A stretch of 64,000 nucleotides of DNA, from positions 2,108,001-2,172,000 of the forward strand of contig NZ_AP027058.1 in the NCBI RefSeq assembly GCF_027925025.1, in the 5' to 3' direction. The notes under the pieces were generated by a model. It was not told where the DNA came from. It saw nothing but the letters and a program-made list of their open reading frames with translations, and ran no database searches. The position numbers and the translations under genes are program-made. Origin of the DNA: Limnohabitans sp. MORI2 (GTDB lineage: Bacteria > Pseudomonadota > Gammaproteobacteria > Burkholderiales > Burkholderiaceae_C). Position 1 is the stretch's first letter; every line of letters begins with the position of its first letter. Of the stretch, positions 1 to 64,000 are shown piece after piece.

Positions 1-72
1 AACGGCCCACGCGATGGCAAGCCGCGCCAGCCTTTGCTCTTCAAAGGCTGGTTGGTGCAAAAAGCAATTTAA
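1..72 (+). CDS. C-terminal end of an unidentified protein (partial)
   Basis: An open frame enters from the left edge and ends at TAA 70-72, giving at least 23 residues that finish with LLFKGWLVQKAI. The mix of charged and hydrophobic residues looks like a real protein end, and the stop overlaps the stop of the convergent tautomerase gene by three bases, a common arrangement for adjacent real genes. The fragment is too short to assign a family. It could still be a chance open frame. Confidence 0.35.
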   Translation, partial: NGPRDGKPRQPLLFKGWLVQKAI

Positions 73-257
73 AGTTTCTCGCTCCAAGGCACACCACCCG
101 TGGCCCAATCGTGACGCGGAATGTCAAAGAACAACACGTCCACACTCTCGGGCTTGCTGCCCAGCTTGTCAGCACATGCTTGGGTGATGGCTTGGGCCAG
201 TTGTTTTTTCTGCTCGGGCGTGCGGCCCTCGATGAGTTCAACGCGGATGGTGGGCAT
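69..257 (-). CDS. 4-oxalocrotonate tautomerase family protein
   Basis: This 62-residue protein begins Met-Pro-Thr-Ile-Arg-Val. Once the Met is removed, Pro1 becomes the N-terminal catalytic base typical of the 4-oxalocrotonate tautomerase superfamily. Length and the beta-alpha-beta layout (IRVELIEGR strand, EQKKQLAQAITQA helix, SVDVLFFDI strand) match the small, hexamer-forming 4-OT subunits. The family catalyses keto-enol tautomerisation, often in aromatic catabolism, but no catabolic genes lie nearby, so the substrate is unknown. It is divergent from dinB, with about 30 bp between the two starts. The family call is firm; the specific reaction is not. Confidence 0.85.
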   Translation of the reverse strand: MPTIRVELIEGRTPEQKKQLAQAITQACADKLGSKPESVDVLFFDIPRHDWATGGVPWSEKL

Positions 258-289
258 GGGTTCTCCTTGGTTTGAAAGTGGCTGCGATT

Positions 290-1552
290 ATGAGTGAAGC
301 CCTCACCCGCCGCATTGCCCACCTCGACATGGACGCGTTTTACGCCTCGGTCGAGTTGCTGCGCTATCCGCAGCTCAAGGGCTTGCCCGTGGTGATTGGC
401 GGAGGACGGCGCAAGGTGGACGACATGCTGGGTCGGCTGCGTGCCGAGCAGCCCGACTACAACTGGTCTGAAGACAAGCTGCACGAAATTCCGCTGGACT
501 TTTTCCCGCGCATCTCGGGCTACACAGGGCGCGGCGTCATCACCACGGCCACCTATGCGGCGCGGCAGTTTGGCGTGGGCTCGGCCATGGGGGTCATGAA
601 AGCGGCCAAGCTGTGCCCCGATGCGATATTGCTGCCCGTGGACTTTGATCAATACCGCCATTACTCGCAACGCTTCAAAAACATCATCACCGACATCGCG
701 CCCGTGATGGAAAACCGTGGCGTGGACGAGGTGTACATCGACTTCACCCACGTGCCCGGCGGCCAGCGCGAGGGCGGGCGTGTGTTGGCGCGGCTGATTC
801 AAAAAGCCATCTATGACGACACGGGCCTCACCTGTTCGGTGGGCGTGGCCCCCAACAAACTGCTGGCCAAGATGGCGAGTGAGTTCAACAAGCCGAACGG
901 CATTTCCATCGTGCAGCCCGAGGATTTGCAAAGCATGATCTGGCCCCTGCCCTGCCGCAAGATCAACGGCATTGGCCCCAAGGCCGAGGCCAAGCTAGCC
1001 GCGCATGACATACACACCATTGGCGAGTTGGCGCAGCGCGACCGCGTGTGGCTGATGCAGCACTTTGGCAAAAGCTATGGCGCGTGGCTGTTTGACGCCG
1101 CCCACGGCAAAGACGACCGCCCCGTGGAAACCGAAAGCGAGCCCGTGAGCCTGAGCCGCGAAACCACCTTTGAGCGCGACTTGCACGCCGTGGCCGACCG
1201 TGAAGAGCTAGGCCGCATCTTCACCCGCTTGTGCGAGCAAGTGGCGAGTGACCTCAAGCGCAAAGGCTATGTGGGCAAGACCATTGGCATCAAGCTGCGC
1301 TATGACAACTTTCAAAGCGTGACGCGTGACCAAACGCTGGACCACTACATTGACCAAGCCGACGCCATTCGGGCCACAGCGGGGCTGTGCTTGAAGCGTG
1401 TGGACCTCAAGCGCCGCTTGCGTTTGCTAGGTGTGCGTGTGGGCTCGCTGATGAAGCATGAAGACTGGCAAGCGCAGGGGCAACAAGCCCACGAAAGCCC
1501 GCAACACCCCTATACCGAATCGTTGTTTGGGGATAACCAAACCTCAAATTGA
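290..1552 (+). CDS. dinB: DNA polymerase IV (Y-family, DinB)
   Basis: This 420-residue translesion polymerase copies damaged or bulky template DNA with low fidelity. The N-terminal palm motif HLDMDAFYASVE carries the first metal-binding Asp (D13). VDEVYIDFTH supplies the second acidic pair, with the usual Ser-Leu before Asp-Glu replaced by Gly-Val. Helix-hairpin-helix (INGIGPKAEAKL) and little-finger regions follow. A roughly 40-residue insertion (residues 40-79) separates VVIGGG from GRGVITTATYAAR, where E. coli DinB has only a few residues; Burkholderiales homologues often carry extra sequence here. I chose the ATG at 290 over the in-frame TTG at 272 because the domain begins right after it. 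No LexA box was recognised. Confidence 0.93.
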   Translation: MSEALTRRIAHLDMDAFYASVELLRYPQLKGLPVVIGGGRRKVDDMLGRLRAEQPDYNWSEDKLHEIPLDFFPRISGYTGRGVITTATYAARQFGVGSAMGVMKAAKLCPDAILLPVDFDQYRHYSQRFKNIITDIAPVMENRGVDEVYIDFTHVPGGQREGGRVLARLIQKAIYDDTGLTCSVGVAPNKLLAKMASEFNKPNGISIVQPEDLQSMIWPLPCRKINGIGPKAEAKLAAHDIHTIGELAQRDRVWLMQHFGKSYGAWLFDAAHGKDDRPVETESEPVSLSRETTFERDLHAVADREELGRIFTRLCEQVASDLKRKGYVGKTIGIKLRYDNFQSVTRDQTLDHYIDQADAIRATAGLCLKRVDLKRRLRLLGVRVGSLMKHEDWQAQGQQAHESPQHPYTESLFGDNQTSN

Positions 1553-1606
1553 GAAATGGTTTGCGTGCGCCAAAATAGCAAAACCAACAAAACTAGGGTT
1601 TGATCT

Positions 1607-2467
1607 ATGCGCATGCTGACTTCACTTTTTCTTCGGCTAGGAACCTGCGCACTGCTGCTGGCCGGCAGCGCCCATGCTGCCTGCCTAGGCGAGCAAAACA
1701 CCACCCAAACTTATTCTTTCGAAGTCGTGCCTCAATTCACTGCGGCCAAGGTCTACAGCTCTTGGTCGCCCTTGCTGCAACGCATTGGCCAAGACACAGG
1801 GCTTTGCTTTGATCTGCGCGTGGCCCCCACCATTCCTGAGTTTGAGCAACGTTTGCTCAAAGGCGACCCGCAGTTTGTGTACCTCAACCCCTATCACGCG
1901 GTGCTGGGCTATCAAAAGCGCAAGTACCAGCCCTTGCTGGCCGACAGCGAAGATTTGCTCACCGGCATTTTGGTGGTGCGTGCAGACAGCCCCATCAAAA
2001 CCCTGGACGACCTCAAAGGCAAAACGGTGTCGTTCCCTGCACCCAATGCGTTTGCCGCATCGTTGCTGATTCGTGCTGAACTGGCCAAGCGCAAAGTCAA
2101 TACGAACACCATGTTTGTCAAAACCCACAGCAATGTGTATCGCTCCGTCATCAGCCAAGACGCCGCTGCGGGTGGCGGCGTGAACAACACGCTCGACAAC
2201 GAGGCGCCAGAAGTTCGCCAACAGTTGCGCGTGCTGTTCGAAACCCCCGCCTACACACCCCACCCCATTGCCACGCTGCCCACAGTACCCGCTGCGGTAC
2301 GTGAACGCTTTTTGAAGGCCATGCTCAAGCTCACCCAAGACGAAGAAGGGCGCAAGCTGCTGGATGCCATCAACCTCAACAAGCCACAAGCCGTGACCTA
2401 CGCCAAGCACTACAAGCCTTTGGAGTCGCTGCAGCTGGAAAAGTTTTTGGTGCTGACAGGACAGTAA
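1607..2467 (+). CDS. PhnD-like periplasmic binding protein (sensory)
   Basis: This 286-residue protein has a Sec signal peptide (residues 1-24, ending AGSAHA). It then has the phosphate/phosphonate-type (PhnD, PF12974-like) fold: a YSSWSPLLQRI region, FVYLNPYHAVLGYQKR, and the hinge segment TLDDLKGKTVSFPAPNAFAAS. There are no transporter permease or ATPase genes nearby. Instead it sits 1 bp upstream of a membrane histidine kinase and an HD-GYP regulator. The likely role is therefore ligand sensing for that kinase rather than uptake. The ligand is unknown; phosphonate-type specificity cannot be assumed, because the family also contains receptors for many other ligands. Confidence 0.82.
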   Translation: MRMLTSLFLRLGTCALLLAGSAHAACLGEQNTTQTYSFEVVPQFTAAKVYSSWSPLLQRIGQDTGLCFDLRVAPTIPEFEQRLLKGDPQFVYLNPYHAVLGYQKRKYQPLLADSEDLLTGILVVRADSPIKTLDDLKGKTVSFPAPNAFAASLLIRAELAKRKVNTNTMFVKTHSNVYRSVISQDAAAGGGVNNTLDNEAPEVRQQLRVLFETPAYTPHPIATLPTVPAAVRERFLKAMLKLTQDEEGRKLLDAINLNKPQAVTYAKHYKPLESLQLEKFLVLTGQ

Positions 2468-2468
2468 C

Positions 2469-3896
2469 ATGCTACACCGCCTGAGCGCCGCCGAGTGGAA
2501 AAGCATCAAACCCGCCTTGCTGATTGGGCTGGCCTTGGCGCTGCTGCAAATCGGCTCGGGCGTGGCAGCGTACTACCAATCCAAAAGCTTGCTGTGGGAA
2601 GGTAAATACCAAACCGCACACAACCTCTCGGTTGGGCTGGTGGTGGCAGTGGCCGACCAAATGGTGGTCAAAGACTACGCCACCGTGGAGTCCCGGATTT
2701 TGCAAACCATGTCCAACGCCGAGGTGGCGTCGGTCATGCTCACCGACATGTCGGGGCGTGTGCTGTCCGCCCTCAAACGCGACCCTGGCCAAAAGCCACG
2801 CTTGCTGTTTGACCCGTATTGGATTCCTACCCCCGACAGCCATGAAGAAGTCATCCAATCGCGCGATGACGCTTACATCACCACTTGGGCCAAGGTCAAC
2901 TTAGGCTCTGACCTCGGCTGGGTGAAGCTGCAAACCTACAACCAACTCGACAGCGCCGACTTGGGCAGCTTGCGCCAGCAAACGTTTTGGTTGTCGGTGC
3001 TGTCGGTGTTTTCGGGCATCGTGATTTTGAGTGTGTTTTTGTGGCGCGCGTATTTCACAGTGGTCAAGCGCGGGCATGTGGCCGAAGCCAAGCTCGACGA
3101 GGCGACCAAGCGCTTGGTGCAGTCTGAAAAGCTCGCCTCACTGGGCGAGTTGGCGGCGGGCGTGGCTCACGAAATCAACAACCCGGTGGGCTATGTGTCA
3201 TCCAACCTCACCAGCTTGCAAAAGTATTTGACCGTCTACGAAAAAGTGTTGGATGCGCCAGAGGCCAACACCGACGACATGTTGGCGGTGAAGAAAAAAC
3301 ACAAATACGACTTCATACGCGAAGACCTACAAAACTTGGTGAAAGAAACGCAAGAGGGCGTGGGCCGCGTCAAGGCCATCATCCAAGACCTGAAAGACTA
3401 CGCCCGCACCAATGTGGCCTCGCATTACGTGGCATCTGACCTTCACGTGGGTCTCAAGTCCAGCCTCAACATCGCGCGCAACCAACTGAAAAACCGTGCC
3501 GATGTGCGCCTCAGTCTTGGCAATTTGCCTTTGGTGGAATGCACGCCTTCACAGATTGACCAAGTGTTTTTAAACCTCATCGTCAATGCAGCGCAAGCGA
3601 TGCCTGAGGGCAAAATGGGCTTGATCGACATTCGCACCGATTGCAATGAACGCGAAGTTTGGATCGAGGTACAAGACAACGGCCCGGGCATACCCGCTGA
3701 GATTTTGCAAAAAATCTTTGACCCCTTCTTCACCACCAAAGACCCAGGCACGGGCACGGGCTTAGGCTTGTCGGTGTCGCTGAACATCGTGGAGCAACAC
3801 CAAGGCAAGCTCGACGTCAACAGCACCGTGGGTGTGGGCACCACTTTCAGAATCACCCTTCCCATCAAACGCCCTGTGGCCAAAGGATCAGCATGA
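2469..3896 (+). CDS. Membrane sensor histidine kinase
   Basis: This 475-residue kinase has one N-terminal membrane segment (about 15-35), a periplasmic domain of about 135 residues, and a second membrane segment (about 172-195). The HisKA motif SLGELAAGVAHEINNPVGY has the phospho-accepting H234. The HATPase domain has an N box (QVFLNLIVNAAQAM), a G1 box (DNGPGIP), an F box (FDPFFTTKDPG) and a G2 box (GTGLGLS). The type resembles the NtrB/C4-dicarboxylate-sensor class. It begins 1 bp after the binding-protein stop and overlaps the next gene by ATGA, so the three are almost certainly one transcript. Its probable input is the preceding PhnD-like protein and its output the HD-GYP regulator. Confidence 0.92.
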   Translation: MLHRLSAAEWKSIKPALLIGLALALLQIGSGVAAYYQSKSLLWEGKYQTAHNLSVGLVVAVADQMVVKDYATVESRILQTMSNAEVASVMLTDMSGRVLSALKRDPGQKPRLLFDPYWIPTPDSHEEVIQSRDDAYITTWAKVNLGSDLGWVKLQTYNQLDSADLGSLRQQTFWLSVLSVFSGIVILSVFLWRAYFTVVKRGHVAEAKLDEATKRLVQSEKLASLGELAAGVAHEINNPVGYVSSNLTSLQKYLTVYEKVLDAPEANTDDMLAVKKKHKYDFIREDLQNLVKETQEGVGRVKAIIQDLKDYARTNVASHYVASDLHVGLKSSLNIARNQLKNRADVRLSLGNLPLVECTPSQIDQVFLNLIVNAAQAMPEGKMGLIDIRTDCNEREVWIEVQDNGPGIPAEILQKIFDPFFTTKDPGTGTGLGLSVSLNIVEQHQGKLDVNSTVGVGTTFRITLPIKRPVAKGSA

Positions 3897-4963
3897 GCGA
3901 GAGCAACGAATCATTGGACGCCAGCCAATACAAGGTGCTGTGTGTAGACGATGAGCCCCACATCTTGTCGGCGCTACGCCGCATGTTGTCACTCGAAGGC
4001 TTTGAAGTATTTACCGCAGACAGTGGTGCACAAGCCCTTGAGCTGCTCGCCAAACAACCGGTGAACGTGATCATCTCGGACATGCAAATGCCTGGCATGA
4101 ATGGCAAAGAGTTGCTAGAAAAAGTCCGAGCGCAATGGCCACAAACCATGCGCCTCATGCTCACAGGTGCATCTGATGTGTCAGGCGCGATTGACGCCAT
4201 CAATCAAGGCGCCATTTATCGATACACGGCCAAACCGTGGAACGACGAAGAACTGTTGGGCACCATCAAATCTGCGATTGCGTTTGGTACCTTGGCCAAT
4301 GAACATGACCGCTTGGAGGCGCTGACCGAAGCGCAAAAAGAATCACTCAATGAAATGGTGGACACGCTGGAGTCACGCGTGCAAGAACGCACCAAAGATT
4401 TACGTGCGGCATACGTGGCATCGATCAAAGCGTTCTCTAACTTGCTAGAGCTGCGTCGTGCTGATTTGTTGCCGCACTCGCGCCGTGTGGCCACGCTGTC
4501 CATGAAGATGGCCAAGTTGGCTGGGCTGAGTGATGACGAATGTCAGTCGGTGTACATCGCGGGCTTGCTGCACGACATCGGAAAAATCGGCCTGAGTGAC
4601 CGCGTGCTCAACACCAAATTCATCGAACTACCACTGGCCGATGCCAAGGTCTATCGCACACACACCACTATGGGCGAGCAAACGCTCAACACCCTCGACG
4701 ACATGCAAGGCGTATCAGCCATCATTCGTTCGCACCACGAATACTTCAACGGCACGGGTTTTCCAGATGGCTTGTCGGGCAACAACATCCCCATTGGCGC
4801 ACGCATCGTGGCGATTGTGGAAGCCTACGAAGAGTTGCAATCAGGTGACTACGCCAAGAGCGAAAGCAGCCCCGCCGATGCCGTGCGTGTGATTTTGAGC
4901 AACAAGGGGACGCTGTTTTGCCCTGAGATGACCGATGCGTTTGTGAAAGCGCTGCGCAGCTGA
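3893..4963 (+). CDS. Response regulator with HD-GYP domain (cyclic-di-GMP phosphodiesterase-like)
   Basis: This 356-residue protein starts with a receiver domain (CVDDEPHIL; phospho-acceptor D63 in IISDMQMPGMNG; conserved K114). A coiled linker (about 135-175) leads to an HD-GYP domain. The HD pair is H227-D228 in LLHDIGKIGL, followed by the HHE triplet 281-283, then GTGFPDG, where GYP reads GFP. The usual Asp in the ADxYDAL motif is Glu310 (VEAYEEL), a conservative but notable change at a metal-ligand position. Active family members hydrolyse cyclic-di-GMP. It is the last gene of the binding-protein/kinase operon and its stop directly abuts queF, which converges on it. Confidence 0.9.
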   Translation: MSESNESLDASQYKVLCVDDEPHILSALRRMLSLEGFEVFTADSGAQALELLAKQPVNVIISDMQMPGMNGKELLEKVRAQWPQTMRLMLTGASDVSGAIDAINQGAIYRYTAKPWNDEELLGTIKSAIAFGTLANEHDRLEALTEAQKESLNEMVDTLESRVQERTKDLRAAYVASIKAFSNLLELRRADLLPHSRRVATLSMKMAKLAGLSDDECQSVYIAGLLHDIGKIGLSDRVLNTKFIELPLADAKVYRTHTTMGEQTLNTLDDMQGVSAIIRSHHEYFNGTGFPDGLSGNNIPIGARIVAIVEAYEELQSGDYAKSESSPADAVRVILSNKGTLFCPEMTDAFVKALRS

Positions 4964-5809
4964 TCACTGCCGCGCCGTGCGCACATTGGCTGGCATGGCT
5001 TGCGGGTGGCTGGTACGCCAAGGGTTGATGTCCAAACCACCGCGTCGTGTGTAACGCGCATACACCTCTAAGCGCAATGGTTTGCACTGGCGCGTGATGT
5101 CCATGAAGATGCGTTCCACGCATTGCTCATGAAACTCGTTGTGATTTCTAAAGCTCACGATGTAACGCAGCAAACCCGCTTGGTCAATTTGCGGGCCGGT
5201 GTAGCTGATGCGGACACTGCCCCAATCAGGTTGACCCGTGACCAAGCAATTGCTTTTGAGCAAATTGCTGGTGAGGGTTTCAGTCACAGGCGCTTCGTTG
5301 AAGTTGGCAATGAGCAAGGCTGGGTTGGGCTGGTATTCATCGCAGTCCAAATCTAAACGGTCGAGGTTTTGACCGTCCAACTCGTGCACGGGTTCACGGT
5401 CAAAGTTTTCGGGCAACACCAGTTGCACGCTCACAGGGGCCTTGACAACTTGTCCGTGCCAAATGGCGGCGCTCAGATCGTCGCGCAAACGCTGCTGCAA
5501 CTCGGCCACATCGGCAATGCGCGTGTTGTTAAAACTGTTCAGGTAGAGCTTGAACGACTTGCTTTCAATGATGTGTGTGGACTCTGCAGGCACCATGAAA
5601 CGCGCCAGTGCCACTTGCGGCTTGCCTTTGGGGTTCAACCAACTGAGCTCGTAGCCAGTCCAAAAATCAGCGCCAAAAAATGGCGGCTGGGCGGGGACGC
5701 CGATTTCGTCGCGTTTGGTTTGGCGCGGAATTGGGAACAACAACGACGCGTCGTATTGATCCACATACGCCGAGGTTTTGCCGAGTTGTGATTGTTCGGG
5801 GGTGTTCAT
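4964..5809 (-). CDS. queF: NADPH-dependent 7-cyano-7-deazaguanine reductase (long-form QueF)
   Basis: This enzyme reduces preQ0 to preQ1 in queuosine tRNA biosynthesis. The 281-residue length matches the bimodular E. coli-type enzyme. The QueF substrate motif is [16 protein letters not shown] (residues 82-97). In the C-terminal half, C188 ([17 protein letters not shown]) is the predicted nucleophile and D195 the general acid. I chose the ATG at 5809, which gives the family-standard N-terminus; the open frame extends upstream without similarity. It starts 7 bp after yaaA ends on the same strand, so the two are probably co-transcribed. No preQ1 riboswitch can be placed in that gap. Confidence 0.95.
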
Positions 5810-5816
5810 AGGGCGT

Positions 5817-6587
5817 TCAGAGTTTGCGGCGGAAAACTTTGCGATCAGGCTCTGAAGCGGCAGCATCAAAAGCGTAGCCTTCAAGATCAAAGCCTTCCAA
5901 GTCTTTGGGCGTTTTAGCTTGGGTAGTGATGGCGTAACGCGCCATCAAGCCGCGTGCGCGCTTGGCGTTGAAGCTGATGACCTTGTACTTGCCCCCTTTG
6001 TAGTCTTCAAACACGCACTCAACCACACGGGCCTTGAGCGTTTTGCGATCGACCGCTTTGAAATACTCTTGTGAGGCTAGGTTGATGAGAATGGGTTCTT
6101 TCTCGCCTTGCAGTCGCTCGTTCAAATAAGCCGCAATGTCAGCCCCCCAAAATTTGTAGAGGTTGTTACCGCGTGCATTGGCTAAGCTGGTGCCCATTTC
6201 CAAGCGATAAGGTTGCATCAAGTCCAAAGGGCGCAACACACCATACAAGCCACTCAAGATGGCCAGATGGTTTTGTGCCCAATCGAGTTGTTTGGGCTTG
6301 AGTGTTTTGGCATCCAAGCCCTCGTACACATCGCCATTGAAAGCCAACACGGCTGGTTTTGAATTTTTAGCAGTGAACTTTGGCGACCACGCTTGGTAAC
6401 GCGTCACATTCAAAGCAGCCAAGGCATCGCTCAAGCTCATCAAACTGGCAATGTCATGTGGCGTTTTGTCTTTGAGCACGGCAATCAGCTCAGCCGACTG
6501 CTTAGTAAACATGGGTTGTGTATGCGGCACATCACCTGCCGGTGTGTCGTAGTCAAGGGCTTTGGCGGGGGAAAGTACAAACAACAT
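5817..6587 (-). CDS. yaaA: YaaA family peroxide-stress protein (DUF328)
   Basis: This 256-residue protein begins [13 protein letters not shown], the diagnostic start of YaaA (E. coli begins MLILISPAKTLDY). It keeps the family blocks [45 protein letters not shown] and [13 protein letters not shown]. In E. coli, YaaA lowers free iron and protects DNA during hydrogen peroxide stress. The start is fixed by homology, yet it lies only about 5 nt after the T-run of a terminator-like hairpin, and no Shine-Dalgarno sequence is visible. It is followed by queF. No OxyR site was recognised. Confidence 0.93.
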
Positions 6588-6592
6588 GGCAC

Positions 6593-6617
6593 AAAAAAAG
6601 GCTTCACGAAGAAGCCT
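6593..6617 (-). terminator. Intrinsic terminator after the peptide-type binding protein
   Basis: On the minus strand a 7-bp stem (AGGCTTC/GAAGCCT, 5-nt loop) is followed directly by seven T residues. It lies 36 bp after the stop of the binding-protein gene, so it should end that transcript. It also touches the yaaA start region: the T-run ends 5 nt before the yaaA ATG. Confidence 0.75.
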
Positions 6618-6652
6618 GAATTATGAAGGGCATCGAAAATGCCTGGACAAGC

Positions 6653-8242
6653 TCAGGGAGACTTGAACTCAACACCAAAGAACTCACTGATGCCCATCGG
6701 GCTTAACTCAAAGCCAACCACATCAGCTCGCGTGGCTTTGAATTGTGTGGTGTGTGCTATGGTGAACCATGGTGCCTGCGCTTTGAAGATTTTTTGCGCC
6801 CGTTCGTACAAACGTGTCCGATCTTCGATGCGTGTGGTTTGACTGGCTTGAACCACCAAATCGTTGTAGGCCATATGACAAAACTTGGCCACATTGCTCC
6901 CTCTGACGGCATGACACCCCAACAAGGTGTTCAAGAAATTGTCTGGATCGCCGTTGTCACTGGTCCAACCATACAAAGCCATCTGGTGCGCACCGGCTTG
7001 CATCCCTTTGGAATACACGGCCCAGTCAGGACTTTTGATCACCAATCTGACGCCCACTTGTGCCAGATCTTCTTGAATCAACTTAGCCACGGCCGCTGCA
7101 TCTGGGTTGTAAGGTCGTGCCACAGGCATGGCCCACAACTCAGCCTGAAAACCTTGGGCATAGCCCGCCTCAGCCAGCAGACGGACAGCCCGTGCGGGGT
7201 TGTACTCGTCATCGTCCACCTCGCGGTTATAACTCCATTGGATCGGTGGAAACGGATTCACAGCAGGAACGGCCGTGTGGTTATAGACCGCGCGCAATAT
7301 TTTTCTTTTGTTGATCGCCATGTTCAAGGCACGTCGAACACGCACATCATCAAAAGGTTTTTTCTCTGTGTTGTAGGCCAAATACCCCACATTCAATCCT
7401 GTTTGACTCAGCAACTTGAGCTTGTGGCTACGCATGATTTTTTGCAAATCCACAGGCGGTGGGTAAGCCAAAATTTGGCAGGCATCCGACTCTAAATGTG
7501 CCAGCCGTATTTCAGAATTCGGCTCAATCAGAAACACCAAGGATTGAACCTTGCCACGCCCTCCCCAGTAGGCATCGAAGGCCTTGAACTCAATGGTCTT
7601 ATTTTTCGTGTAACTGATGAACTGAAACGGACCTGTGCCAATCGGTTTCTCATCCAAACGCTCAGGCGTTCCCTTCAGCAACATGGCTTGTGCATATTCT
7701 TGCGAATAGATGCTCGCCCACGGCATGGCCAAATTCGCTAACAACGGAGCCATGGGTTTGCTGAGTTGAATGACCACGGTGTAGGGGTCTTCTTTGTCAA
7801 CCGATGCCAACACCTGCCCCATGTTCATGTCGTTGAAATACGGGTGTCGGTCGCTGCTGATTTTGAAAAATGGATGGGCTGGATTCCACTGACGATGGAT
7901 TGAAAACAACACATCATCCGCATTCAAATCACGCGAGGGTGTGAAATCGTCTGAGGCATGCCACTTCACGCCTTTGCGCAAAAAAAACTTATACGTCAGC
8001 CCGTCGTCTGAAATCGACCAACGCTCCGCCAGTGCTGGACGAATTTGTGTCGTCCCTTTCTTGAATGCGACCAACCCCTCATACATTTGTGTGGTCACGT
8101 CCACCGATGTGGTGTTGGTGTTGAAAATGGGAGACAAAGTCTCTGGATCGCCCTCGGAACAAAACGTCAATGTTTTGGCCTCGACGGCAGCCATGGTCAA
8201 ACTCAACACCATGCATATGGCGATGCCGCAAATACGTCCCAT
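6653..8242 (-). CDS. Peptide-type ABC transporter substrate-binding protein (DppA/OppA family)
   Basis: This 529-residue protein has a signal peptide (residues 1-22, ending AAVEA). It then has a family-5 extracellular solute-binding fold: LTFCSEGDPETLSPIFN, MYEGLV, LAERWSISDDGLTYKFFLRKGVKWH, and DVRVRRALNMAINKRKIL. It most resembles dipeptide-binding DppA proteins. The start has a good ribosome site (AAGGGG about 6 nt upstream of ATG). No permease or ATPase genes accompany it, so it must use a transporter encoded elsewhere, or it has a sensing role. It is divergent from valS and ends in a clear terminator. The substrate (peptide, heme or opine) cannot be told from sequence. Confidence 0.88.
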   Translation of the reverse strand: MGRICGIAICMVLSLTMAAVEAKTLTFCSEGDPETLSPIFNTNTTSVDVTTQMYEGLVAFKKGTTQIRPALAERWSISDDGLTYKFFLRKGVKWHASDDFTPSRDLNADDVLFSIHRQWNPAHPFFKISSDRHPYFNDMNMGQVLASVDKEDPYTVVIQLSKPMAPLLANLAMPWASIYSQEYAQAMLLKGTPERLDEKPIGTGPFQFISYTKNKTIEFKAFDAYWGGRGKVQSLVFLIEPNSEIRLAHLESDACQILAYPPPVDLQKIMRSHKLKLLSQTGLNVGYLAYNTEKKPFDDVRVRRALNMAINKRKILRAVYNHTAVPAVNPFPPIQWSYNREVDDDEYNPARAVRLLAEAGYAQGFQAELWAMPVARPYNPDAAAVAKLIQEDLAQVGVRLVIKSPDWAVYSKGMQAGAHQMALYGWTSDNGDPDNFLNTLLGCHAVRGSNVAKFCHMAYNDLVVQASQTTRIEDRTRLYERAQKIFKAQAPWFTIAHTTQFKATRADVVGFELSPMGISEFFGVEFKSP

Positions 8243-8365
8243 GGAAACCCCTTGTTAAACATAAAAGGCTATTTTTTCAAAGTTACACCTCAAATCTTCA
8301 GAGTGGCGCTCGCAACCTTGCCTACCTACACCCTAGGTAAAATGGTGTATTCCCGATTTCGGCCC

Positions 8366-8397
8366 AACGGCAGCCTTGGCGCTTGCCGTTTTTATTT
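8366..8397 (+). terminator. Terminator-like hairpin in the valS leader (attenuator candidate)
   Basis: A 7-bp stem AACGGCA (8366-8372) pairs with TGCCGTT (8384-8390), followed by TTTATTT. The T-run ends 12 bp before the valS ATG. The upstream gene points the other way, so the only transcript that can reach this hairpin is the one that continues into valS. This makes an attenuation role plausible, though a simple leader hairpin is also possible. Confidence 0.45.
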
Positions 8398-8409
8398 GTC
8401 TAGACCCCT

Positions 8410-11400
8410 ATGAGCAACGCATCCGCCACCCCACTCGAACAACCCGGTTTGAACAGCTTATCTAAGTCGTTCGAACCCGCCGCCCTTGAAGCCCACTGGG
8501 GCCCCGAGTGGGAAAAACGCGGCTACGGCGTGGCCGGCTACCGTGGCACGTCAGCACCCAACACCGAGGCCAGCGCTGCCGGCAAAAACTTCGCCATCCA
8601 GTTGCCCCCACCTAACGTGACCGGCACGCTGCACATGGGCCATGCGTTCAACCAAACCATCATGGACTCGCTCACGCGCTACCACCGCATGCGTGGCTTC
8701 AACACCGCCTGGATTCCCGGCACCGACCACGCGGGCATTGCCACGCAGATCGTGGTGGAACGCCAGCTGCAAGGCCAAGGCATCAGCCGCCACGACATGG
8801 GCCCCACGCCCGCCGAAGCGCGCAAGAACTTTGTGAGCAAGGTCTGGGAATGGAAAGAGCAATCGGGCAACACCATCACCCAGCAGATGCGCCGCATGGG
8901 CGACAGCGTGGACTGGAGCCGCGAGTACTTCACCATGGACGACAAGCTCTCCAAGGTAGTGACCGAGACCTTTGTGAAGCTCTACGAGCAAGGCCTGATC
9001 TACCGCGGCAAGCGCCTAGTGAACTGGGACCCGGTGCTGATGAGCGCGGTGTCTGACCTGGAAGTCGAGAGCGAGGAAGAAGACGGCTCGATGTGGCACA
9101 TCCGCTATGACCTGGCCGATGGAAGCGGATCATTGACCGTAGCCACCACCCGACCCGAAACCCTGCTGGGCGACGTGGCCGTGATGGTCCACCCAGAAGA
9201 CGAGCGCTACAAACACCTGATCGGCAAGCAAGTGAACCTGCCGCTGTGCGGCCGCACCATTCCCGTGATTGCGGACGAGTATGTGGACAAGGAATTCGGC
9301 ACGGGCGTGGTCAAGGTCACCCCCGCGCACGACACCAACGACTATGCCGTGGCTGTTCGCCACAACCTGCCAATGGTTTGCGTATTAACGCTGGACGCGA
9401 AGATCGTCCATAAAGACGCACAACTTCAACAAATTCATGACAGCTTGAGAAGCACACTCAGCCGTGCATATGACTTGCATGAAGCTCGCAACTTCATCCC
9501 AGCGCACCTGCAAGGGCTTGATCGTTTCGAGGCACGTAAACGTATCGTCTCAGACCTCGAAGCCGCAGGCCAGTTGGTCGAGGTGAAGAAACATAAGCTC
9601 ATGGTGCCGCGCTGCGCCCGCACCGGCCAGGTGATCGAGCCCATGCTGACCGACCAGTGGTTCGTCGCCATGAACCAAGTCGGCAAAGGCGATGCCACCG
9701 GCAAGAGCATCGCGCAAAAAGCCATCGACGCCGTGCAAAGCGGCCAGGTATCTTTCGTACCCGAGAACTGGGTCAACACCTACAACCAGTGGATGAACAA
9801 CATCCAGGACTGGTGTATCTCGCGCCAGCTGTGGTGGGGCCATCAGATCCCGGCCTGGTACGACGAAGACGGCAATGTTTACGTTGCTCGCGATGAAGCC
9901 GAAGCACAGGCCAAGGCGGGTGCGGGCAAAACCTTGAAGCGTGACGAAGACGTACTCGACACTTGGTACTCCAGCGCATTGGTGCCTTTCAGCACTGTAG
10001 GCTGGCCAGTAGCTGGCGAGGGTGTCGGGACTGGACGCAGCGACATTGCGAGCGAAGAGAGTGGGAGCAAGGCCGGTTCCGGCACCCTCGCCAGCGGCTC
10101 CACGGATTACGACCTGTACCTGCCATCCTCTGTGCTGGTCACCGGCTACGACATCATCTTCTTCTGGGTCGCCCGCATGATCATGATGACCACGCACTTC
10201 ACAGGGCGTGTGCCGTTCAAACATGTGTACATCCACGGCCTGGTGCTCGACGCCCAAGGCAAGAAGATGAGCAAGTCAGAGGGCAACGTGCTCGACCCTG
10301 TGGACTTGATCGACGGCATCACACTTGAGCCTCTGCTCGAAAAACGTACCCAAGGTTTGCGCAAGCCCGAGACCGCACCCAAGGTGCGCAAGCAAACTGA
10401 AAAAGAATTCCCAGAAGGCATTCCGGCCTACGGTGCAGATGCGCTGCGCTTCACGTTCGCGGCACTTGCCACGTTGGGTCGTTCGATCAACTTCGACAGC
10501 AAGCGCTGCGAGGGCTACCGCAACTTCTGCAACAAGCTGTGGAACGCCACCCGCTTTGTGCTGATGAACTGCGAAGGTCAAGACTGCGGCCTCAAAGAAC
10601 ACACCAAAGAAGAATGCAGCGTGGGTGGCTCAGCCCATGGGTACTTGACGTTCAGCCAAGCCGACCGATGGATTGTGTCCAAGCTGCAGCGTGTGGAAGC
10701 CGAAGTGGCAGAAGGCTTTGCAGCTTATCGCTTAGACAACGTGGCCAACACGATTTACGACTTCGTGTGGAACGAGTTCTGCGATTGGTATTTAGAAATC
10801 GCTAAGGTGCAAATCAATGTGGGCGATGACTCGCAAAAACGTGCAACGCGCCGCACATTGATTCGCACACTCGAAACCATTTTGCGTTTGGCCCACCCCA
10901 TCACCCCTTTCATCACCGAAGAGCTGTGGCAAACCGTGGCGGTGGTGGCGGGTCGCAAAGCGGCTGACGACACATCAGCGTCCATCAGCATCGCAGCCTA
11001 CCCTGTGAGCCAGCCTGAGCGCATTGACGAGCAAGCTGAGGCCTATGTCGCCCGCGTGAAATCGCTGGTCGATGCCTGCCGCAACTTGCGTGGCGAAATG
11101 GGCGTGTCACCCGCCACGCGGATGCCTTTGTTTGCGCTGGCTGGCAGCGCCGAAGAACATGCCTTCATGCAAAGCGTCGCGCCAGTGTTGCAAGCCTTGG
11201 CCAAGCTCAGCGAAGTCAAGGTGTTTGACAGTGAAGCCGAATGGTCGGCCGCTGCACAAGCCGCACCTGTGGCCGTGATTGGTGAGTTGCGTGTGTGCTT
11301 GTTCATCGAAGTGGACGTAGCCGCCGAGAAAATTCGCTTGGGCAAAGAAGTCGAGCGCTTGCAAAACGAAATTGAAAAAGCCGGCTCTAAGTTGAAGAAC

Positions 11401-11517
11401 GAAGCCTTTGTCGCCAAAGCCCCACCTGCGGTGATTGAAGAAGCCAAAAAACGCGTGGCCGACTTCACAGCCACTTTGACCAAGGTGCAGGAGCAACTTG
11501 TCAAGCTGCAGAAATAA
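8410..11517 (+). CDS. valS: Valine-tRNA ligase
   Basis: This class I aminoacyl-tRNA synthetase charges tRNA-Val. It has the HIGH box as HMGH (75-78), an editing domain ([13 protein letters not shown] onwards), the KMSKS box (619-623), an anticodon-binding domain, and the C-terminal coiled coil typical of ValS (about 965-1035). At 1035 residues it is longer than the usual 900-960. Two segments look extra: about 30 residues in the editing region (near 331-365) and a Gly/Ser-rich 28-residue stretch (535-562) encoded by a palindromic element. The frame stays open through both, so the gene is probably functional. galU follows 39 bp downstream. Confidence 0.96.
10012..10095 (+). repeat. 84-bp palindromic element inserted in frame within valS
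   Basis: The arms 10012-10034 and 10073-10095 are 23-bp inverted repeats matching at 20 of 23 positions; both ends read GCTGGCGAGGGTG inward. The 38-bp centre is unpaired. The total length is 84 bp, exactly 28 codons, and it encodes the low-complexity stretch [20 protein letters not shown] plus eight more residues. It lies between VGWPV and the conserved [16 protein letters not shown], where other ValS proteins have only a short linker. This resembles the in-frame palindromic elements known from Rickettsia genes, but no relationship is shown here. Confidence 0.7.
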
Positions 11518-11556
11518 AGCGCCGCTAAACTTGCCAAAACTATTAATTTCTCGCAT

Positions 11557-12441
11557 ATGACCAAAGCTCTCACCAAAGCCGTTTTCCCTGTTGCAGGCAT
11601 GGGCACACGCTTCTTGCCCGCCACCAAAGCCAGCCCCAAAGAAATGCTGACCGTGGTGGACAAACCGCTCATCCAATACGCCGTGGAAGAGGCTTATGAA
11701 GCTGGCATTCGTGAAATGATCTTCGTCACAGGCCGCAGCAAGCGCGCCATTGAAGACCACTTTGACATGGCCTACGAGTTGGAAACTGAACTCGAAGCCG
11801 CAGGCAAGCAAGCCTTGCTCGACATTGTGCGCAGCGTGCAACCCGACGACATGCAATGCGTCTACGTGCGCCAAGCACGCGCGCTGGGCTTAGGCCATGC
11901 CGTGTTGTGTGCCGAACACTTGGTGGGTGACGAGCCCTTTGCCGTTTTGCTGGCTGATGACTTGATGCGTGGCAAGCCAGGTGGTCCAGGTGTGTTGAAG
12001 CAAATGGCCGATGTGTTTGCACGCACACAGTCTTCTGTGCTGGCCGTGCAAGAAGTGCCTTTGGAGCATGTGCACCGCTATGGCGTGGTCGCGGGCAAAG
12101 ACTTGGGCAATGGCTTGGTTGACATCCAACAAATGGTCGAAAAGCCCAAAGCCGAAGTGGCCCCCTCTCGCACCACGGTGGCTGGTCGCTACATCTTGAC
12201 ACCAGCCGTGTTCGAACGCATTCGCGCAGGTGGCCGAGGTGTGCAAGGTGAGATTCAACTCACCGACGGCATTGCAGGTTTGTTGGCCACCGAAAAAGTG
12301 TTGGCCTACGCCTACGAAGGCAAGCGGTACGACTGCGGCAGCAAAGTAGGCTTCTTACAAGCCAGCGTTGAGCTCGCCTTGCAACACGCCGAAGTCGGCG
12401 CAGAGTTTCGCGATTACTTGAAGCAACTCAACGTCGCCTGA
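11557..12441 (+). CDS. galU: UTP-glucose-1-phosphate uridylyltransferase
   Basis: This 294-residue enzyme makes UDP-glucose, the precursor for lipopolysaccharide and exopolysaccharide sugars. The N-terminal nucleotide-binding signature is [20 protein letters not shown]. It is followed by the family blocks [45 protein letters not shown] and [11 protein letters not shown]. Length is standard for bacterial GalU. It lies 39 bp downstream of valS on the same strand, so co-transcription is possible. A hairpin follows its stop and separates it from the convergent tusA-cysM pair. Confidence 0.95.
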
Positions 12442-12444
12442 CTT

Positions 12445-12468
12445 AGCGACGCTTAATTCAGCGTCGCT
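12445..12468. terminator. Convergent hairpin between galU and the tusA-like gene
   Basis: A perfect 9-bp stem (AGCGACGCT/AGCGTCGCT, 6-nt loop) begins 4 bp after the galU stop and overlaps the stop region of the gene converging from the other side. Neither side has a strong T-run, so it may slow or protect transcript ends rather than act as a full intrinsic terminator. Confidence 0.45.
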
Positions 12469-12685
12469 TCAAGATATGAACAAAGTCGCTGCCCTCGGTG
12501 GTTTGCGACAACAGTTCATTTCCAGTCTGCTTGGCAAAGGCCGCAAAGTCGCGAACCGAGCCTGTGTCGGTGGACACCACTCTCAGCACTTGGCCACTGG
12601 CCATCGCCGTCAATGCCTTTTTGGCTTTCAAAATAGGCAAGGGGCAATTCAACCCGCGTGTGTCAATTTCTACATCGAAGTTCAT
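12458..12685 (-). CDS. TusA-family sulfur carrier protein
   Basis: This 75-residue protein carries DTRGLNCPLPILKAKKAL. The Cys14 of the CPxP motif is the sulfur-carrying residue of the TusA/SirA family. TusA proteins relay persulfide sulfur, for example to tRNA thiolation or other sulfur pathways. It overlaps the end of cysM by 4 bp (ATGA), so the two are translationally coupled. That context suggests a role tied to cysteine or sulfur assimilation rather than the classic tRNA 2-thiouridine relay, whose other Tus proteins are absent here. Confidence 0.88.
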   Translation of the reverse strand: MNFDVEIDTRGLNCPLPILKAKKALTAMASGQVLRVVSTDTGSVRDFAAFAKQTGNELLSQTTEGSDFVHILKRR

Positions 12686-13596
12686 GCGGGAAACACTCCA
12701 GTCGACAAGTAGCGGTCACCTCGGTCACACACGATGAAAGCGATCGTCGCGTTCTCAACCTGCTGGGCAATTTGCATCGCCACCCAGCAAGCACCCGCCG
12801 CTGAAATGCCAGCAAAAATGCCTTCTTCGCGGGCCAAGCGGCGGCACATGTCTTCGGCATCGTCTTGGCTCACGTAAACCAACTCATCCACGTTGCTAGC
12901 GTCGTAAATCTTTGGCAAATACTCTTGCGGCCATTTGCGAATGCCAGGAATGCGCGAGCCCTCTGAGGGCTGCGCGCCGATGATGCGAATGGCAGGGTTT
13001 TTCTCTTTCAAAAAGCGCGACACACCGGTGATGGTGCCCGTCGTACCCATGGCGCTCACGAAGTGCGTGATGCGGCCCTGCGTTTGCTCCCACAGCTCTG
13101 GGCCTGTGGTTTCGTAATGGATGCGTGGGTTGTCTTCGTTGGCAAACTGATCGAGCATTCGCCCTTTGCCTTCTTTTTGCATACGCTCAGCCAAGTCGCG
13201 GGCGTATTCCATACCACCGCTCTTAGGCGTCAAGATCAGGTCTGCACCAAACGCCTTCATGGTTTGGGCACGCTCAATCGACAAGTCCTCCGGCATGATG
13301 AGCACCATGCGATAGCCCTTGATGGCAGCCGCCATCGCCAACGCAATCCCCGTGTTGCCTGAGGTCGCCTCAATCAAGGTGTCCCCAGGCTTGATATCGC
13401 CACGCTCTTGCGCGCGCTGAATCATCGACAACGCAGGACGGTCTTTCACAGAGCCAGCCGGGTTGTTGCCCTCTAGCTTGCCCAAAACGATGTTGCCGCG
13501 CTTGGCATTGTCAGTTGCGCCAATGCGCTGCAAGGCCACCAGCGGTGTTTTGCCAATGGCGCCTTCAATCGTGGGATAAATCGGATGTGAGCTCAT
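12682..13596 (-). CDS. cysM: Cysteine synthase B
   Basis: This 304-residue PLP enzyme makes cysteine (or S-sulfocysteine with thiosulfate) from O-acetylserine. The PLP-binding lysine is K51 in NNPAGSVKDRPA. The phosphate-binding loop is EATSGNTGIALA, and the substrate region is MGTTGTITGVSRFLKE. Length and the QPSEGSRIPGIRKWP segment favour CysM over CysK. It overlaps the tusA-like gene by 4 bp downstream. Just upstream of the start lies a short palindrome (ATAAGTCTTAT) nested in an AAGGCAT/ATGCCTT inverted repeat (about 13597-13628), a possible operator, although it does not match a CysB site I can name. Confidence 0.93.
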   Translation of the reverse strand: MSSHPIYPTIEGAIGKTPLVALQRIGATDNAKRGNIVLGKLEGNNPAGSVKDRPALSMIQRAQERGDIKPGDTLIEATSGNTGIALAMAAAIKGYRMVLIMPEDLSIERAQTMKAFGADLILTPKSGGMEYARDLAERMQKEGKGRMLDQFANEDNPRIHYETTGPELWEQTQGRITHFVSAMGTTGTITGVSRFLKEKNPAIRIIGAQPSEGSRIPGIRKWPQEYLPKIYDASNVDELVYVSQDDAEDMCRRLAREEGIFAGISAAGACWVAMQIAQQVENATIAFIVCDRGDRYLSTGVFPA

Positions 13597-13662
13597 AAGG
13601 CATTACTGTGCCATAAGTCTTATGCCTTGCTTCACACCCCATTCATTGACACCCAAAAATCC

Positions 13663-13989
13663 TCATTTTTTGAATGGGTCAAACAAAGCGTAGGTTTGAT
13701 CGATGATCGGCTGATTGGCCAACGCCGCTTCCTGCTTGAATTTTCGAAATTCTTTGATGAATTGAAGGGGCGACTGTTTGGTATGTAGCTTGAACTGCCT
13801 GTTCAGCTCAAGCAATGACAAACCTGATTGCGCCAGCAAGTCATTCAAAGAAATGGGCGAATCAATGTTTTGGTCAATCCAAACCAGCAATTTTTCAAAT
13901 CTATTTTTATTTTCAGTCGGTTGATCCAACTGAGCATCAGCGGAGGTTGGTGCAAGCTGCGCCAACAATTGTTTATACGATTGCGTCAT
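13663..13989 (-). CDS. Small protein with a truncated AraC-type helix-turn-helix
   Basis: This 108-residue protein is not a known named gene. Its middle (about 38-90) resembles an AraC/XylS DNA-binding domain: a WIDQNIDSPISLNDLLAQSG helix pair, then LLELNRQFKLHTKQSPLQFI. After that it ends in a short QEAALANQPIID tail, so the second helix-turn-helix seems reduced. No effector domain is present. I chose the ATG at 13989, preceded by GGGTGA; a TTG at 14007 is also possible. It lies downstream of the LuxR-type regulator on the same strand in an AT-richer block. It may be a small DNA-binding modulator of the neighbouring signalling genes. Confidence 0.6.
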   Translation of the reverse strand: MTQSYKQLLAQLAPTSADAQLDQPTENKNRFEKLLVWIDQNIDSPISLNDLLAQSGLSLLELNRQFKLHTKQSPLQFIKEFRKFKQEAALANQPIIDQTYALFDPFKK

Positions 13990-14124
13990 AAAAAGATCAC
14001 CCAGCAACTCGCAACATGCGCGTTACCAAAGATTTTTATGAATCGCTCCAAAGTTTTATTACCGTACATTTCAAAACGTAACTAAGGTTGTAATGATCGG
14101 CAATATGTACTTAAATTGAATCAC

Positions 14125-14739
14125 TCAAACAATCATGTACTTCTGAGCTTTCAGAGCCGCTTGAGTACGGTTCAACACTTTTAATTCACGAAAAATCTGA
14201 TTGATGTGGATCTTCACAGTCTGCTCACTGATTGAGAGTCGATCTGCAATGATCTTATTGGGATGACCGTTGGCAATGAGTTCCAAGACCTCGCGTTGTC
14301 GCGCTGTCAAACGAAACTCCAACCCTTCCTGCGCTGCCGCATTCAACTGCAGACTCGGCATATCCATCAGTGCTTTGACTTCATCACAAATGAATTGACT
14401 AACGTTGTTTTTAGAAATAAAGGCTGAAGCACCTGAGCGAAGTGCTTTTTTCTTCCATTCACTTTCGTCGAGCCCAGAAATCGCCACCACATGCTTGACG
14501 TTTGCCTGAGACTTGAATAACGCAATGGCATCTTCGCCACTGATGCCGTGTAAAAGAATATCAAGCACCACCACCAAATCGTGGTCACTCAGTCTTTGCA
14601 GAATTTCAAGGCCTTCAGTTGCATCAGCTGCAAGCTCTACAGCAACCTGTAACTTAGCAAATTCAGAACAAAATTTATCGCCTAAAGCATCTCTGTAAAC
14701 GGGATGATCATCAACTATCAGAAGTGCTTTTTTACGCAT
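14125..14739 (-). CDS. LuxR/NarL-type response regulator
   Basis: This 204-residue protein has a receiver domain (LIVDDHPVYRDAL; phospho-acceptor D60 in VVVLDILLHGISG). A C-terminal LuxR helix-turn-helix follows (RLTARQREVLELIANGHPNK, then ISEQTVKIHINQIFRELKV). It should bind DNA when phosphorylated. It is divergent from a hybrid histidine kinase that starts 248 bp away and is its obvious partner candidate. The start could be a TTG at 14769, but the ATG at 14739 directly precedes the conserved receiver strand. The intergenic DNA holds a small TTGTACGACAA palindrome that could be an operator. The gene is AT-richer than the surrounding core genes. Confidence 0.9.
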   Translation of the reverse strand: MRKKALLIVDDHPVYRDALGDKFCSEFAKLQVAVELAADATEGLEILQRLSDHDLVVVLDILLHGISGEDAIALFKSQANVKHVVAISGLDESEWKKKALRSGASAFISKNNVSQFICDEVKALMDMPSLQLNAAAQEGLEFRLTARQREVLELIANGHPNKIIADRLSISEQTVKIHINQIFRELKVLNRTQAALKAQKYMIV

Positions 14740-14987
14740 ATGGATTAATTTTTCTTCGATGCTAATCAATCACATGCTGATGAACAATAGTCAATCTGTT
14801 GTACGACAAATAGACTAAAGATTTGAGCACTTTTTAAATACTTGGGATAGATCTAATGTGCTATGGCAATATTTTCAAAAAATAGATATGTTGATACCCA
14901 GATTGTGAGCAATGGATGGACACACGTCCAGCTGGCTTACCAACTGCGTGCCTTTAGTTTTCCAAAGAGCTGCCACAGCGACGTGCC

Positions 14988-16775
14988 ATGCCCCACACCC
15001 TCAACACGACTGATTTCAATAACTTTTCGTCTAGCCAGATCGCAAAACAAAAATCTGCCTACATTGTTAAAACAGCCCGTTCGGTGACTGTGACCAACAT
15101 TCTGGCTCCGCTATTTGCACTCCTACTTTTTTATGACGACGCGGATCCTCTTAAGTTAACCATTTGGCTGGCTTACATGGCGGTTGCTACGTTCATCCGA
15201 ACTTGGTTCACTGCAAAACTCGAATACCAAGAAGAAAAAATCGACAACCCCAATAAAGACTTGGCGGTTGTCACATTCGGTGTGGCACTGATCGGTTTTG
15301 GTTGGGGACTCGGCTGGATTTTGTTGGTCCCAGACTTAGACACGATGAATCGCATGATTTATCTCTACGTCACAGCAGGCGGCATGTTCAACGCGATGTT
15401 TGGCTACTGCGTTCACTGGCCCACTTTCTACAGTTTCATCATTCCAACCATGGTGCCTGCGATTTCGACTGTCTTGTGGAATCGTGATATTTTTCCATGG
15501 CCTTTTGCGATCGGAATTTCGATCTTGTTCATCTGCGTCATCAAAATCGCCAAGAACTTTTCGAAAACATTTGAAGAGTCTGTGCGACTCAGACTACGCA
15601 ACGAAAAACTCTATCAAGAACTCTCCGTTGAAAGGGATCAGTCGATTGCAGCCAACGTGGCAAAGTCAAATTTTGTAGCGTCAGCAAGCCACGATCTTCG
15701 CCAGCCCATGTATGCGGTGAACATGTATCTAGATTCACTGAATACCGATGCGATGCCACCGACAGAAAAAGCCACCATCAGCAAAATCAAGAACAGCGTC
15801 GTCACGCTCAATGAAATGTTCGAAGCCTTGTTGAACATCAGCAAGTTGGACAGCATGAGCTTCAGATCCACCAATCAGCCGTTTGAAATCGAACGATTGG
15901 TTGAATCGCTCAAAGCGGTTGTTAAACCTCATGCGCTGCATAAGCAACTCAAAATTCAATTCAACATAGGCCCTAAATATGCCGTTGGAGATGAGGCCTT
16001 GCTGAGTCAAATGTTGCTGAACTTGATCAACAACGCGATCCACTACACAGATCAAGGCGAAGTCGTTGTCAATTTTTTCAGCTATGCCAACTGTTTACAC
16101 ATATCCGTGACGGATACAGGGTGTGGCATTTCGCTTGATGACCAGTCACGAATTTTTCAAGAGTTTTTCCGCGTCGACAAAACACGCGATCATCACGACG
16201 GATTAGGGCTAGGTCTATCGATTGTGAGCAGGCTTTGCAAATTGATTGGCGCTGAGATTTCTATCGATTCAAAAATCGACCATGGCACAGTCTTTACCGT
16301 GTCGACTAAATTTCCTGTTTCAGAGCAGATTGACGTTTTAGATGAACACCCCTATCGCACACAAAGAAAAAAGATTTCTTCTGCATCCATTCTGGGGAAA
16401 ACCATTGCAGTGATCGAGGATGATCCGGTTGTGTTGGAGGCTTACGCGCAAGCCTTAACAACACGGGGGGCCATCGTCATCAAAGTCGCTTTAGAGCGAG
16501 ATGCCTTCGCCAATCAAATGGCACTACTTGACGCAAGCACCATCGACTTCATCATCAGCGACTACCGTTTAAAAACAAGCTCAGGTGCTGAAATGATCAG
16601 CAAGCTCAGGGAGCTTTACAACGAAGAAATACCCGCCATGATTGTCACGGCCGACACCTCGCCGTCGCATATCCAATATTTCTCAGAACTCAACATCCCC
16701 GTGCTACACAAGCCCGTGAGCTTCCAACAAGTGATTGCCGTTGTTGAGTCCAAGTTCTCGGAAATCTCCCAGTAG
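14988..16775 (+). CDS. Hybrid histidine kinase / response regulator
   Basis: This 595-residue protein has about five to six membrane segments in residues 30-190 (for example GVALIGFGWGLGWILLV and FAIGISILFICVI) and no large periplasmic domain. The HisKA motif FVASASHDLRQPMYAV has H235. The HATPase domain has LLNLINNAIHY, DTGCGIS and GLGLGLS. A C-terminal receiver domain has IEDDPVVLEAY and D525 in IISDYRLKTSSG. The ASHDLRQP form is typical of hybrid kinases that pair with LuxR-type regulators, and such a regulator lies divergently next door. The signal is unknown. The terminal receiver may act as a phosphate sink or a second output. Confidence 0.9.
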   Translation: MPHTLNTTDFNNFSSSQIAKQKSAYIVKTARSVTVTNILAPLFALLLFYDDADPLKLTIWLAYMAVATFIRTWFTAKLEYQEEKIDNPNKDLAVVTFGVALIGFGWGLGWILLVPDLDTMNRMIYLYVTAGGMFNAMFGYCVHWPTFYSFIIPTMVPAISTVLWNRDIFPWPFAIGISILFICVIKIAKNFSKTFEESVRLRLRNEKLYQELSVERDQSIAANVAKSNFVASASHDLRQPMYAVNMYLDSLNTDAMPPTEKATISKIKNSVVTLNEMFEALLNISKLDSMSFRSTNQPFEIERLVESLKAVVKPHALHKQLKIQFNIGPKYAVGDEALLSQMLLNLINNAIHYTDQGEVVVNFFSYANCLHISVTDTGCGISLDDQSRIFQEFFRVDKTRDHHDGLGLGLSIVSRLCKLIGAEISIDSKIDHGTVFTVSTKFPVSEQIDVLDEHPYRTQRKKISSASILGKTIAVIEDDPVVLEAYAQALTTRGAIVIKVALERDAFANQMALLDASTIDFIISDYRLKTSSGAEMISKLRELYNEEIPAMIVTADTSPSHIQYFSELNIPVLHKPVSFQQVIAVVESKFSEISQ

Positions 16776-16940
16776 CCCTCGACAGCCGATACCCGCACTC
16801 AGCGCTATCTCTCAAGACCTAAGGCATTCTGTCGATACCTTACTAGACACGGTCTTGCGCTACCCCAAACTCTCCCACCCCATCCGGATTCACCAGCATG
16901 ACACAAGTTTTTTCACAGCAGGCCAATACGCCAAAAAATC

Positions 16941-16951
16941 TGTGGCATAAT
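16941..16951 (+). promoter_or_regulatory. Possible -10 region for tRNA-Leu
   Basis: TGTGGCATAAT places a CATAAT hexamer ending 18 bp before the mature tRNA start, a fitting distance for a short tRNA leader. I could not find a convincing -35 hexamer at 16-18 bp spacing, so this is a weak call. Confidence 0.3.
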
Positions 16952-16969
16952 CTTGGTCTTCTCTCCCGT

Positions 16970-17054
16970 GCCCGGGTGGTGAAATTGGTAGACGCAGGGG
17001 ACTCAAAATCCCCCGCCGCGAGGCGTGCCGGTTCGATTCCGGCCCCGGGCACCA
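16970..17054 (+). tRNA. tRNA-Leu (anticodon CAA)
   Basis: This 85-nt gene folds as a class II tRNA. The acceptor stem GCCCGGG pairs with CCCGGGC (17044-17050), followed by A and an encoded CCA (17052-17054). The D arm contains GGTGAAATTGGTAGACGC. The anticodon stem GGGGA/TCCCC encloses the loop CTCAAAA, giving anticodon CAA, which reads UUG leucine codons. A long variable arm (CCGCGAGGCG region) and the T loop TTCGATTCC complete it. A gene for a repeat protein begins 45 bp downstream with no strong terminator between them. Confidence 0.96.
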
Positions 17055-17099
17055 TCGGTATCTCTTACCGTCCTGACTCGATAACGCGCCATCAATCCT

Positions 17100-18395
17100 A
17101 TGCATGACGACGAGTTTTCCAACATAGTCAGAAGTGGCACAGAGCACTCTGTTTCGGTTTCCGAACACACAGGCAACGCCAAGACCCCAAAAAACATTGT
17201 CACGTCTCACGAAGAAGAGACCGAGGCGCGCAAACGTGCGTTCGAGCAAAAAGCACTCGCCGAGCTAGAAGCAAAAAAAGCTTTAGCAGACGCATTGGCT
17301 GAGCACACCGAACACATAGCGACTGAAACATCCGCTGACGACAACATCCAAAAAATCACGGCTGATCAAACGGCACAAAATCGTCAGACCATTGCCAACA
17401 GTGGAGCGGCAGCGCCCAATGTGCAAAGCGTCTCAACGGACGTGATAGATGCCAACATTCAAAACATTGGCACGGACAACATCCAAGCGAATATTCAGAA
17501 CATTGCGGCTGACAAAGGCATTCAAGCCAATCGCCAAAATATCCCCACCGATGTCATTGGCGCCAACGTGCAAAACATTGCGATTGATGGCGTCGCCACC
17601 AACAAACAAGCCTTGGAGGCAAGTGGTTTCAGCGCTAACAACCAAGCCGTTGGACAAGACACACTTGGTGTGAATCGCCAAGGTATCGGCAACGATCCAG
17701 CCGCTGCGCCAAACTTGCAGGCACTGCCAGCAGATGAGTCGATCAACAATCGTCAAACGCTGCCAAATGATGGCACAGCAGATAACCGCCAAGGCATCCA
17801 AAGCACCCCCCATTCATCGAATGAGCAAGGAATTGCCAAGCTCGCCATTCAAGACAACAAGCAGCCCCTGCCTCAAGAGAACTTGGCCACCAACAACCAA
17901 GTGCTTGAAACCCCTGCGGGCATTGGCCCCAACAACCAACCCATCGCCACAGACGCAGCCATCTTGAACCGACAGGCTGCGCCTGAAAATGCGCCGCCTG
18001 GCATCAATCGCCAAGGCGTTGACAACGGCAAGATTGAGTCACATTTCGAGCAACTTCCCTCTGACACAGTTGAGCGTAAGAAGGTCGATTTCCCCAGCGG
18101 AAGTAGCGCCAGCGGCGTTGCACAAAACACAGCTGCAGCAGCCAAAGCCTCCACGGCTAAAGCGCAAGTCAAGCCTGCCGCAGCACCACGCGCCCCTGCG
18201 ACCGAGGCAGAAAAGCTGCAAGCCAAGCTCAAGCGCGAGCAAATCAACGACGCCTTTCATGGCCGCTTGGCGGGTATCAAACACAACGTGGACGCACTCA
18301 ACAGCCGCCTCACCGACTTCGAAGAAAAAGTACACAAAGAAGATACCCAGCTCGACAAAGGCAACCCAGATGACTTCAAGGTGGATTTGGGCTAA
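17100..18395 (+). CDS. Unknown protein built of 12/13-residue N-x-Q repeats
   Basis: I do not recognise this 431-residue protein. Residues 1-75 are charged and helical (EEETEARKRAFEQKALAELE), with no signal peptide or membrane segment. Residues 80-322 contain 19 copies of a motif close to (A/x)N-x-Q-x-(I/L)-x-x-D. The Asn falls at 82, 94, 107, 119, 131, 144, 156, 168, 180, 192, 205, 217, 229, 241, 253, 265, 278, 290 and 303, so the spacing is always 12 or 13. An Ala/Pro-rich linker (about 335-370) leads to a coiled-coil-like end (INDAFHGRLAGIKHNVDALN). The gene follows tRNA-Leu by 45 bp and ends at a good terminator. Regular spacing suggests a solenoid or filament-like repeat. Confidence 0.8.
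   Translation: MHDDEFSNIVRSGTEHSVSVSEHTGNAKTPKNIVTSHEEETEARKRAFEQKALAELEAKKALADALAEHTEHIATETSADDNIQKITADQTAQNRQTIANSGAAAPNVQSVSTDVIDANIQNIGTDNIQANIQNIAADKGIQANRQNIPTDVIGANVQNIAIDGVATNKQALEASGFSANNQAVGQDTLGVNRQGIGNDPAAAPNLQALPADESINNRQTLPNDGTADNRQGIQSTPHSSNEQGIAKLAIQDNKQPLPQENLATNNQVLETPAGIGPNNQPIATDAAILNRQAAPENAPPGINRQGVDNGKIESHFEQLPSDTVERKKVDFPSGSSASGVAQNTAAAAKASTAKAQVKPAAAPRAPATEAEKLQAKLKREQINDAFHGRLAGIKHNVDALNSRLTDFEEKVHKEDTQLDKGNPDDFKVDLG
17337..18065 (+). repeat. Region coding for the 19 N-x-Q repeats
   Basis: The repeat is clear at protein level but strongly diverged at DNA level: units are 36 or 39 bp and few neighbouring units share long identical runs. The best conserved DNA words are AACATTCAAAACATTG-like segments in units 4-7 (about 17450-17585). 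Old, selected protein repeats fit this better than a recent microsatellite expansion. Confidence 0.7.
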
Positions 18396-18445
18396 GCACT
18401 GTCGCCCAGATGCCACAGATTTGTCGTCCGCCTGATTAGGATCCA

Positions 18446-18470
18446 GCCTGCCTCAACCGCAGGCTTTTTT
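18446..18470 (+). terminator. Intrinsic terminator after the repeat-protein gene
   Basis: A 6-bp GC-rich stem (GCCTGC/GCAGGC, 7-nt loop) is followed immediately by six T residues. It lies 51 bp after the repeat-protein stop and 16 bp before the next gene's GTG start, so it separates the two transcripts. Confidence 0.75.
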
Positions 18471-18486
18471 GTTTCTGGAGTTTTCT

Positions 18487-19608
18487 GTGAGCCACTTATT
18501 TTCTGAATTCACCCTCACCTCGCCTCGTGGCCCGCTGACTCTGGCTAACCGCGCCATCGTGGCTCCCATGTGCCAATACTCGGCAGAAAACGGCCATGCC
18601 ACCGACTGGCACTTGGCGCATTGGGCCAACCTGCTCAACAGCGGCGCAGCCATGTTCATCATCGAGGCCACTGCGGTGGTGCCAGAGGGGCGCATCACAC
18701 CCCTATGCTTAGGCTTGTGGGGTGACGCCACAGCAGCAGCCTTGCAAGACAAATTGCATCGCGCACGCAAGCTCGCGCCCCATGTGCCAGTGTGTATTCA
18801 GCTTGCGCACGCAGGGCGCAAAGCATCTAGCGCAGCGCCTTGGCAAGGTGGGCAGTTACTGCCTATGGATCAAGGCGGTTGGTCCACCGTTGGCCCGTCA
18901 GCCATTCCTCATCTGCCCCAAGAAACTGCGCCGCATGAGTTAGACGCACAAGGCCTAGAGTGCATCAAACAAGCGTTTGCCAAAGCTGCCCAACGCGCCG
19001 AAGCTATGGGCATTGAAGCCATCGAACTGCATGGCGCACACGGCTATTTGTTGCATCAGTTTTTGTCCCCCATCGCCAACCATCGCACCGATGCCTATGG
19101 TGGCAACTTTGACAACCGCACACGTTTCCCCATGGAAGTGTTTGAAGCTGTGCGCGCGGTTTACAAAGGCACGCTGGGCATGCGCATCTCCGCCTCAGAC
19201 TGGGTGGAGAACGGTTGGACGCCCGAGGAAACAGCCGACTTCTCGCTGCGTTTGAAACTCGCAGGCGCAGACTTTGTGCACATCTCTTCGGGTGGCGTGG
19301 CCGCACAACAAAAAATCGCCATTGGCCCTGACTACCAAGTGCCGTTTGCCAAACTAGTCAAGCAAAAGACAGGCATGCCCACCATCACCGTGGGCCTCAT
19401 CACCGAACCGCAGCAAGCCGAAAACATCTTGGCGCGCGGCGATGCGGATTTGATTGCCCTCGCTCGCGCCTTCCTCTACAAACCCCGTTGGGTGTGGGAA
19501 GCAGCTGCCGCTTTGAACGGCAAAGTGCAAGCCAGCCCGCAGTACTGGCGATGCATGCCGCGCGAAGCACAAGGCATTTTTGAGTCCGTGCACATGGGGC
19601 AGCGCTAA
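18487..19608 (+). CDS. NADH:flavin oxidoreductase / Old Yellow Enzyme (NamA/YqjM-like)
   Basis: This 373-residue FMN protein of the Old Yellow Enzyme family reduces activated C=C bonds with NAD(P)H. Visible family blocks are RAIVAPMCQYSAENG (the Cys is typical of the YqjM subclass), QLAHAGRKAS, the proton-donor region IELHGAHGYLLHQFLSP, NHRTDAYGG, and the phosphate-binding GDADLIALARAFL. The physiological substrate is unknown. I chose GTG 18487, which follows a CTGGAG ribosome site; an in-frame TTG at 18469 overlaps the terminator T-run. A Bug receptor follows 34 bp downstream on the same strand, so the two may share a transcript. Confidence 0.9.
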   Translation: MSHLFSEFTLTSPRGPLTLANRAIVAPMCQYSAENGHATDWHLAHWANLLNSGAAMFIIEATAVVPEGRITPLCLGLWGDATAAALQDKLHRARKLAPHVPVCIQLAHAGRKASSAAPWQGGQLLPMDQGGWSTVGPSAIPHLPQETAPHELDAQGLECIKQAFAKAAQRAEAMGIEAIELHGAHGYLLHQFLSPIANHRTDAYGGNFDNRTRFPMEVFEAVRAVYKGTLGMRISASDWVENGWTPEETADFSLRLKLAGADFVHISSGGVAAQQKIAIGPDYQVPFAKLVKQKTGMPTITVGLITEPQQAENILARGDADLIALARAFLYKPRWVWEAAAALNGKVQASPQYWRCMPREAQGIFESVHMGQR

Positions 19609-19642
19609 GCGCCAACGATAGAACACGAACAGGAGACATGAC

Positions 19643-20644
19643 ATGAAACATCTCACACGCCGCAACCTCAACGCAGCGCTGTTGGCGACCAGCGTCATCA
19701 GCGCAAGCACCTTCATCGCGCCCCTGGTCGCACACGCGCAATCCGACGCCTACCCCAGCAAGCCCATCACCTTGGTGGTGCCCAACCCACCCGGCGGCTT
19801 GGTGGACACATCGGCACGCTTGGTGAGCGAGCCCTTGTCTCGCGTGACAGGTCAATCTGTGGTGGTGGACAACAAGCCAGGCGGCAGCGGCAACTTGGCC
19901 TACTCCAACGTGGCACGCAGCGCGAAAGATGGCTACACCGTGTTGGTGTCGTACTCGGGCTATCACATTGCCAACCCAATCCTGATGGACAAACTCCCTT
20001 GGGACTTGAAAGACCTCACACCCATCGGCCTCATCACAGTGGCCACCAACGTGATTGCGGTACACCCTTCCGTGCCTGCGAACAACTTGAAAGAGTTCAT
20101 CGCATGGGCCAAACAAAACCCAGGCAAGCTCAACTACGCCTCGCAGGGCAATGGCTCGGTGTCTCACATCGGCACGGAAATCTTCAAACAACAAACTGGC
20201 ATTGAAATGACGCACGTCCCTTACAAGGGTTCAGGTCAAGCCATTCAAGATGTGCTGGCGGGCCAAGTGCAGGTGTTCATCACCACGCCACCGTCTGTGA
20301 TGGGCCATGTGCAAAGCGGGAAGCTCAAAGCATTGGCGGTAACGGGCAAAACACGCCATCCACAAATGCCACAAGTGCCCACGGTGTCAGAGGCGGGCTT
20401 GAGTGGTTTTGAGTTGGAGTCGTGGGTGGCCTTGTACGTGCCCAGCGGCACCCCAAAAGACGTGGTGCAAAAGCTATCGGCCGACGTCAAGCGCAGCATG
20501 GAGCAAGCCGAAACCAAGCAACGCGCCGATGCTGCAGGTGTGGAAGTGCGCTACCTCTCACCTGAGAACACCACCAAGCTGCTAGAGCGCGACACCGTCA
20601 GCTGGGCCAAGGCTATCAAGGCAGGCAACATCAAGTTCGACTAA
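19643..20644 (+). CDS. Bug-family tripartite tricarboxylate transporter receptor
   Basis: This 333-residue periplasmic protein has a signal peptide (about 1-32, ending VAHAQ). It has the Bug/TctC signatures YPSKPITLVVPNPPGG, VVVDNKPGGSGNLAYSNVAR, YASQGNGSVSHIGTEIF and VPYKGSGQAIQDVLAGQVQ. A strong AGGAG ribosome site precedes the ATG. Bug proteins capture small carboxylates or similar ligands for TctAB-type permeases; the only tctAB in this window is about 38 kb away. Its 3' end overlaps the convergent epimerase-like gene by 14 bp. The ligand cannot be inferred from sequence. Confidence 0.93.
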   Translation: MKHLTRRNLNAALLATSVISASTFIAPLVAHAQSDAYPSKPITLVVPNPPGGLVDTSARLVSEPLSRVTGQSVVVDNKPGGSGNLAYSNVARSAKDGYTVLVSYSGYHIANPILMDKLPWDLKDLTPIGLITVATNVIAVHPSVPANNLKEFIAWAKQNPGKLNYASQGNGSVSHIGTEIFKQQTGIEMTHVPYKGSGQAIQDVLAGQVQVFITTPPSVMGHVQSGKLKALAVTGKTRHPQMPQVPTVSEAGLSGFELESWVALYVPSGTPKDVVQKLSADVKRSMEQAETKQRADAAGVEVRYLSPENTTKLLERDTVSWAKAIKAGNIKFD

Positions 20645-21554
20645 GTAACCCATCCTCCACTTTCGCGTAGCGCAGCTGCAAACGCAGCTCGCGCTTCATG
20701 CGTGTGTTCACCATGCGGCGTGATTCGCCCATGAAACTCAGCTGCATGGCGGGCAGCTCGGTTTGCGCCTGTGCACGGCTGATGCGCGGTGGTTTGGCTA
20801 AACCATATAAATCAGCCGCCATGTCAAAGTAGTCGCCCATCAACAACTGGCAGTCGTCGTTCACGTTGTAAACGCGTTGAGGCTTGCCACGCCACAGCGC
20901 CAGCTGGCAGGCACGGGCCAAGTCGTTGGCGTGGATGTGGTTGGTGAACACATCCTCTTCTCGGGCAAGTACCGGTGTACCGCGCATCAGGCGTTCACGC
21001 GGCGTGCCGCCCTCGCGGTCAGGCGCATAGATACCCGGAATGCGCAGCACACTCACCCGCACCGCGCTCGAACGCAAACGCCCCACATGGCGCACACGTG
21101 CTTCGGCATCCACACGCCGCTGCGCTCTGGGCGTGATGGGTTTGACCGTGCGGCTCTCACTCACCCACTCACCCGCGCAGTCGCCATACACACCGCTGGT
21201 TGAGCCATAGACCAAGCTCAGCGGTGCGGTGCGGCGCATCAACAAGCGGGTCAACGCCAAAGTGCGCGGGTCGGTGCTGCCTTGCAATGGCGGGGGCGCC
21301 AAATACAACACCCGTGTGGCCCAACCGGCCAAGCGTTGCAAGCTGGCTGGCACATCCAAATTACCCACCACAGGCGTTACGCCTTGGGCGCGCAAAGCGG
21401 CCACGCGCTCGGGGCTAGAGGTGAGAGCCACGACACGCACATGGCGCTGCACGCGCACCACGCGTTGCCCCACATCACCGCAACCGATGATGAGCAAACG
21501 CTCGCGTTTGAAGCGAGAGGGCAAAGCGCCGAGGGGGGATTGATTGGAAGGCAA
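20631..21554 (-). CDS. NAD-dependent epimerase/dehydratase-like protein (atypical SDR)
   Basis: This 307-residue protein has the N-terminal dinucleotide-binding loop LLIIGCGDVGQRVVR (GxGxxG). It then has the extended-SDR landmarks VLYLAPPP, LVYGSTSGVYGDCAG and VLRIPGIYAPDREGG, with IHANDLARACQLAL near the C-terminus. It resembles the YeeZ group of nucleoside-sugar epimerase-like proteins, whose substrates are unknown. The reading frame has no ATG near its start: the first plausible codon is TTG 21554, and another TTG lies before the Rossmann strand, so the true start is uncertain. It is divergent from the ferredoxin-reductase gene, with start codons only 34 bp apart. Confidence 0.82.
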   Translation of the reverse strand: MPSNQSPLGALPSRFKRERLLIIGCGDVGQRVVRVQRHVRVVALTSSPERVAALRAQGVTPVVGNLDVPASLQRLAGWATRVLYLAPPPLQGSTDPRTLALTRLLMRRTAPLSLVYGSTSGVYGDCAGEWVSESRTVKPITPRAQRRVDAEARVRHVGRLRSSAVRVSVLRIPGIYAPDREGGTPRERLMRGTPVLAREEDVFTNHIHANDLARACQLALWRGKPQRVYNVNDDCQLLMGDYFDMAADLYGLAKPPRISRAQAQTELPAMQLSFMGESRRMVNTRMKRELRLQLRYAKVEDGLLSRT

Positions 21555-21588
21555 AATACACCCTATAAAAGTTCAAGGATACCCAAAG

Positions 21589-22620
21589 ATGAGTTTCAAC
21601 ATCACGGTCCAACCTAGTGGCCGCGCATTCACCGCCACCTCTGACGAAACCTTGCTGGCCGCTGGCCTGCGCCAAGGCATTGGCCTGCCCTACGGCTGCA
21701 AAGACGGCGCGTGCGGCTCGTGCAAATGCAAAAAGATTTCGGGTGAAGTCACCCACGGCAACCACCAAGAAAAAGCGCTGAGCGCTGAAGAAGCCGCCAA
21801 TGGCTTTGTGCTCACCTGCTGCGCCACCGCGCACAGCGATGTGGTGCTGGAGTCGCGCCAAGTGGTGGAAGAAGGCGCCTTCCCCATCAAGAAGATGCCC
21901 GTGCGCGTGATGTCGCTGGAGAAGGCCTCACACGATGTGATGATCGTCAAACTGCAACTGCCCGCCACTGACCCGATGAAATTCCATGCCGGTCAGTACG
22001 TCGACTTCTTGCTGCGCGATGGCGATCGCCGCAGCTACTCCATGGCGAATGCACCGCACACATTTGTCGAAGGTGCACCCGCGATTGAACTGCACATCCG
22101 CCACATGCCCGGCGGCAAGTTCACCGACCACGTGTTTGGTGCGATGAAGGAAAAAGAAATCCAACGCATCGAAGGCCCACAAGGCAGCTTCTTCTTGCGT
22201 GAAGACTCAGACAAGCCTTTGGTGTTCTTGGCCTCTGGCACTGGCTTTGCGCCCATCAAAGCCATCTTGGAGCACATGCAACACTTGGGGCTCAGACGCC
22301 CTGTGTCGCTCTACTGGGGTGGCCGCCGCCCTGCGGACCTGTACATGAACGACTGGGTGCAAGCGCAAGCGGCTGTCATGCCAAACCTCACCTACATCCC
22401 CGTGGTGTCAGACGCCTTGCCGGAAGATAACTGGACGGGTCGCACAGGCTTTGTGCATGCTGCCGTATTGCAAGACCACGCCGATCTCAGCGGCCATCAG
22501 GTGTATGCCTGCGGCGCACCGATCGTGGTGGACTCAGCACGCACCGCCTACACACAAGCGGGTTTGCCAGCGGACGAGTTCTACGCCGACTCGTTCACCT
22601 CTGCGGCCGACAAAGCCTAA
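21589..22620 (+). CDS. 2Fe-2S ferredoxin-FAD/NAD(P)H reductase (CDP-6-deoxyglucoseen reductase-like)
   Basis: This 343-residue electron-transfer protein has an N-terminal plant-type 2Fe-2S domain with the Cys pattern C-x4-C-x2-C (YGCKDGACGSCKCKK) and a fourth Cys in VLTCCATA. An FAD-binding domain follows (RSYSMANAPHT), then an NAD-binding domain (LASGTGFAPIKAILEHM, VYACGAPIVVDSAR). Comamonadaceae homologues are usually labelled CDP-6-deoxy-delta-3,4-glucoseen reductase, but no deoxysugar genes are present here, so a general reductase role is as likely. I chose the ATG at 21589, which has AAGGAT upstream. A second Bug receptor follows after 13 bp. Confidence 0.88.
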   Translation: MSFNITVQPSGRAFTATSDETLLAAGLRQGIGLPYGCKDGACGSCKCKKISGEVTHGNHQEKALSAEEAANGFVLTCCATAHSDVVLESRQVVEEGAFPIKKMPVRVMSLEKASHDVMIVKLQLPATDPMKFHAGQYVDFLLRDGDRRSYSMANAPHTFVEGAPAIELHIRHMPGGKFTDHVFGAMKEKEIQRIEGPQGSFFLREDSDKPLVFLASGTGFAPIKAILEHMQHLGLRRPVSLYWGGRRPADLYMNDWVQAQAAVMPNLTYIPVVSDALPEDNWTGRTGFVHAAVLQDHADLSGHQVYACGAPIVVDSARTAYTQAGLPADEFYADSFTSAADKA

Positions 22621-22633
22621 ACACGAGAAAACT

Positions 22634-23644
22634 ATGCAGAACCCTCACACATTTCCTCGCCGCCAACTGCTTTGTCTCTTGCCTGCTTTGCTGAGCTTGG
22701 GTGCAGGGTTTTGCATCTCCAGCGCTCATGCGCAAAGTTTCCCCAGCAAACCAATTCGTTGGATCGTGGTCGCACCTGCTGGCTCGTCACTCGACGTCAT
22801 TGCACGCGCGATGCAAGACAAGCTCAAAGACAGCTTGGGACAAGCCGTTGTGATTGAAAACAAGCCGCAAGCTGGTGGCACCTTGGGCACCAACGAGGTG
22901 GCCAAGTCCGCACCGGATGGCTACACATGGGTGATGTCCTACAACGGCCCCTTGTCATTTGCGCCTTATCTTTATCCCAAGCTGCCTTATCAGCCTCTCA
23001 AAGACTTGCAGCCGGTGATGATCACAACCTCACAGCCCAATGTCATTGCCGTCAACGCCCAGCTGCCCGTCAGCACCATGCGTGAAGCGATTGCCTTGAT
23101 GAAAAAGTCACCAGGCACCTACAACTTCGCATCGGTCGGCAATGGCAGCTCCTCACACCTCACGATGGAATACATCAAGGCTGTGACCAACACCTATGCG
23201 GTGCACATTCCCTTCAACGGTAGCCCCCCTGCCGTGATGGCCACCATGTCTGGCGAAACCCAGTTCATGGCCTCTGTTCCCACAGTGATCGCGCCCCAAG
23301 TCAAGCAAGGGCGTTTGAAGTATTTGGCCGTCACCAGCGCACAACGCTACCCCTTGTTACCGGATGTACCCACCGTGGCTGAAAGCGGCGTTCCAGAGCT
23401 CAAAGGCTTTGAAGCTTTGGCATGGAACGGCGTGCTGGTGGCTGCGGGCACCCCGCGTGATGTGGTGGATCGCATCAACACGGCCTTGAACACTGCGATC
23501 CACGACAGCGCTGTGAAAGATCGCCTCAAAGGTGCAGGCCTTGAACCCATTGGAGGGTCGCCTGAACAATTCACCAAACTCATTCACGATGAGTCGGTGA
23601 AATGGGCCCCCATCATCAAACGCTCCGGCGCACGCATCGATTGA
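22634..23644 (+). CDS. Bug-family tripartite tricarboxylate transporter receptor
   Basis: This 336-residue periplasmic receptor has a signal peptide (residues 1-33, FPRRQLLCLLPALL...SSAHAQ). It has the Bug blocks FPSKPIRWIVVAPAGSSLDV, VVIENKPQAGGTLGTNEVAK, FASVGNGSSSHLTMEYIK and IPFNGSPPAVMATMSGE. The start codon ATG 22634 is set by the signal peptide; the frame stays open upstream across the reductase gene. It follows that gene by 13 bp and precedes a DUF2189 gene by 5 bp, so four genes (21589-24629) may form one transcript. It is distinct in sequence from the other Bug receptor at 19643. Its ligand is unknown. Confidence 0.92.
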   Translation: MQNPHTFPRRQLLCLLPALLSLGAGFCISSAHAQSFPSKPIRWIVVAPAGSSLDVIARAMQDKLKDSLGQAVVIENKPQAGGTLGTNEVAKSAPDGYTWVMSYNGPLSFAPYLYPKLPYQPLKDLQPVMITTSQPNVIAVNAQLPVSTMREAIALMKKSPGTYNFASVGNGSSSHLTMEYIKAVTNTYAVHIPFNGSPPAVMATMSGETQFMASVPTVIAPQVKQGRLKYLAVTSAQRYPLLPDVPTVAESGVPELKGFEALAWNGVLVAAGTPRDVVDRINTALNTAIHDSAVKDRLKGAGLEPIGGSPEQFTKLIHDESVKWAPIIKRSGARID

Positions 23645-23649
23645 TCCGC

Positions 23650-24423
23650 ATGTCCACCCCTGCACACCCCCACCTCGAAGTCAAAGACATTGAGGCATTT
23701 CGCCCCATGCACTGGCTGGCCTTGGCATGGAAAGACATGGAACGCTGCCCCACCGCAGGCGTCACCCACGGCTTGATTTTGGCTTTGGTGGCGGGTGGTT
23801 TGTTTTGGTTTGCACGTCACGACTTTTGGTGGATTGCGGCCATGTTGTCTGTGAGCATGATCATTGCACCGCTGCTAGCCACGGGCTTGTACGACATCAG
23901 CCGTCGCCTAGAACGCGGCGAAGAAGCAACGCTCACCGACGCTTTTCGCATTTGGACCTGTGGCGACAAGCGCTTGATCCAGTTTGGTTTGTTGCTTGCA
24001 GTCTCAAGTGCGGGCTGGCTGGTCTGCTCGGCAGCGCTGATTCAGTGGATGCTGCCCGCCAGTGTGCACACCCCTGCCGATTTTGTGCGTTTGGTTGTGT
24101 TGCAGCCGCAATTCGGATTGTTTGAGCTGTGGGTCATCATGGGGGCGTTGCTCGCTGCGCCGATGTTTGCCTCCACCTTGGTCACCATTCCTTTGTTGAT
24201 GGATCACCCCAGCCTAACCTTGCAACAAGCCGTGCAAACCAGCTGGCGTGTGGTGGCCATGAACCCAGTGGCTATGGCTTGCTGGGCGGGTATTTTGTGT
24301 TTATTCACGGCGCTGGGCATTGGCTCCGCGTTTTTGGGTTTGTTAGGCGTTGTCCCCATGTTGGGCCACGCCAGTTGGCATGCTTACCGTGACTTGGTGG
24401 CTTACGACCCCACGGTGCACTGA
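23650..24423 (+). CDS. DUF2189 family inner-membrane protein
   Basis: This 257-residue membrane protein of unknown function has a soluble N-terminus (MSTPAHPHLEVKDIEAFRP). Five or six hydrophobic segments follow, including GLILALVAGGLFWF, MLSVSMIIAPLLATGLYDIS, FGLLLAVSSAGWLVCSAALI, ALLAAPMFASTLVTIPLLMD and the C-terminal LFTALGIGSAFLGLLGVV. The layout and the LATGLYDISRRLERGE segment match DUF2189 proteins. It starts 5 bp after the Bug receptor and stops 5 bp before a DUF2788 gene. Some DUF2189 proteins lie near cytochrome genes, but nothing here shows such a link. Confidence 0.83.
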   Translation: MSTPAHPHLEVKDIEAFRPMHWLALAWKDMERCPTAGVTHGLILALVAGGLFWFARHDFWWIAAMLSVSMIIAPLLATGLYDISRRLERGEEATLTDAFRIWTCGDKRLIQFGLLLAVSSAGWLVCSAALIQWMLPASVHTPADFVRLVVLQPQFGLFELWVIMGALLAAPMFASTLVTIPLLMDHPSLTLQQAVQTSWRVVAMNPVAMACWAGILCLFTALGIGSAFLGLLGVVPMLGHASWHAYRDLVAYDPTVH

Positions 24424-24428
24424 TTTTT

Positions 24429-24629
24429 ATGACAGAAGAACAATTTGCCCAATTTGGGCTGACCTTTGGCGTGGGCGGCTTCATGCTGTACATGCTATTC
24501 ATCATCTACCAGCTTGCACGCGAATCGAAAGCGGGCAAGTTCGGCACGTTTGTGCTGTTTTTGGTGTTGGCGTTTGGCATGGTGGGCTTCATTGCCAAAC
24601 AAGTGTTGATTTGGATGATGGAGGGCTAA
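24429..24629 (+). CDS. DUF2788 family small membrane protein
   Basis: This 66-residue protein begins MTEEQFAQFGLTFGVGG and has two membrane helices (FMLYMLFIIYQLA and FVLFLVLAFGMVGFIA) joined by a short positive loop (RESKAGK), the DUF2788 layout. Its function is unknown. It starts 5 bp after the DUF2189 gene, so it is probably co-translated with it. The next gene, livF, converges on it with a 21-bp gap. Confidence 0.85.
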   Translation: MTEEQFAQFGLTFGVGGFMLYMLFIIYQLARESKAGKFGTFVLFLVLAFGMVGFIAKQVLIWMMEG

Positions 24630-24650
24630 ACCCTCCTCACCGACACAGGC

Positions 24651-25379
24651 TTATTCACCCAGATAGGCTTCACGCACTTTAGGGTCGTGCAACATGTCGT
24701 GTGCATTACCACTGAGGGTGATCAAACCCGACTCCATCACATAGCCACGGTCGGCAATTTGCAGTGCACGGCTGGCGTTTTGTTCCACCAACAAAATCGT
24801 CACACCTTGAGCGGACACATCTTGAATCACTTCAAAGATTTTGTCCACCATGATGGGTGACAAGCCCATCGATGGTTCATCGAGCAACAGCACTTTGGGG
24901 CGACTCATCAACGCACGGCCCATGGCCAACATTTGTTGCTCACCACCTGACATGGTGCCTGCCAATTGATCACGGCGTTCTTTGAGACGCGGGAAGGTGG
25001 TGAACACGCGCTCGATGTCATCGGCAATGGCTGCATTGTCATCACGGATGTAGGCGCCCATTTGCAAGTTTTCCACAATGGTCATGCGCGTGAACACACC
25101 GCGGCCTTCGGGCACCATGGCGAGGCCTTGTTGCACCAAATCCCAAGGGCCTTGACCGTCAATGGTTTTGCCGTTCAGCTGAATATGACCGCCACCCAAG
25201 GGCAGCAGACCCGTGATGGCTTTCATGGTGGTCGTTTTACCTGCGCCATTGGAGCCAATGAGCGAGACCAGCTCACCCTCGCGCACCTCTAGGCTCACGC
25301 CTTTGACGGCTTGAATGCCGCCGTAGGCGACCTTCACATCCTGGACGCTCAAGAGCACGCTTGCGTTGTTGTGTTTCAT
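24651..25379 (-). CDS. livF: Branched-chain amino acid ABC transporter ATPase LivF
   Basis: This 242-residue ATP-binding subunit energises a branched-chain amino acid (or related carboxylate/amide) importer. It has Walker A GSNGAGKTT, signature MSGGEQQMLAMGRAL, and Walker B VLLLDEPSMGLSP. The LivF-type insert GVFTRMTIVENLQMGAY also fits. I chose the ATG at 25379, giving MKHNNASVLLSVQDVKV; the frame extends 33 bases further upstream into livG. It is the last gene of livHMGF. No binding protein (LivK) is encoded with the cluster. Confidence 0.93.
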   Translation of the reverse strand: MKHNNASVLLSVQDVKVAYGGIQAVKGVSLEVREGELVSLIGSNGAGKTTTMKAITGLLPLGGGHIQLNGKTIDGQGPWDLVQQGLAMVPEGRGVFTRMTIVENLQMGAYIRDDNAAIADDIERVFTTFPRLKERRDQLAGTMSGGEQQMLAMGRALMSRPKVLLLDEPSMGLSPIMVDKIFEVIQDVSAQGVTILLVEQNASRALQIADRGYVMESGLITLSGNAHDMLHDPKVREAYLGE

Positions 25380-25380
25380 G

Positions 25381-26151
25381 TCAGTGCCCTCCCGTGCCGA
25401 GATAGGCTTCAATCACTTGCGGGTTGCGCTGCACGTCAGCAGGTGTGCCTTGCGCAATGACTTTGCCGTAGTCGAGCACGGTCACGCGGTCACACAAGCC
25501 CATGACCAACTTCACATCATGTTCAATCAAGAGCACTGTGCGATGGTCACTGCGAATCTTGTCGATCAGCTCACGCAGCTGTACTTTTTCGGTGGCGTTC
25601 ATGCCAGCCGCAGGCTCATCAAGCGCGATGAGTTGCGGGTCGGTCGCCAAAGCGCGTGCAATTTCTAAGCGACGTTGGTCGCCGTAACTCAGCGTGCGCG
25701 CTTTGTAGTCGGCCAAGCTGGCAATGCCCACGTAGTCAAGTAGTTCGCGGGCACGTTGTTCAATCGCCAACTCTTCCGCTTTGAATGTTGCCGTTCTGAA
25801 AATTGCACCCAACAAGCCCGAGTGCGTGCGCACATGGCGTCCCACCATCACGTTTTCTAGAGCCGTCATGTCAGCAAACAAACGGATGTTTTGAAAGGTA
25901 CGCGCAATACCGGCTTGGGCCACACGGTGCACCTCGGTGGGTTCATACGGCTGGCCCGCCAATTCAAAGCGACCACTGTCGGGGGTGTACAAACCTGTGA
26001 TGACATTGAAAAACGTGGTTTTACCTGCGCCGTTAGGACCAATCAATCCATACACTTGGCCACGCTCAATCTGCATACGCACGTCGGTCAAGGCTTGCAA
26101 ACCACCAAAGCGCTTGGAGATGCCGGAGACATTCAACACGAGGTCGCTCAT
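25381..26151 (-). CDS. livG: Branched-chain amino acid ABC transporter ATPase LivG
   Basis: This 256-residue ATPase is the partner of LivF. It has Walker A GPNGAGKTTFFNVI, signature LSYGDQRRLEIARAL (the LSYG variant is normal for LivG), Walker B LIALDEPAAGMNATE, and the switch histidine in VLLIEHDVKLVMG. Its start overlaps the end of livM by 4 bp, and livF follows 1 bp after its stop, so the subunits are translationally coupled. It acts on the cytoplasmic face with LivH and LivM. Confidence 0.94.
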   Translation of the reverse strand: MSDLVLNVSGISKRFGGLQALTDVRMQIERGQVYGLIGPNGAGKTTFFNVITGLYTPDSGRFELAGQPYEPTEVHRVAQAGIARTFQNIRLFADMTALENVMVGRHVRTHSGLLGAIFRTATFKAEELAIEQRARELLDYVGIASLADYKARTLSYGDQRRLEIARALATDPQLIALDEPAAGMNATEKVQLRELIDKIRSDHRTVLLIEHDVKLVMGLCDRVTVLDYGKVIAQGTPADVQRNPQVIEAYLGTGGH

Positions 26152-27236
26152 CGCGCACCTCCTTGTGGGTTGAGGTTTTTGCCATGTTCAGGTGTGGGCC
26201 ACAAACCGCGTGGCCGCCAGAGCATGACGGTAATCATGGCCAAAGCAATCAGCAGTTGGCGCAAGATGGCGGCATCCAAACGCCCATCGGTCATGGCTTG
26301 CAAGGGGCTGGCCACATAGCGCAACACCTCGGGCAACGCAGCCAACAGCACGGCTCCTAGGATGACGCCAGGCAGATGTCCCAAGCCTCCCAGCACCACC
26401 ATGGCCACAATCATCACTGACTCCATGAGGCTGAACGACTCAGGCGACACAAAGCCTTGGAAGGCCGCAAACATGGCCCCCGAAATACCGCCAAATGTGG
26501 CACCCATGCCAAAGGCTAAGAGCTTCAAATTGCGGGTATTCAGGCCCATCGCTTTGGCAGCAATTTCGTCTTCACGAATCGCCATCCATGCACGGCCAAT
26601 GCGTGAGTACTCCAAACGATGCGAGATGATCACACTCAACACCACCAAGGCGAGGAACAGGTAGTAGTACAAAGTCACCGATGGCAACTCGATAAAACCC
26701 AAATCCAAACGCTTAGACAAGGGATAACCAAACACACTCACCGCATCAATCTGGCCCAAGCCTTTGGGGCCATTGGTGAGATTGACAGGATGGTCCATGT
26801 TGTTGAGGAACACGCGGATGATTTCGCCAAAGCCCAAGGTAACGATGGCCAGATAGTCGCCCCGCAGCTTCAGAGTAGGCGCACCCAGCAGCACACCAAA
26901 CAAGCCCGCCAAACCAGCTGCCAAAGGCAACACGAGCCACAAGCTCATGTGCAAGCCTTCGGGGAACATGGCGGCAATCCACGGAAACACATCCGTCAAA
27001 TGCGGCGAAGCCAAGAGGCCAAACATATAGGCCCCCACCGCAAAGAAAGCCACATAGCCCAAATCAAGCAAACCGGCGTAACCCACCACGATGTTCAGAC
27101 CCAGCGCAAGCAACACATACAGCAACGACATATCGGCAATGCGCACCCACGCGTTGCCGAAACTTTGCAGAAGCAAGGGCAACGCCAACAACACGGCGGC
27201 CATCAGCCAACGATTAGAAAAGAGTTTGTGTGTCAT
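26148..27236 (-). CDS. livM: Branched-chain amino acid ABC transporter permease LivM
   Basis: This 362-residue permease has about ten membrane helices. The LivM/BPD_transp_2 landmarks are ALGLNIVVGYAGLLDLGYVA near the N-terminus, LRGDYLAIVTLGFGEIIRV, and the coupling-helix region RIGRAWMAIREDEIAAKAMG. I chose the ATG at 27236 over the TTG at 27245. It begins 5 bp after livH ends and overlaps livG by 4 bp. With LivH it forms the membrane channel of the importer. Confidence 0.93.
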   Translation of the reverse strand: MTHKLFSNRWLMAAVLLALPLLLQSFGNAWVRIADMSLLYVLLALGLNIVVGYAGLLDLGYVAFFAVGAYMFGLLASPHLTDVFPWIAAMFPEGLHMSLWLVLPLAAGLAGLFGVLLGAPTLKLRGDYLAIVTLGFGEIIRVFLNNMDHPVNLTNGPKGLGQIDAVSVFGYPLSKRLDLGFIELPSVTLYYYLFLALVVLSVIISHRLEYSRIGRAWMAIREDEIAAKAMGLNTRNLKLLAFGMGATFGGISGAMFAAFQGFVSPESFSLMESVMIVAMVVLGGLGHLPGVILGAVLLAALPEVLRYVASPLQAMTDGRLDAAILRQLLIALAMITVMLWRPRGLWPTPEHGKNLNPQGGAR

Positions 27237-27241
27237 GGTGA

Positions 27242-28171
27242 TCAAGCCCTATCAGCCACGCGTTCGCCTAACAGGCCCGAGGGGCGCAGCGTCAGTGTGA
27301 CGATCAACACAATGAATGCGAGGATGTCGGTGTAGTGACTCCCCAGCACACCACCGGTGAGCTCGCCCAAATAGCCCGAGCCAATCGACTCAATCAAGCC
27401 CAGCAACACACCGCCAAGCACCGCACCACCCAAATTGCCAATACCGCCAAACACTGCAGCGGTAAACGCTTTGAGGCCCGGCAAAAAGCCCATGGCATGG
27501 TGGGCCGTGCCGTAGTTCATGGCCCACATCACACCTGCAATCGTGGCCAGCACTGCGCCGATGATGAAGGTAGCTGAAATCACCACATCGGGTTTGACGC
27601 CCATGAGGCTGGCCACGCGTGGGTTCTCGGCTGTGGCGCGCATCGCACGGCCCAACTTGGTACGGTTCACCAACCATGACAACACCGCCAAGGCCACCAC
27701 GGTCAAACCCAAAATCATCAACTGCGTGGGCGTGATGACAGCCTCACCAATTTCAAACGGCGTGGTGGGCAACAGCGTGGGAAAGGGTTTGTAGTTGGGC
27801 TTCCACACAATCATGGCCAGGGTTTGCAGCAAGATGGACATGCCAATTGCGGTGATGAGCGGGGCCAGCTTAGGGGCGTTGCGTAGCGGACGATAAGCAA
27901 TTTTTTCAATCGCGTAGTTCAGGGCCGCTGCTGCGATAGAGGCCAACACCATGGCAATCAAGAGAAGCACCCAGCCTGGTGTGTCGGGCATGAGAGGCTG
28001 CAATATCCCAACCACCGACCAACTACACAAGGCCCCCACCATCAACACCTCACCGTGCGCAAAGTTGATGAGGTTGATGATGCCGTACACCATGGTGTAG
28101 CCCAGTGCCACCAGCGCGTACATGCTACCGAGCACCAAGCCATTGATGACTTGTTGAAGCAAAACGTCCAT
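27242..28171 (-). CDS. livH: Branched-chain amino acid ABC transporter permease LivH
   Basis: This 309-residue permease begins MDVLLQQVINGLVLGSMYAL, with the conserved LGYTMVYGIINLINFAHGEV segment, the hallmark of LivH. The coupling region is RTKLGRAMRATAENPRVASL. It begins only 3 bp after the rarA stop on the same strand, an unusual pairing that suggests read-through from rarA unless a promoter lies inside the rarA 3' end. livM follows after 5 bp. Confidence 0.94.
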   Translation of the reverse strand: MDVLLQQVINGLVLGSMYALVALGYTMVYGIINLINFAHGEVLMVGALCSWSVVGILQPLMPDTPGWVLLLIAMVLASIAAAALNYAIEKIAYRPLRNAPKLAPLITAIGMSILLQTLAMIVWKPNYKPFPTLLPTTPFEIGEAVITPTQLMILGLTVVALAVLSWLVNRTKLGRAMRATAENPRVASLMGVKPDVVISATFIIGAVLATIAGVMWAMNYGTAHHAMGFLPGLKAFTAAVFGGIGNLGGAVLGGVLLGLIESIGSGYLGELTGGVLGSHYTDILAFIVLIVTLTLRPSGLLGERVADRA

Positions 28172-28174
28172 TTG

Positions 28175-29464
28175 TTATTGACCTGCTTGTTTGTTCTTGT
28201 CGCGCAAGTGGCGCAATTTGTCGGCGATTTTGATCTCTAAGCCACGCTCGACAGGTCGGTAAAAGCCCGTACCTTCTAAGCCTTGTGGCATGTAGTTCTC
28301 GCCTGCGGCAAAGCCGTCTTCTTCGTCGTGCGCGTAGCGGTAGCCCTTGCCCCAATCCATGTCTTTCATCATCTTGGTGGGGGCGTTGCGCAGGTGCATG
28401 GGCACGGGGCGGCTGCCGTCTTTTTTTACCAGGGCTTTGGCTTCGTTGTAAGCCTTGTACACGGCGTTGGACTTGGGCGCCACGGCCAAATACACCACAC
28501 ACTCGGCCAGCGCCAGCTCGCCTTCGGGCGAGCCTAAACGCTCGTACACCTCGGCCGCGTCGAGTGCCAAGCGCAAGGCGCGGGGGTCAGCCAAACCAAT
28601 ATCTTCAGCAGCCATGCGAATGAGGCGACGAGCCATGTAGCGCGGATCGGCCCCACCGTCCAACATACGGACCAGCCAATACAGCGCGGCATCGGGATCG
28701 GAGCCACGCACCGATTTATGCAGGGCACTGATGGTGTCGTAAAACTGTTCGCCGCCTTTGTCGTAGCGGCGCATGCGCTCGCCCAAGACTTTGAGGAGCC
28801 ATTCGTCGGTGATTTCGTTGTGCTTTTCGCGCGTCGCCGCCACTGCCAAGGTTTCAAGCGTGTTGAGCAAGCGACGTGCGTCGCCATCGGCATAGGCAAT
28901 GAGCCGTTGCAGCGCCGCGTCTTGCAGGGCAGGCACCGCGCCAATGGCTTGTGCTTTGGCAATGATTTGGCGCAAGTCGTCTACGCTTAAGGACTGCAAC
29001 ACATACACCGCTGCACGCGAGAGCAAGGCCGAGTTCACCTCAAACGATGGGTTTTCGGTGGTCGCGCCAATGAAAGTGAACAGGCCTGATTCGACGTGTG
29101 GCAAGAAAGCGTCTTGCTGGCTCTTGTTAAAGCGGTGCACCTCATCCACAAACATGATGGTGCGTTTGGGGTCGAGCGAATCGCGAGCCGTTTGGGCCAG
29201 CTCCACCGCTTCGCGGATTTCTTTCACACCACCCAACACCGCGCTGATGGACAAAAACTGCGCGTCAAACGCATCGGCCATCAAGCGCGCGATGGTGGTT
29301 TTACCCACGCCCGGCGGCCCCCACAGAATGCAGCTGTGCGGCTGGCCCGACTCAAACGCCACGCGCAGCGCCATGCCCTCGCCCAGCAAATGCTGCTGGC
29401 CAATGACCTCACCCAAGTTGCGAGGGCGCAGACGTTCAGCGAGAGGAATGTGAGTGGCAATCAA
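28175..29464 (-). CDS. rarA: Replication-associated recombination ATPase RarA (MgsA)
   Basis: This 429-residue AAA+ protein acts at stalled replication forks. The N-terminal PLAERLRPRNLGEVIGQQHL is typical of clamp-loader-like ATPases. Walker A GPPGVGKT is at residues 49-56 and Walker B FVDEVHRFNKSQQDAFLP follows. The C-terminal region (EQFYDTISALHKSVRGSDPD, AEDIGLADPRALRLA) is the RarA tetramerisation/MgsA domain. The start is a TTG at 29464; no ATG fits the conserved N-terminus. In E. coli rarA directly follows lolA; here a two-component pair separates them. livHMGF follows after 3 bp. Confidence 0.94.
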   Translation of the reverse strand: MIATHIPLAERLRPRNLGEVIGQQHLLGEGMALRVAFESGQPHSCILWGPPGVGKTTIARLMADAFDAQFLSISAVLGGVKEIREAVELAQTARDSLDPKRTIMFVDEVHRFNKSQQDAFLPHVESGLFTFIGATTENPSFEVNSALLSRAAVYVLQSLSVDDLRQIIAKAQAIGAVPALQDAALQRLIAYADGDARRLLNTLETLAVAATREKHNEITDEWLLKVLGERMRRYDKGGEQFYDTISALHKSVRGSDPDAALYWLVRMLDGGADPRYMARRLIRMAAEDIGLADPRALRLALDAAEVYERLGSPEGELALAECVVYLAVAPKSNAVYKAYNEAKALVKKDGSRPVPMHLRNAPTKMMKDMDWGKGYRYAHDEEDGFAAGENYMPQGLEGTGFYRPVERGLEIKIADKLRHLRDKNKQAGQ

Positions 29465-29508
29465 GTTATTGGCTTCTCAAAGTGTGCGGGAAGTGTAGCC
29501 ATCTACAG

Positions 29509-29532
29509 CTAAGCATCCGATGGGATGCTTAG
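29509..29532. promoter_or_regulatory. Perfect 10-bp palindrome between rarA and the sensor kinase
   Basis: CTAAGCATCC and GGATGCTTAG form a perfect inverted repeat around a 4-nt centre. It lies in the divergent region, 44 bp from the rarA start and 61 bp from the kinase start, just upstream of a TATAAT hexamer. An operator for an unknown regulator is one reading; a hairpin in the transcript is another. Confidence 0.45.
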
Positions 29533-29559
29533 TCCGCCAAAGCAATCAGAACCTATAAT
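29529..29559 (+). promoter_or_regulatory. Candidate promoter of the Cache-type sensor kinase
   Basis: A perfect -10 hexamer TATAAT (29554-29559) lies 34 bp before the kinase ATG in an AT-rich leader. The best -35 is a weak TTAGTC (29529-29534) at 19 bp spacing, which overlaps the right arm of the palindrome, so an activator or repressor there is conceivable. Confidence 0.4.
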
Positions 29560-29593
29560 TAACTAGCATTAATTTATTAAGTTTAAATAAAAA

Positions 29594-32173
29594 ATGAAAA
29601 CGCAAGATCACTGGACGGTGATCAAATTTGGCATCCGCTCCAAGCTCATCGCCTTGTTCGTGGTCATCAAAGTCGTGCCGCTCATCTTGCTCGCGTACTT
29701 GGCTTGGCAAGGGGTGGAACAACTGGGACAGAGTCTGACCCAAGAAACCGATCAGCTCGCTGAAGAAGTCAAAACCACGGTGGCGGACATGAGCGCCCGT
29801 TTTGCCAAGGAGTCCGTACGCGCCTTGGACGACCGCGCACGAGAAGAACTCGAACGCCTCACAACAGATACAGCACGTGCAGTCGCCGATTTTTTGTATG
29901 ACCGTGACCGCGACATTTTGTTGGCGGCGGCTTTGCCAACCAACGAGCAACAGTACAAGACCTTTCTTGAAACAAGAACCCGCTTCACCACCGAAATTGG
30001 CGCTTGGAAACTTGCATCTGATGGTCAAAGTTGGGAGCCAACAAACAAAATCGAGCCCACGTTTGAACTTGCGTCATCGCAGAACGCAGAAAACTTGCAA
30101 GACTTTCACTCTCGTCCGCCTGAAGCAGTGAACCGCAACAACCCCAGCCCGCTTTATTACGAATTGACGTTTGTCGATTTGAACGGGCAAGAAATCATCA
30201 AAGCTACACAAGGCAACGTGCTGCCGAAAGAGCTGCGAGATGTCTCACAAAAAGCCAACACATGGAGCAAAGCCGAAACGTATTTCAGCGCCCTCAAAAG
30301 CTTGAAGCCTGGGCAAATTTATGTTTCAGAGGTCATCGGCCCCTATGTTCCCTCTCGCTTGATTGGCCCTGTCACGCCGCACCATGCCAAACAAGCTGGT
30401 ATCCCCTACGAGCCAGAGAAAGAAGCTTTTGCCGGGCAGGAGAACCCCTACGGAAAACCCTTTCAGGGCATCGTGCGCTGGGCGACACCCGTGGTCAAAG
30501 ACCATGTCATCACTGGCTATGTGACGATGGCGCTCAACCACACGCACATTCGCAGCTTCACAGACAACCTCACCCCCACGCCCGAGCGTTACACCGCTGT
30601 GCCCGATGCCAGCAGCGGCAACTACGCTTTCATGTGGGACCACAAAGATCGCAACATCGCACACCCCCGCCACCACTCCATCACTGGTTTTGACCCTGAT
30701 ACGGGCGAGTACGCGACGCCATGGTTGGAAAACAGCATTTACCAACAGTGGAAGGCGAGCAAACAACCCCTCACCGATTTTTTGCGCAACATCCGTACGT
30801 TTGATAACCAAAGCCGTGACAAGAAACCCGCCAAAGAACTCACGCGCGCTGGCTTGCTAGGACTGGACTGTCGCTACCTCAACTTTGCACCGCAGTGCCA
30901 AGGCTGGCATGACTTAACGCAATACGGCGGATCAGGTTCTTTTCTGATTTTGTGGTCTGGCGTTTGGAAGCGAACGACTGCTGCAGCGATTCCTTATTTC
31001 ACGGGCCAATATGCCAACTCACCCCGAGGGTTTGGCTACGTCACGATTGGTGCGAATGTAGAAGACTTCCATGCACCAGCTGTTGCAACAACTGAGTTAA
31101 TCAACAACAAAGTCACTGAATTCACTGAGCGGCTCAAGCGTAAGCAAGCTGGGTTGCAGGAAATGATTGAGCGCTCGGTCAACTACACCGCGGCAGACCT
31201 CTCTGGCTCAACTATGGTGATGTTGATTCTTGTGCTGGTCGTTGCCATTTGGTTAGCCTCAGTCCTCACACGACGCGTCACCGACTTGGTCGGAGGTCTG
31301 GCACGCATCGAAGCGGGCGACTTGTCCTTTCGTTTTGAACGCGGTGCCAACGATGAGCTCGGGCATTTGAACCACTCACTCAACCACATGGCAGACAGCG
31401 TGCAATCCTCTTTAGAGCAAAGCGAAGCTGCGCGTCGTCAAGCTGAAGAGAACAGCCAAATGAAAAGCGATTTCGTGGCGAATGTGTCGCATGAGTTGCG
31501 AACACCACTCAATGGCATTTTGGGATTTTCAGAAATCATCTTGGAAGACGCCAAAGACTCTGAAACGCGTGAATTCGCTCAGACCATCCATCAAAGTGGT
31601 CAGCACTTGTTATCTGTCGTCAATGACATGCTGGATGTGGCGAAGATTGAAGCAGGTCACATGACACTCGAGTGTGTCGCGGTTGATGTTCGCACCCTGC
31701 TTGACGAAGTGGCTCTGTTGCACACCAACTGCGCGATTCAAAAAGGCCTGCAATTGAACGCTCAACTCGCGGACAACTTACCTGAGCGCATGTACACGGA
31801 CCCCACGCGGTTGCGTCAAGTCATCAACAACTTGCTCAGTAACGCAGTGAAATTCACCAATGCGGGAAACATCACGCTAACCGCCGATTGGATGGGTGAA
31901 GCCTTGGTGGTGGGTGTCCGAGATACAGGGCCGGGCATCGCCCCTCATGTGCAAGAAGTGGTGTTTGAGAGGTTCCGTCAAGCCACCTCATTTGTCACAC
32001 GCGAACATGGCGGCACAGGCTTGGGTTTGGCTTTGGTTCGCGAGTTTGTGAAGCTCATGGGCGGCACACTAAAGCTGACTTCAGAAATCGGTGTCGGCTC
32101 TTATTTTGAGTTTTCTATTCCTGAACTCAAGCAAGCTCATCAGGTAGGACACGCAGCAAGTCTTGGCCACTGA
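29594..32173 (+). CDS. Large sensor histidine kinase with periplasmic domain and HAMP
   Basis: This 859-residue kinase has a first membrane segment (about 18-38), then a very large periplasmic region (about 40-535). It contains a coiled start (EETDQLAEEVKTTVADMSAR... type) and a Cache-like area with YVSEVIGPYVPSRLIGPV and PFQGIVRWATPVVKDHVITG. A second membrane segment (MVMLILVLVVAIWLASVL) leads to HAMP, then HisKA with H633 in ANVSHELRTPLNG, and HATPase (NNLLSNAVKF, DTGPGIAP, GGTGLGLAL). It has no receiver domain of its own. A single-domain receiver gene converges on it and overlaps its last 47 bp, so the two may be partners. It sits between lolA and rarA, genes usually adjacent. Confidence 0.9.
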   Translation: MKTQDHWTVIKFGIRSKLIALFVVIKVVPLILLAYLAWQGVEQLGQSLTQETDQLAEEVKTTVADMSARFAKESVRALDDRAREELERLTTDTARAVADFLYDRDRDILLAAALPTNEQQYKTFLETRTRFTTEIGAWKLASDGQSWEPTNKIEPTFELASSQNAENLQDFHSRPPEAVNRNNPSPLYYELTFVDLNGQEIIKATQGNVLPKELRDVSQKANTWSKAETYFSALKSLKPGQIYVSEVIGPYVPSRLIGPVTPHHAKQAGIPYEPEKEAFAGQENPYGKPFQGIVRWATPVVKDHVITGYVTMALNHTHIRSFTDNLTPTPERYTAVPDASSGNYAFMWDHKDRNIAHPRHHSITGFDPDTGEYATPWLENSIYQQWKASKQPLTDFLRNIRTFDNQSRDKKPAKELTRAGLLGLDCRYLNFAPQCQGWHDLTQYGGSGSFLILWSGVWKRTTAAAIPYFTGQYANSPRGFGYVTIGANVEDFHAPAVATTELINNKVTEFTERLKRKQAGLQEMIERSVNYTAADLSGSTMVMLILVLVVAIWLASVLTRRVTDLVGGLARIEAGDLSFRFERGANDELGHLNHSLNHMADSVQSSLEQSEAARRQAEENSQMKSDFVANVSHELRTPLNGILGFSEIILEDAKDSETREFAQTIHQSGQHLLSVVNDMLDVAKIEAGHMTLECVAVDVRTLLDEVALLHTNCAIQKGLQLNAQLADNLPERMYTDPTRLRQVINNLLSNAVKFTNAGNITLTADWMGEALVVGVRDTGPGIAPHVQEVVFERFRQATSFVTREHGGTGLGLALVREFVKLMGGTLKLTSEIGVGSYFEFSIPELKQAHQVGHAASLGH

Positions 32174-32489
32174 TGGGTTTCACCAACAAGTCGTCGAAAC
32201 CTGCGGCCATGATGCTTTGCCGCTCAGACTCCATGGCGTGCGCTGTGTATGCCACCACCTTTAAGCCGATCAATGCTGGGGTGTTGCGAATAATTTGACA
32301 GACCTCTTTGCCATCCATCACGGGCATGCTGATATCCAGCAATACCGAATCGAACTGCCCTGCTAGCAACATTTCCAGCGCCACTCTGCCGCCATCCGCT
32401 TCTTCCACATGCATGCCACGGCGTTTGAGCAACGCCACAGCAAGCTTGCGATTGACCGCGTTATCGTCGACGACCAGAACTTTTCTCAT
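32127..32489 (-). CDS. Single-domain response regulator (receiver only)
   Basis: This 120-residue CheY-like receiver has VLVVDDNAVNRKL (acidic pair D8-D9), phospho-acceptor D52 in VLLDISMPVMDG, and a conserved Lys in LLVKPISGQDLL. There is no output domain, so it signals by protein contact or phosphotransfer. Its DNAVNRKL start resembles receivers cut from hybrid kinases. It is convergent with the 859-residue kinase and overlaps it by 47 bp on the opposite strand, so their mRNAs have complementary 3' ends. An AT-rich 161-bp region separates it from lolA and holds a GAGTTTATAACTC palindrome (32524-32536). Confidence 0.9.
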   Translation of the reverse strand: MRKVLVVDDNAVNRKLAVALLKRRGMHVEEADGGRVALEMLLAGQFDSVLLDISMPVMDGKEVCQIIRNTPALIGLKVVAYTAHAMESERQSIMAAGFDDLLVKPISGQDLLRVLPDELA

Positions 32490-32650
32490 GGCTTTGCGTA
32501 TCTCTTTACTTATCTTTAAGTACGAGTTTATAACTCATAAAAATCAACGCAATTAATAAATTTCTTTATATTTAAAACATGTAAGCACTAAAGTATTAAA
32601 TTATTTATTCGACATGCATGAACTGCGTTCTTCGCAGCGCTCGGCGAGTC

Positions 32651-33301
32651 TCACTGACGAATCACACTCACGCCCTTGGGCAACGCAAAGTTGAACTGCG
32701 CAGCACCAAAGTTCGCAGGGTTCACTTCAAAACGCTCAAAGCTCAAGACAGACCGCTGCCCCATGGCATCAAAAATCTCAAGCTTGCTAAGGCTGACCTG
32801 TGCACCGTCCGTGCGCAAACCGATGCGCACCGATTGGATGGTGCTCTCGCGGTTCTTGGGTGTGGCTTGCACCCATTGCAGGCCATCGGCATCCGCCTGC
32901 GCTTCGAGGCTGAACTCTTTTTGCAACGCACTCAAGTCTGCGGCGGTAGCGACCAAAGCCGCAGGTGTACTGCCCAACGCTTGCGCTTGTTTACGTGCCG
33001 TCACTTGCTCGAGGTCGGCGTCGTACAACCACAATGTTTGACCATCGGCCACGATGACTTGCGGGAAAGGTTTGAGGTAATCAAACCGAAAACGTGTGGG
33101 GCGCATGAACGAGAACTGGCCCGTTGAAGTTTTGCTGCGCACTGTGGTTTGCCCTGCTTTTGCGGGTGGTGTGACCACTTGCGTGAAATCAGCACGGCCA
33201 CTCTTGGTGGATTTCAAAAACGTTTCCAATGTGTCCAAGCCATTGGCACAGGCCATACTGGCGCTCAGTGCCAGCGCCGCGAAAGCCACACACTTATTCA
33301 T
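32651..33301 (-). CDS. lolA: Outer-membrane lipoprotein carrier protein LolA
   Basis: This 216-residue periplasmic chaperone carries lipoproteins from LolCDE to LolB. It has a signal peptide (about 1-19, [19 protein letters not shown]). The family blocks are [45 protein letters not shown] and LEQVTARK. I chose the ATG at 33301, since the longer frame reads back into ftsK. Its start overlaps the ftsK stop by 8 bp, the conserved ftsK-lolA order. The start of a lolC gene lies at the right edge of the window, far from here. Confidence 0.93.
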
Positions 33302-35645
33302 CACGCTTGGGCACCAAAATCTCGCGTTGACCATTGCTGCTCATGGCGCTGACCATGCCCGCTTTTTCCATGTCTTCCACCAAACGGGCGGCACGGTTAT
33401 AGCCAATTTTCAAATGGCGCTGCACGAGCGAAATACTGGCCTTGCGGTTCTTCAACACCACCTCAACGGCTTGGTCATACATGGGGTCTTTTTCAGCGGG
33501 CACATCGCCAAACAAATCAGGGCCTGAAGCGTTACCGTCACCATCGACTGTGCCACCTTCAAGCACACCCTCAATGTAGTCAGGCTCGCCTTGGCTCTTG
33601 AGGTACTCGACCACACGGTGGACTTCTTCATCACTCACAAACGCACCGTGCACACGCACCGGAAAGCCCGTGCCACTGGCCATATAAAGCATGTCACCCA
33701 TACCCAAAAGCGCTTCAGCGCCCATTTGGTCAAGGATGGTGCGGCTGTCAATTTTGGAGCCCACAGAGAACGCAATACGTGAAGGGATGTTGGCCTTGAT
33801 GAGGCCCGTGATCACATCTACGCTGGGGCGTTGTGTGGCAAGAATCAAGTGAATACCCGCCGCGCGCGCCTTTTGTGCCAAGCGTGCAATGAGCTCTTCA
33901 ATCTTCTTGCCCACCACCATCATCAAGTCGGCCAACTCGTCAATCACCACCACGATGTGTGGCAAGCGTTGCAGCGGTTCAGGTTGCTCGGGCGTGAGGC
34001 TGAATGGGTTGTAGATGAACTCTTCGCGCGACGCTGCTTCGTCAATCTTGGCGTTGTAGCCCGCGAGGTTGCGCACGCCCAGCTTACTCATGAGCTTGTA
34101 GCGTTTTTCCATTTCGCCCACGCACCAATTGAGGCCGTGTGCGGCTTGGCGCATGTCGGTGACCACAGGGGCCAGCAAATGCGGAATGCCTTCGTACACC
34201 GACATTTCCAACATCTTGGGGTCGATCATGAGCAAGCGCACATCGCGTGCTTCGGCCTTGTAGAGCAAGGACAAAATCATCGCGTTGATACCCACCGATT
34301 TACCCGAACCCGTGGTACCCGCCACCAACACGTGCGGCATCTTGGCAAGGTCGGCCACCACGGGGTTGCCCACAATGTCTTTGCCCAAACCCATCGTCAA
34401 CATCGACTTGGACTCGTTGTAAATGTCGGAACCCAAAATCTCGCTCAGGCGAATCGACTGGCGTTTGGCATTGGGCAATTCCAGCGCCATGTAGTTTTTG
34501 CCAGGGATGGTCTCCACCACGCGGATCGACACCAGCGAGAGTGAACGCGCCAAATCTTTGGCGAGGTTCAACACTTGCGAACCCTTCACACCCGTCGCCG
34601 GCTCAATTTCGTAGCGGGTAATCACAGGCCCGGGAGACGCCGCCACCACGCGGACTTCAACGCCGAAGTCTTTGAGCTTTTTCTCAATCAAACGGCTGGT
34701 CATTTCCAGCGTTTCGGGTGACACGGTGTCTTGTCGGGTCAGTGGGTCATCCAACAAATCAACCTGCGGCAAACGCGAATCGGTGGCTATGTCCGTGAAC
34801 AAGGTTTTCTGGCGCTCTTTGGCCACGCGCGCGCTCTTGGGTACTTCAATAATTTCTGGCTCAATGTGAACCACGATGGGCGGATGCTCTTTGATTTCTA
34901 CACGCTCTTCCAACACCACTTCTTCACGTTCACGGGCAGCTACCAAACCGTAAGCCACGTCTTCTTCGCGTTCGCGGCGCTCGCGCCATTTTTCATACAG
35001 GCCATCAATGAACGCGCCAATGTTTTCAGCGGTTTGCCCCCATGAAAAGCGAAACACCCACGAAGCGCCGACGACGCCAAACACAATGAAAATCAAACAC
35101 GAGCCGTTAAAGCCAAACCAGCTCAGACTCGACGGCCCCACCAAATAACCCAACACCCCTCCACTGCTGTGTCCGGGCAAGCGGTCTTCAAAACGGTACA
35201 TGCGGGTCCACTCCAAGCCCGTGCTTGAAATCAACAACAAGGTCAAGCCAGCCCAAAACGCAAAGCGCGTGTAGCGCCAGCTGTTGTGCTCCTGCGCGGG
35301 CTCATCCTCATCACGCAAGCGGTTGGCCAAGGCCGACAACCATGCCACCAAGGCTGCTGCATAGCACCACCACACCGAATAGCCAAGCAAGAAAAAGCTC
35401 AGATCACCAAATATTGCGCCCACCCGACCGCCAAAGTTACGCACCGTATTGCCCGCACCAGAGGTGGTCCATGCAGGATCTAGCGGCGAATGGGTGATGA
35501 GCGCCAGCAACCAAAAGGTCATGAACACAAAGCCCGCCGTCAGCGCAATCTCTTGCGCAAAGCGGCGAAAGCCTGTGGGTTTATGGTCCGCATCGGCAGA
35601 AGAGGCACGCGGATCGTTTTTTAATGTATTGAGCGAGTAAGTCAT
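33294..35645 (-). CDS. ftsK: DNA translocase FtsK
   Basis: This 783-residue septal DNA pump moves chromosome termini and activates XerCD recombination. It has four N-terminal membrane helices (about 32-50, 75-100, 125-142 and 180-200), a linker with a charged run (EREREE) and the motor domain. Walker A is [14 protein letters not shown], Walker [13 protein letters not shown], and [16 protein letters not shown] follows. The C-terminal gamma winged helix ([20 protein letters not shown]) reads KOPS sites. The linker is short, as in SpoIIIE-sized FtsK. It is divergent from trxB, with about 100 bp between the starts. Confidence 0.96.
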
Positions 35646-35734
35646 GTCTAGAGGCAGAGCTTACCCGAGCGGCAACCATGCGCCGTCAAGGGTAAAAAGA
35701 GGTTCTTACAATCTTGGCTTTATTGTCTCTTTGA

Positions 35735-36706
<972 letters not shown>

Positions 36707-36837
36707 TCCAACGCCTTGTAAAAGGCGCTACAATCTCAGGCTTTGCTGAATTCAGCGAAGAAGATGGGTTACCGCCACCCTTTTTGGCGAGGTGAGGCGC
36801 TCGTGGGAACGACCGCCGTTGATATGGAGTGTCCAAC

Positions 36838-37071
36838 ATGGCACGCGTATGTGAAGTAACGGGCAAAGGCCCAATGACGGGAAACAATGTTTCCCACGCA
36901 AACAACAAAACAAAACGCCGTTTTTTGCCTAACCTGCAATACCGCCGTTTCTGGGTAGAGTCTGAAAACCGTTGGGTTCGCTTGCGCGTTTCTAGCGCAG
37001 CTCTGCGTTTGATCGACAAAAACGGCATCGACGCCGTGTTGGCTGACTTGCGCGCACGCGGTCAAGCTTAA
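36838..37071 (+). CDS. rpmB: 50S ribosomal protein L28
   Basis: This 77-residue ribosomal protein has the invariant start [20 protein letters not shown] and the block [20 protein letters not shown]. It binds 23S rRNA in the large subunit. I chose the ATG at 36838 because MARVCEVTG is the family N-terminus; a GATATGGAG sequence lies upstream. rpmG follows after 25 bp, the usual rpmB-rpmG operon. Confidence 0.97.
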
Positions 37072-37096
37072 TTCCAGACACTGAAAGGACACGATC

Positions 37097-37267
37097 ATGG
37101 CTTCTAAAGGCGGACGCGAAAAAATCAAGCTGGAATCTTCAGCCGGTACTGGTCACTTCTACACGACCAGCAAAAACAAGAAAACCATGCCCGAGAAAAT
37201 GGCGATCATGAAGTTTGATCCCAAAGCTCGTAAGCACGTGGAATACAAGGAAACCAAACTGAAGTAA
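37097..37267 (+). CDS. rpmG: 50S ribosomal protein L33
   Basis: This short gene encodes 56 residues starting [20 protein letters not shown], continuing with [15 protein letters not shown] and ending [11 protein letters not shown]. The pattern is the L33 family. The form lacks the four zinc-binding cysteines found in some bacteria (the Cys-minus type). A GAAAGGA ribosome site lies 8 bp upstream of the ATG. It is the second gene of the rpmB-rpmG operon and is followed 16 bp later by a strong terminator. Confidence 0.96.
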
Positions 37268-37283
37268 TTCAGGCTGGCCCAAT

Positions 37284-37317
37284 AAAAAACCCGCTCTCGC
37301 AAGATGGCGGGTTTTTT
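37284..37317 (+). terminator. Intrinsic terminator after rpmG
   Basis: The stem AAAAAACCCGC / GCGGGTTTTTT (12-nt loop) ends in six T residues. The matching A-run on the left also allows function on the minus strand. It lies 16 bp after the rpmG stop. Confidence 0.85.
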
Positions 37318-37345
37318 GTTGCCTCAACAAAAACAACAAGCCAAA

Positions 37346-37371
37346 GAAAAGGCACCCGAAGGTGCCTTTGT
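37346..37371 (-). terminator. Intrinsic terminator after the desaturase gene
   Basis: A perfect 9-bp stem (AAAGGCACC/GGTGCCTTT) closes a CGAA tetraloop (TTCG on the minus strand, a very stable loop). Read on the minus strand it is followed by TTTTC. It lies 17 bp downstream of the desaturase stop. The 16-bp core is identical to the terminator at 58125-58140. Confidence 0.75.
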
Positions 37372-37387
37372 CTAAGTGTTGCAGTGT

Positions 37388-38599
37388 TTACACACGCGCC
37401 GCACGCAAGTGCATTGAGAACTCTTGCAAAGCAGCAATGCCGCTGGCTTCAGCGCGTTTGCACCAAGCTTGCAGGTCTTGCGCCAACTGAGCACGGGTGT
37501 GGTGGGTGTTTAGCCAAATTTGGCGTAACTCTTCACGCATCTTCACCATGGTGTCGACATCGGGCAAAGCCAAACGAGCCGCGGCCAACTGGGCCACCAC
37601 AGATGCAGGTACTTTCTCAGCATCACGGTGCATCCAACGTTTGGCCACCGTCTGCAGTGCATCTGTAGGCAGAGTAGGCATGTTGGCCAGTTCTTGCTTC
37701 AAGGCCAAACGCAACTGCGTGGCGTAATTGGCCATCACTTCGTAACGGTTGGCAATCACAGCCTCTAGAGTTTTCTCGTCAGCCACAGGCTTGATGTCAC
37801 CAAAAGCGAGCTTGGGCGGCGTCTTCTTGACGGTTGCCAAACCAATGGTTTCCAAGATGCGGATGTACAGCCAACCCAAATCGAACTCGTAGGGCTTGAC
37901 CGACAACTTGGCCGATGTGGGATAGGTGTGGTGGTTGTTGTGCAACTCTTCGCCACCGATGATGATGCCCCAAGGGGAGATGTTGGTGCTGGCATCGGGC
38001 GCTTCGAAATTACGGTAGCCCCAGTAGTGCGCTGCGCCGTTGATGATGCCGGCGGCAGTGACAGGAATCCACATCATCTGCACGGCCCACACGGTCAGGC
38101 CCAAGGCACCAAACAAGGCCAAGTCGATGATGAGCATCAACGCCACACCCCACACCGAGTGTGGTGTGTAGAGGTTGCGCTCAATCCAATCATTGGGCGT
38201 GCCGTGACCATAACGCTCAAGGGTTTCGAGGTTTTCAGCCTCTTTGCGATACAGCTCAGCGCCTGTGAACAACACGGTTTTGATGCCGTGAATGTGGGGA
38301 CTGTGTGGGTCTTCAGCTTGTTCGCACTTGGCGTGGTGCTTGCGGTGAATCGATGTCCACTCTTTGGTCACCTGAGCCGTGGTGAGCCACAGCCAAAAGC
38401 GAAAGAAATGAGCGGGAATGGGATGCAAGTCCAGCGAACGGTGTGCCGAATGACGGTGCAAATAAATGGTCACACTGGCAATGGTGATGTGAGTCAACAC
38501 CATGGTGGCGGCGAACACTTGCCAACCAGAAAAGTTCAGCAAGCCATTGCTCAGCCAGTTCAACACAGGGTCTAGCCAAGCCCAATCGGGTAACAACAT
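37388..38599 (-). CDS. Membrane fatty acid (acyl-CoA) desaturase
   Basis: This 403-residue di-iron enzyme has three histidine boxes: HRHSAH (48-53), HRKHH (85-89) and HNNHH (220-224). Hydrophobic segments flank them (VFAATMVLTHITIASVTIYL, LIIDLALFGALGLTVWAV), the pattern of delta-9-type acyl-CoA desaturases. The reaction would insert a double bond in membrane acyl chains with O2 and an electron donor. The C-terminal 120 residues are hydrophilic and helical, longer than in the minimal enzyme. No dedicated ferredoxin or reductase gene is adjacent. It starts 52 bp after the methyltransferase gene ends on the same strand. Confidence 0.9.
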   Translation of the reverse strand: MLLPDWAWLDPVLNWLSNGLLNFSGWQVFAATMVLTHITIASVTIYLHRHSAHRSLDLHPIPAHFFRFWLWLTTAQVTKEWTSIHRKHHAKCEQAEDPHSPHIHGIKTVLFTGAELYRKEAENLETLERYGHGTPNDWIERNLYTPHSVWGVALMLIIDLALFGALGLTVWAVQMMWIPVTAAGIINGAAHYWGYRNFEAPDASTNISPWGIIIGGEELHNNHHTYPTSAKLSVKPYEFDLGWLYIRILETIGLATVKKTPPKLAFGDIKPVADEKTLEAVIANRYEVMANYATQLRLALKQELANMPTLPTDALQTVAKRWMHRDAEKVPASVVAQLAAARLALPDVDTMVKMREELRQIWLNTHHTRAQLAQDLQAWCKRAEASGIAALQEFSMHLRAARV

Positions 38600-38651
38600 G
38601 TCTTCTCTTTCAACGCGTGGAAATCAACTTTTGATTTTAAGGTTTGGGTAC

Positions 38652-39986
38652 TTATTTGGCTACCCAAACTGCAGCAAAGAAGCCATCTGTGGCGTGCAAG
38701 TGTGGCCAAAGTCGCAAATACATCCCGTCTGTCGTACACAAACTGGCGGCGTTGAGAACTTTTAACTCCGTCAAGGTTTCAGCCACTGACAAGGGCACAA
38801 AGTTGGGGTGGGCTGCACTGAAAGCCTGCGCGATCGCTTCGTTCTCTTCGGGCAACACACTGCAAGTGGCGTACACCAAACGACCGCCAGACTTCACCAT
38901 GCGCGCGGCGCTGGCCAAGATAGAGGTCTGTTTTTCGGTCAGCTCTTGCACCGCCTTGGGCGACTGGCGCCACTTGAGGTCTGGGTTGCGGCGCAAAGTG
39001 CCGAGGCCCGAACAAGGCGCATCGACCAACACACGGTCAATCTTGCCGCTCAAGCGCTTGACGCGCTCATCGCGCTCGTGCGCAATGGCAGATGGGTGAA
39101 CGTTGGACAACTTGCTGCGTGCCAAACGCGGCTTGAGCGATTCCAAGCGATGCGCTGACACATCAAACGCATACAAGCGGCCGGTGCTGCGCATCGACGC
39201 GCCAATGGCCAATGTTTTGCCGCCAGCGCCCGCGCAAAAATCCACCACCATCTCACCGCGCTTGGCGTCGAGCAACAGGGCCAACAACTGCGAGCCTTCG
39301 TCTTGCACCTCAATCGCGCCACGGGCAAAAGCATCGAGCTGACTCAGCGCCGGCTTGCCGTCAATGCGCAAACCCCAAGGCGAGAACGGCGTGTTTTCAG
39401 CCTTGATGCCTGCAAGTTGCAGCTCGTGCTGTACATCGGCGCGTTTGTCGGTGAAGGTGTTGACGCGCAAATCCAGCGGCGCGCCGCCGTTCATACGCTC
39501 CACCAAGGGCCAAAAGCCCTCGCCCACTTGTGCTTTGAGGGGTTCGACCAACCACTCGGGCAAGTTGTGACGGTGGCGTTCCATCAGGTCAGAGGGGTTC
39601 ACCGATTCACAAGCTTCAAGCCAAGCGGCCTCTTGTTTATTCAATGCGCCCATCAAAAAATCGAGCGGGCCGTTGTTGGCATGCTTCGCGTTTTTGGGCG
39701 CGGCCTTGCTGGGCGCTTGCTGTTTCAAGTGGTCGGCAAACCCGAGAATGGCCAAACGGCGCTCTTTGGGGCCAGAGCCAGACGGCGCAAAGTGGTCATA
39801 GCGCAGCTTGTTGCGCAACACGTTGTAGACGGTTTCGGCCAAGGCGGCACGCTCGCGCGGGCCAAAGGCATAGGTTTTACGGTAGTCACGGAAAAACTTA
39901 GACACCACCGCATCAGCAGGGTGGTCAAACTTCAAAGTGAGGCGAACAAGCTCGGTACAAGCTTCAATCAGGGCTTTAGGATGCAT
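38652..39986 (-). CDS. RsmB/NOP-family RNA (cytosine-C5)-methyltransferase
   Basis: This 444-residue SAM-dependent enzyme methylates cytosine in RNA. It has an N-terminal helical region (residues 1-140) and a substrate strand LDLRVNTFTDKRADV. The SAM-binding motif is VVDFCAGAGGKTLAIG. Motif IV is DAPCSGLGTLRRNPD, and the motif VI Cys (expected nucleophile) lies in YATCSVLPEENEAI. These features match the RsmB/NOP family; whether it is the 16S m5C967 enzyme itself cannot be told, since a second paralogue is common in this order. It is divergent from a DUF1653 gene (20-bp gap between starts). Confidence 0.88.
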   Translation of the reverse strand: MHPKALIEACTELVRLTLKFDHPADAVVSKFFRDYRKTYAFGPRERAALAETVYNVLRNKLRYDHFAPSGSGPKERRLAILGFADHLKQQAPSKAAPKNAKHANNGPLDFLMGALNKQEAAWLEACESVNPSDLMERHRHNLPEWLVEPLKAQVGEGFWPLVERMNGGAPLDLRVNTFTDKRADVQHELQLAGIKAENTPFSPWGLRIDGKPALSQLDAFARGAIEVQDEGSQLLALLLDAKRGEMVVDFCAGAGGKTLAIGASMRSTGRLYAFDVSAHRLESLKPRLARSKLSNVHPSAIAHERDERVKRLSGKIDRVLVDAPCSGLGTLRRNPDLKWRQSPKAVQELTEKQTSILASAARMVKSGGRLVYATCSVLPEENEAIAQAFSAAHPNFVPLSVAETLTELKVLNAASLCTTDGMYLRLWPHLHATDGFFAAVWVAK

Positions 39987-40006
39987 AGGGTGTATTGTCC
40001 CATCCT

Positions 40007-40249
40007 ATGAACGACCAAGACCTCCCCCCATTGCAAGAAACGCCCATCGGCCTCTACCGCCACTACAAAGGCGGCCAATACGAGGTGATTGGCACCGCGC
40101 GCCACAGCGAAACACTAGAGCCCATGACCGTGTACCGCGCCCTGTACGGAGCACACGGTCTGTGGGTGCGTCCTGCGGCCATGTTTGCCGAAACAGTAGA
40201 GATCGATGGCGTGGTGCGCCAGCGTTTTGAGAAAGTGCCAGACGCCTAA
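40007..40249 (+). CDS. DUF1653 domain protein
   Basis: This 80-residue cytoplasmic protein of unknown function has the DUF1653 pattern: GLYRHYKGGQYEVIGTARHS, ETLEPMTVYRALYG, then LWVRPAAMFAETVEIDG. It is a small beta-rich domain found alone in many bacteria. I chose the ATG at 40007; the frame opens with a TTG 12 bases earlier. It lies between the RNA methyltransferase (divergent) and purN (51 bp downstream, same strand). Confidence 0.87.
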   Translation: MNDQDLPPLQETPIGLYRHYKGGQYEVIGTARHSETLEPMTVYRALYGAHGLWVRPAAMFAETVEIDGVVRQRFEKVPDA

Positions 40250-40300
40250 AACGCCCTGTGTATGCAGGCGCTCATTCACACCCGCCGATAATTCGCGGCA

Positions 40301-40885
40301 ATGAAAAACATCGTCATCCTGATCTCCGGCAGCGGCTCCAACATGGCCGCCATCGTGCGCACCGCAGAAGAACAAAACTGGGCTCAACGCTACAACGCCC
40401 GCATCAGCACCGTCATCAGCAACAAAGCCGATGCGGAAGGTTTAACCTTTGCCAAACAACATGGCATCGCCACTTCGGTGATCGACCACAAAGCATTCGC
40501 CAGCGCCCCTCAACCCCGCGAAGCCTTTGACGCTGCCTTGATGACCGAGATCGACAAACACCAGCCGCACCTCGTAGTGTTAGCTGGTTTCATGCGCATC
40601 CTCACTCCAGGTTTTGTGGCGCACTACGAAGGCCGCTTGGTCAACATCCACCCCTCACTGCTGCCCGCTTTTGCCGGACTCAACACCCACCAACGTGCCA
40701 TTGACGCCGGCTGCAAATTTGCCGGAGCCACCGTGCACCGCGTAACCGCCGAACTAGATCACGGCCCCATCCTTGCCCAAGCCGTTGTGCCCGTGCTACC
40801 CGACGACACCGCAGACACACTGGCTGCGCGGGTGTTGACGCAGGAGCATTTGATTTATCCGAAGGCGGTGGCGGAGCTGCTTTGA
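40301..40885 (+). CDS. purN: Phosphoribosylglycinamide formyltransferase (folate-dependent)
   Basis: This 194-residue enzyme transfers a formyl group from 10-formyl-tetrahydrofolate to GAR in purine synthesis. The phosphate-binding start is VILISGSGSNMAAIV. The folate region is VLAGFMRILTPGFV, and the catalytic segment NIHPSLLPAF holds the Asn-His pair. The catalytic Asp lies in VTAELDHGPILAQ. Length is standard. It follows the DUF1653 gene and precedes two AT-richer orphan genes. Confidence 0.95.
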   Translation: MKNIVILISGSGSNMAAIVRTAEEQNWAQRYNARISTVISNKADAEGLTFAKQHGIATSVIDHKAFASAPQPREAFDAALMTEIDKHQPHLVVLAGFMRILTPGFVAHYEGRLVNIHPSLLPAFAGLNTHQRAIDAGCKFAGATVHRVTAELDHGPILAQAVVPVLPDDTADTLAARVLTQEHLIYPKAVAELL

Positions 40886-40944
40886 TTGAATGCGGAATAA
40901 AAACCGTCACATAGAATGAATTCTTTTGAATTAAAAATTGACAC

Positions 40945-41361
40945 ATGTGGCTAGACTCTTTAAGAGAATTTTTTGATACCGTAATCTTTGTTAATCCTAG
41001 GCATGGAGCTATTACAGGTGGATTCATCACAGCGATAGTGGGTGTGAAGCTCATCCAATTTCTATACAAGTCTGAAATTAGTAGCGAGACAAAAGTTAGG
41101 CAAACCGCAACTAAAGATAACGTGCTGTCTGCGGAAAAATTAGAAGCATCATGCTCTTACGCAACTACAACTGGCGAAGCGGTGACAGAACTAGTTCAAT
41201 TAGATGTTGTAGCTCACAACAGATACAGCCTAAAAATCTCTAAAGACATCAATGGCAAAGTGACAGTCATCAAATCAAGTCACAACTCGCTAGATTCAGC
41301 CACTCATCAGCTGGAGCAAAAGTCTATTTTGCGAATGGGCGACTTGCAAAAAATTTCATAA
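40945..41361 (+). CDS. Unknown small membrane-anchored protein
   Basis: I do not recognise this 138-residue protein. It has one predicted membrane segment near the N-terminus (about 20-42, HGAITGGFITAIVGVKLIQF). A polar C-terminal domain follows, rich in Ser, Thr and Lys, with VTELVQLDVVAHNRYSLKIS and a strand-like KVTVIKSSHNS. The gene is clearly AT-richer than purN, and codons such as AAA, TTA and AGA are more frequent, which suggests separate origin. It is followed 25 bp later by another orphan gene, so they may form a pair. Confidence 0.6.
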   Translation: MWLDSLREFFDTVIFVNPRHGAITGGFITAIVGVKLIQFLYKSEISSETKVRQTATKDNVLSAEKLEASCSYATTTGEAVTELVQLDVVAHNRYSLKISKDINGKVTVIKSSHNSLDSATHQLEQKSILRMGDLQKIS

Positions 41362-41386
41362 CAGTACCGGCTATTTAAAAATCGAA

Positions 41387-41737
41387 ATGCGCACGATTGC
41401 AACAATCATCTTTTTAATGCTCCATCTCGTAGCTGGAGCTAGGGAATATCAACTCCTCACTGGCAGTTACTCCATCGGAGGTAAAACTTTCTACGATGCG
41501 CCAGACAACGAACCTAACGACCCGCACATTTATTTCAACCTTACTGGGCCAGCAGCGAAAGATCTTTTTGAGTCGATGAAAGTCAAACCCTTTCGTGATG
41601 AATGCACAGACGATGGTTCATTCACCAAACGCATCAAAGAAATGCAATGCACTGAATCTGCAGACCGCAAAGAGCACCGATGCTGGTTTGGCATTGATGT
41701 GAAAAAACAGCGCATCACAAATGGAGTAGTTTGCTGA
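41387..41737 (+). CDS. Unknown small secreted protein with four cysteines
   Basis: This 116-residue protein has a signal peptide (MRTIATIIFLMLHLVAGA, cleavage near residue 18). A polar mature domain has YFNLTGPAAKDLFESMKVKP and then four Cys residues, in DECTDD, MQCTES, HRCWFG and the terminal GVVC, enough for two disulfides in the periplasm. I cannot name a family. The spacing is reminiscent of small periplasmic inhibitor-like proteins, but that is only a guess. It lies 25 bp after the membrane-anchored orphan gene, and a 72-bp palindrome begins 21 bp after its stop. Confidence 0.62.
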   Translation: MRTIATIIFLMLHLVAGAREYQLLTGSYSIGGKTFYDAPDNEPNDPHIYFNLTGPAAKDLFESMKVKPFRDECTDDGSFTKRIKEMQCTESADRKEHRCWFGIDVKKQRITNGVVC

Positions 41738-41757
41738 TATTTATCTTAATCACCGAA

Positions 41758-41829
41758 GGCGAGGAGGCTGGCTGCGGCTGACGATTTCTGGTACTCCAGC
41801 ATGAGGAAGCCGCAGTCAGCCTCCTCGCC
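41758..41829. repeat. 72-bp near-perfect palindrome (REP-like)
   Basis: Arms 41758-41779 and 41808-41829 are 22 bp long and match at 21 positions; the outer ends read GGCGAGGAGGCTG. The centre holds a second small hairpin (CTGG-TACT-CCAG, 41788-41799). It lies between two convergent gene ends and has no T-run, so it is not a classic terminator. It looks like a repetitive extragenic palindrome or a structured RNA end. Its outer GGCGAGG is shared with the palindromic element inside valS. Confidence 0.65.
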
Positions 41830-41846
41830 GGAGCGAACGCAAACAA

Positions 41847-42404
41847 TCAAGCCAAAAGCCGCGAACTCTTAGGCACATGCGCCATCAAAAACTCCATCTG
41901 ATCCGCCAAGATCCGGCGGTTTCTCAAGATGAAGTCCTCCCACAGCGATGGCTCATAGGGCGCATACAACAAAGGCATACGCGCTTGCTCAGGCGTGCGG
42001 TTACCCTTGCGGTGGTTGCACGATTTACACGCCGTCACCACATTCATCCACGTGTTCGGGCCGCCTTGGCCGATGGGGCGAATGTGCTCTCGGGTCAGCT
42101 CTGATTCGTGAAAGTGGTCACCACAATACGCGCAGATGTTGCGGTCGCGGGTGAAAAGTTTGTCGTTGGTCAGGCCCGATTTCAAATCAAACGGGTTGAT
42201 GTTGGGCACGCCCTTGGTGCCAATGATGCTGTTGACCGTGATGATGGACTGCTGCCCTGTGATGGCATTGGTGCCGCCATGAAACACCGCTACCTCGCCG
42301 CCAGACTCCCAGCGCACCTCGTCGGCCGCGTAATGAATGACCGCTTGTTCCAGCGATATCCACGACTGCGGTAGCCCTTGGGCAGACAGTTTCAAGACCT
42401 TCAC
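41847..42404 (-). CDS. HNH endonuclease family protein
   Basis: This 185-residue protein has a C-terminal HNH nuclease domain. The zinc knuckles are C91-x2-C94 (CAYCGDHFH) and C126-x2-C129 (CKSCNHRKGN); the catalytic block is LTREHIRPIGQGGPNTWMNV with H107 and N121. The first 85 residues are a separate domain (SWISLEQAVIHYAADEVRWE). Stand-alone HNH proteins of this form are widespread in Burkholderiales; some act in defence or phage packaging, but no such partner genes are here. It is divergent from ribF. Confidence 0.88.
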   Translation of the reverse strand: MKVLKLSAQGLPQSWISLEQAVIHYAADEVRWESGGEVAVFHGGTNAITGQQSIITVNSIIGTKGVPNINPFDLKSGLTNDKLFTRDRNICAYCGDHFHESELTREHIRPIGQGGPNTWMNVVTACKSCNHRKGNRTPEQARMPLLYAPYEPSLWEDFILRNRRILADQMEFLMAHVPKSSRLLA

Positions 42405-42477
42405 ACCTCACCTCCATTCGCTTCTCAAACGACCGATCGGGAATGCACATCTATCGGGGACAATATACCTTCATTGC

Positions 42478-42499
42478 GTGACAGTTTCAGGTCTGTCAC
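42478..42499 (+). promoter_or_regulatory. Leader hairpin just before ribF
   Basis: GTGACAG (42478-42484) and CTGTCAC (42493-42499) form a perfect 7-bp stem with an 8-nt loop. It ends 13 bp before the ribF ATG, a gene with no visible Shine-Dalgarno sequence. It could affect ribosome access or be an operator. It is too small to be an FMN riboswitch. Confidence 0.35.
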
Positions 42500-42512
42500 C
42501 TTTCACTCACTT

Positions 42513-43487
42513 ATGCAAATTTTTCGCGGTTTTCATCACCCCCAGTTAGCAAAGGCATGTGCCTTGACGATTGGCAACTTTGACGGCGTGCACCGTGGCC
42601 ACCAAGCCATGCTGGCGTTGCTCAACAACGAGGCACGCCACCGCGGTGTGCCCAGTTGCGTGATGACGTTTGAGCCCCACCCCCGCGACTTCTTCGCCGA
42701 GCAGCACAAAAAGCCCGAGCTCGCCCCCGCCCGCATTGCCACGCTGCGCGACAAGCTCAACGAACTCGCGGCCTGTGGCGTAGACCAATGTGTGGTGTTG
42801 CCGTTTGACCAAGCTTTTGCCTCGCAAGAACCGCAAGCTTTCATCGAAGACGTGCTGGTCAAAGGCCTCGGCGTGAAATACGTGCTGGTGGGTGACGACT
42901 TCCGCTTTGGCGCCAAACGCGCAGGCGACTACGCCATGCTGGATGCGGCAGGTGGAAAGCTGGGTTTCGACGTGGCCCGCATGAACAGCTACGAGGTGAA
43001 GAACCTGCGCGTCTCCAGCTCTGCCGTGCGCGAGGCCATGGGCCGTGGCGCGATGCAAGAAGTGGCGCAGTTGCTGGGCCGCCCCTATGCCATTTCGGGC
43101 CATGTGGTGCATGGCCGCAAGTTGGGCCGCGAGCTGAACTGCCGCACGCTCAATCTGCGCTTCAGCCACTGGAAGTCCGCGGCCAGCGGCATCTTCGTGG
43201 TGCAGGTGCACGGTTTAACCGACCAGCCCTTGGCAGGCGTGGCCAATTTGGGCATTCGCCCTTCGCTTGACCCGACCGATGTGAACGGCGGTCGCGTGCT
43301 GCTAGAAACCCATTGCCTCGACTGGCCCGACAGCCTAGGCGCTGAGGGGGGCTACGGTAAAATCATCCGCGTGGAACTGCTGCACAAATTACACGACGAG
43401 CTGAAGTACGACGGTCTGGACGCCTTGATGCAAGGCATACACAAAGACTGCGACGATGCACGCGCCTGGCTTGCAGCCCGAATTTGA
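42513..43487 (+). CDS. ribF: Bifunctional riboflavin kinase / FAD synthetase
   Basis: This 324-residue enzyme makes FMN and then FAD from riboflavin. The N-terminal nucleotidyltransferase has TIGNFDGVHRGHQAML (the HxGH-type motif) and VLVGDDFRFGAKRAGD. The C-terminal kinase has GRPYAISGHVVHGRKLGREL, NCRTLNL and GVANLGIRPS. I chose the ATG at 42513 (MQIFRGFHHP), the family-like start. The open frame continues upstream but overlaps the divergent HNH gene's control region. It precedes ileS and lspA, the conserved ribF-ileS-lspA order. Confidence 0.94.
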   Translation: MQIFRGFHHPQLAKACALTIGNFDGVHRGHQAMLALLNNEARHRGVPSCVMTFEPHPRDFFAEQHKKPELAPARIATLRDKLNELAACGVDQCVVLPFDQAFASQEPQAFIEDVLVKGLGVKYVLVGDDFRFGAKRAGDYAMLDAAGGKLGFDVARMNSYEVKNLRVSSSAVREAMGRGAMQEVAQLLGRPYAISGHVVHGRKLGRELNCRTLNLRFSHWKSAASGIFVVQVHGLTDQPLAGVANLGIRPSLDPTDVNGGRVLLETHCLDWPDSLGAEGGYGKIIRVELLHKLHDELKYDGLDALMQGIHKDCDDARAWLAARI

Positions 43488-43619
43488 CGGGGCGTGCAGC
43501 CCCCTCTTGCTGCACATTGCCCCGCGCCTCTCAACTTGCTGGCTAAACCTTGACTGACCCAGCACTTGCCCACCCTCTTTCCAGTCTCTCCCTCAGAGAC
43601 GCCGATACCCGAGATAGCC

Positions 43620-46535
43620 ATGACCGATAAAAACAGCACCTACCGCGACACGCTCAATATGCTCGACACGCCGTTTCCCATGCGTGGCGATTTGCCCAAA
43701 CGCGAACCCGCGTGGGCCCAAGCGTGGAACGAAGAAGGCTTGTACAAAAAGCTACGCGCTGCGCGCCACGGCGCACCACTGTTTGTGTTGCACGACGGCC
43801 CGCCCTACGCCAACGGCAAGCTGCACATCGGCCATGCGCTGAACAAAGTGCTGAAAGACATGATTGTGAAAAGCCGCCAACTGGCTGGCTTTGACGCGCA
43901 ATACATCCCCGGCTGGGACTGCCACGGTTTGCCGATTGAAAACGCCATCGAAAAACTGCATGGCCGCAAATTGAGCCGCGACGACATGCAGGCCAAGAGC
44001 CGTGCATTCGCCACCGAGCAAATTGACCAACAACGCGAAGACTTCAAACGCTTAGGCGTGCTGGGCGATTGGGAGCGCCCCTACCGCACCATGGACCCCG
44101 CCAACGAAGCCGGCCAACTGCGCGCCTTCAAACGCGTGATGGAGCGTGGCTTTGTCTACCGCGGCTTGAAACCCGTGTACTGGTGTTTTGACTGCGGCTC
44201 ATCACTGGCCGAGTTTGAAATTGAATACGCCGACAAAAAGAGCGACACGCTGGACGTGGCCTTCTTGTGCGCCCAACCCGAAAAGCTGGCCGCAGCCTTT
44301 GGTTTGGCCAAGATCGACAAAGAAGCTTTTGCCGTCATCTGGACTACCACCGCGTGGACCATTCCCGCCAACCAAGCGCTCAACATGCACCCCGAAATCG
44401 AGTACGCCTTGGTCGACACCGAGCGTGGCATGTTTGTCTGCGCCGCCTCGTTAGCCGAGAAATGCTTGGAGCGCTGGAAGCTCGAAGGCAAAGTGGTCGC
44501 CACCACCAAGGGAGACAAGCTGGGCTTGATTGAGTTCAACCACCCACTCGCCCATGTGGACGCTGGCTACCAACGCACCGCCCCCGTGTACTTGGCCGAC
44601 TACGTGGGCGAAGCCGACGGCACAGGCATCGTGCACAGCGCACCCGCGTATGGCGTGGACGACTTCAACTCATGCATGGCCAATGGCATGAAGTACACCG
44701 ACATCTTGAACCCCGTGCAAGGCAACGGCTGCTACGCCGAAGACTTCCCGCTGTTCGGTGGCTTGCACATCTGGAAAGCTGTGCCTGTCATTCTGGAAAC
44801 GTTGCAAAACGCAGACCGCTTGATGGCCACGCAAACCATCACGCACAGCTACCCACACTGCTGGCGTCACAAAACGCCCGTCATCTACCGAGCAGCAGCG
44901 CAGTGGTTCATCCGCATGGACGCGTTTGACAGCACCACCGAAAAAACCACGGGCAAGTTCATCACCGACAAGTCAAGCAAATCATTGCGCGAACTCGCTT
45001 TGAACGCGATTGACCAAACCAGCTTCTATCCAGAGAACGGCCGTGCGCGCTTGCGCGACATGATTGCCAACCGCCCCGACTGGTGCATCTCGCGCCAACG
45101 CAGTTGGGGTGTGCCTGTGCCGTTCTTCTTGCACAAAGACAGCGGCGAGTTGCACCCACGCACCATGGCCATCATGGACCAAGCGGCAGACATCGTTGAA
45201 AAAGGCGGCATCGAAGCTTGGAGCCGTGTGACAGTCGAGGACATCCTCAACCAACCGGGTGACGACGCAGGCAGCTACACCAAGAGCACCGACATTTTGG
45301 AAGTTTGGTTTGACTCTGGCTCGACCTTCCAGCACGTGCTACGCGGCAGCCACAAAGACGCCTACGACCGCGCGCCACACCACGACCAAGGCCCAGAAGC
45401 CGACTTGTATTTGGAAGGCCACGACCAACATCGCGGCTGGTTCCACAGCTCGTTACTGCTCGGCTGCGCCTTGTACGACCGCGCGCCCTACAAAGGCTTG
45501 CTGACCCACGGCTTTGCCACCGACGGCCAAGGTCGCAAGATGAGCAAGAGCTTGGGCAACACCGTCGCGCCTCAAGAAGTGAGCGACAAAATGGGCGCCG
45601 AAATTTTGCGCCTATGGGTGGCCAACACCGACTACTCGGGCGACTTGAACATCGACGACAAAATCTTGGCCCGTGTGGTCGATGCCTACCGCCGCATCCG
45701 CAACACGCTGCGCTTCTTGATGGCCAACATCAGCGACTTCGATGCCACCCAAGACGCCGTGGCATTTGATGACTTGTTAGAAATCGACAAGTACGCGCTG
45801 TCACGCGCAGCGCAATTGCAAGCTGAAATTTTGGGCACTTACAACACCGACAAAAAAGTGTTTGAAGGTGGCCATTTCGGAAAGTACGAATTCCACCCCG
45901 TCGTTTCAAAGTTGCAACTGTATTGCTCAGAAGATTTGGGGGCGTTCTACCTCGACGTGCTCAAAGACCGCCTGTACACCACAGCGCCTAAGTCGCTTGC
46001 ACGCCGCAGCGCACAAACCGCGTTGCACCAAATCACCCATGCATTTGTGCGCTGGATGGCACCGTTCTTGAGCTTCACCGCTGAAGAAGCATGGCGCACG
46101 ATTGGCAAGTCGGAGTCCATCTTCTTGGAAACCTTCATCCATCTCGGCGCAACCAACATAGCGTTGATGGATAAGTGGGGCACGCTACAGCAGGTGCGCG
46201 AAATCGCTAACAAGGAAATCGAAAACCAACGCACGGCTGGCGTTGTGGGCGCATCACTGCAAGCTGAGTTGGTCATCCACTGCGATGGTGCGACGTATGA
46301 CGCGTTGGCCTCGCTGGGTAACGATTTGAAATTTGTGTTCATCACATCACAGGTTTCCTTGGTGAAGACTGCAGGCGCAGGCTTGACTGTTGAAGTCAAA
46401 GCAAGCGAAGCGCACAAGTGCGAACGCTGCTGGCACTACAGCGACGACGTGGGCCACAACCCCGCTCACCCCACCCTGTGCGGTCGTTGCGACAGCAACT
46501 TACATGGCAACGGTGAAGTGCGTTACTTCGCTTAA
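43620..46535 (+). CDS. ileS: Isoleucine-tRNA ligase
   Basis: This 971-residue class I synthetase charges tRNA-Ile and edits valine. The HIGH box is at 69-72 ([11 protein letters not shown]) and KMSKS at 640-644 ([11 protein letters not shown]). The editing domain has [16 protein letters not shown]-terminal zinc finger uses C934, C937, C954 and C957 ([17 protein letters not shown]). It is a bacterial type I (mupirocin-sensitive-like) architecture by the C-terminal zinc finger. I chose the ATG at 43620 before [13 protein letters not shown]. lspA begins 15 bp after its stop. Confidence 0.96.
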
Positions 46536-46550
46536 CGCTTTTCAACACAC

Positions 46551-47051
46551 ATGGCACGCCACACTTTCATTCGCAACACCACGTCGTTTTGGGTGTGGAT
46601 CGCCATGGCTGCCTTGGTCTTGGTGGCCGATCAATTCACCAAGGTGTTGATGGTCAGCACGTATCAGCTGGGTGAAGGTTTTGCCGTTAATAGCTTTTTC
46701 AACATCGTGCGTGTGCACAACGAAGGCGCTGCGTTTTCGTTCCTCGCGACGGCAGGTGGCTGGCAGCGTTGGTTCTTCACGGGTCTCGGTGTGGTTGCCA
46801 CGCTCGGCATGGTGTGGATGCTCAAAAAGCACCCCGGCCAAAAACTGTTTGGCTTTGCCATCGCTTGCATCTTGGGTGGTGCAGTAGGCAATGTGATGGA
46901 CCGCGTGCTGTATGGCTACGTGGTGGACTTTCTCGATTTTTATTACGCCGGCATTCACTTCCCCGCGTTCAATGTGGCCGACTGCGGCATCAGCGTGGGC
47001 GCTGCGTGTCTCATCTTGGATGAAGTGCTGCGCGTGCGCCGAGGCAACTGA
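46551..47051 (+). CDS. lspA: Lipoprotein signal peptidase (signal peptidase II)
   Basis: This 166-residue inner-membrane aspartyl protease cleaves prolipoprotein signal peptides. Four membrane helices are visible (about 15-32, 73-91, 101-118 and 141-158). The catalytic aspartates are D126 in [12 protein letters not shown] and D144 in [24 protein letters not shown] precedes them. It follows ileS by 15 bp and a dioxygenase gene follows after 2 bp. A GGT lipoprotein encoded near 56 kb in this window would be one of its substrates. Confidence 0.95.
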
Positions 47052-47053
47052 GC

Positions 47054-47803
47054 ATGCAAATACTCGCCCCCACCACCGTCAACGTTGAGCAACTCAACAC
47101 CACACTGGCTCACAAAGGCTATGGCGTGCTCAACGCGCACAGCGTGGCGCAATGGGCGGGGTGTGCGTTGAGCGAACTGCTCGCCCTGTCACCCGACTGG
47201 GACAACATGCCGCCCGACAACTACCTGAAGGATGGTGGCCGCTACCGCCGCCGTCGCCACAGCAGCTTTGTGTTTGAGCACAACACATTGAGCCAAGTGC
47301 CTCACCGCGCGCATTGGCAACCCCTTAGCTACAACGCCTTGCACGGCGGTATGGAGCGTTGGTTTGAGCCTATGCACGAGGCGACGGTAACCACACCTGC
47401 ATGGACGAAATTGCTCACCGCATTGGCCAATACCGCCGCCCAAGTGCGCGGCAAACCCCACACCAAATGGTGCATCGAAGCGCATCAATTCCGCATCGAC
47501 ACGACCGACGGCATTGGCCGCCCCACGCCTGAAGGCGCGCATCGCGATGGCGTGGATTTTGTGGCGGTATTCATGCTCGGACGCGTGGGCATCAAAGGCG
47601 GCGAAACCCGCGTATTTGATGCCAACGGTCCACATGGCGAACGCTTCACCCTGAGCGAGCCTTGGTCGTTGATGTTGTTAGACGACACCCGCGTGATTCA
47701 CGAAAGTACGCCCATTCAGCCGTTGGCTGAAGGTGGCCATCGCGACACGCTGGTGCTCACCTGCCGCGCAGACAAATTTCAAGACGCCGAGCCTAGCGCC
47801 TGA
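47054..47803 (+). CDS. 2-oxoglutarate/Fe(II) dioxygenase family protein
   Basis: This 249-residue protein fits the 2OG-Fe dioxygenase family typified by amino-acid hydroxylases (PF10014-like). The iron ligands are predicted as the HxD pair in PEGAHRDGVDFVAV and the distal His in TRVIHESTPI, with the 2-oxoglutarate-binding Arg in GGHRDTLVLT. YRRRRHSSFVF and IEAHQFRID are also family-like. Known relatives hydroxylate free branched-chain or other amino acids; the substrate here is unknown. It starts 2 bp after lspA and so appears added to the ribF-ileS-lspA operon. Confidence 0.83.
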   Translation: MQILAPTTVNVEQLNTTLAHKGYGVLNAHSVAQWAGCALSELLALSPDWDNMPPDNYLKDGGRYRRRRHSSFVFEHNTLSQVPHRAHWQPLSYNALHGGMERWFEPMHEATVTTPAWTKLLTALANTAAQVRGKPHTKWCIEAHQFRIDTTDGIGRPTPEGAHRDGVDFVAVFMLGRVGIKGGETRVFDANGPHGERFTLSEPWSLMLLDDTRVIHESTPIQPLAEGGHRDTLVLTCRADKFQDAEPSA

Positions 47804-47819
47804 AACGCCTGCGCTGTCA

Positions 47820-48803
47820 TCACAAGGTGATGATGGTGCAGCCCGTGGTCTTGCGGGCTTCCAAGTCGCGGTGCGCTTGGGCAATGTCAGCCAGCGGATA
47901 AGTTTGGTCGATGTGGATCTTCACCTTGCCGCTGGTCACCGCTTCAAACAAATCGTCGGCCATCGCTTGTGTGCTTTCGCGTGTAACGATGTGGCTGAAC
48001 AGCGTTTGGCGTGTGACGTAAATCGAACCCTTGGGGCCCAAGATGCCGGGCGAGAAGGGGTCCACGGGGCCTGAGGCGTTGCCAAAGCTGGCCATCAAAC
48101 CAAATGGGGCCAAGCAGTCGAGCGACTTGTCCCACGTGTCTTTGCCCACCGAGTCGTACACCACCTTCACGCCTTTGCCGCCGGTGATGTCTTTCACACG
48201 GGCCAAGAAGTCTTCGGTGTTGTAGTTGATCACGTGCGCAGCGCCGTTGGCCTTGGCCAATGCACACTTGGCATCGCTACCAGCTGTGCCGATGAGTTGG
48301 TAGCCCAAGGCCTTGGCCCATTGGCAAGCGATCAGACCCACACCACCAGCGGCCGCGTGGAACAAAATGAAGTCACCGGCGTGCAAACCACCTTGAGGCA
48401 AGGTGCGCTTGAGCAAGTACTGTGCGGTCAAGCCTTTGAGCATCATGGCTGCGCCTGTTTCAAACGAAATCGCATCGGGCAATTTGCACACGCACTTAGC
48501 GGGCATCACGCGCTCTTCGCAATAGCTGCCGGGTGGTTGGCTGGCGTAGGCAGCACGGTCGCCGACTTTCAAATGGGTCACACCCTCGCCCACGGCTTCG
48601 ATGATGCCGCTGGCCTCCATACCCAACTGCAAGGGCATGGGCAGTTGGTACAAGCCGCTGCGTTGGTACACATCAATGAAGTTCAAACCGATGGCTTTGT
48701 GGCGAATGCGAATTTCGCCAGGGCCGGGCTGGCCCACGGTCACGTTGACGAGCTTGAGTTGCTCGGGGCCGCCGTGTTGTTCGATGATGACTGCTTGGGT
48801 CAT
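47820..48803 (-). CDS. NADPH:quinone oxidoreductase (QOR, zeta-crystallin type)
   Basis: This 327-residue medium-chain dehydrogenase lacks zinc ligands. It has IGLNFIDVYQRSGLYQLPMP, the cofactor-binding HAAAGGVGLIACQWAKALG, and NYNTEDFLARVKDITGGKGV, all typical of E. coli QorA-type quinone reductases that protect against quinone redox cycling. Length matches the family. It converges on the dioxygenase gene with a 16-bp gap and is divergent from the EamA transporter. There is no operon partner. Confidence 0.92.
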   Translation of the reverse strand: MTQAVIIEQHGGPEQLKLVNVTVGQPGPGEIRIRHKAIGLNFIDVYQRSGLYQLPMPLQLGMEASGIIEAVGEGVTHLKVGDRAAYASQPPGSYCEERVMPAKCVCKLPDAISFETGAAMMLKGLTAQYLLKRTLPQGGLHAGDFILFHAAAGGVGLIACQWAKALGYQLIGTAGSDAKCALAKANGAAHVINYNTEDFLARVKDITGGKGVKVVYDSVGKDTWDKSLDCLAPFGLMASFGNASGPVDPFSPGILGPKGSIYVTRQTLFSHIVTRESTQAMADDLFEAVTSGKVKIHIDQTYPLADIAQAHRDLEARKTTGCTIITL

Positions 48804-48911
48804 GGGTGATGCTCCAGAGAGGTTGAATTTTTAAGATGCCGAATCCTGCCACGAAACCCCTGGCAAAGCTGTCACATGGGTTATTCACCGCTCGGGTACA
48901 GTGCTGGCCTT

Positions 48912-49841
48912 ATGTCTGTTGTTCCTCATGCCTTGACGCCGCGCAATGCGGCGCTTTTGTTGATTCCTCCACTCCTTTGGGCCGGTAATGCGGTGATTGG
49001 TCGCATGATTGCGGACCTGATTCCGCCCATCACGCTGAACTTCATCCGATGGGTGTTGGCCTTTGTGCTCCTGCTGCCCTTGGCACACACCATCTTGCGT
49101 CGCAACAGCCCGTTGTGGGCGCATTGGAAGCACTACACCGTGCTGGGTCTGTTGGGCGTGGGCTGCTACAACAGCTTTCTTTATTTGGCGCTGCAAACCT
49201 CAACGCCCATCAACGTGACCTTGGTGGGCTCGAGCATGCCCGTGTTCATGCTGTTGGTCGGTGCCTTGTTCTTCCAACAACACGTGCGTAAACGCCAAAT
49301 CGCAGGGGCTTTGCTGTCCATCGTTGGGGTGTTGGTGGTGTTGTGCCGAGGTGATTGGCACGCTTTGGCCAATGTGCACTTGGTCATCGGTGATGTGTTT
49401 GTGCTCTTGGCGACAGCGGCTTGGTCTTGGTACAGCTGGCTCTTGGCGCGCACCCACGAACCTGTCGAAGCGCGCAGCAATTGGGCGAACTTCTTGATGT
49501 CGCAACTGGTATTTGGTTTGTTCTGGTCTGCGGCATTCAGTACAGCCGAGTGGTCAGGCCTCACAGGCATCGCTGATCCCCACATCAGCTGGAGCTGGCC
49601 CTTGATTGCCGCACTGGTGTATGTGTCCGTAGGGCCTGCTGTGTTGGCGTATCGCTTTTGGGGGCTGGGCGTGCAACGCGTGGGCCCCAACATCGCTGGT
49701 TTTTTTGTAAACCTCATCCCCGTATTCACCGCCACGCTGTCAGCGTTGGTCTTGGGCGAGATGCCACAGCTCTATCACGCTGCCGCGTTCGCGCTCATCA
49801 TTGGTGGGATTGTGGTGTCGTCTTACAAACCCCGCACCTAA
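48912..49841 (+). CDS. EamA-family (DMT) membrane transporter
   Basis: This 309-residue protein has about ten membrane helices arranged as two EamA repeats. The first starts NAALLLIPPLLWAGNAVIGR and the second FVLLATAAWSWYSWLLART; the C-terminal repeat ends PVFTATLSALVLGEMP...IIGGIVVSS. The drug/metabolite transporter superfamily exports amino acids, nucleosides or drugs; the substrate is unknown. I chose the ATG at 48912 (MSVVPHALTP) as it directly precedes the first helix. It is divergent from the quinone reductase. Confidence 0.9.
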   Translation: MSVVPHALTPRNAALLLIPPLLWAGNAVIGRMIADLIPPITLNFIRWVLAFVLLLPLAHTILRRNSPLWAHWKHYTVLGLLGVGCYNSFLYLALQTSTPINVTLVGSSMPVFMLLVGALFFQQHVRKRQIAGALLSIVGVLVVLCRGDWHALANVHLVIGDVFVLLATAAWSWYSWLLARTHEPVEARSNWANFLMSQLVFGLFWSAAFSTAEWSGLTGIADPHISWSWPLIAALVYVSVGPAVLAYRFWGLGVQRVGPNIAGFFVNLIPVFTATLSALVLGEMPQLYHAAAFALIIGGIVVSSYKPRT

Positions 49842-49858
49842 AGCGAGTGTGGGGTCAA

Positions 49859-50341
49859 TTACTCACCGCACCCAAACGGCAGCGACATCCATTTAGAAGC
49901 TGAATAAGCAGGGATACCTGCTGTTTTGGCACGCGCCTCTAACCTGACGCCAGTGCAACCAAAGGGGAAGAGGAAAGCCACGTGCGACACCCCTGCTTCG
50001 CTGAATTTGCCAATGTCATGCTGCATGCGTGCAAGGGTGCGTTTGGTTTTGAGATCGGTGATCAACAACTCCACCTCGCCAAAAGCATCTTTGCCCGGTG
50101 GCATTGGCACGGCAACATCGATCAAGACTGTGTCGGCGGGCTCTGCTTTCGTGTCACCCTCGATGATGTACTCGCCAACGAACACGTTATTCAGAAAGTC
50201 CGTCGAACGGATGGCTGATGAGAAGCGACCGCTGTATTGATAAAACAGCTTCGCCTCTATCGCATCAACAGCAATTTGCTCCTTCGCCAAACTTGATGCA
50301 CTCACCCAACACAGCAAAAGGGGCAAAAGCCTTTTCATCAT
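49859..50341 (-). CDS. Unknown secreted protein
   Basis: This 160-residue protein has a signal peptide (MMKRLLPLLLCWVSASSLA). The mature domain starts KEQIAVDAIEAKLFYQYSGR and continues with TVLIDVAVPMPPG, EVELLITDLKTKRTLAR and HVAFLFPFGCTGVRLEARAK. It reads as an all-beta periplasmic domain with two Cys (in PFGCTG and the final FGCGE) that could pair. I do not recognise a family. It is probably transcribed alone: the SDR gene ends 15 bp upstream on the same strand and could also read into it. I chose the ATG at 50341 over a TTG nine bases upstream. Confidence 0.65.
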   Translation of the reverse strand: MMKRLLPLLLCWVSASSLAKEQIAVDAIEAKLFYQYSGRFSSAIRSTDFLNNVFVGEYIIEGDTKAEPADTVLIDVAVPMPPGKDAFGEVELLITDLKTKRTLARMQHDIGKFSEAGVSHVAFLFPFGCTGVRLEARAKTAGIPAYSASKWMSLPFGCGE

Positions 50342-50356
50342 CTCAGACAAGCAAAC

Positions 50357-51151
50357 TTAGAAAGTACCCGCATACGCGCCACCATCGGTCAAGATGTTTT
50401 GGCCTGTGATGTAACTGGCTTGGGCAGAACACAAAAACGCGCAGGTGTCACCAAACTCTTGTGGGTTGCCAAATCGCCCCGCTGGGATTTGTGCTTGCTG
50501 CACGCCACGAATGTCGTTCACGCTTTTGCCTGTTTTCTCGGCAGCCGCTTTGTGCGTGGTGGCCAAACGGTCGGTGTCAAACTTGCCTGGCAGCAAGTTG
50601 TTGATGGTGACGTTATTGCCTGCGAGCTTTTGCGTGCGTGCCACACCCGCCACAAAACCTGTCAAGCCAGTACGTGCGCCGTTGGACAAACCCAAGATGT
50701 CGATGGGCGCTTTCACCGCGCTTGATGTGATGTTAACGATGCGGCCAAAACCACGTGCAGCCATGCCATCTACCGTGGCCTTGATGAGTTCTATCGGGGT
50801 CAGCATGTTGGCGTCCACCGCCTTGATCCAGTCGTCGCGTTCCCAGTTGCGAAAGTCACCGGGCGGTGGGCCGCCTGCGTTGGTCACCACGATGTCAAAG
50901 TTTTGGCCAGGGCCGCCAGCGACTGACCAAATGGCTTCGCGGCCTGCTGGCGTGGTGATATCTGCCGCTACTGTGAGGATGGTGGTGCCCAGCTTGCGCA
51001 ACTCCGAAGCCGCAGCATCCAGCGCCTCAGCACCACGCGCGACGATGACCACATTCACACCTTCACGCGCCAAGGATTGCGCACAGCCGAAGCCCAAGCC
51101 TTTGCTTGCACCGCCCACCAATGCCCATTTGCCTTTGAGTCCTAAATCCAT
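50357..51151 (-). CDS. SDR-family oxidoreductase lacking the usual catalytic YxxxK
   Basis: This 264-residue protein has the Rossmann start GKWALVGGASKGLGFGCAQS, the NAG motif (VVTNAGGPPPGDF) and the Ser of NITSSAVKAP. Where classical short-chain dehydrogenases have YxxxK, it reads ILGLSNGARTGLTG, so Tyr is lost and Lys is replaced by Arg. This matches an atypical FabG-like subgroup known for an imperfect catalytic tetrad. The C-terminal SYITGQNILTDGGAYAGTF is conserved. Its start overlaps the EamA gene stop by one base (TGATG), so the two are coupled. Confidence 0.85.
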   Translation of the reverse strand: MDLGLKGKWALVGGASKGLGFGCAQSLAREGVNVVIVARGAEALDAAASELRKLGTTILTVAADITTPAGREAIWSVAGGPGQNFDIVVTNAGGPPPGDFRNWERDDWIKAVDANMLTPIELIKATVDGMAARGFGRIVNITSSAVKAPIDILGLSNGARTGLTGFVAGVARTQKLAGNNVTINNLLPGKFDTDRLATTHKAAAEKTGKSVNDIRGVQQAQIPAGRFGNPQEFGDTCAFLCSAQASYITGQNILTDGGAYAGTF

Positions 51152-52059
51152 CACTTCGCTCCATACTTAGAAACAATAAACACACCACTGACGACCAACA
51201 ATGTACCCACACCAATCCAAATATTCATTGGTTCATTCAATAACCACACGCCCAGCGCAATGGTGGACATCGGACCAATCATGCCTGTTTGCGCAGTCAA
51301 AGCAGCGCCAATGCGCTCAATCGCCATCATCACCATGAGCACAGGCGCCACCGTGCAGGCAACGGCATTAAGCACACCAAGCCACAACACCTCGACCGGC
51401 ACATCTGCAGCAGACAGCGGACGCAGCACCACAAATTGAGCAATGCAACACACACACGCCACACTGGTCGCCCAACCGACCAAACGCAACGAGCCAATGC
51501 GCTGCACCAGCTGACCGCTGTAGAGCAAATACACGGCATAGCTCACCGCGCTGCCTAATACCAAGCTGCCACCAAGCGCCACGTTCGATCCGGCAAACGA
51601 CAGCTCATGCGAGAACACCAACATCACGCCGCTATAGCTGATGGCCATCGCCAACATACGGATGGGATGAATCGGCTTTTTATAAACCGCCCACCCCAGC
51701 AACACCACCAGCGTGGGGTTGAGATACAAGATGAGTCGCTCCAGACTGGCAGTGATGTATTGCAAACCTAAAAAATCTAAGTAACTCGACAGGTAGTAGC
51801 CCACAAAGCCAAGACCCACGATGTCGATCACATCGCGACGCGTCAGCGGGTTCTCACGCGCAATGGCTTGGCGCTCGGCCCACAAACCCATCGCGATGAA
51901 GAACGGCAACGCAAACAACATGCGATACATGATGACCGTGACGGCATCGACCCCATACACATAAGACAGCTTGACGATGATGGCCTTGCCGCTGAATGCA
52001 ATCGCACCAGCGGTGGCAAGCAAGAGCCCTGACAAAGCAGGACGTTGTGAATGGGGCAT
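51151..52059 (-). CDS. EamA-family (DMT) membrane transporter
   Basis: This 302-residue transporter has ten predicted helices in two EamA repeats, starting LSGLLLATAGAIAFSGKAIIVK. The first repeat ends at YSGVMLVFSHE, and the second runs GSLVLGSAVSYAVYLLYSGQL to WIGVGTLLVVSGVFIVSKYG. FSGKAIIVKLSYVYGVDA is typical of the YdcZ/RhaT-like branch. Its substrate is unknown. It is distinct from the EamA gene at 48912. The downstream SDR gene overlaps it by one base, so a metabolite handled by that SDR may be its cargo; that is inference. Confidence 0.88.
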   Translation of the reverse strand: MPHSQRPALSGLLLATAGAIAFSGKAIIVKLSYVYGVDAVTVIMYRMLFALPFFIAMGLWAERQAIARENPLTRRDVIDIVGLGFVGYYLSSYLDFLGLQYITASLERLILYLNPTLVVLLGWAVYKKPIHPIRMLAMAISYSGVMLVFSHELSFAGSNVALGGSLVLGSAVSYAVYLLYSGQLVQRIGSLRLVGWATSVACVCCIAQFVVLRPLSAADVPVEVLWLGVLNAVACTVAPVLMVMMAIERIGAALTAQTGMIGPMSTIALGVWLLNEPMNIWIGVGTLLVVSGVFIVSKYGAK

Positions 52060-52149
52060 TGAGAGAGGTGTGAATTCGCTGGAGAAAACCTGAGTTTATG
52101 TGAGGCTTTCACACAAGCGTGTCACAAACGCTCGGTACCATTAGGGGGT

Positions 52150-53910
52150 ATGTCCTCCCTCGAACTCACCCTCTTGTATTTGTGCGCTGCTGTGGTCAGC
52201 GTGGTGGGTTGTCGACTGTTGCATTTGCCGGCCATGCTGGGCTATTTGTTTGCAGGCGTGGTGATTGGCCCCAACGCCTTGGCGCTGGCCAACGATTCGG
52301 TGGCGGTCGAGCACTTGGCCGAATTTGGTGTGGTGTTTTTGATGTTCGTCATCGGCTTGGAATTCAACCTACCCAAACTCATGCGCATGCGCAAACTGGT
52401 GTTTGGTTTGGGGTTGGGCCAAGTGGTGTTCACGCTGGTGGGTGCGTTTTTATTTAACTTAGCGGTCGGCTTTGCACTCAAAGAGCTAGGCTATATCTGG
52501 CGCTTGAGCTGGCAAGCCTCTATTGCATTGGGCAGTGCCTTGGCCATGTCAAGCACGGCCATTGTGGTCAAGCTCATGTCCGATCGCGTTGAGCTGGAAT
52601 CACCACATGGCCAGCGCGTGATGGGCGTGTTGTTGTTTCAAGATTTGGCCGTCGTGCCATTGTTGGTGCTAATTCCCGCACTGGCTGACATGGGTGAACA
52701 CAATATTTGGCGCGTGCTGTCGATTGCCATGCTCAAAGCCACCGTGTTGGTGGGCTTGTTGCTGTGGGGTGGCCAGCGTGTGATGCGCGCTTGGCTGCAC
52801 ATCGTGTCGCGCCGCAAGAGCGATGAGTTGTTCATGCTCAACCTCTTGTTCATGACGCTGGGCTTGGCATGGCTGACCGAACTCGCAGGTTTGTCTCTGG
52901 CCATGGGCGCGTTCTTGGCAGGCATGTTGATTGCCGAGACCGATTTCAAACACAAGGTGGAAGCCGACATTCGCCCTTTCCACGATGTGTTGCTGGGCTT
53001 GTTCTTCATCACCATCGGCATGAAGCTCGACTGGGAAGTGTTGATCGACAGCTGGGGTTGGGTGCTGTTGCTGTCGCTCGTGCCTTTGTTTCTCAAAGCG
53101 GCTTTGGTATTCATCTTGGCTCGCCTCACCGGCGCACCTGCCGGTGTAAGCCTGCGTACAGCCCTGTACCTCGCACAAGCGGGTGAATTCGGTTTTGTGT
53201 TGTTGTCACTCGGTGTCCAAAACTCGCTCATCCCCGCAGCGTGGATGAGCCCCATATTGGCGTCGATGGTGTTGTCGATGATTGCTACACCGTTCTTGGT
53301 GATGAACGCCGATCGCATCGTCAACCGACTCATCAGCAACGACTGGTTGCTGCAGTCGCTCGCCCTCACCGGCATGGCCCAACGCACACTCAAGATTGAG
53401 CACCATGTCATCGTGTGCGGCTACGGCCGAAGCGGCCACAACTTGGCCGATTTGCTGACACTCGAAAATATTCCCTACGTGGCCCTCGACTCTGACCCAG
53501 AAAAAGTACAAATGGGACGTGACCACGGCCACCATGTGGAGCTCGGTGACGCCACCCGTTTCTCAAGCCTCATGTCTGCTGGCTTGGTGCGCGCCTCTGC
53601 CGTGGCCGTGACCTACCCCGATTTACCTTCTGCTTTGAAAGTGTTGGCTTGGGTCAAAGAACACGCGCCGCATGTACCCGTGATCGTGCGCACGCACGAC
53701 GATGAACACCTCGAAGACTTGCGCGCCGCAGGCGCGGCCGAAGTGGTGCCTGAAGTGATTGAAGGCAGCCTCATGCTCGCCAGCCAAACCTTGGCGCATA
53801 TTGGCATTCCTTTGAAGCGCGTGATTCGTTTGGTGCAAGGCCAGCGTATGACGCGCTATGCGCTGATGCGCGATGTGCTCAAGCACAAGTTTGAAACGCC
53901 AGAGGACTGA
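52150..53910 (+). CDS. CPA2-family cation:proton antiporter with TrkA-N domain (KefB-like)
   Basis: This 586-residue membrane protein has about twelve helices (residues 1-385), with the Na/H exchanger signature LPAMLGYLFAGVVIGPNAL and GLSLAMGAFLAGMLIAETDF. A cytoplasmic RCK/TrkA-N NAD-binding domain (about 418-535) follows: HVIVCGYGRSGHNLADLL and VALDSDPEKVQMGRDHG. Proteins of this layout move K+ or Na+ against protons and are gated by ligands at the RCK domain. No KefF/KefG-like partner is adjacent. The GGGG ribosome site lies unusually close, 2 bp before the ATG. Confidence 0.92.
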   Translation: MSSLELTLLYLCAAVVSVVGCRLLHLPAMLGYLFAGVVIGPNALALANDSVAVEHLAEFGVVFLMFVIGLEFNLPKLMRMRKLVFGLGLGQVVFTLVGAFLFNLAVGFALKELGYIWRLSWQASIALGSALAMSSTAIVVKLMSDRVELESPHGQRVMGVLLFQDLAVVPLLVLIPALADMGEHNIWRVLSIAMLKATVLVGLLLWGGQRVMRAWLHIVSRRKSDELFMLNLLFMTLGLAWLTELAGLSLAMGAFLAGMLIAETDFKHKVEADIRPFHDVLLGLFFITIGMKLDWEVLIDSWGWVLLLSLVPLFLKAALVFILARLTGAPAGVSLRTALYLAQAGEFGFVLLSLGVQNSLIPAAWMSPILASMVLSMIATPFLVMNADRIVNRLISNDWLLQSLALTGMAQRTLKIEHHVIVCGYGRSGHNLADLLTLENIPYVALDSDPEKVQMGRDHGHHVELGDATRFSSLMSAGLVRASAVAVTYPDLPSALKVLAWVKEHAPHVPVIVRTHDDEHLEDLRAAGAAEVVPEVIEGSLMLASQTLAHIGIPLKRVIRLVQGQRMTRYALMRDVLKHKFETPED

Positions 53911-53911
53911 A

Positions 53912-53930
53912 GCATCGCGTCACGCGATGC
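53912..53930. terminator. Convergent hairpin after the antiporter gene
   Basis: GCATCGCG and CGCGATGC form a perfect 8-bp stem with a TCA loop, starting 2 bp after the antiporter stop and ending 5 bp before the converging gene's stop. There is no T-run on either strand. It probably protects or ends both transcripts. Confidence 0.5.
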
Positions 53931-53934
53931 AAGC

Positions 53935-54345
53935 TCACCGAGGCTCGGTCTGCAAATAACGACACCAGGCACTCACCAACTCACGCACGGGCTGCATGGG
54001 CAAACGCCCCTCTGGCAAATTCCACCAAGCTGTGTCATCGGGCCCCACATGACTGAAGTTGAATTGCAAACCATGGGGATGCACATCCACATTGAACGCG
54101 TCGCCATCTAGCGCCCAATGTGTACGCTGACCTGATGCCACTTGCGCCAACACATCCAGCACGTTTTGACACTGTTCAACCGTGTTCACGTCGCTGGTGA
54201 GCCACGCACACACAAAGCGATTCAGCGGATGCTCTGCATCGATTTCGCCACCATCGCCCACCCACTCACAGACGGGATAGTGCACGGCTTGCGCATCACT
54301 GCCAGGTAGTGGCGCTTGTTCTTGCATGAAACAGCGAAGCGGCAT
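53935..54345 (-). CDS. Small acidic protein downstream of the EndoU nuclease (possible immunity protein)
   Basis: This 136-residue protein has no signal peptide, no lysine, about 18 acidic residues and only seven arginines, so it is strongly acidic. It has NRFVCAWLTSDVNTVEQCQN, HWALDGDAFNVDVHPHGLQF and AWWNLPEGRLPMQPVRELVS. It faintly recalls the YacL/UPF0231 layout (a WxLDGxxxxV strand pair), but I cannot confirm that. It starts 3 bp after the stop of the EndoU nuclease on the same strand, so it must be co-expressed with it. A cytoplasmic antidote to the nuclease is a reasonable but untested idea. Confidence 0.6.
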   Translation of the reverse strand: MPLRCFMQEQAPLPGSDAQAVHYPVCEWVGDGGEIDAEHPLNRFVCAWLTSDVNTVEQCQNVLDVLAQVASGQRTHWALDGDAFNVDVHPHGLQFNFSHVGPDDTAWWNLPEGRLPMQPVRELVSAWCRYLQTEPR

Positions 54346-54348
54346 AGC

Positions 54349-54960
54349 TCAATGACGATTGCTGTAAACGGGGTAAGCCGTGACGCGGGGTTCTAGGTAG
54401 CCCTCGACGCGCACACCACTGGGTGTGAGCGCACTCCACTTGTCACCACGAACCGTTTTGGTAGGGCTGAACCACGCGGCGTTGACCTCGCTTACCACTT
54501 GCTCTGCCGTCCAGTCTTTGGGGAACATGGTGTTAGGCATAGGGTTGCCATTGCGGTCGGTCTTGGTGATCCACTGGCCTGGATGCTGCGGATCGACCAT
54601 TTGTACTTGGGCGCGGTACACCCCTGAAGCATCGGGGGCTGATGCTGTGCCTTCAATCACACGAACATCGCCGTTGAGCAACGTGTGGCCACCCGTAGGC
54701 TCGCCCGTGTGACGTTTGTAATCTGCGCCGATGATGTGTTTGAAATCAATGGGGGAATGGCTGGCGGGCAGCGTCGCCTTAGCAGACTTGGCAACCTCAA
54801 CCACACGTTCATCTTGCGATTCAACGTCTTTGGCTGCTGCCACCTTCTTGCTCTGTTCATGCGCCACTGCAGGCGTGGGGCTATGCGGCGCTTGGTATGA
54901 AAAGAAAGCCGACAGCGCGACGATCACCAAAGCCAATGCCATACGAATCACGTTACTCAC
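54349..54960 (-). CDS. EndoU-domain nuclease with N-terminal signal anchor
   Basis: This 203-residue protein has an N-terminal hydrophobic segment (MALALVIVALSAFFSY), so it is exported or membrane-tethered, then a polar linker (30-68). The C-terminal 130 residues match the bacterial EndoU RNase fold: H75 in FKHIIG, H92 in GGHTLLNGD, GVYRAQVQM, TMFPKDWTAEQVVSEVN, GVRVEGYLEPR and the closing T194-A-Y196 of TAYPV. Characterised members use two His and a Lys and cut tRNA as contact-dependent toxins. The Lys is uncertain here (K133 is a candidate). Start GTG 54960 overlaps the ggt stop by 8 bp; an ATG at 54942 is the alternative. Confidence 0.78.
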   Translation of the reverse strand: MSNVIRMALALVIVALSAFFSYQAPHSPTPAVAHEQSKKVAAAKDVESQDERVVEVAKSAKATLPASHSPIDFKHIIGADYKRHTGEPTGGHTLLNGDVRVIEGTASAPDASGVYRAQVQMVDPQHPGQWITKTDRNGNPMPNTMFPKDWTAEQVVSEVNAAWFSPTKTVRGDKWSALTPSGVRVEGYLEPRVTAYPVYSNRH

Positions 54961-56794
54961 CCATCACCTCACCTTCACGTCTAGGGTCTGCACCGCTCAC
55001 CCACACGTTTTTGCCATTCTTGTTTTGTTTGACCACGGCTTGCAGTCCGCTGGTCAAGGCTTGCTCACGCACCTCATGGCCGCGCTCGCGCAAGGCCGCA
55101 AGGGTAGCAGGTGCAAAGCGCCCCCCTTCCAACACCATGGGCCCACCCACGCTGCCAAAGTTAGGCAATGCAATGGCTTGTTGTGGACTCAGACCCCAGT
55201 TCAACACACCATACAAAGTTTTGGCCGTGAAGTGGATGATCATGGCACCGCCCGGACTACCCAGACTCGCCACCAATTCGCCTGTGGCCTTGTCAAACAC
55301 CAACAAAGGAGACATCGACGAGCGTGGGCGCTTGTTGGGTTGCACTCGGTTGGCGACCACACGCCCCTGCGCATCACGCGGCACAAAGCTGAAATCGGTG
55401 AGCTCGTTGTTGAGCAAAAAGCCTTTGACCATTTGACGTGAACCAAATGCATCTTCAATCGTGGTGGTCATGGCCAGCGCGTTGCCCTGCGCGTCCACGA
55501 TGCTGATGTGCGAGGTGCCGTACTCTGGCTGATCAAGCATGGGCGCAAAGCTGCTGCGCTGCCCACGCACAGGCACGCTGGGCAAGGCTTGCGGCATAGC
55601 AGTGGGTCGAATGAGCTTGGCTCGCTCACGCACATAGGCAGGCGCCAACAAACTTTGCCACTCGCCACTGGGGGGCGGCACAAAATCAGGGTCAGCCACA
55701 TAGTGCGCACGGTCGGCAAACGCAAGGCGCGAGGCTTCGGCATACAAATGCAGCCAGCGCGGGTCAGGTGTGCCATCCACCGCTTCACGGGGTGAGGACA
55801 TCATGGAAGCGGGCGTGTGCTGCAACATGCCCAAGATTTGACCGATCGCCATCACGCCCGAGCTCGGTGGCGGGAAGCCACAGATGCGATACACACGCGC
55901 ATGCGCAGGATGGTCAAAACACAAGGGGATGCGTTCTTTGGCTTGGTAGTTGGCCAAGTCACTCAGCGTCATGCGCCCTGGGTTGCTGGCGTGTTGTTGC
56001 ACTTTGCGCACCATGGCCTCCGCCACTTCGCCGCTGTAAAACGCTTGAACACCTTCGGTGGCTATGCGTTGCAGCACGACAGCCAACTCTGGGTTACGCA
56101 ACAGATGCCCCACAGGATGTGGCTCACCATTCGCTTGGTAAAAGTAAGCGCGCGCTGATGCATCTAAACGCAAATACGCATCGGCCTTGAGTTGTGCATG
56201 CAAACGCGGACTGATGGCAAAACCTTGTGTGGCTAAGCGAATGGCAGGCTCAAACAACCGAGCCCACGGCAACTTGCCATGCTGCGCATGCGCTTGCGCC
56301 AACATGCGCAGCACACCAGGTGTACCCACCGCACGCCCCCCGACAACCGCAGCATGAAATGCCAGCGGTTTGCCATCGGGCCCAAGCAATAAATCTTCTG
56401 TGGCCGCTGCAGGGGCTGTTTCTCGGCCGTCGAAGGCTTGCACATGGGCACCTGCGCTGTGCAACAAAAATGCGCCGCCCCCAAGGCCACTTGATTGGGG
56501 TTCGACCAACCCCAAGACCATTTGTACCGCGATGGCGGCATCGACAGCAGAGCCACCCGCCTTGAGCACATCAAACCCAGCTTGCGTGGCCAGAGGGTTG
56601 GCAGCGGCCACCGCAAACTGCGTGGTCACCACATCAGCTTTGCGGTTGAAGCCAGTGGCAATTTCGGGTTGCAGTGGCGTGCTGTTATGAGGTGGTGTAG
56701 TGCAAGCACTTAGCCACAGCAACAACGCAATGGGCCAGATGCGCCTGCGCAGCGTCTTACCCTGCCATGCACGACGAACGCGCGCGTCGGTCAT
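54953..56794 (-). CDS. ggt: Gamma-glutamyltransferase, lipoprotein form
   Basis: This 613-residue N-terminal-nucleophile hydrolase cleaves glutathione and other gamma-glutamyl peptides. The signal peptide ends in a lipobox (LLWLSAC, Cys31), so it should be lipid-anchored. The large-subunit region has QAGFDVLKAGGSAVDAAIAV and SSGLGGGAFLL. Autocleavage is predicted before T427 in EYGTSHISIVD, and the small subunit has FGSRQMVKGFLLNNELTDFS and SLGSPGGAMIIHF. Length is normal for the family. Its end overlaps the EndoU gene by 8 bp, and its start overlaps the DUF3422 stop by 4 bp, making a four-gene operon. Confidence 0.95.
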   Translation of the reverse strand: MTDARVRRAWQGKTLRRRIWPIALLLWLSACTTPPHNSTPLQPEIATGFNRKADVVTTQFAVAAANPLATQAGFDVLKAGGSAVDAAIAVQMVLGLVEPQSSGLGGGAFLLHSAGAHVQAFDGRETAPAAATEDLLLGPDGKPLAFHAAVVGGRAVGTPGVLRMLAQAHAQHGKLPWARLFEPAIRLATQGFAISPRLHAQLKADAYLRLDASARAYFYQANGEPHPVGHLLRNPELAVVLQRIATEGVQAFYSGEVAEAMVRKVQQHASNPGRMTLSDLANYQAKERIPLCFDHPAHARVYRICGFPPPSSGVMAIGQILGMLQHTPASMMSSPREAVDGTPDPRWLHLYAEASRLAFADRAHYVADPDFVPPPSGEWQSLLAPAYVRERAKLIRPTAMPQALPSVPVRGQRSSFAPMLDQPEYGTSHISIVDAQGNALAMTTTIEDAFGSRQMVKGFLLNNELTDFSFVPRDAQGRVVANRVQPNKRPRSSMSPLLVFDKATGELVASLGSPGGAMIIHFTAKTLYGVLNWGLSPQQAIALPNFGSVGGPMVLEGGRFAPATLAALRERGHEVREQALTSGLQAVVKQNKNGKNVWVSGADPRREGEVMGE

Positions 56795-58065
56795 TTTTTA
56801 AACACTTTGTTGTGCAGGCGTCGCATCGACAACCACACGAGCAAGCCCACAAACGGCAAAGCACACGCTGCCGTGAGATCAGGCGAAAACGGCCAACCCA
56901 CTTTCTCAGCACCTTTGGCTAAGTAGCTGACCAGGCCAGTGAAGTAATACGTGATGGCTGCTACCGACAACCCCTCCACCGTAGATTGCAACTTGAGCTG
57001 CACGTCTTGGCGCTGGTTCATGGTGGTGAGTAAGGCTTGGCTGCTTTGTTGCTGCTCATAGTCCACCCGCGTGCGCAACAAGTTGCTCATGCGCGAGACA
57101 CGTTCAGACAAGGCGTTTTGACGACGCGCTGCCCAGTCGCATGTGCTGCGTGCGGGCGACAAACGGCGCTCCATGAACTCCGCGATGGTTTGCATGCCGG
57201 GCATGCGCGATTCAGCAATGTCACGGATGCGGCGATCGACCAACTCAAAGTACGCTCGTGTGGCTGAAAAGCGTGAATGCGTGCTGGCGTATTGCCCTTC
57301 CACTTCACCCGCCAAGCGCGTGAGGCGATCCAACAACACCGCTTCATCGGCGCTGCTGGCATGGCGAATGGCATTGGCCAATGCAGCAAACTCACGTTCG
57401 GCATCGGCTAACGCATGCGACGCTTGGCGCGCGGCAGGTACACCCAACAAGCCCGCCATGCGGTAGGTTTCGATCTCAAGCAGTTGTTGCACCAAACTGC
57501 CTTGACGACGCGGCGTGAGCGACCCCGTCAACAACACAATGCGCGAATAGCCATCGGGGTGCAATTGAAAATCGGTGTACACCTCGCCATGGCCTTCAGC
57601 CACCGTGGAGGCCACCAGCGTATCTTCACGCAACACCTTGGGCATGTCTTGATGAATATCCGTCGTGGAAGACGGCAACAGCCACACATGTAAACGCGCC
57701 AAACATTCGCCTGGCAACTGCGTGAGCCATTTTTGAGGCACAGCTTGAATGGCTGTCATCGGCTCGCCATGTGCAAACACATCTGCACTCACAGGGCGCA
57801 TGAAAGTCCATGACACGAACTCGGTATGCAGCTCCCAACGCAAACGAAACGAGCCCAAGTCCATGCGCACATGGTTGGTGTGGGTGTCGGGCGCGGGCAG
57901 GTGGTGATCATGCAGCAGCTGCGTCAAATGATCGCGACTGGCTTGTGCGCTGGGACGATCGACCCACATGACCACCCGCGAAATCACCTGCGGCGCTTGC
58001 ATAGGCTCTGGCGGTCGTGCGTGCACTTCGTTGTGCAAGGCCAGTCGTTGGGGATGGTCGATCAT
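56791..58065 (-). CDS. DUF3422 family membrane-anchored protein
   Basis: This 424-residue protein has the DUF3422 N-terminus HPQRLALHNEVHARPPEPM. A long soluble region with helical, coiled-coil-like stretches follows (DAEREFAALANAIRHA, VSRMSNLLRTRVDYEQQQSS). Two C-terminal helices (SVAAITYYFTGLVSYLA and ACALPFVGLLVWLSM) are preceded by LLTTMNQRQDVQLKLQSTVE, a layout that recalls CorA-type channels. Its function is unknown. I chose the ATG at 58065; the longer frame has no similarity. It is the first gene of the ggt operon; its stop overlaps the ggt start by 4 bp. Confidence 0.85.
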   Translation of the reverse strand: MIDHPQRLALHNEVHARPPEPMQAPQVISRVVMWVDRPSAQASRDHLTQLLHDHHLPAPDTHTNHVRMDLGSFRLRWELHTEFVSWTFMRPVSADVFAHGEPMTAIQAVPQKWLTQLPGECLARLHVWLLPSSTTDIHQDMPKVLREDTLVASTVAEGHGEVYTDFQLHPDGYSRIVLLTGSLTPRRQGSLVQQLLEIETYRMAGLLGVPAARQASHALADAEREFAALANAIRHASSADEAVLLDRLTRLAGEVEGQYASTHSRFSATRAYFELVDRRIRDIAESRMPGMQTIAEFMERRLSPARSTCDWAARRQNALSERVSRMSNLLRTRVDYEQQQSSQALLTTMNQRQDVQLKLQSTVEGLSVAAITYYFTGLVSYLAKGAEKVGWPFSPDLTAACALPFVGLLVWLSMRRLHNKVFKK

Positions 58066-58116
58066 CGTGGTCTTTCTGAGAAAACGGATGCAAGCCTCAA
58101 TATAAGCGAAGCCGAA

Positions 58117-58144
58117 TGAAAAACGGCACCCGAAGGTGCCGTTT
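58117..58144 (-). terminator. Intrinsic terminator after tctA
   Basis: A perfect 10-bp stem (AAACGGCACC/GGTGCCGTTT) with a CGAA loop is followed on the minus strand by TTTTTC-like sequence. It lies 25 bp downstream of the tctA stop and 52 bp before the DUF3422 start. Its core matches the terminator at 37351-37366 base for base. Confidence 0.75.
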
Positions 58145-58168
58145 GAGGTTGAAACAGTTTGAACTGAA

Positions 58169-59680
58169 TCAATCTTCCACGAAGGCTTCTTCGCGTTTGG
58201 ACTTGATGGATGGCAACAGCACAATCACCAAAAGCATCGCAGCAGCAGCCAACAAGCCAGCCGACAAAGGACGTGTACCAAACACAGACCAGTCACCACG
58301 TGAGAGCAACAGCGCACGACGCAGGTTTTCTTCCATCATCGGGCCCAAGATGAAACCCAACAGCAAGGGGGCAGGCTCCACACCCAACTTCATGAAGATG
58401 TAACCGATCAAACCAAAACCAGCCACCATCCAAATGTCGAAGGTGTTGTTGTTGGTCGAGTACACACCAATCGCGCAGAACAGCACGATGGCGGGGAACA
58501 AGAAGCGGTAAGGCACAGACAACAACTTGATCCACATGCCGATCAATGGCAAGTTCAAGATCACGAGCATCAAGTTACCAATCCACATGGAGGCAATCAG
58601 ACCCCAGAACAACTCGGGGTTGCTGGTCATCACCTGTGGGCCGGGTTGGATGTTGTGAATGGTCATCGCACCCACCATCAAAGCCATCACGGCGTTGGGT
58701 GGAATACCCAAGGTGAGCAAGGGGATGAACGAGGTTTGTGCACCCGCGTTGTTCGCAGCTTCAGGCGCTGCCACACCACGGATGTTGCCTTGACCGAATG
58801 GGACTTCACCCTCACGCAACGAGGTTTTCTTCTCGATGGTGTAAGCCGCAAACGCTGCCAGCAACGCACCACCACCAGGCAACACACCCAGCAGAGAACC
58901 GAGCGAGGTACCGCGAATCACGGCAGGCATCATGTTCTTGAAGTCTTCCTTGGTGGGGAACAAGCCTTCCACCTTGGCTGTAAAGACTTCGCGGTCCTCT
59001 TCGGGTTGCGACAAGTTCGAAATGATCTCGCCGTAACCGAACACACCCATCGCCACCACCACGAAGCCCACACCGTCGGTGAGTTCGGGGATGTCAAAAC
59101 TGAAACGTGCGACACCAGAGTTCACGTCGGTACCGATCAAGCCCATCAAGAGGCCCAACACGATCATGGCAATCGCTTTGAGCAAGGAGCCCGAAGCCAA
59201 CACCACCGCGCCAACCAAGCCCAAAATCATGAGTGAGAAATATTCGGCAGGGCCAAACTTGAATGCGAGTTCAGTCAAAGGAGGCGCGAAGGCCGCCAAG
59301 ATCAAGGTACCCACAGAACCGGCGAAGAACGAACCCAAACCAGCAGCCGCCAAAGCGGGGCCTGCACGGCCTTTGCGAGCCATTTGGTAGCCGTCGATGG
59401 TGGTCACCACCGAAGACGATTCACCAGGCAAGTTCACCAAAATCGCAGTGGTTGAACCACCGTATTGAGCGCCGTAGTAAATACCGGCCAACATGATCAG
59501 CGCCGACACAGGTGGCAGCGCATAGGTGGCGGGCAACAACATGGCGATGGTCGCCACAGGGCCAATGCCTGGCAACACGCCAATGAGCGTGCCCAAGATA
59601 CAACCGACCAAGGCGTACATGAGGTTGATGGGCGTGAACGCCACACCAAAACCCAGAGAGAGGTTTGCAATCAAATCCAT
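58169..59680 (-). CDS. tctA: Tripartite tricarboxylate transporter large permease (TctA)
   Basis: This 503-residue inner-membrane protein has about twelve helices. The TctA landmarks are MYALVGCILGTLIGVLPGIG, PATYALPPVSALIMLAGIYY, the loop GAQYGGSTTAILVNLPGESS, and a second GxxPGxxA-type loop (RGTSLGSLLGVLPGGGALLA). It carries the transport path of the TTT secondary transporter and works with TctB and a periplasmic Bug/TctC receptor. tctB lies 17 bp upstream. No receptor gene is adjacent; two Bug genes are at 19.6 and 22.6 kb. A strong terminator follows. Confidence 0.95.
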   Translation of the reverse strand: MDLIANLSLGFGVAFTPINLMYALVGCILGTLIGVLPGIGPVATIAMLLPATYALPPVSALIMLAGIYYGAQYGGSTTAILVNLPGESSSVVTTIDGYQMARKGRAGPALAAAGLGSFFAGSVGTLILAAFAPPLTELAFKFGPAEYFSLMILGLVGAVVLASGSLLKAIAMIVLGLLMGLIGTDVNSGVARFSFDIPELTDGVGFVVVAMGVFGYGEIISNLSQPEEDREVFTAKVEGLFPTKEDFKNMMPAVIRGTSLGSLLGVLPGGGALLAAFAAYTIEKKTSLREGEVPFGQGNIRGVAAPEAANNAGAQTSFIPLLTLGIPPNAVMALMVGAMTIHNIQPGPQVMTSNPELFWGLIASMWIGNLMLVILNLPLIGMWIKLLSVPYRFLFPAIVLFCAIGVYSTNNNTFDIWMVAGFGLIGYIFMKLGVEPAPLLLGFILGPMMEENLRRALLLSRGDWSVFGTRPLSAGLLAAAAMLLVIVLLPSIKSKREEAFVED

Positions 59681-59697
59681 TTTTTAGTTCTCCCGGC

Positions 59698-60183
59698 TTA
59701 GCCAGCAATAAAGGTGGGCCACACAGGCATTTGCAACTTCAGCAGCAAGATGAACGCCACATAGCTACCCACCGACAAGATCGTGGCCAAGATGAGCACG
59801 TCTTTGAGGACAAAGGTTTCACCGGCTTTGCTGGCAATCAGCACCAAGGCGTAAATCGCAGCAATCAAGCCCATGGGTGGAATGCCAAAGCTGGGCAAAC
59901 CCGCCAACAAAATGCCAAACACCACGTTGGCACCCAAGATGAAGATGATGGGCTTCCAGGCAAACTTGCCGATGGGTTCGCCATCTTCGGTGTGCTCGAC
60001 CAAAGAATAGAACGTGATGAACGCGCCCAACACGGCCAAGAAAATACCGAGCAACATGGGGAAGTAACCAGGGCCCATGCGAGCACCGGTCCCGATGGTG
60101 TAGTTGGTTGCACCCCATGCGAAACCACCGCCGACCAATGTGAACATCAGGCCGGAGAAAAAGTCTTTTTGACTTTTGATCAT
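59698..60183 (-). CDS. tctB: Tripartite tricarboxylate transporter small permease (TctB)
   Basis: This 161-residue membrane protein has four helices (FFSGLMFTLVGGGFAWGATN, PMLLGIFLAVLGAFITFYSL, IIFILGANVVFGILLAGLPS, ILATILSVGSYVAFILLLKL) and the TctB motif YTIGTGARMGPGYFP. I chose the ATG at 60183, preceded by GAGGAGATC, a strong ribosome site; the frame opens 24 bases further upstream. It forms the membrane complex with TctA. The 116-bp region upstream carries the likely promoter, but I could not pick clear hexamers. Confidence 0.93.
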   Translation of the reverse strand: MIKSQKDFFSGLMFTLVGGGFAWGATNYTIGTGARMGPGYFPMLLGIFLAVLGAFITFYSLVEHTEDGEPIGKFAWKPIIFILGANVVFGILLAGLPSFGIPPMGLIAAIYALVLIASKAGETFVLKDVLILATILSVGSYVAFILLLKLQMPVWPTFIAG

Positions 60184-60299
60184 TTGATCTCCTCTATCCA
60201 ATAGCAAATATGCGCTGAATTATGGAGGTCTGCCTTGGTGCGGTTCGATGTGGGTTACACCTATTTTGAGTAATGCAGATATCAGGGGTAAACCCTAAA

Positions 60300-61061
60300 T
60301 CACACCTCTTTCAAAGGCTTGAACACGCGCAACCACTTGGTCGCCGGCAAGGGCCAGCGCGCTTGAATCGCTTCAGCACGCGCCATGAGCTCGGCACGCT
60401 TGGGGTGCGTCGGCGTGCGCTGCGCCAGCACCACGGTATTGCCCTCACGTGTGGGCTTGAAGGCCCACAAGGCATCGGCCCCAAACGCGGCCGCCATCTT
60501 CTCCACGCTTTGCGCAAAGCTAGAGCTGCGGCCAAACAGGTTGACTGTCATGAAGCCATCGTCGGTCAACAGTTGTCGGCAATGACCATAAAACTCAGCG
60601 CTGTCGAGCACGGGGGATGCAGCTTCGTGGTCATACAAGTCGACTTGTAACGCGTCAATCTGGCCGCGCCAATGGTCATGCTTGGCCACCTCGGCCGCGT
60701 CACCCAACACCACTTGCAGCTTGGCGCTGTCGGCAGGCAGCTTGAACCACAGACGACAAGCCGCCACCACTTGCGGGTTGAGTTCAATGGCCGTGGTTTT
60801 CATGCGCAGGTGCTTGAAACAAAACTTGGTCAGTGCTGCCGCACCCAAACCGAGCTGCATGGCGTGGAGCTTGCCCACCTTGTCAGGGTCGACGAACAAG
60901 AGCCACGCCATCATGCGTTGCACGTATTCCAGATCGATGTCAAAAGGTTTTTCAATGTTCATCGAACCTTGCACCCAGGGTGTGCCGAGGTGCAGGTAGC
61001 GGGTGTCGCCATAGTCAGAGAAATTGACTTCTGGAAGTTGGATTTTTTTCTTGGTTGCCAT
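60300..61061 (-). CDS. Spermidine-synthase-like methyltransferase-fold protein
   Basis: This 253-residue protein has a spermidine/spermine synthase-type Rossmann core: MNIEKPFDIDLEYVQRMMAW, the nucleotide loop AMQLGLGAAALTKFCFK, AIELNPQVVAACRLWFKLP, and the acidic segment IDALQVDLYDHEAASPV. The GGGDG-type loop of true spermidine synthases reads GLGAAAL here, so polyamine synthesis should not be assumed. I chose the ATG at 61061 (MATKKKIQLPE). It lies 17 bp downstream of recJ on the same strand, probably in the same transcript. Confidence 0.82.
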   Translation of the reverse strand: MATKKKIQLPEVNFSDYGDTRYLHLGTPWVQGSMNIEKPFDIDLEYVQRMMAWLLFVDPDKVGKLHAMQLGLGAAALTKFCFKHLRMKTTAIELNPQVVAACRLWFKLPADSAKLQVVLGDAAEVAKHDHWRGQIDALQVDLYDHEAASPVLDSAEFYGHCRQLLTDDGFMTVNLFGRSSSFAQSVEKMAAAFGADALWAFKPTREGNTVVLAQRTPTHPKRAELMARAEAIQARWPLPATKWLRVFKPLKEV

Positions 61062-61078
61062 TGCGTTGCTTATGTTTT

Positions 61079-62788
61079 TTATCCAGCCATGCCTTCGACC
61101 ACAAAGCGCACGCGTTTGTTGCCTTGCCACTCGTCAGCCTCTAAACGAAAGGCCAAATGCGCTTTGGCTGGCAAAGGTTCCACACGGCCAAACCAAATGC
61201 CGTCCACGGGCTGACCGTGGTGGCGCAGCTTGAGGGCCAAATGTTTTTCGCCCACCAGCCGTTGCCCCACCACCTCCACCTCTTCGCTGAAGGTGGGTGG
61301 TGCAAAGCCTTGGCCCCACACTTCGCGGGCCAGGGTGTCGGCCAACTCGGGGCGGCGGTATTCGGGCAGCAGCGGCCCATCGGTGTCTAGGCGGCGCTGC
61401 AAGGTGGCTTCGTCGAGCCACTCTTGCGCGACCTCTTGCAAGGCTTCTTCGAAGGTGGCGAGGTTGTCTTCTTCCAAGGTACAACCCGCCGCCATGGCAT
61501 GGCCACCAAAGCGCAGCAACACACCGGGGTGGCGCTTGGCGACGAGGTCCAACGCATCACGCAAATGAAAACCTGGGATGGAGCGACCCGAACCTTTGAG
61601 CTCGTGACCTTTGCCCGCTGCTTGGCTAGGCGCAAACACAAACGTGGGGCGATGGTGCAAGTCTTTGAGCTTGGCCGCCACGATGCCGACCACGCCTTCG
61701 TGAAACTCGGGATCGAACACGCACAGAGCTGAGGGCGGTTCTTCTTCTGGGTCAAACATTTCTTGCGCGAGCTCTAGCGCTTGCTCGCGCATGTCACCTT
61801 CAATCTCGCGGCGCTCGCGGTTGATGCGGTCAAGTTGCGTGGCCAGCTCGGTGGCACGGCCCACGTCGTCGGTGGTCAAACATTCAATACCCAAAGTCAT
61901 GTCTGACAAACGACCTGCCGCGTTGATGCGTGGGCCAATGGCAAACCCGAAATCTTGCGAGGTGCATGTCTCGCTTTTGCGGCCTGCTGCAGCAAACAAA
62001 GCTGCCATGCCTGCAGGCATTTGCCCCTTACGCACACGTGCCAAACCTTGGGCCACCAAACGGCGGTTGTTGGCATCGAGCTTGACCACGTCGGCGACGG
62101 TACCTAGGGCAACGAGCGGCAAAAGTGTGTCGAGCTTGGGTTGCTGTTCGGCAGTGAAAACGCCACGCTTGCGCAGCTCCGCACGCAAGACAAGCAACAC
62201 ATAAAACATCACACCCACACCGGCGAGTGCCTTGCTCTCAAACGTGCAGTCTGGTTGGTTGGGGTTCACGATGGCGTCGGCCTCAGGCAATACAGCGGCC
62301 GGCAAATGGTGGTCGGTCACGAGCACTTGCAAGCCCAAAGCACGGGCACGTGCCACGCCCTCCACGCTGGCAATGCCGTTGTCCACGGTGATGAGCACAT
62401 CCGCACCGCTGGCTTTGACGCGCTCAGAAATGGGGGGCGTGAGGCCATAGCCATCGACCACGCGGTCGGGCACGATGTAGCTCACGTGCCTTGCACCCAA
62501 TAAACGCAGGCCTCGCAGCGCCACGGCACAGGCGGTGGCCCCATCGCAGTCATAGTCGGCCACGATGCAGAGTTTCTTGTTCGCAGCCATCGCGTCGGCC
62601 AACAGCACAGCGGCAGCTTCGATGCCTTTCAAACCGGTGGGCGGTAACAGCTGCGCCAGCGAAGCATCTAAAGCCGCTGCGTCTTGTACGCCGCGTGCGG
62701 CATACAAACGCGCCAGCAGCGGATGCACCCCTGCTTGCTCCAAGGCCCAAATGGTGCGTGGTGGCATGTCGCGAGGAATGAATTGCAT
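61079..62788 (-). CDS. recJ: Single-stranded-DNA-specific exonuclease RecJ
   Basis: This 569-residue 5'-3' exonuclease acts in RecF-pathway recombination and mismatch repair. It has DHH-phosphoesterase motifs: VADYDCDGATACAVAL, VDNGIASVEG, and the DHH triad in VLVTDHHLPAA. The DHHA1 domain has RFGGHAMAAGCTLEEDNL. A C-terminal OB-like domain follows (HLALKLRHHGQPVDGIWFG). Length is standard. A hypothetical gene precedes it by 4 bp and a spermidine-synthase-like gene follows after 17 bp. Confidence 0.95.
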   Translation of the reverse strand: MQFIPRDMPPRTIWALEQAGVHPLLARLYAARGVQDAAALDASLAQLLPPTGLKGIEAAAVLLADAMAANKKLCIVADYDCDGATACAVALRGLRLLGARHVSYIVPDRVVDGYGLTPPISERVKASGADVLITVDNGIASVEGVARARALGLQVLVTDHHLPAAVLPEADAIVNPNQPDCTFESKALAGVGVMFYVLLVLRAELRKRGVFTAEQQPKLDTLLPLVALGTVADVVKLDANNRRLVAQGLARVRKGQMPAGMAALFAAAGRKSETCTSQDFGFAIGPRINAAGRLSDMTLGIECLTTDDVGRATELATQLDRINRERREIEGDMREQALELAQEMFDPEEEPPSALCVFDPEFHEGVVGIVAAKLKDLHHRPTFVFAPSQAAGKGHELKGSGRSIPGFHLRDALDLVAKRHPGVLLRFGGHAMAAGCTLEEDNLATFEEALQEVAQEWLDEATLQRRLDTDGPLLPEYRRPELADTLAREVWGQGFAPPTFSEEVEVVGQRLVGEKHLALKLRHHGQPVDGIWFGRVEPLPAKAHLAFRLEADEWQGNKRVRFVVEGMAG

Positions 62789-62792
62789 GGGC

Positions 62793-63824
62793 TTAATCTT
62801 TCAAAGGCGCGACGGCCAACACAGTGTCTAAAGAAGTCGGTGCGAAGTGTTGGCGCACGCGTTGCCACAACGAAGGCTTGGCGCTGTCGTACACCTGAAA
62901 TTCATATTCGCCACACAGCACCAATCGCTGCGGCTCACCCGCTGTGACACGCGTCAGCATGGGCCCAATCACTTGCGCGTCCACCTGTTGCCACGCTTCT
63001 AGCCAACCGATGAGATCTTGCTGCAAAGCACTGTCACGCAAGGTGTGCACCACCGTCGGCTCGGAACGTACAGGCTGTGCTGCAGGTGGCGTGCCAGTGC
63101 CATGCACCCAAAACGAGTTGATGCTCAATCGACGACGCTCGTTGACAGGGTGGGTGTAGAGCAACATTTGCATTTCGTTTTGCAAGCGGCGCAGCAGTTG
63201 CGCGGCAGGGCTCAACGGCGCCGTGGTGTGGCTACCCACAAGCCAAGGGTCGATGTTGCGGCCAATCACGCGGTCAAGCGAGGCTGTGGGCAAATCAGCA
63301 AACAACGCCGATTGCGCCAACCATTGGCCTGGCTTGTAGGGATGCAAGGCAATGCCGTCTTCAGCAAAAAAACCTTGCATCGCTTGAAACAAAGTGGCGT
63401 CTGTCTCTGCATCGATCTGCAAATGAGCTGGATCACCTAAGGTGACTTGGCCGTTGCTCACATGCCAGTTGCACAGGCTGATGAAGGCCCAGCCACGCGA
63501 CGACGTCTCGTCTCCTGCCTCGCACAGGCCATACGCTGCGGCCGTTCGTGCAGCGCTTGGCATGCACCCATCGGCGATGCGCCAGCCCATGGCTTGAGCC
63601 CATGAGCGCTCATGGGGCGGCGTCAAGCTGGCCAGCAAAGGGGCTTGCACGGTGTCGGCTTGCACCGCCACGCGCGTGGCCAACTTCAGCCAGTTGCGCA
63701 GGTGCGGCAGTTCGGCTTGGACCAATGCTGCGGCTTCGGGGCCTTGCAGGCTCCACAATGCAAAGGGGATCAAGGTGGTGGCACGTCCAACATCGGACGG
63801 CGAAGAGCTCAGCACAGAAGTCAT
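62793..63824 (-). CDS. Conserved hypothetical protein upstream of recJ
   Basis: This 343-residue cytoplasmic protein has no motif I can tie to a function. Recognisable blocks are AYGLCEAGDETSSRGWAFIS, CNWHVSNGQVTLGDPAHLQI, FFAEDGIALHPYKPGQWLAQ, LRRLQNEMQMLLYTHPVNER and LSINSFWVHGTG. Related Burkholderiales proteins encoded next to recJ are sometimes labelled phosphoglycerate mutase-like, but the metal-binding motifs of that superfamily are not visible here. It ends 4 bp before recJ, so the two are co-transcribed. It is divergent from lolC, with 60 bp between the starts. Confidence 0.75.
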   Translation of the reverse strand: MTSVLSSSPSDVGRATTLIPFALWSLQGPEAAALVQAELPHLRNWLKLATRVAVQADTVQAPLLASLTPPHERSWAQAMGWRIADGCMPSAARTAAAYGLCEAGDETSSRGWAFISLCNWHVSNGQVTLGDPAHLQIDAETDATLFQAMQGFFAEDGIALHPYKPGQWLAQSALFADLPTASLDRVIGRNIDPWLVGSHTTAPLSPAAQLLRRLQNEMQMLLYTHPVNERRRLSINSFWVHGTGTPPAAQPVRSEPTVVHTLRDSALQQDLIGWLEAWQQVDAQVIGPMLTRVTAGEPQRLVLCGEYEFQVYDSAKPSLWQRVRQHFAPTSLDTVLAVAPLKD

Positions 63825-63884
63825 ACCGCTGATTGTCCTTGATGCAGGATGGCAAGCTGGTCACTACGGGGATAATCCAGCCAC

Positions 63885-64000
63885 ATGCAAAACACCTCGA
63901 CCCGACTCCCCTACGAACTGCTGATTGGCTGGCGTTACACACGCGCGGGCCGAGTGTCGGGACGCAACGGCTTCATTTCGTTCATCTCGGGCGTGTCCAT
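63885..64000 (+). CDS. lolC: Lipoprotein-releasing ABC transporter permease LolC/LolE (partial, N-terminus)
   Basis: The first 38 codons run to the window edge: PYELLIGWRYTRAGR then NGFISFISGVSM. The YELLIGWRYTR start and FISFIS(G/A)VSM segment are diagnostic of LolC/LolE-type permeases, which extract lipoproteins from the inner membrane for LolA. LolC and LolE cannot be told apart from this fragment; a single fused-function LolC/E is common in this order. It is divergent from the recJ operon. Confidence 0.85.
   Translation, partial: MQNTSTRLPYELLIGWRYTRAGRVSGRNGFISFISGVS

Follow-up and report, generated by a model that had tools for sequence, protein, structure and literature searches.

An in-frame palindrome in valS as a probable member of a REP-like repeat family with a conserved tip and locus-specific paired arms

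The palindrome within valS of the window, by which we denote the whole 64,000-nt stretch of DNA that was analysed, is probably an intragenic copy of a REP-like repeat family of the Comamonadaceae. Most copies of this family, here termed family A, have a conserved core of about 30 nt at the tip and, on either side of it, complementary arms that are peculiar to each locus. The geometry described in the initial annotation was recovered: both arms (Table 1) are complementary at 20 of 23 positions (87%), enclose 38 nt and lie in frame in the valS open reading frame of this Limnohabitans-like genome, where the insert is read as a Gly/Ser/Ala-rich loop. In an alignment with the solved ValRS structure 1gax_A, it is placed between residues 474 and 475 of that enzyme, within the segment that follows STLGWP.

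Table 1. Features of the window that carry or form the palindromes described in the text
Feature	Position	Strand	Basis
valS, valyl-tRNA synthetase ORF, 1035 aa	8410..11517	+	in-frame carrier of the insertion; Pfam
Left arm of the valS palindrome, 23 nt, locus-specific	10012..10034	+	arm pairing, fold compared with shuffles
Family-A apical core in valS	10037..10068	+	genus pattern, 1 mismatch
Right arm of the valS palindrome, 23 nt, locus-specific	10073..10095	+	arm pairing, fold compared with shuffles
Family-B hairpin, 22-nt arms (95% complementary), core CGATTTCTGGTACTCCAGCATGAG	41758..41829	+	inverted-pair scan, core search

None of 200 dinucleotide shuffles reached a fold as good as that of the valS hairpin (RNA z -5.84; DNA z -4.00). 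Folded as DNA, the core strand of the window copy yielded -29.2 kcal/mol and the other strand -24.1 kcal/mol. The 64-kb window contains 16 inverted pairs of at least 17 nt within 120 nt; the valS palindrome ranked second to the family-B hairpin, and the other 14 pairs were at most 79% complementary. The single mismatch of the valS core (genome place G000:C1:2118037-2118068) to the genus pattern lies at position 10058, within the apex GCGAAGC. The intact GCGAAGC is a DNA mini-hairpin of unusual stability; the window copy reads GCGAAGA and has lost the perfect apex. A search of window positions 9700-10400 against Rfam gave no match above the gathering score, the single match being at chance level (15.3 bits, gathering 90).

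The valS linker was surveyed in the window and 80 related loci, together 81, of which 78 were readable (all except L056, L066 and L103). Between the flanking ValS motifs the window encodes 38 aa, compared to 10-16 aa in 60 of the 78 sequences and longer segments in the other 18. The notion that the insertion occupies a normally short linker thus held, and since many relatives lack the insertion, the loop is not a homologous feature of all of them. Fifteen of the 18 long linkers (38-56 residues) contained the core at a loose cut-off. They belong to Limnohabitans, some Rhodoferax, Comamonadaceae, Tepidicella and Tepidimonas, the cores of the last two having 6 and 8 mismatches of 29, respectively. 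Most of these 15 linkers fold as a long hairpin; L045 does so in part and L057 does not. The core orientation is reversed in L045, L057, L059 and L017. In genomes G082 and G103 the valS core differs in subtype from that of the six remaining rows in the clade, and is inverted in G082; re-insertion, recombination between species, or inversion with turnover of the arms are possible causes. On a ValS tree built without the insert, the presence of the hairpin must change 11 times among 104 rows, of which 41 had the core at a loose cut-off; as presence of the core was in part a criterion for choosing the rows, this figure is not a rate. The valS site tolerates palindromic insertions and may attract them; the effect on the enzyme is probably neutral, the insert being placed in a tolerant linker. 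Two further valS loci deserve mention. Variovorax sp. PCZ-1 (L069) carries an unrelated palindrome in frame at the same site, with the peptide VRAEPVEASVSPSTSSGRTG, and in G134 (L192) two adjacent family-A hairpins of opposite orientations form a linker of 96 residues.

The palindrome had initially been regarded as a mobile element of 84 bp. An inserted repeat with dispersed relatives was indeed found, but the repeated unit is the core and not the 84-bp palindrome, which did not recur in its own genome (all other arm matches had E-values of at least 0.2). The core of about 30 nt occurs at eight places in this genome, seven detected with a 32-nt pattern and the eighth with a 27-nt pattern; second copies, in the sense of family members sharing the core, are therefore present elsewhere in the genome and in the genus. 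With up to three mismatches, the 32-nt pattern matched 24 of 84 genus genomes, the own genome included, and its reversed control gave 0 matches. A draw of 399 genomes from the family, searched with a 29-nt pattern allowing up to two mismatches, contained 22 with the core, representing 12 of 141 genera. In a class-wide draw, the 27-nt pattern was present in one of 369 genomes, which was the own genome. The core, CGAC/CGAT-ATTCT-GAGCGAAGCGA, resembles small REP palindromes of the CGTC type and presumably also widespread GAGCGAAGCGA repeats.

In the own genome, the core lies in frame in valS, in a gene that we take from its sequence to be uvrA, and in a gene matching DUF3025; judged by the open reading frames, the remaining copies look intergenic. 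They include two paired cores, flanked on one side by a plus-strand frame and on the other by uvrA, at its 3' end. In another genus, the core forms part of the reading frame of a radical SAM gene, presumably of the YgiQ type, whose product matches Radical_SAM_N, Radical_SAM and DUF3362 in Pfam. Thirty DUF3025 loci were fetched, of which 12 were unreadable; an insert of the same kind was present in 9 of the 18 readable loci and absent from the rest. From presence and absence among relatives in general, together with the dispersed copies, we infer mobility of the palindrome family. Neighbouring family-A copies are mostly arranged head to head: 15 of 17 distinct pairs are minus-plus, two minus-minus and none plus-minus, with orthologous loci included and single copies uncounted. 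One place in the own genome (1834297; L134:398-429) has the core without matching arms. By eye, the left and right arms of this locus and of L118 resemble the two members of a pair in relatives (L111), and such a pair may have collapsed here through a deletion between the cores.

After removal of copies with less than 20 nt of flank, 122 family-A copies could be surveyed for stems. A stem adjoins the core in 111 of them, and 11 failed the cut-off. These numbers overstate the evidence because orthologous copies are not independent; the 111 stem-bearing copies form 31 arm clusters, the largest with 46, 17 and 11 members. The arms measure 20-30 bp, and the stems of 95 copies had a median of 27 aligned positions. 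Core identity between clusters averages 80%; the arms reach a score of 5.64, compared to 5.19 for shuffled arms. This slight excess, the 11 copies below the stem cut-off and the lost apex of the window copy speak against the reading favoured here. Across 43 representatives, information amounted to 0.5-2 bits in the core columns and did not exceed 0.6 bit in 73 of the 80 arm columns.

The uvrA insert allowed the arms to be compared at one site. A 114-nt in-frame stretch of equal length occurs there in 21 genomes; the core is inverted in two of them (L216 and L219), which were excluded, leaving 19 gapless sequences for the covariation analysis. Of the 26 outer pairs of the stem, 18 were changed on both sides and five were invariant. 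Stem cells were paired in 96% of cases, compared to 81% in shuffles and 29-54% with slid partners, the latter comparison being favoured by the derivation of the structure from one of the 19 sequences. Comparisons between close uvrA pairs, which are not independent, yielded 17 double changes that kept Watson-Crick pairing, 10 of them transversions and 7 transitions, besides 3 other double changes and 64 single changes. A double transversion cannot pass through a G.T intermediate, and these cases therefore hint that both arms changed in one step, as expected from template switching. As the arms differ by site and still pair, it seems to be the shape of the stem that is maintained and not its sequence. 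The idea that the arms arose by inverted copying of the native flank found no support in uvrA or in the DUF3025 gene, where uninserted linkers are short and have no arms visible by eye; at uvrA, the uninserted sites comprise 9-15 residues in 18 of 20 fetched (rows L231, L245 and L253 were not read). Genome G092 has two uvrA matches, one with the insert and one without (L214, L249), which may reflect a paralogue or contamination.

A second family of similar build, family B, is represented in the window by the hairpin listed in Table 1, which lies between convergent open frames, a plus-strand frame ending at 41734 and a minus-strand frame ending at 41850. Its core matched at 14 places in the own genome, individual places being among the matches listed, and in 19 of the 84 genus genomes; the reversed control gave one match in all 84. 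A stem was present in 53 of 54 copies, and all 21 neighbouring pairs were minus-plus (orthologous loci included, single copies uncounted). The inner arms (about 8 bp) are more conserved than those of family A. At two loci of one genome, L309 and L319, the arms are related. Since some arms are thus related between loci, the hairpins would have been copied as a whole and then diverged in pairs; at least for family B, this speaks for copying and paired divergence rather than for arms built anew. Many family-B pairs (L289-L326) seem to share their outer flanks, CTGGGCTCGCT at one end and CTCTCCGG at the opposite end, which hints at a composite element.

These observations bear on the possibility that valS received the entire 84-bp palindrome as a mobile unit of the classical Rickettsia type, which has decayed by drift since. 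The in-frame position within essential genes, the scattered copies and their presence and absence among relatives are in line with such an element, as are the family-B arms partly common to loci. We nevertheless consider it unlikely, because the family-A arms score close to shuffled ones while the core is shared between clusters, and because the uvrA arms covary instead of decaying.

Stems are lost in some sequences. In valS of L015 and L124 the left arm is missing, and in uvrA of L226, L229 and L233 the core is missing. As the gene persists after loss of the stem, the fold is no strict requirement at these loci, a point against the favoured reading. The short forms L226, L229, L233, L327 and L329, which retain an arm or remnants of the outer part, are read best as deletion derivatives, in the presumed direction of change. 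In uvrA of G010, G081, G095 and G064 (L225, L227, L228 and L230), an unrelated palindrome of the AATTGGGGTCAGA type or the AATTGGGGTCAGATCCCAATT type is found in frame, so this site takes unrelated palindromes as well.

Which strand folds can be approached through the mismatches in the stems. Counted on the core strand with one copy per cluster, transition mismatches comprised 47 G.T and 9 A.C (p=2.6e-7), besides 35 mismatches of other kinds. Family B gave a G.T:A.C ratio of 19:1 (one per cluster, 14 clusters). All stem-bearing copies were counted when family A was divided by place, 13 of 108 copies having been dropped for failing the stem cut-off; the ratios were 66:10 for valS sense, 52:13 for uvrA sense, 23:1 for valS antisense, 12:2 for uvrA antisense and 51:9 for the rest. 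An inverted hairpin brings along its old wobbles, which qualifies these figures. A role in the host transcript, such as translation pausing, transcript stability or 3'-end formation, would agree with the RNA fold far below that of the shuffles, with several intergenic copies situated directly downstream of open frames, and with the predominance of sense cores within genes (32 sense and 6 antisense in valS, 18 and 2 in uvrA, in rows that are not independent). In the antisense copies, however, it is still the core strand that has more G.T than A.C, so the host mRNA carries the A.C mismatches and is not the common denominator; some species, moreover, have lost the stem and retained the gene. An mRNA hairpin is thus disfavoured as the sole function, and we regard the mRNA explanation as improbable overall. 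The common denominator is single-stranded DNA or an RNA of the core strand.

Mobilization of a non-autonomous element by a REP-associated tyrosine transposase (Y1_Tnp) would be compatible with the favoured reading as its mobility step. The inverted pairs resemble REP dimers, and a strand-specific fold suits a single-stranded substrate. Y1_Tnp matches occurred in 63 of the 84 genus genomes, including 22 of the 24 with the core, but also in 41 of the 60 without it; two genomes with the core, G094 and G104, both incomplete, gave no match. In three genomes the surroundings of the Y1_Tnp gene were inspected; none of the hairpins listed there had the core, and for this reason no transposase was assigned. 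No constant GTAG tag was found beside the core or the arms of the 43 representatives. Taken as a whole, this explanation appears doubtful. A RAYT-like Y1_Tnp gene of the own genome (L267:990-1724; G000:C1, about 2321789-2322523) adjoins a AATTAATTGGGGTCAGAACCCAATTAATT palindrome and is perhaps the partner of that repeat. An ordinary indel with a palindrome arisen by chance, although linker length does vary among relatives, can be dismissed given that shuffles never attained the fold, that the core recurs in uvrA, the DUF3025 gene and other sites, and that the arms covary.

The following sequence of events would account for the REP-like family with a common core and private arms. The core strand would fold as a single-stranded nucleic acid, and the hairpin would feed intrastrand template switching, in which the polymerase rewrites one arm with the other as template and at times reverses the centre. 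Template switching alone leaves the wobbles on one strand unexplained; selection, the same switching process or a single-stranded step of mobility may keep the fold on the core strand. Copies would spread, possibly by a single-strand mechanism of the REP type, and would be lost through in-frame deletion. More tentatively, the tip alone may be the replicated unit: an inserted mini-hairpin would act as a seed, from which template switching builds and rebuilds a private paired stem at each site. If so, the shape of the stem would be inherited and its sequence free, even within essential protein genes.

A conserved loop on a stem that is free as long as it pairs separates selection on sequence from selection on structure, and the many loci and species serve as replicates in coding and non-coding DNA alike. 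It can therefore be tested with these repeats whether arm pairing in bacterial palindromes stems from selection or from template-switch mutation, and which strand folds.

Among known systems, the CGTC REPs come closest. In the portions of the source available, they are described as small palindromes without a dedicated transposase, mostly intergenic near the 3' ends of ORFs and in head-to-head pairs, with some copies inside uvrA and tRNA synthetase genes (Di Nocera et al. 2013, PMC3733652). Head-to-head dimers predominate in families A and B too. The CGTC REPs have a consensus over the whole repeat, stems of 8-9 bp, loops of 4-5 nt and a CGTC tag, and some are nested in longer palindromes, those with a consensus as well, as far as the same portions tell (PMC3733652). 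Our repeats differ in that a core of about 30 nt tips a stem of 20-30 bp without consensus, in place of a stem of 8-9 bp, and in that CGAC/CGAT takes the place of a CGTC (or TGTC/CCTC) tag, almost every core starting with GCGAC or GCGAT. The main text of that study contains none of the words Comamona-, Burkholderia-, Acidovorax and Polaromonas (PMC3733652). From the GTAG REP/RAYT systems, the family is set apart by the missing GTAG tetranucleotide and by the absence of the core from the listed hairpins that flank the Y1_Tnp (RAYT-like) gene in three genomes.

The likeness to Rickettsia palindromic elements drawn in the initial annotation stands in one respect, namely a palindrome in frame in protein genes, here valS, uvrA, the DUF3025 gene and the radical SAM gene. 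It does not extend to the arms, which covary and vary by locus here; those of the Rickettsia elements, known to us by the description in an excerpted source, lose identity over time (PMC6649704). The same excerpts report inverted repeats kept in protein genes of nematomorph mitochondria, for which template switching is one proposed mechanism; their arms encode conserved protein, in contrast to the dispensable linker and the core common to loci in our case (PMC6649704). According to the parts of the template-switch studies at hand, the process can create and maintain hairpins (PMC8794818), homogenizes arms and inverts spacers (PMC8604942), and hairpins whose compensatory changes occur in one step show an enrichment of stable loops (PMC8794818; PMC8604942). 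As far as those parts extend, these studies concern RNA genes and yeast coding genes and do not deal with a family of dispersed repeats that share a tip. No description of a tip-defined repeat family with free paired stems and one-sided wobble was met in the available portions of the literature searched, including PMC3733652 and PMC8266576. The accessible part of PMC3733652 already describes REPs located in uvrA and in tRNA synthetase genes, dimers in head-to-head arrangement and the nesting of REPs inside longer palindromes; what appears to be new, against the literature covered, are REP-like intragenic palindromes with a conserved tip, a free but paired stem and one-sided wobble.
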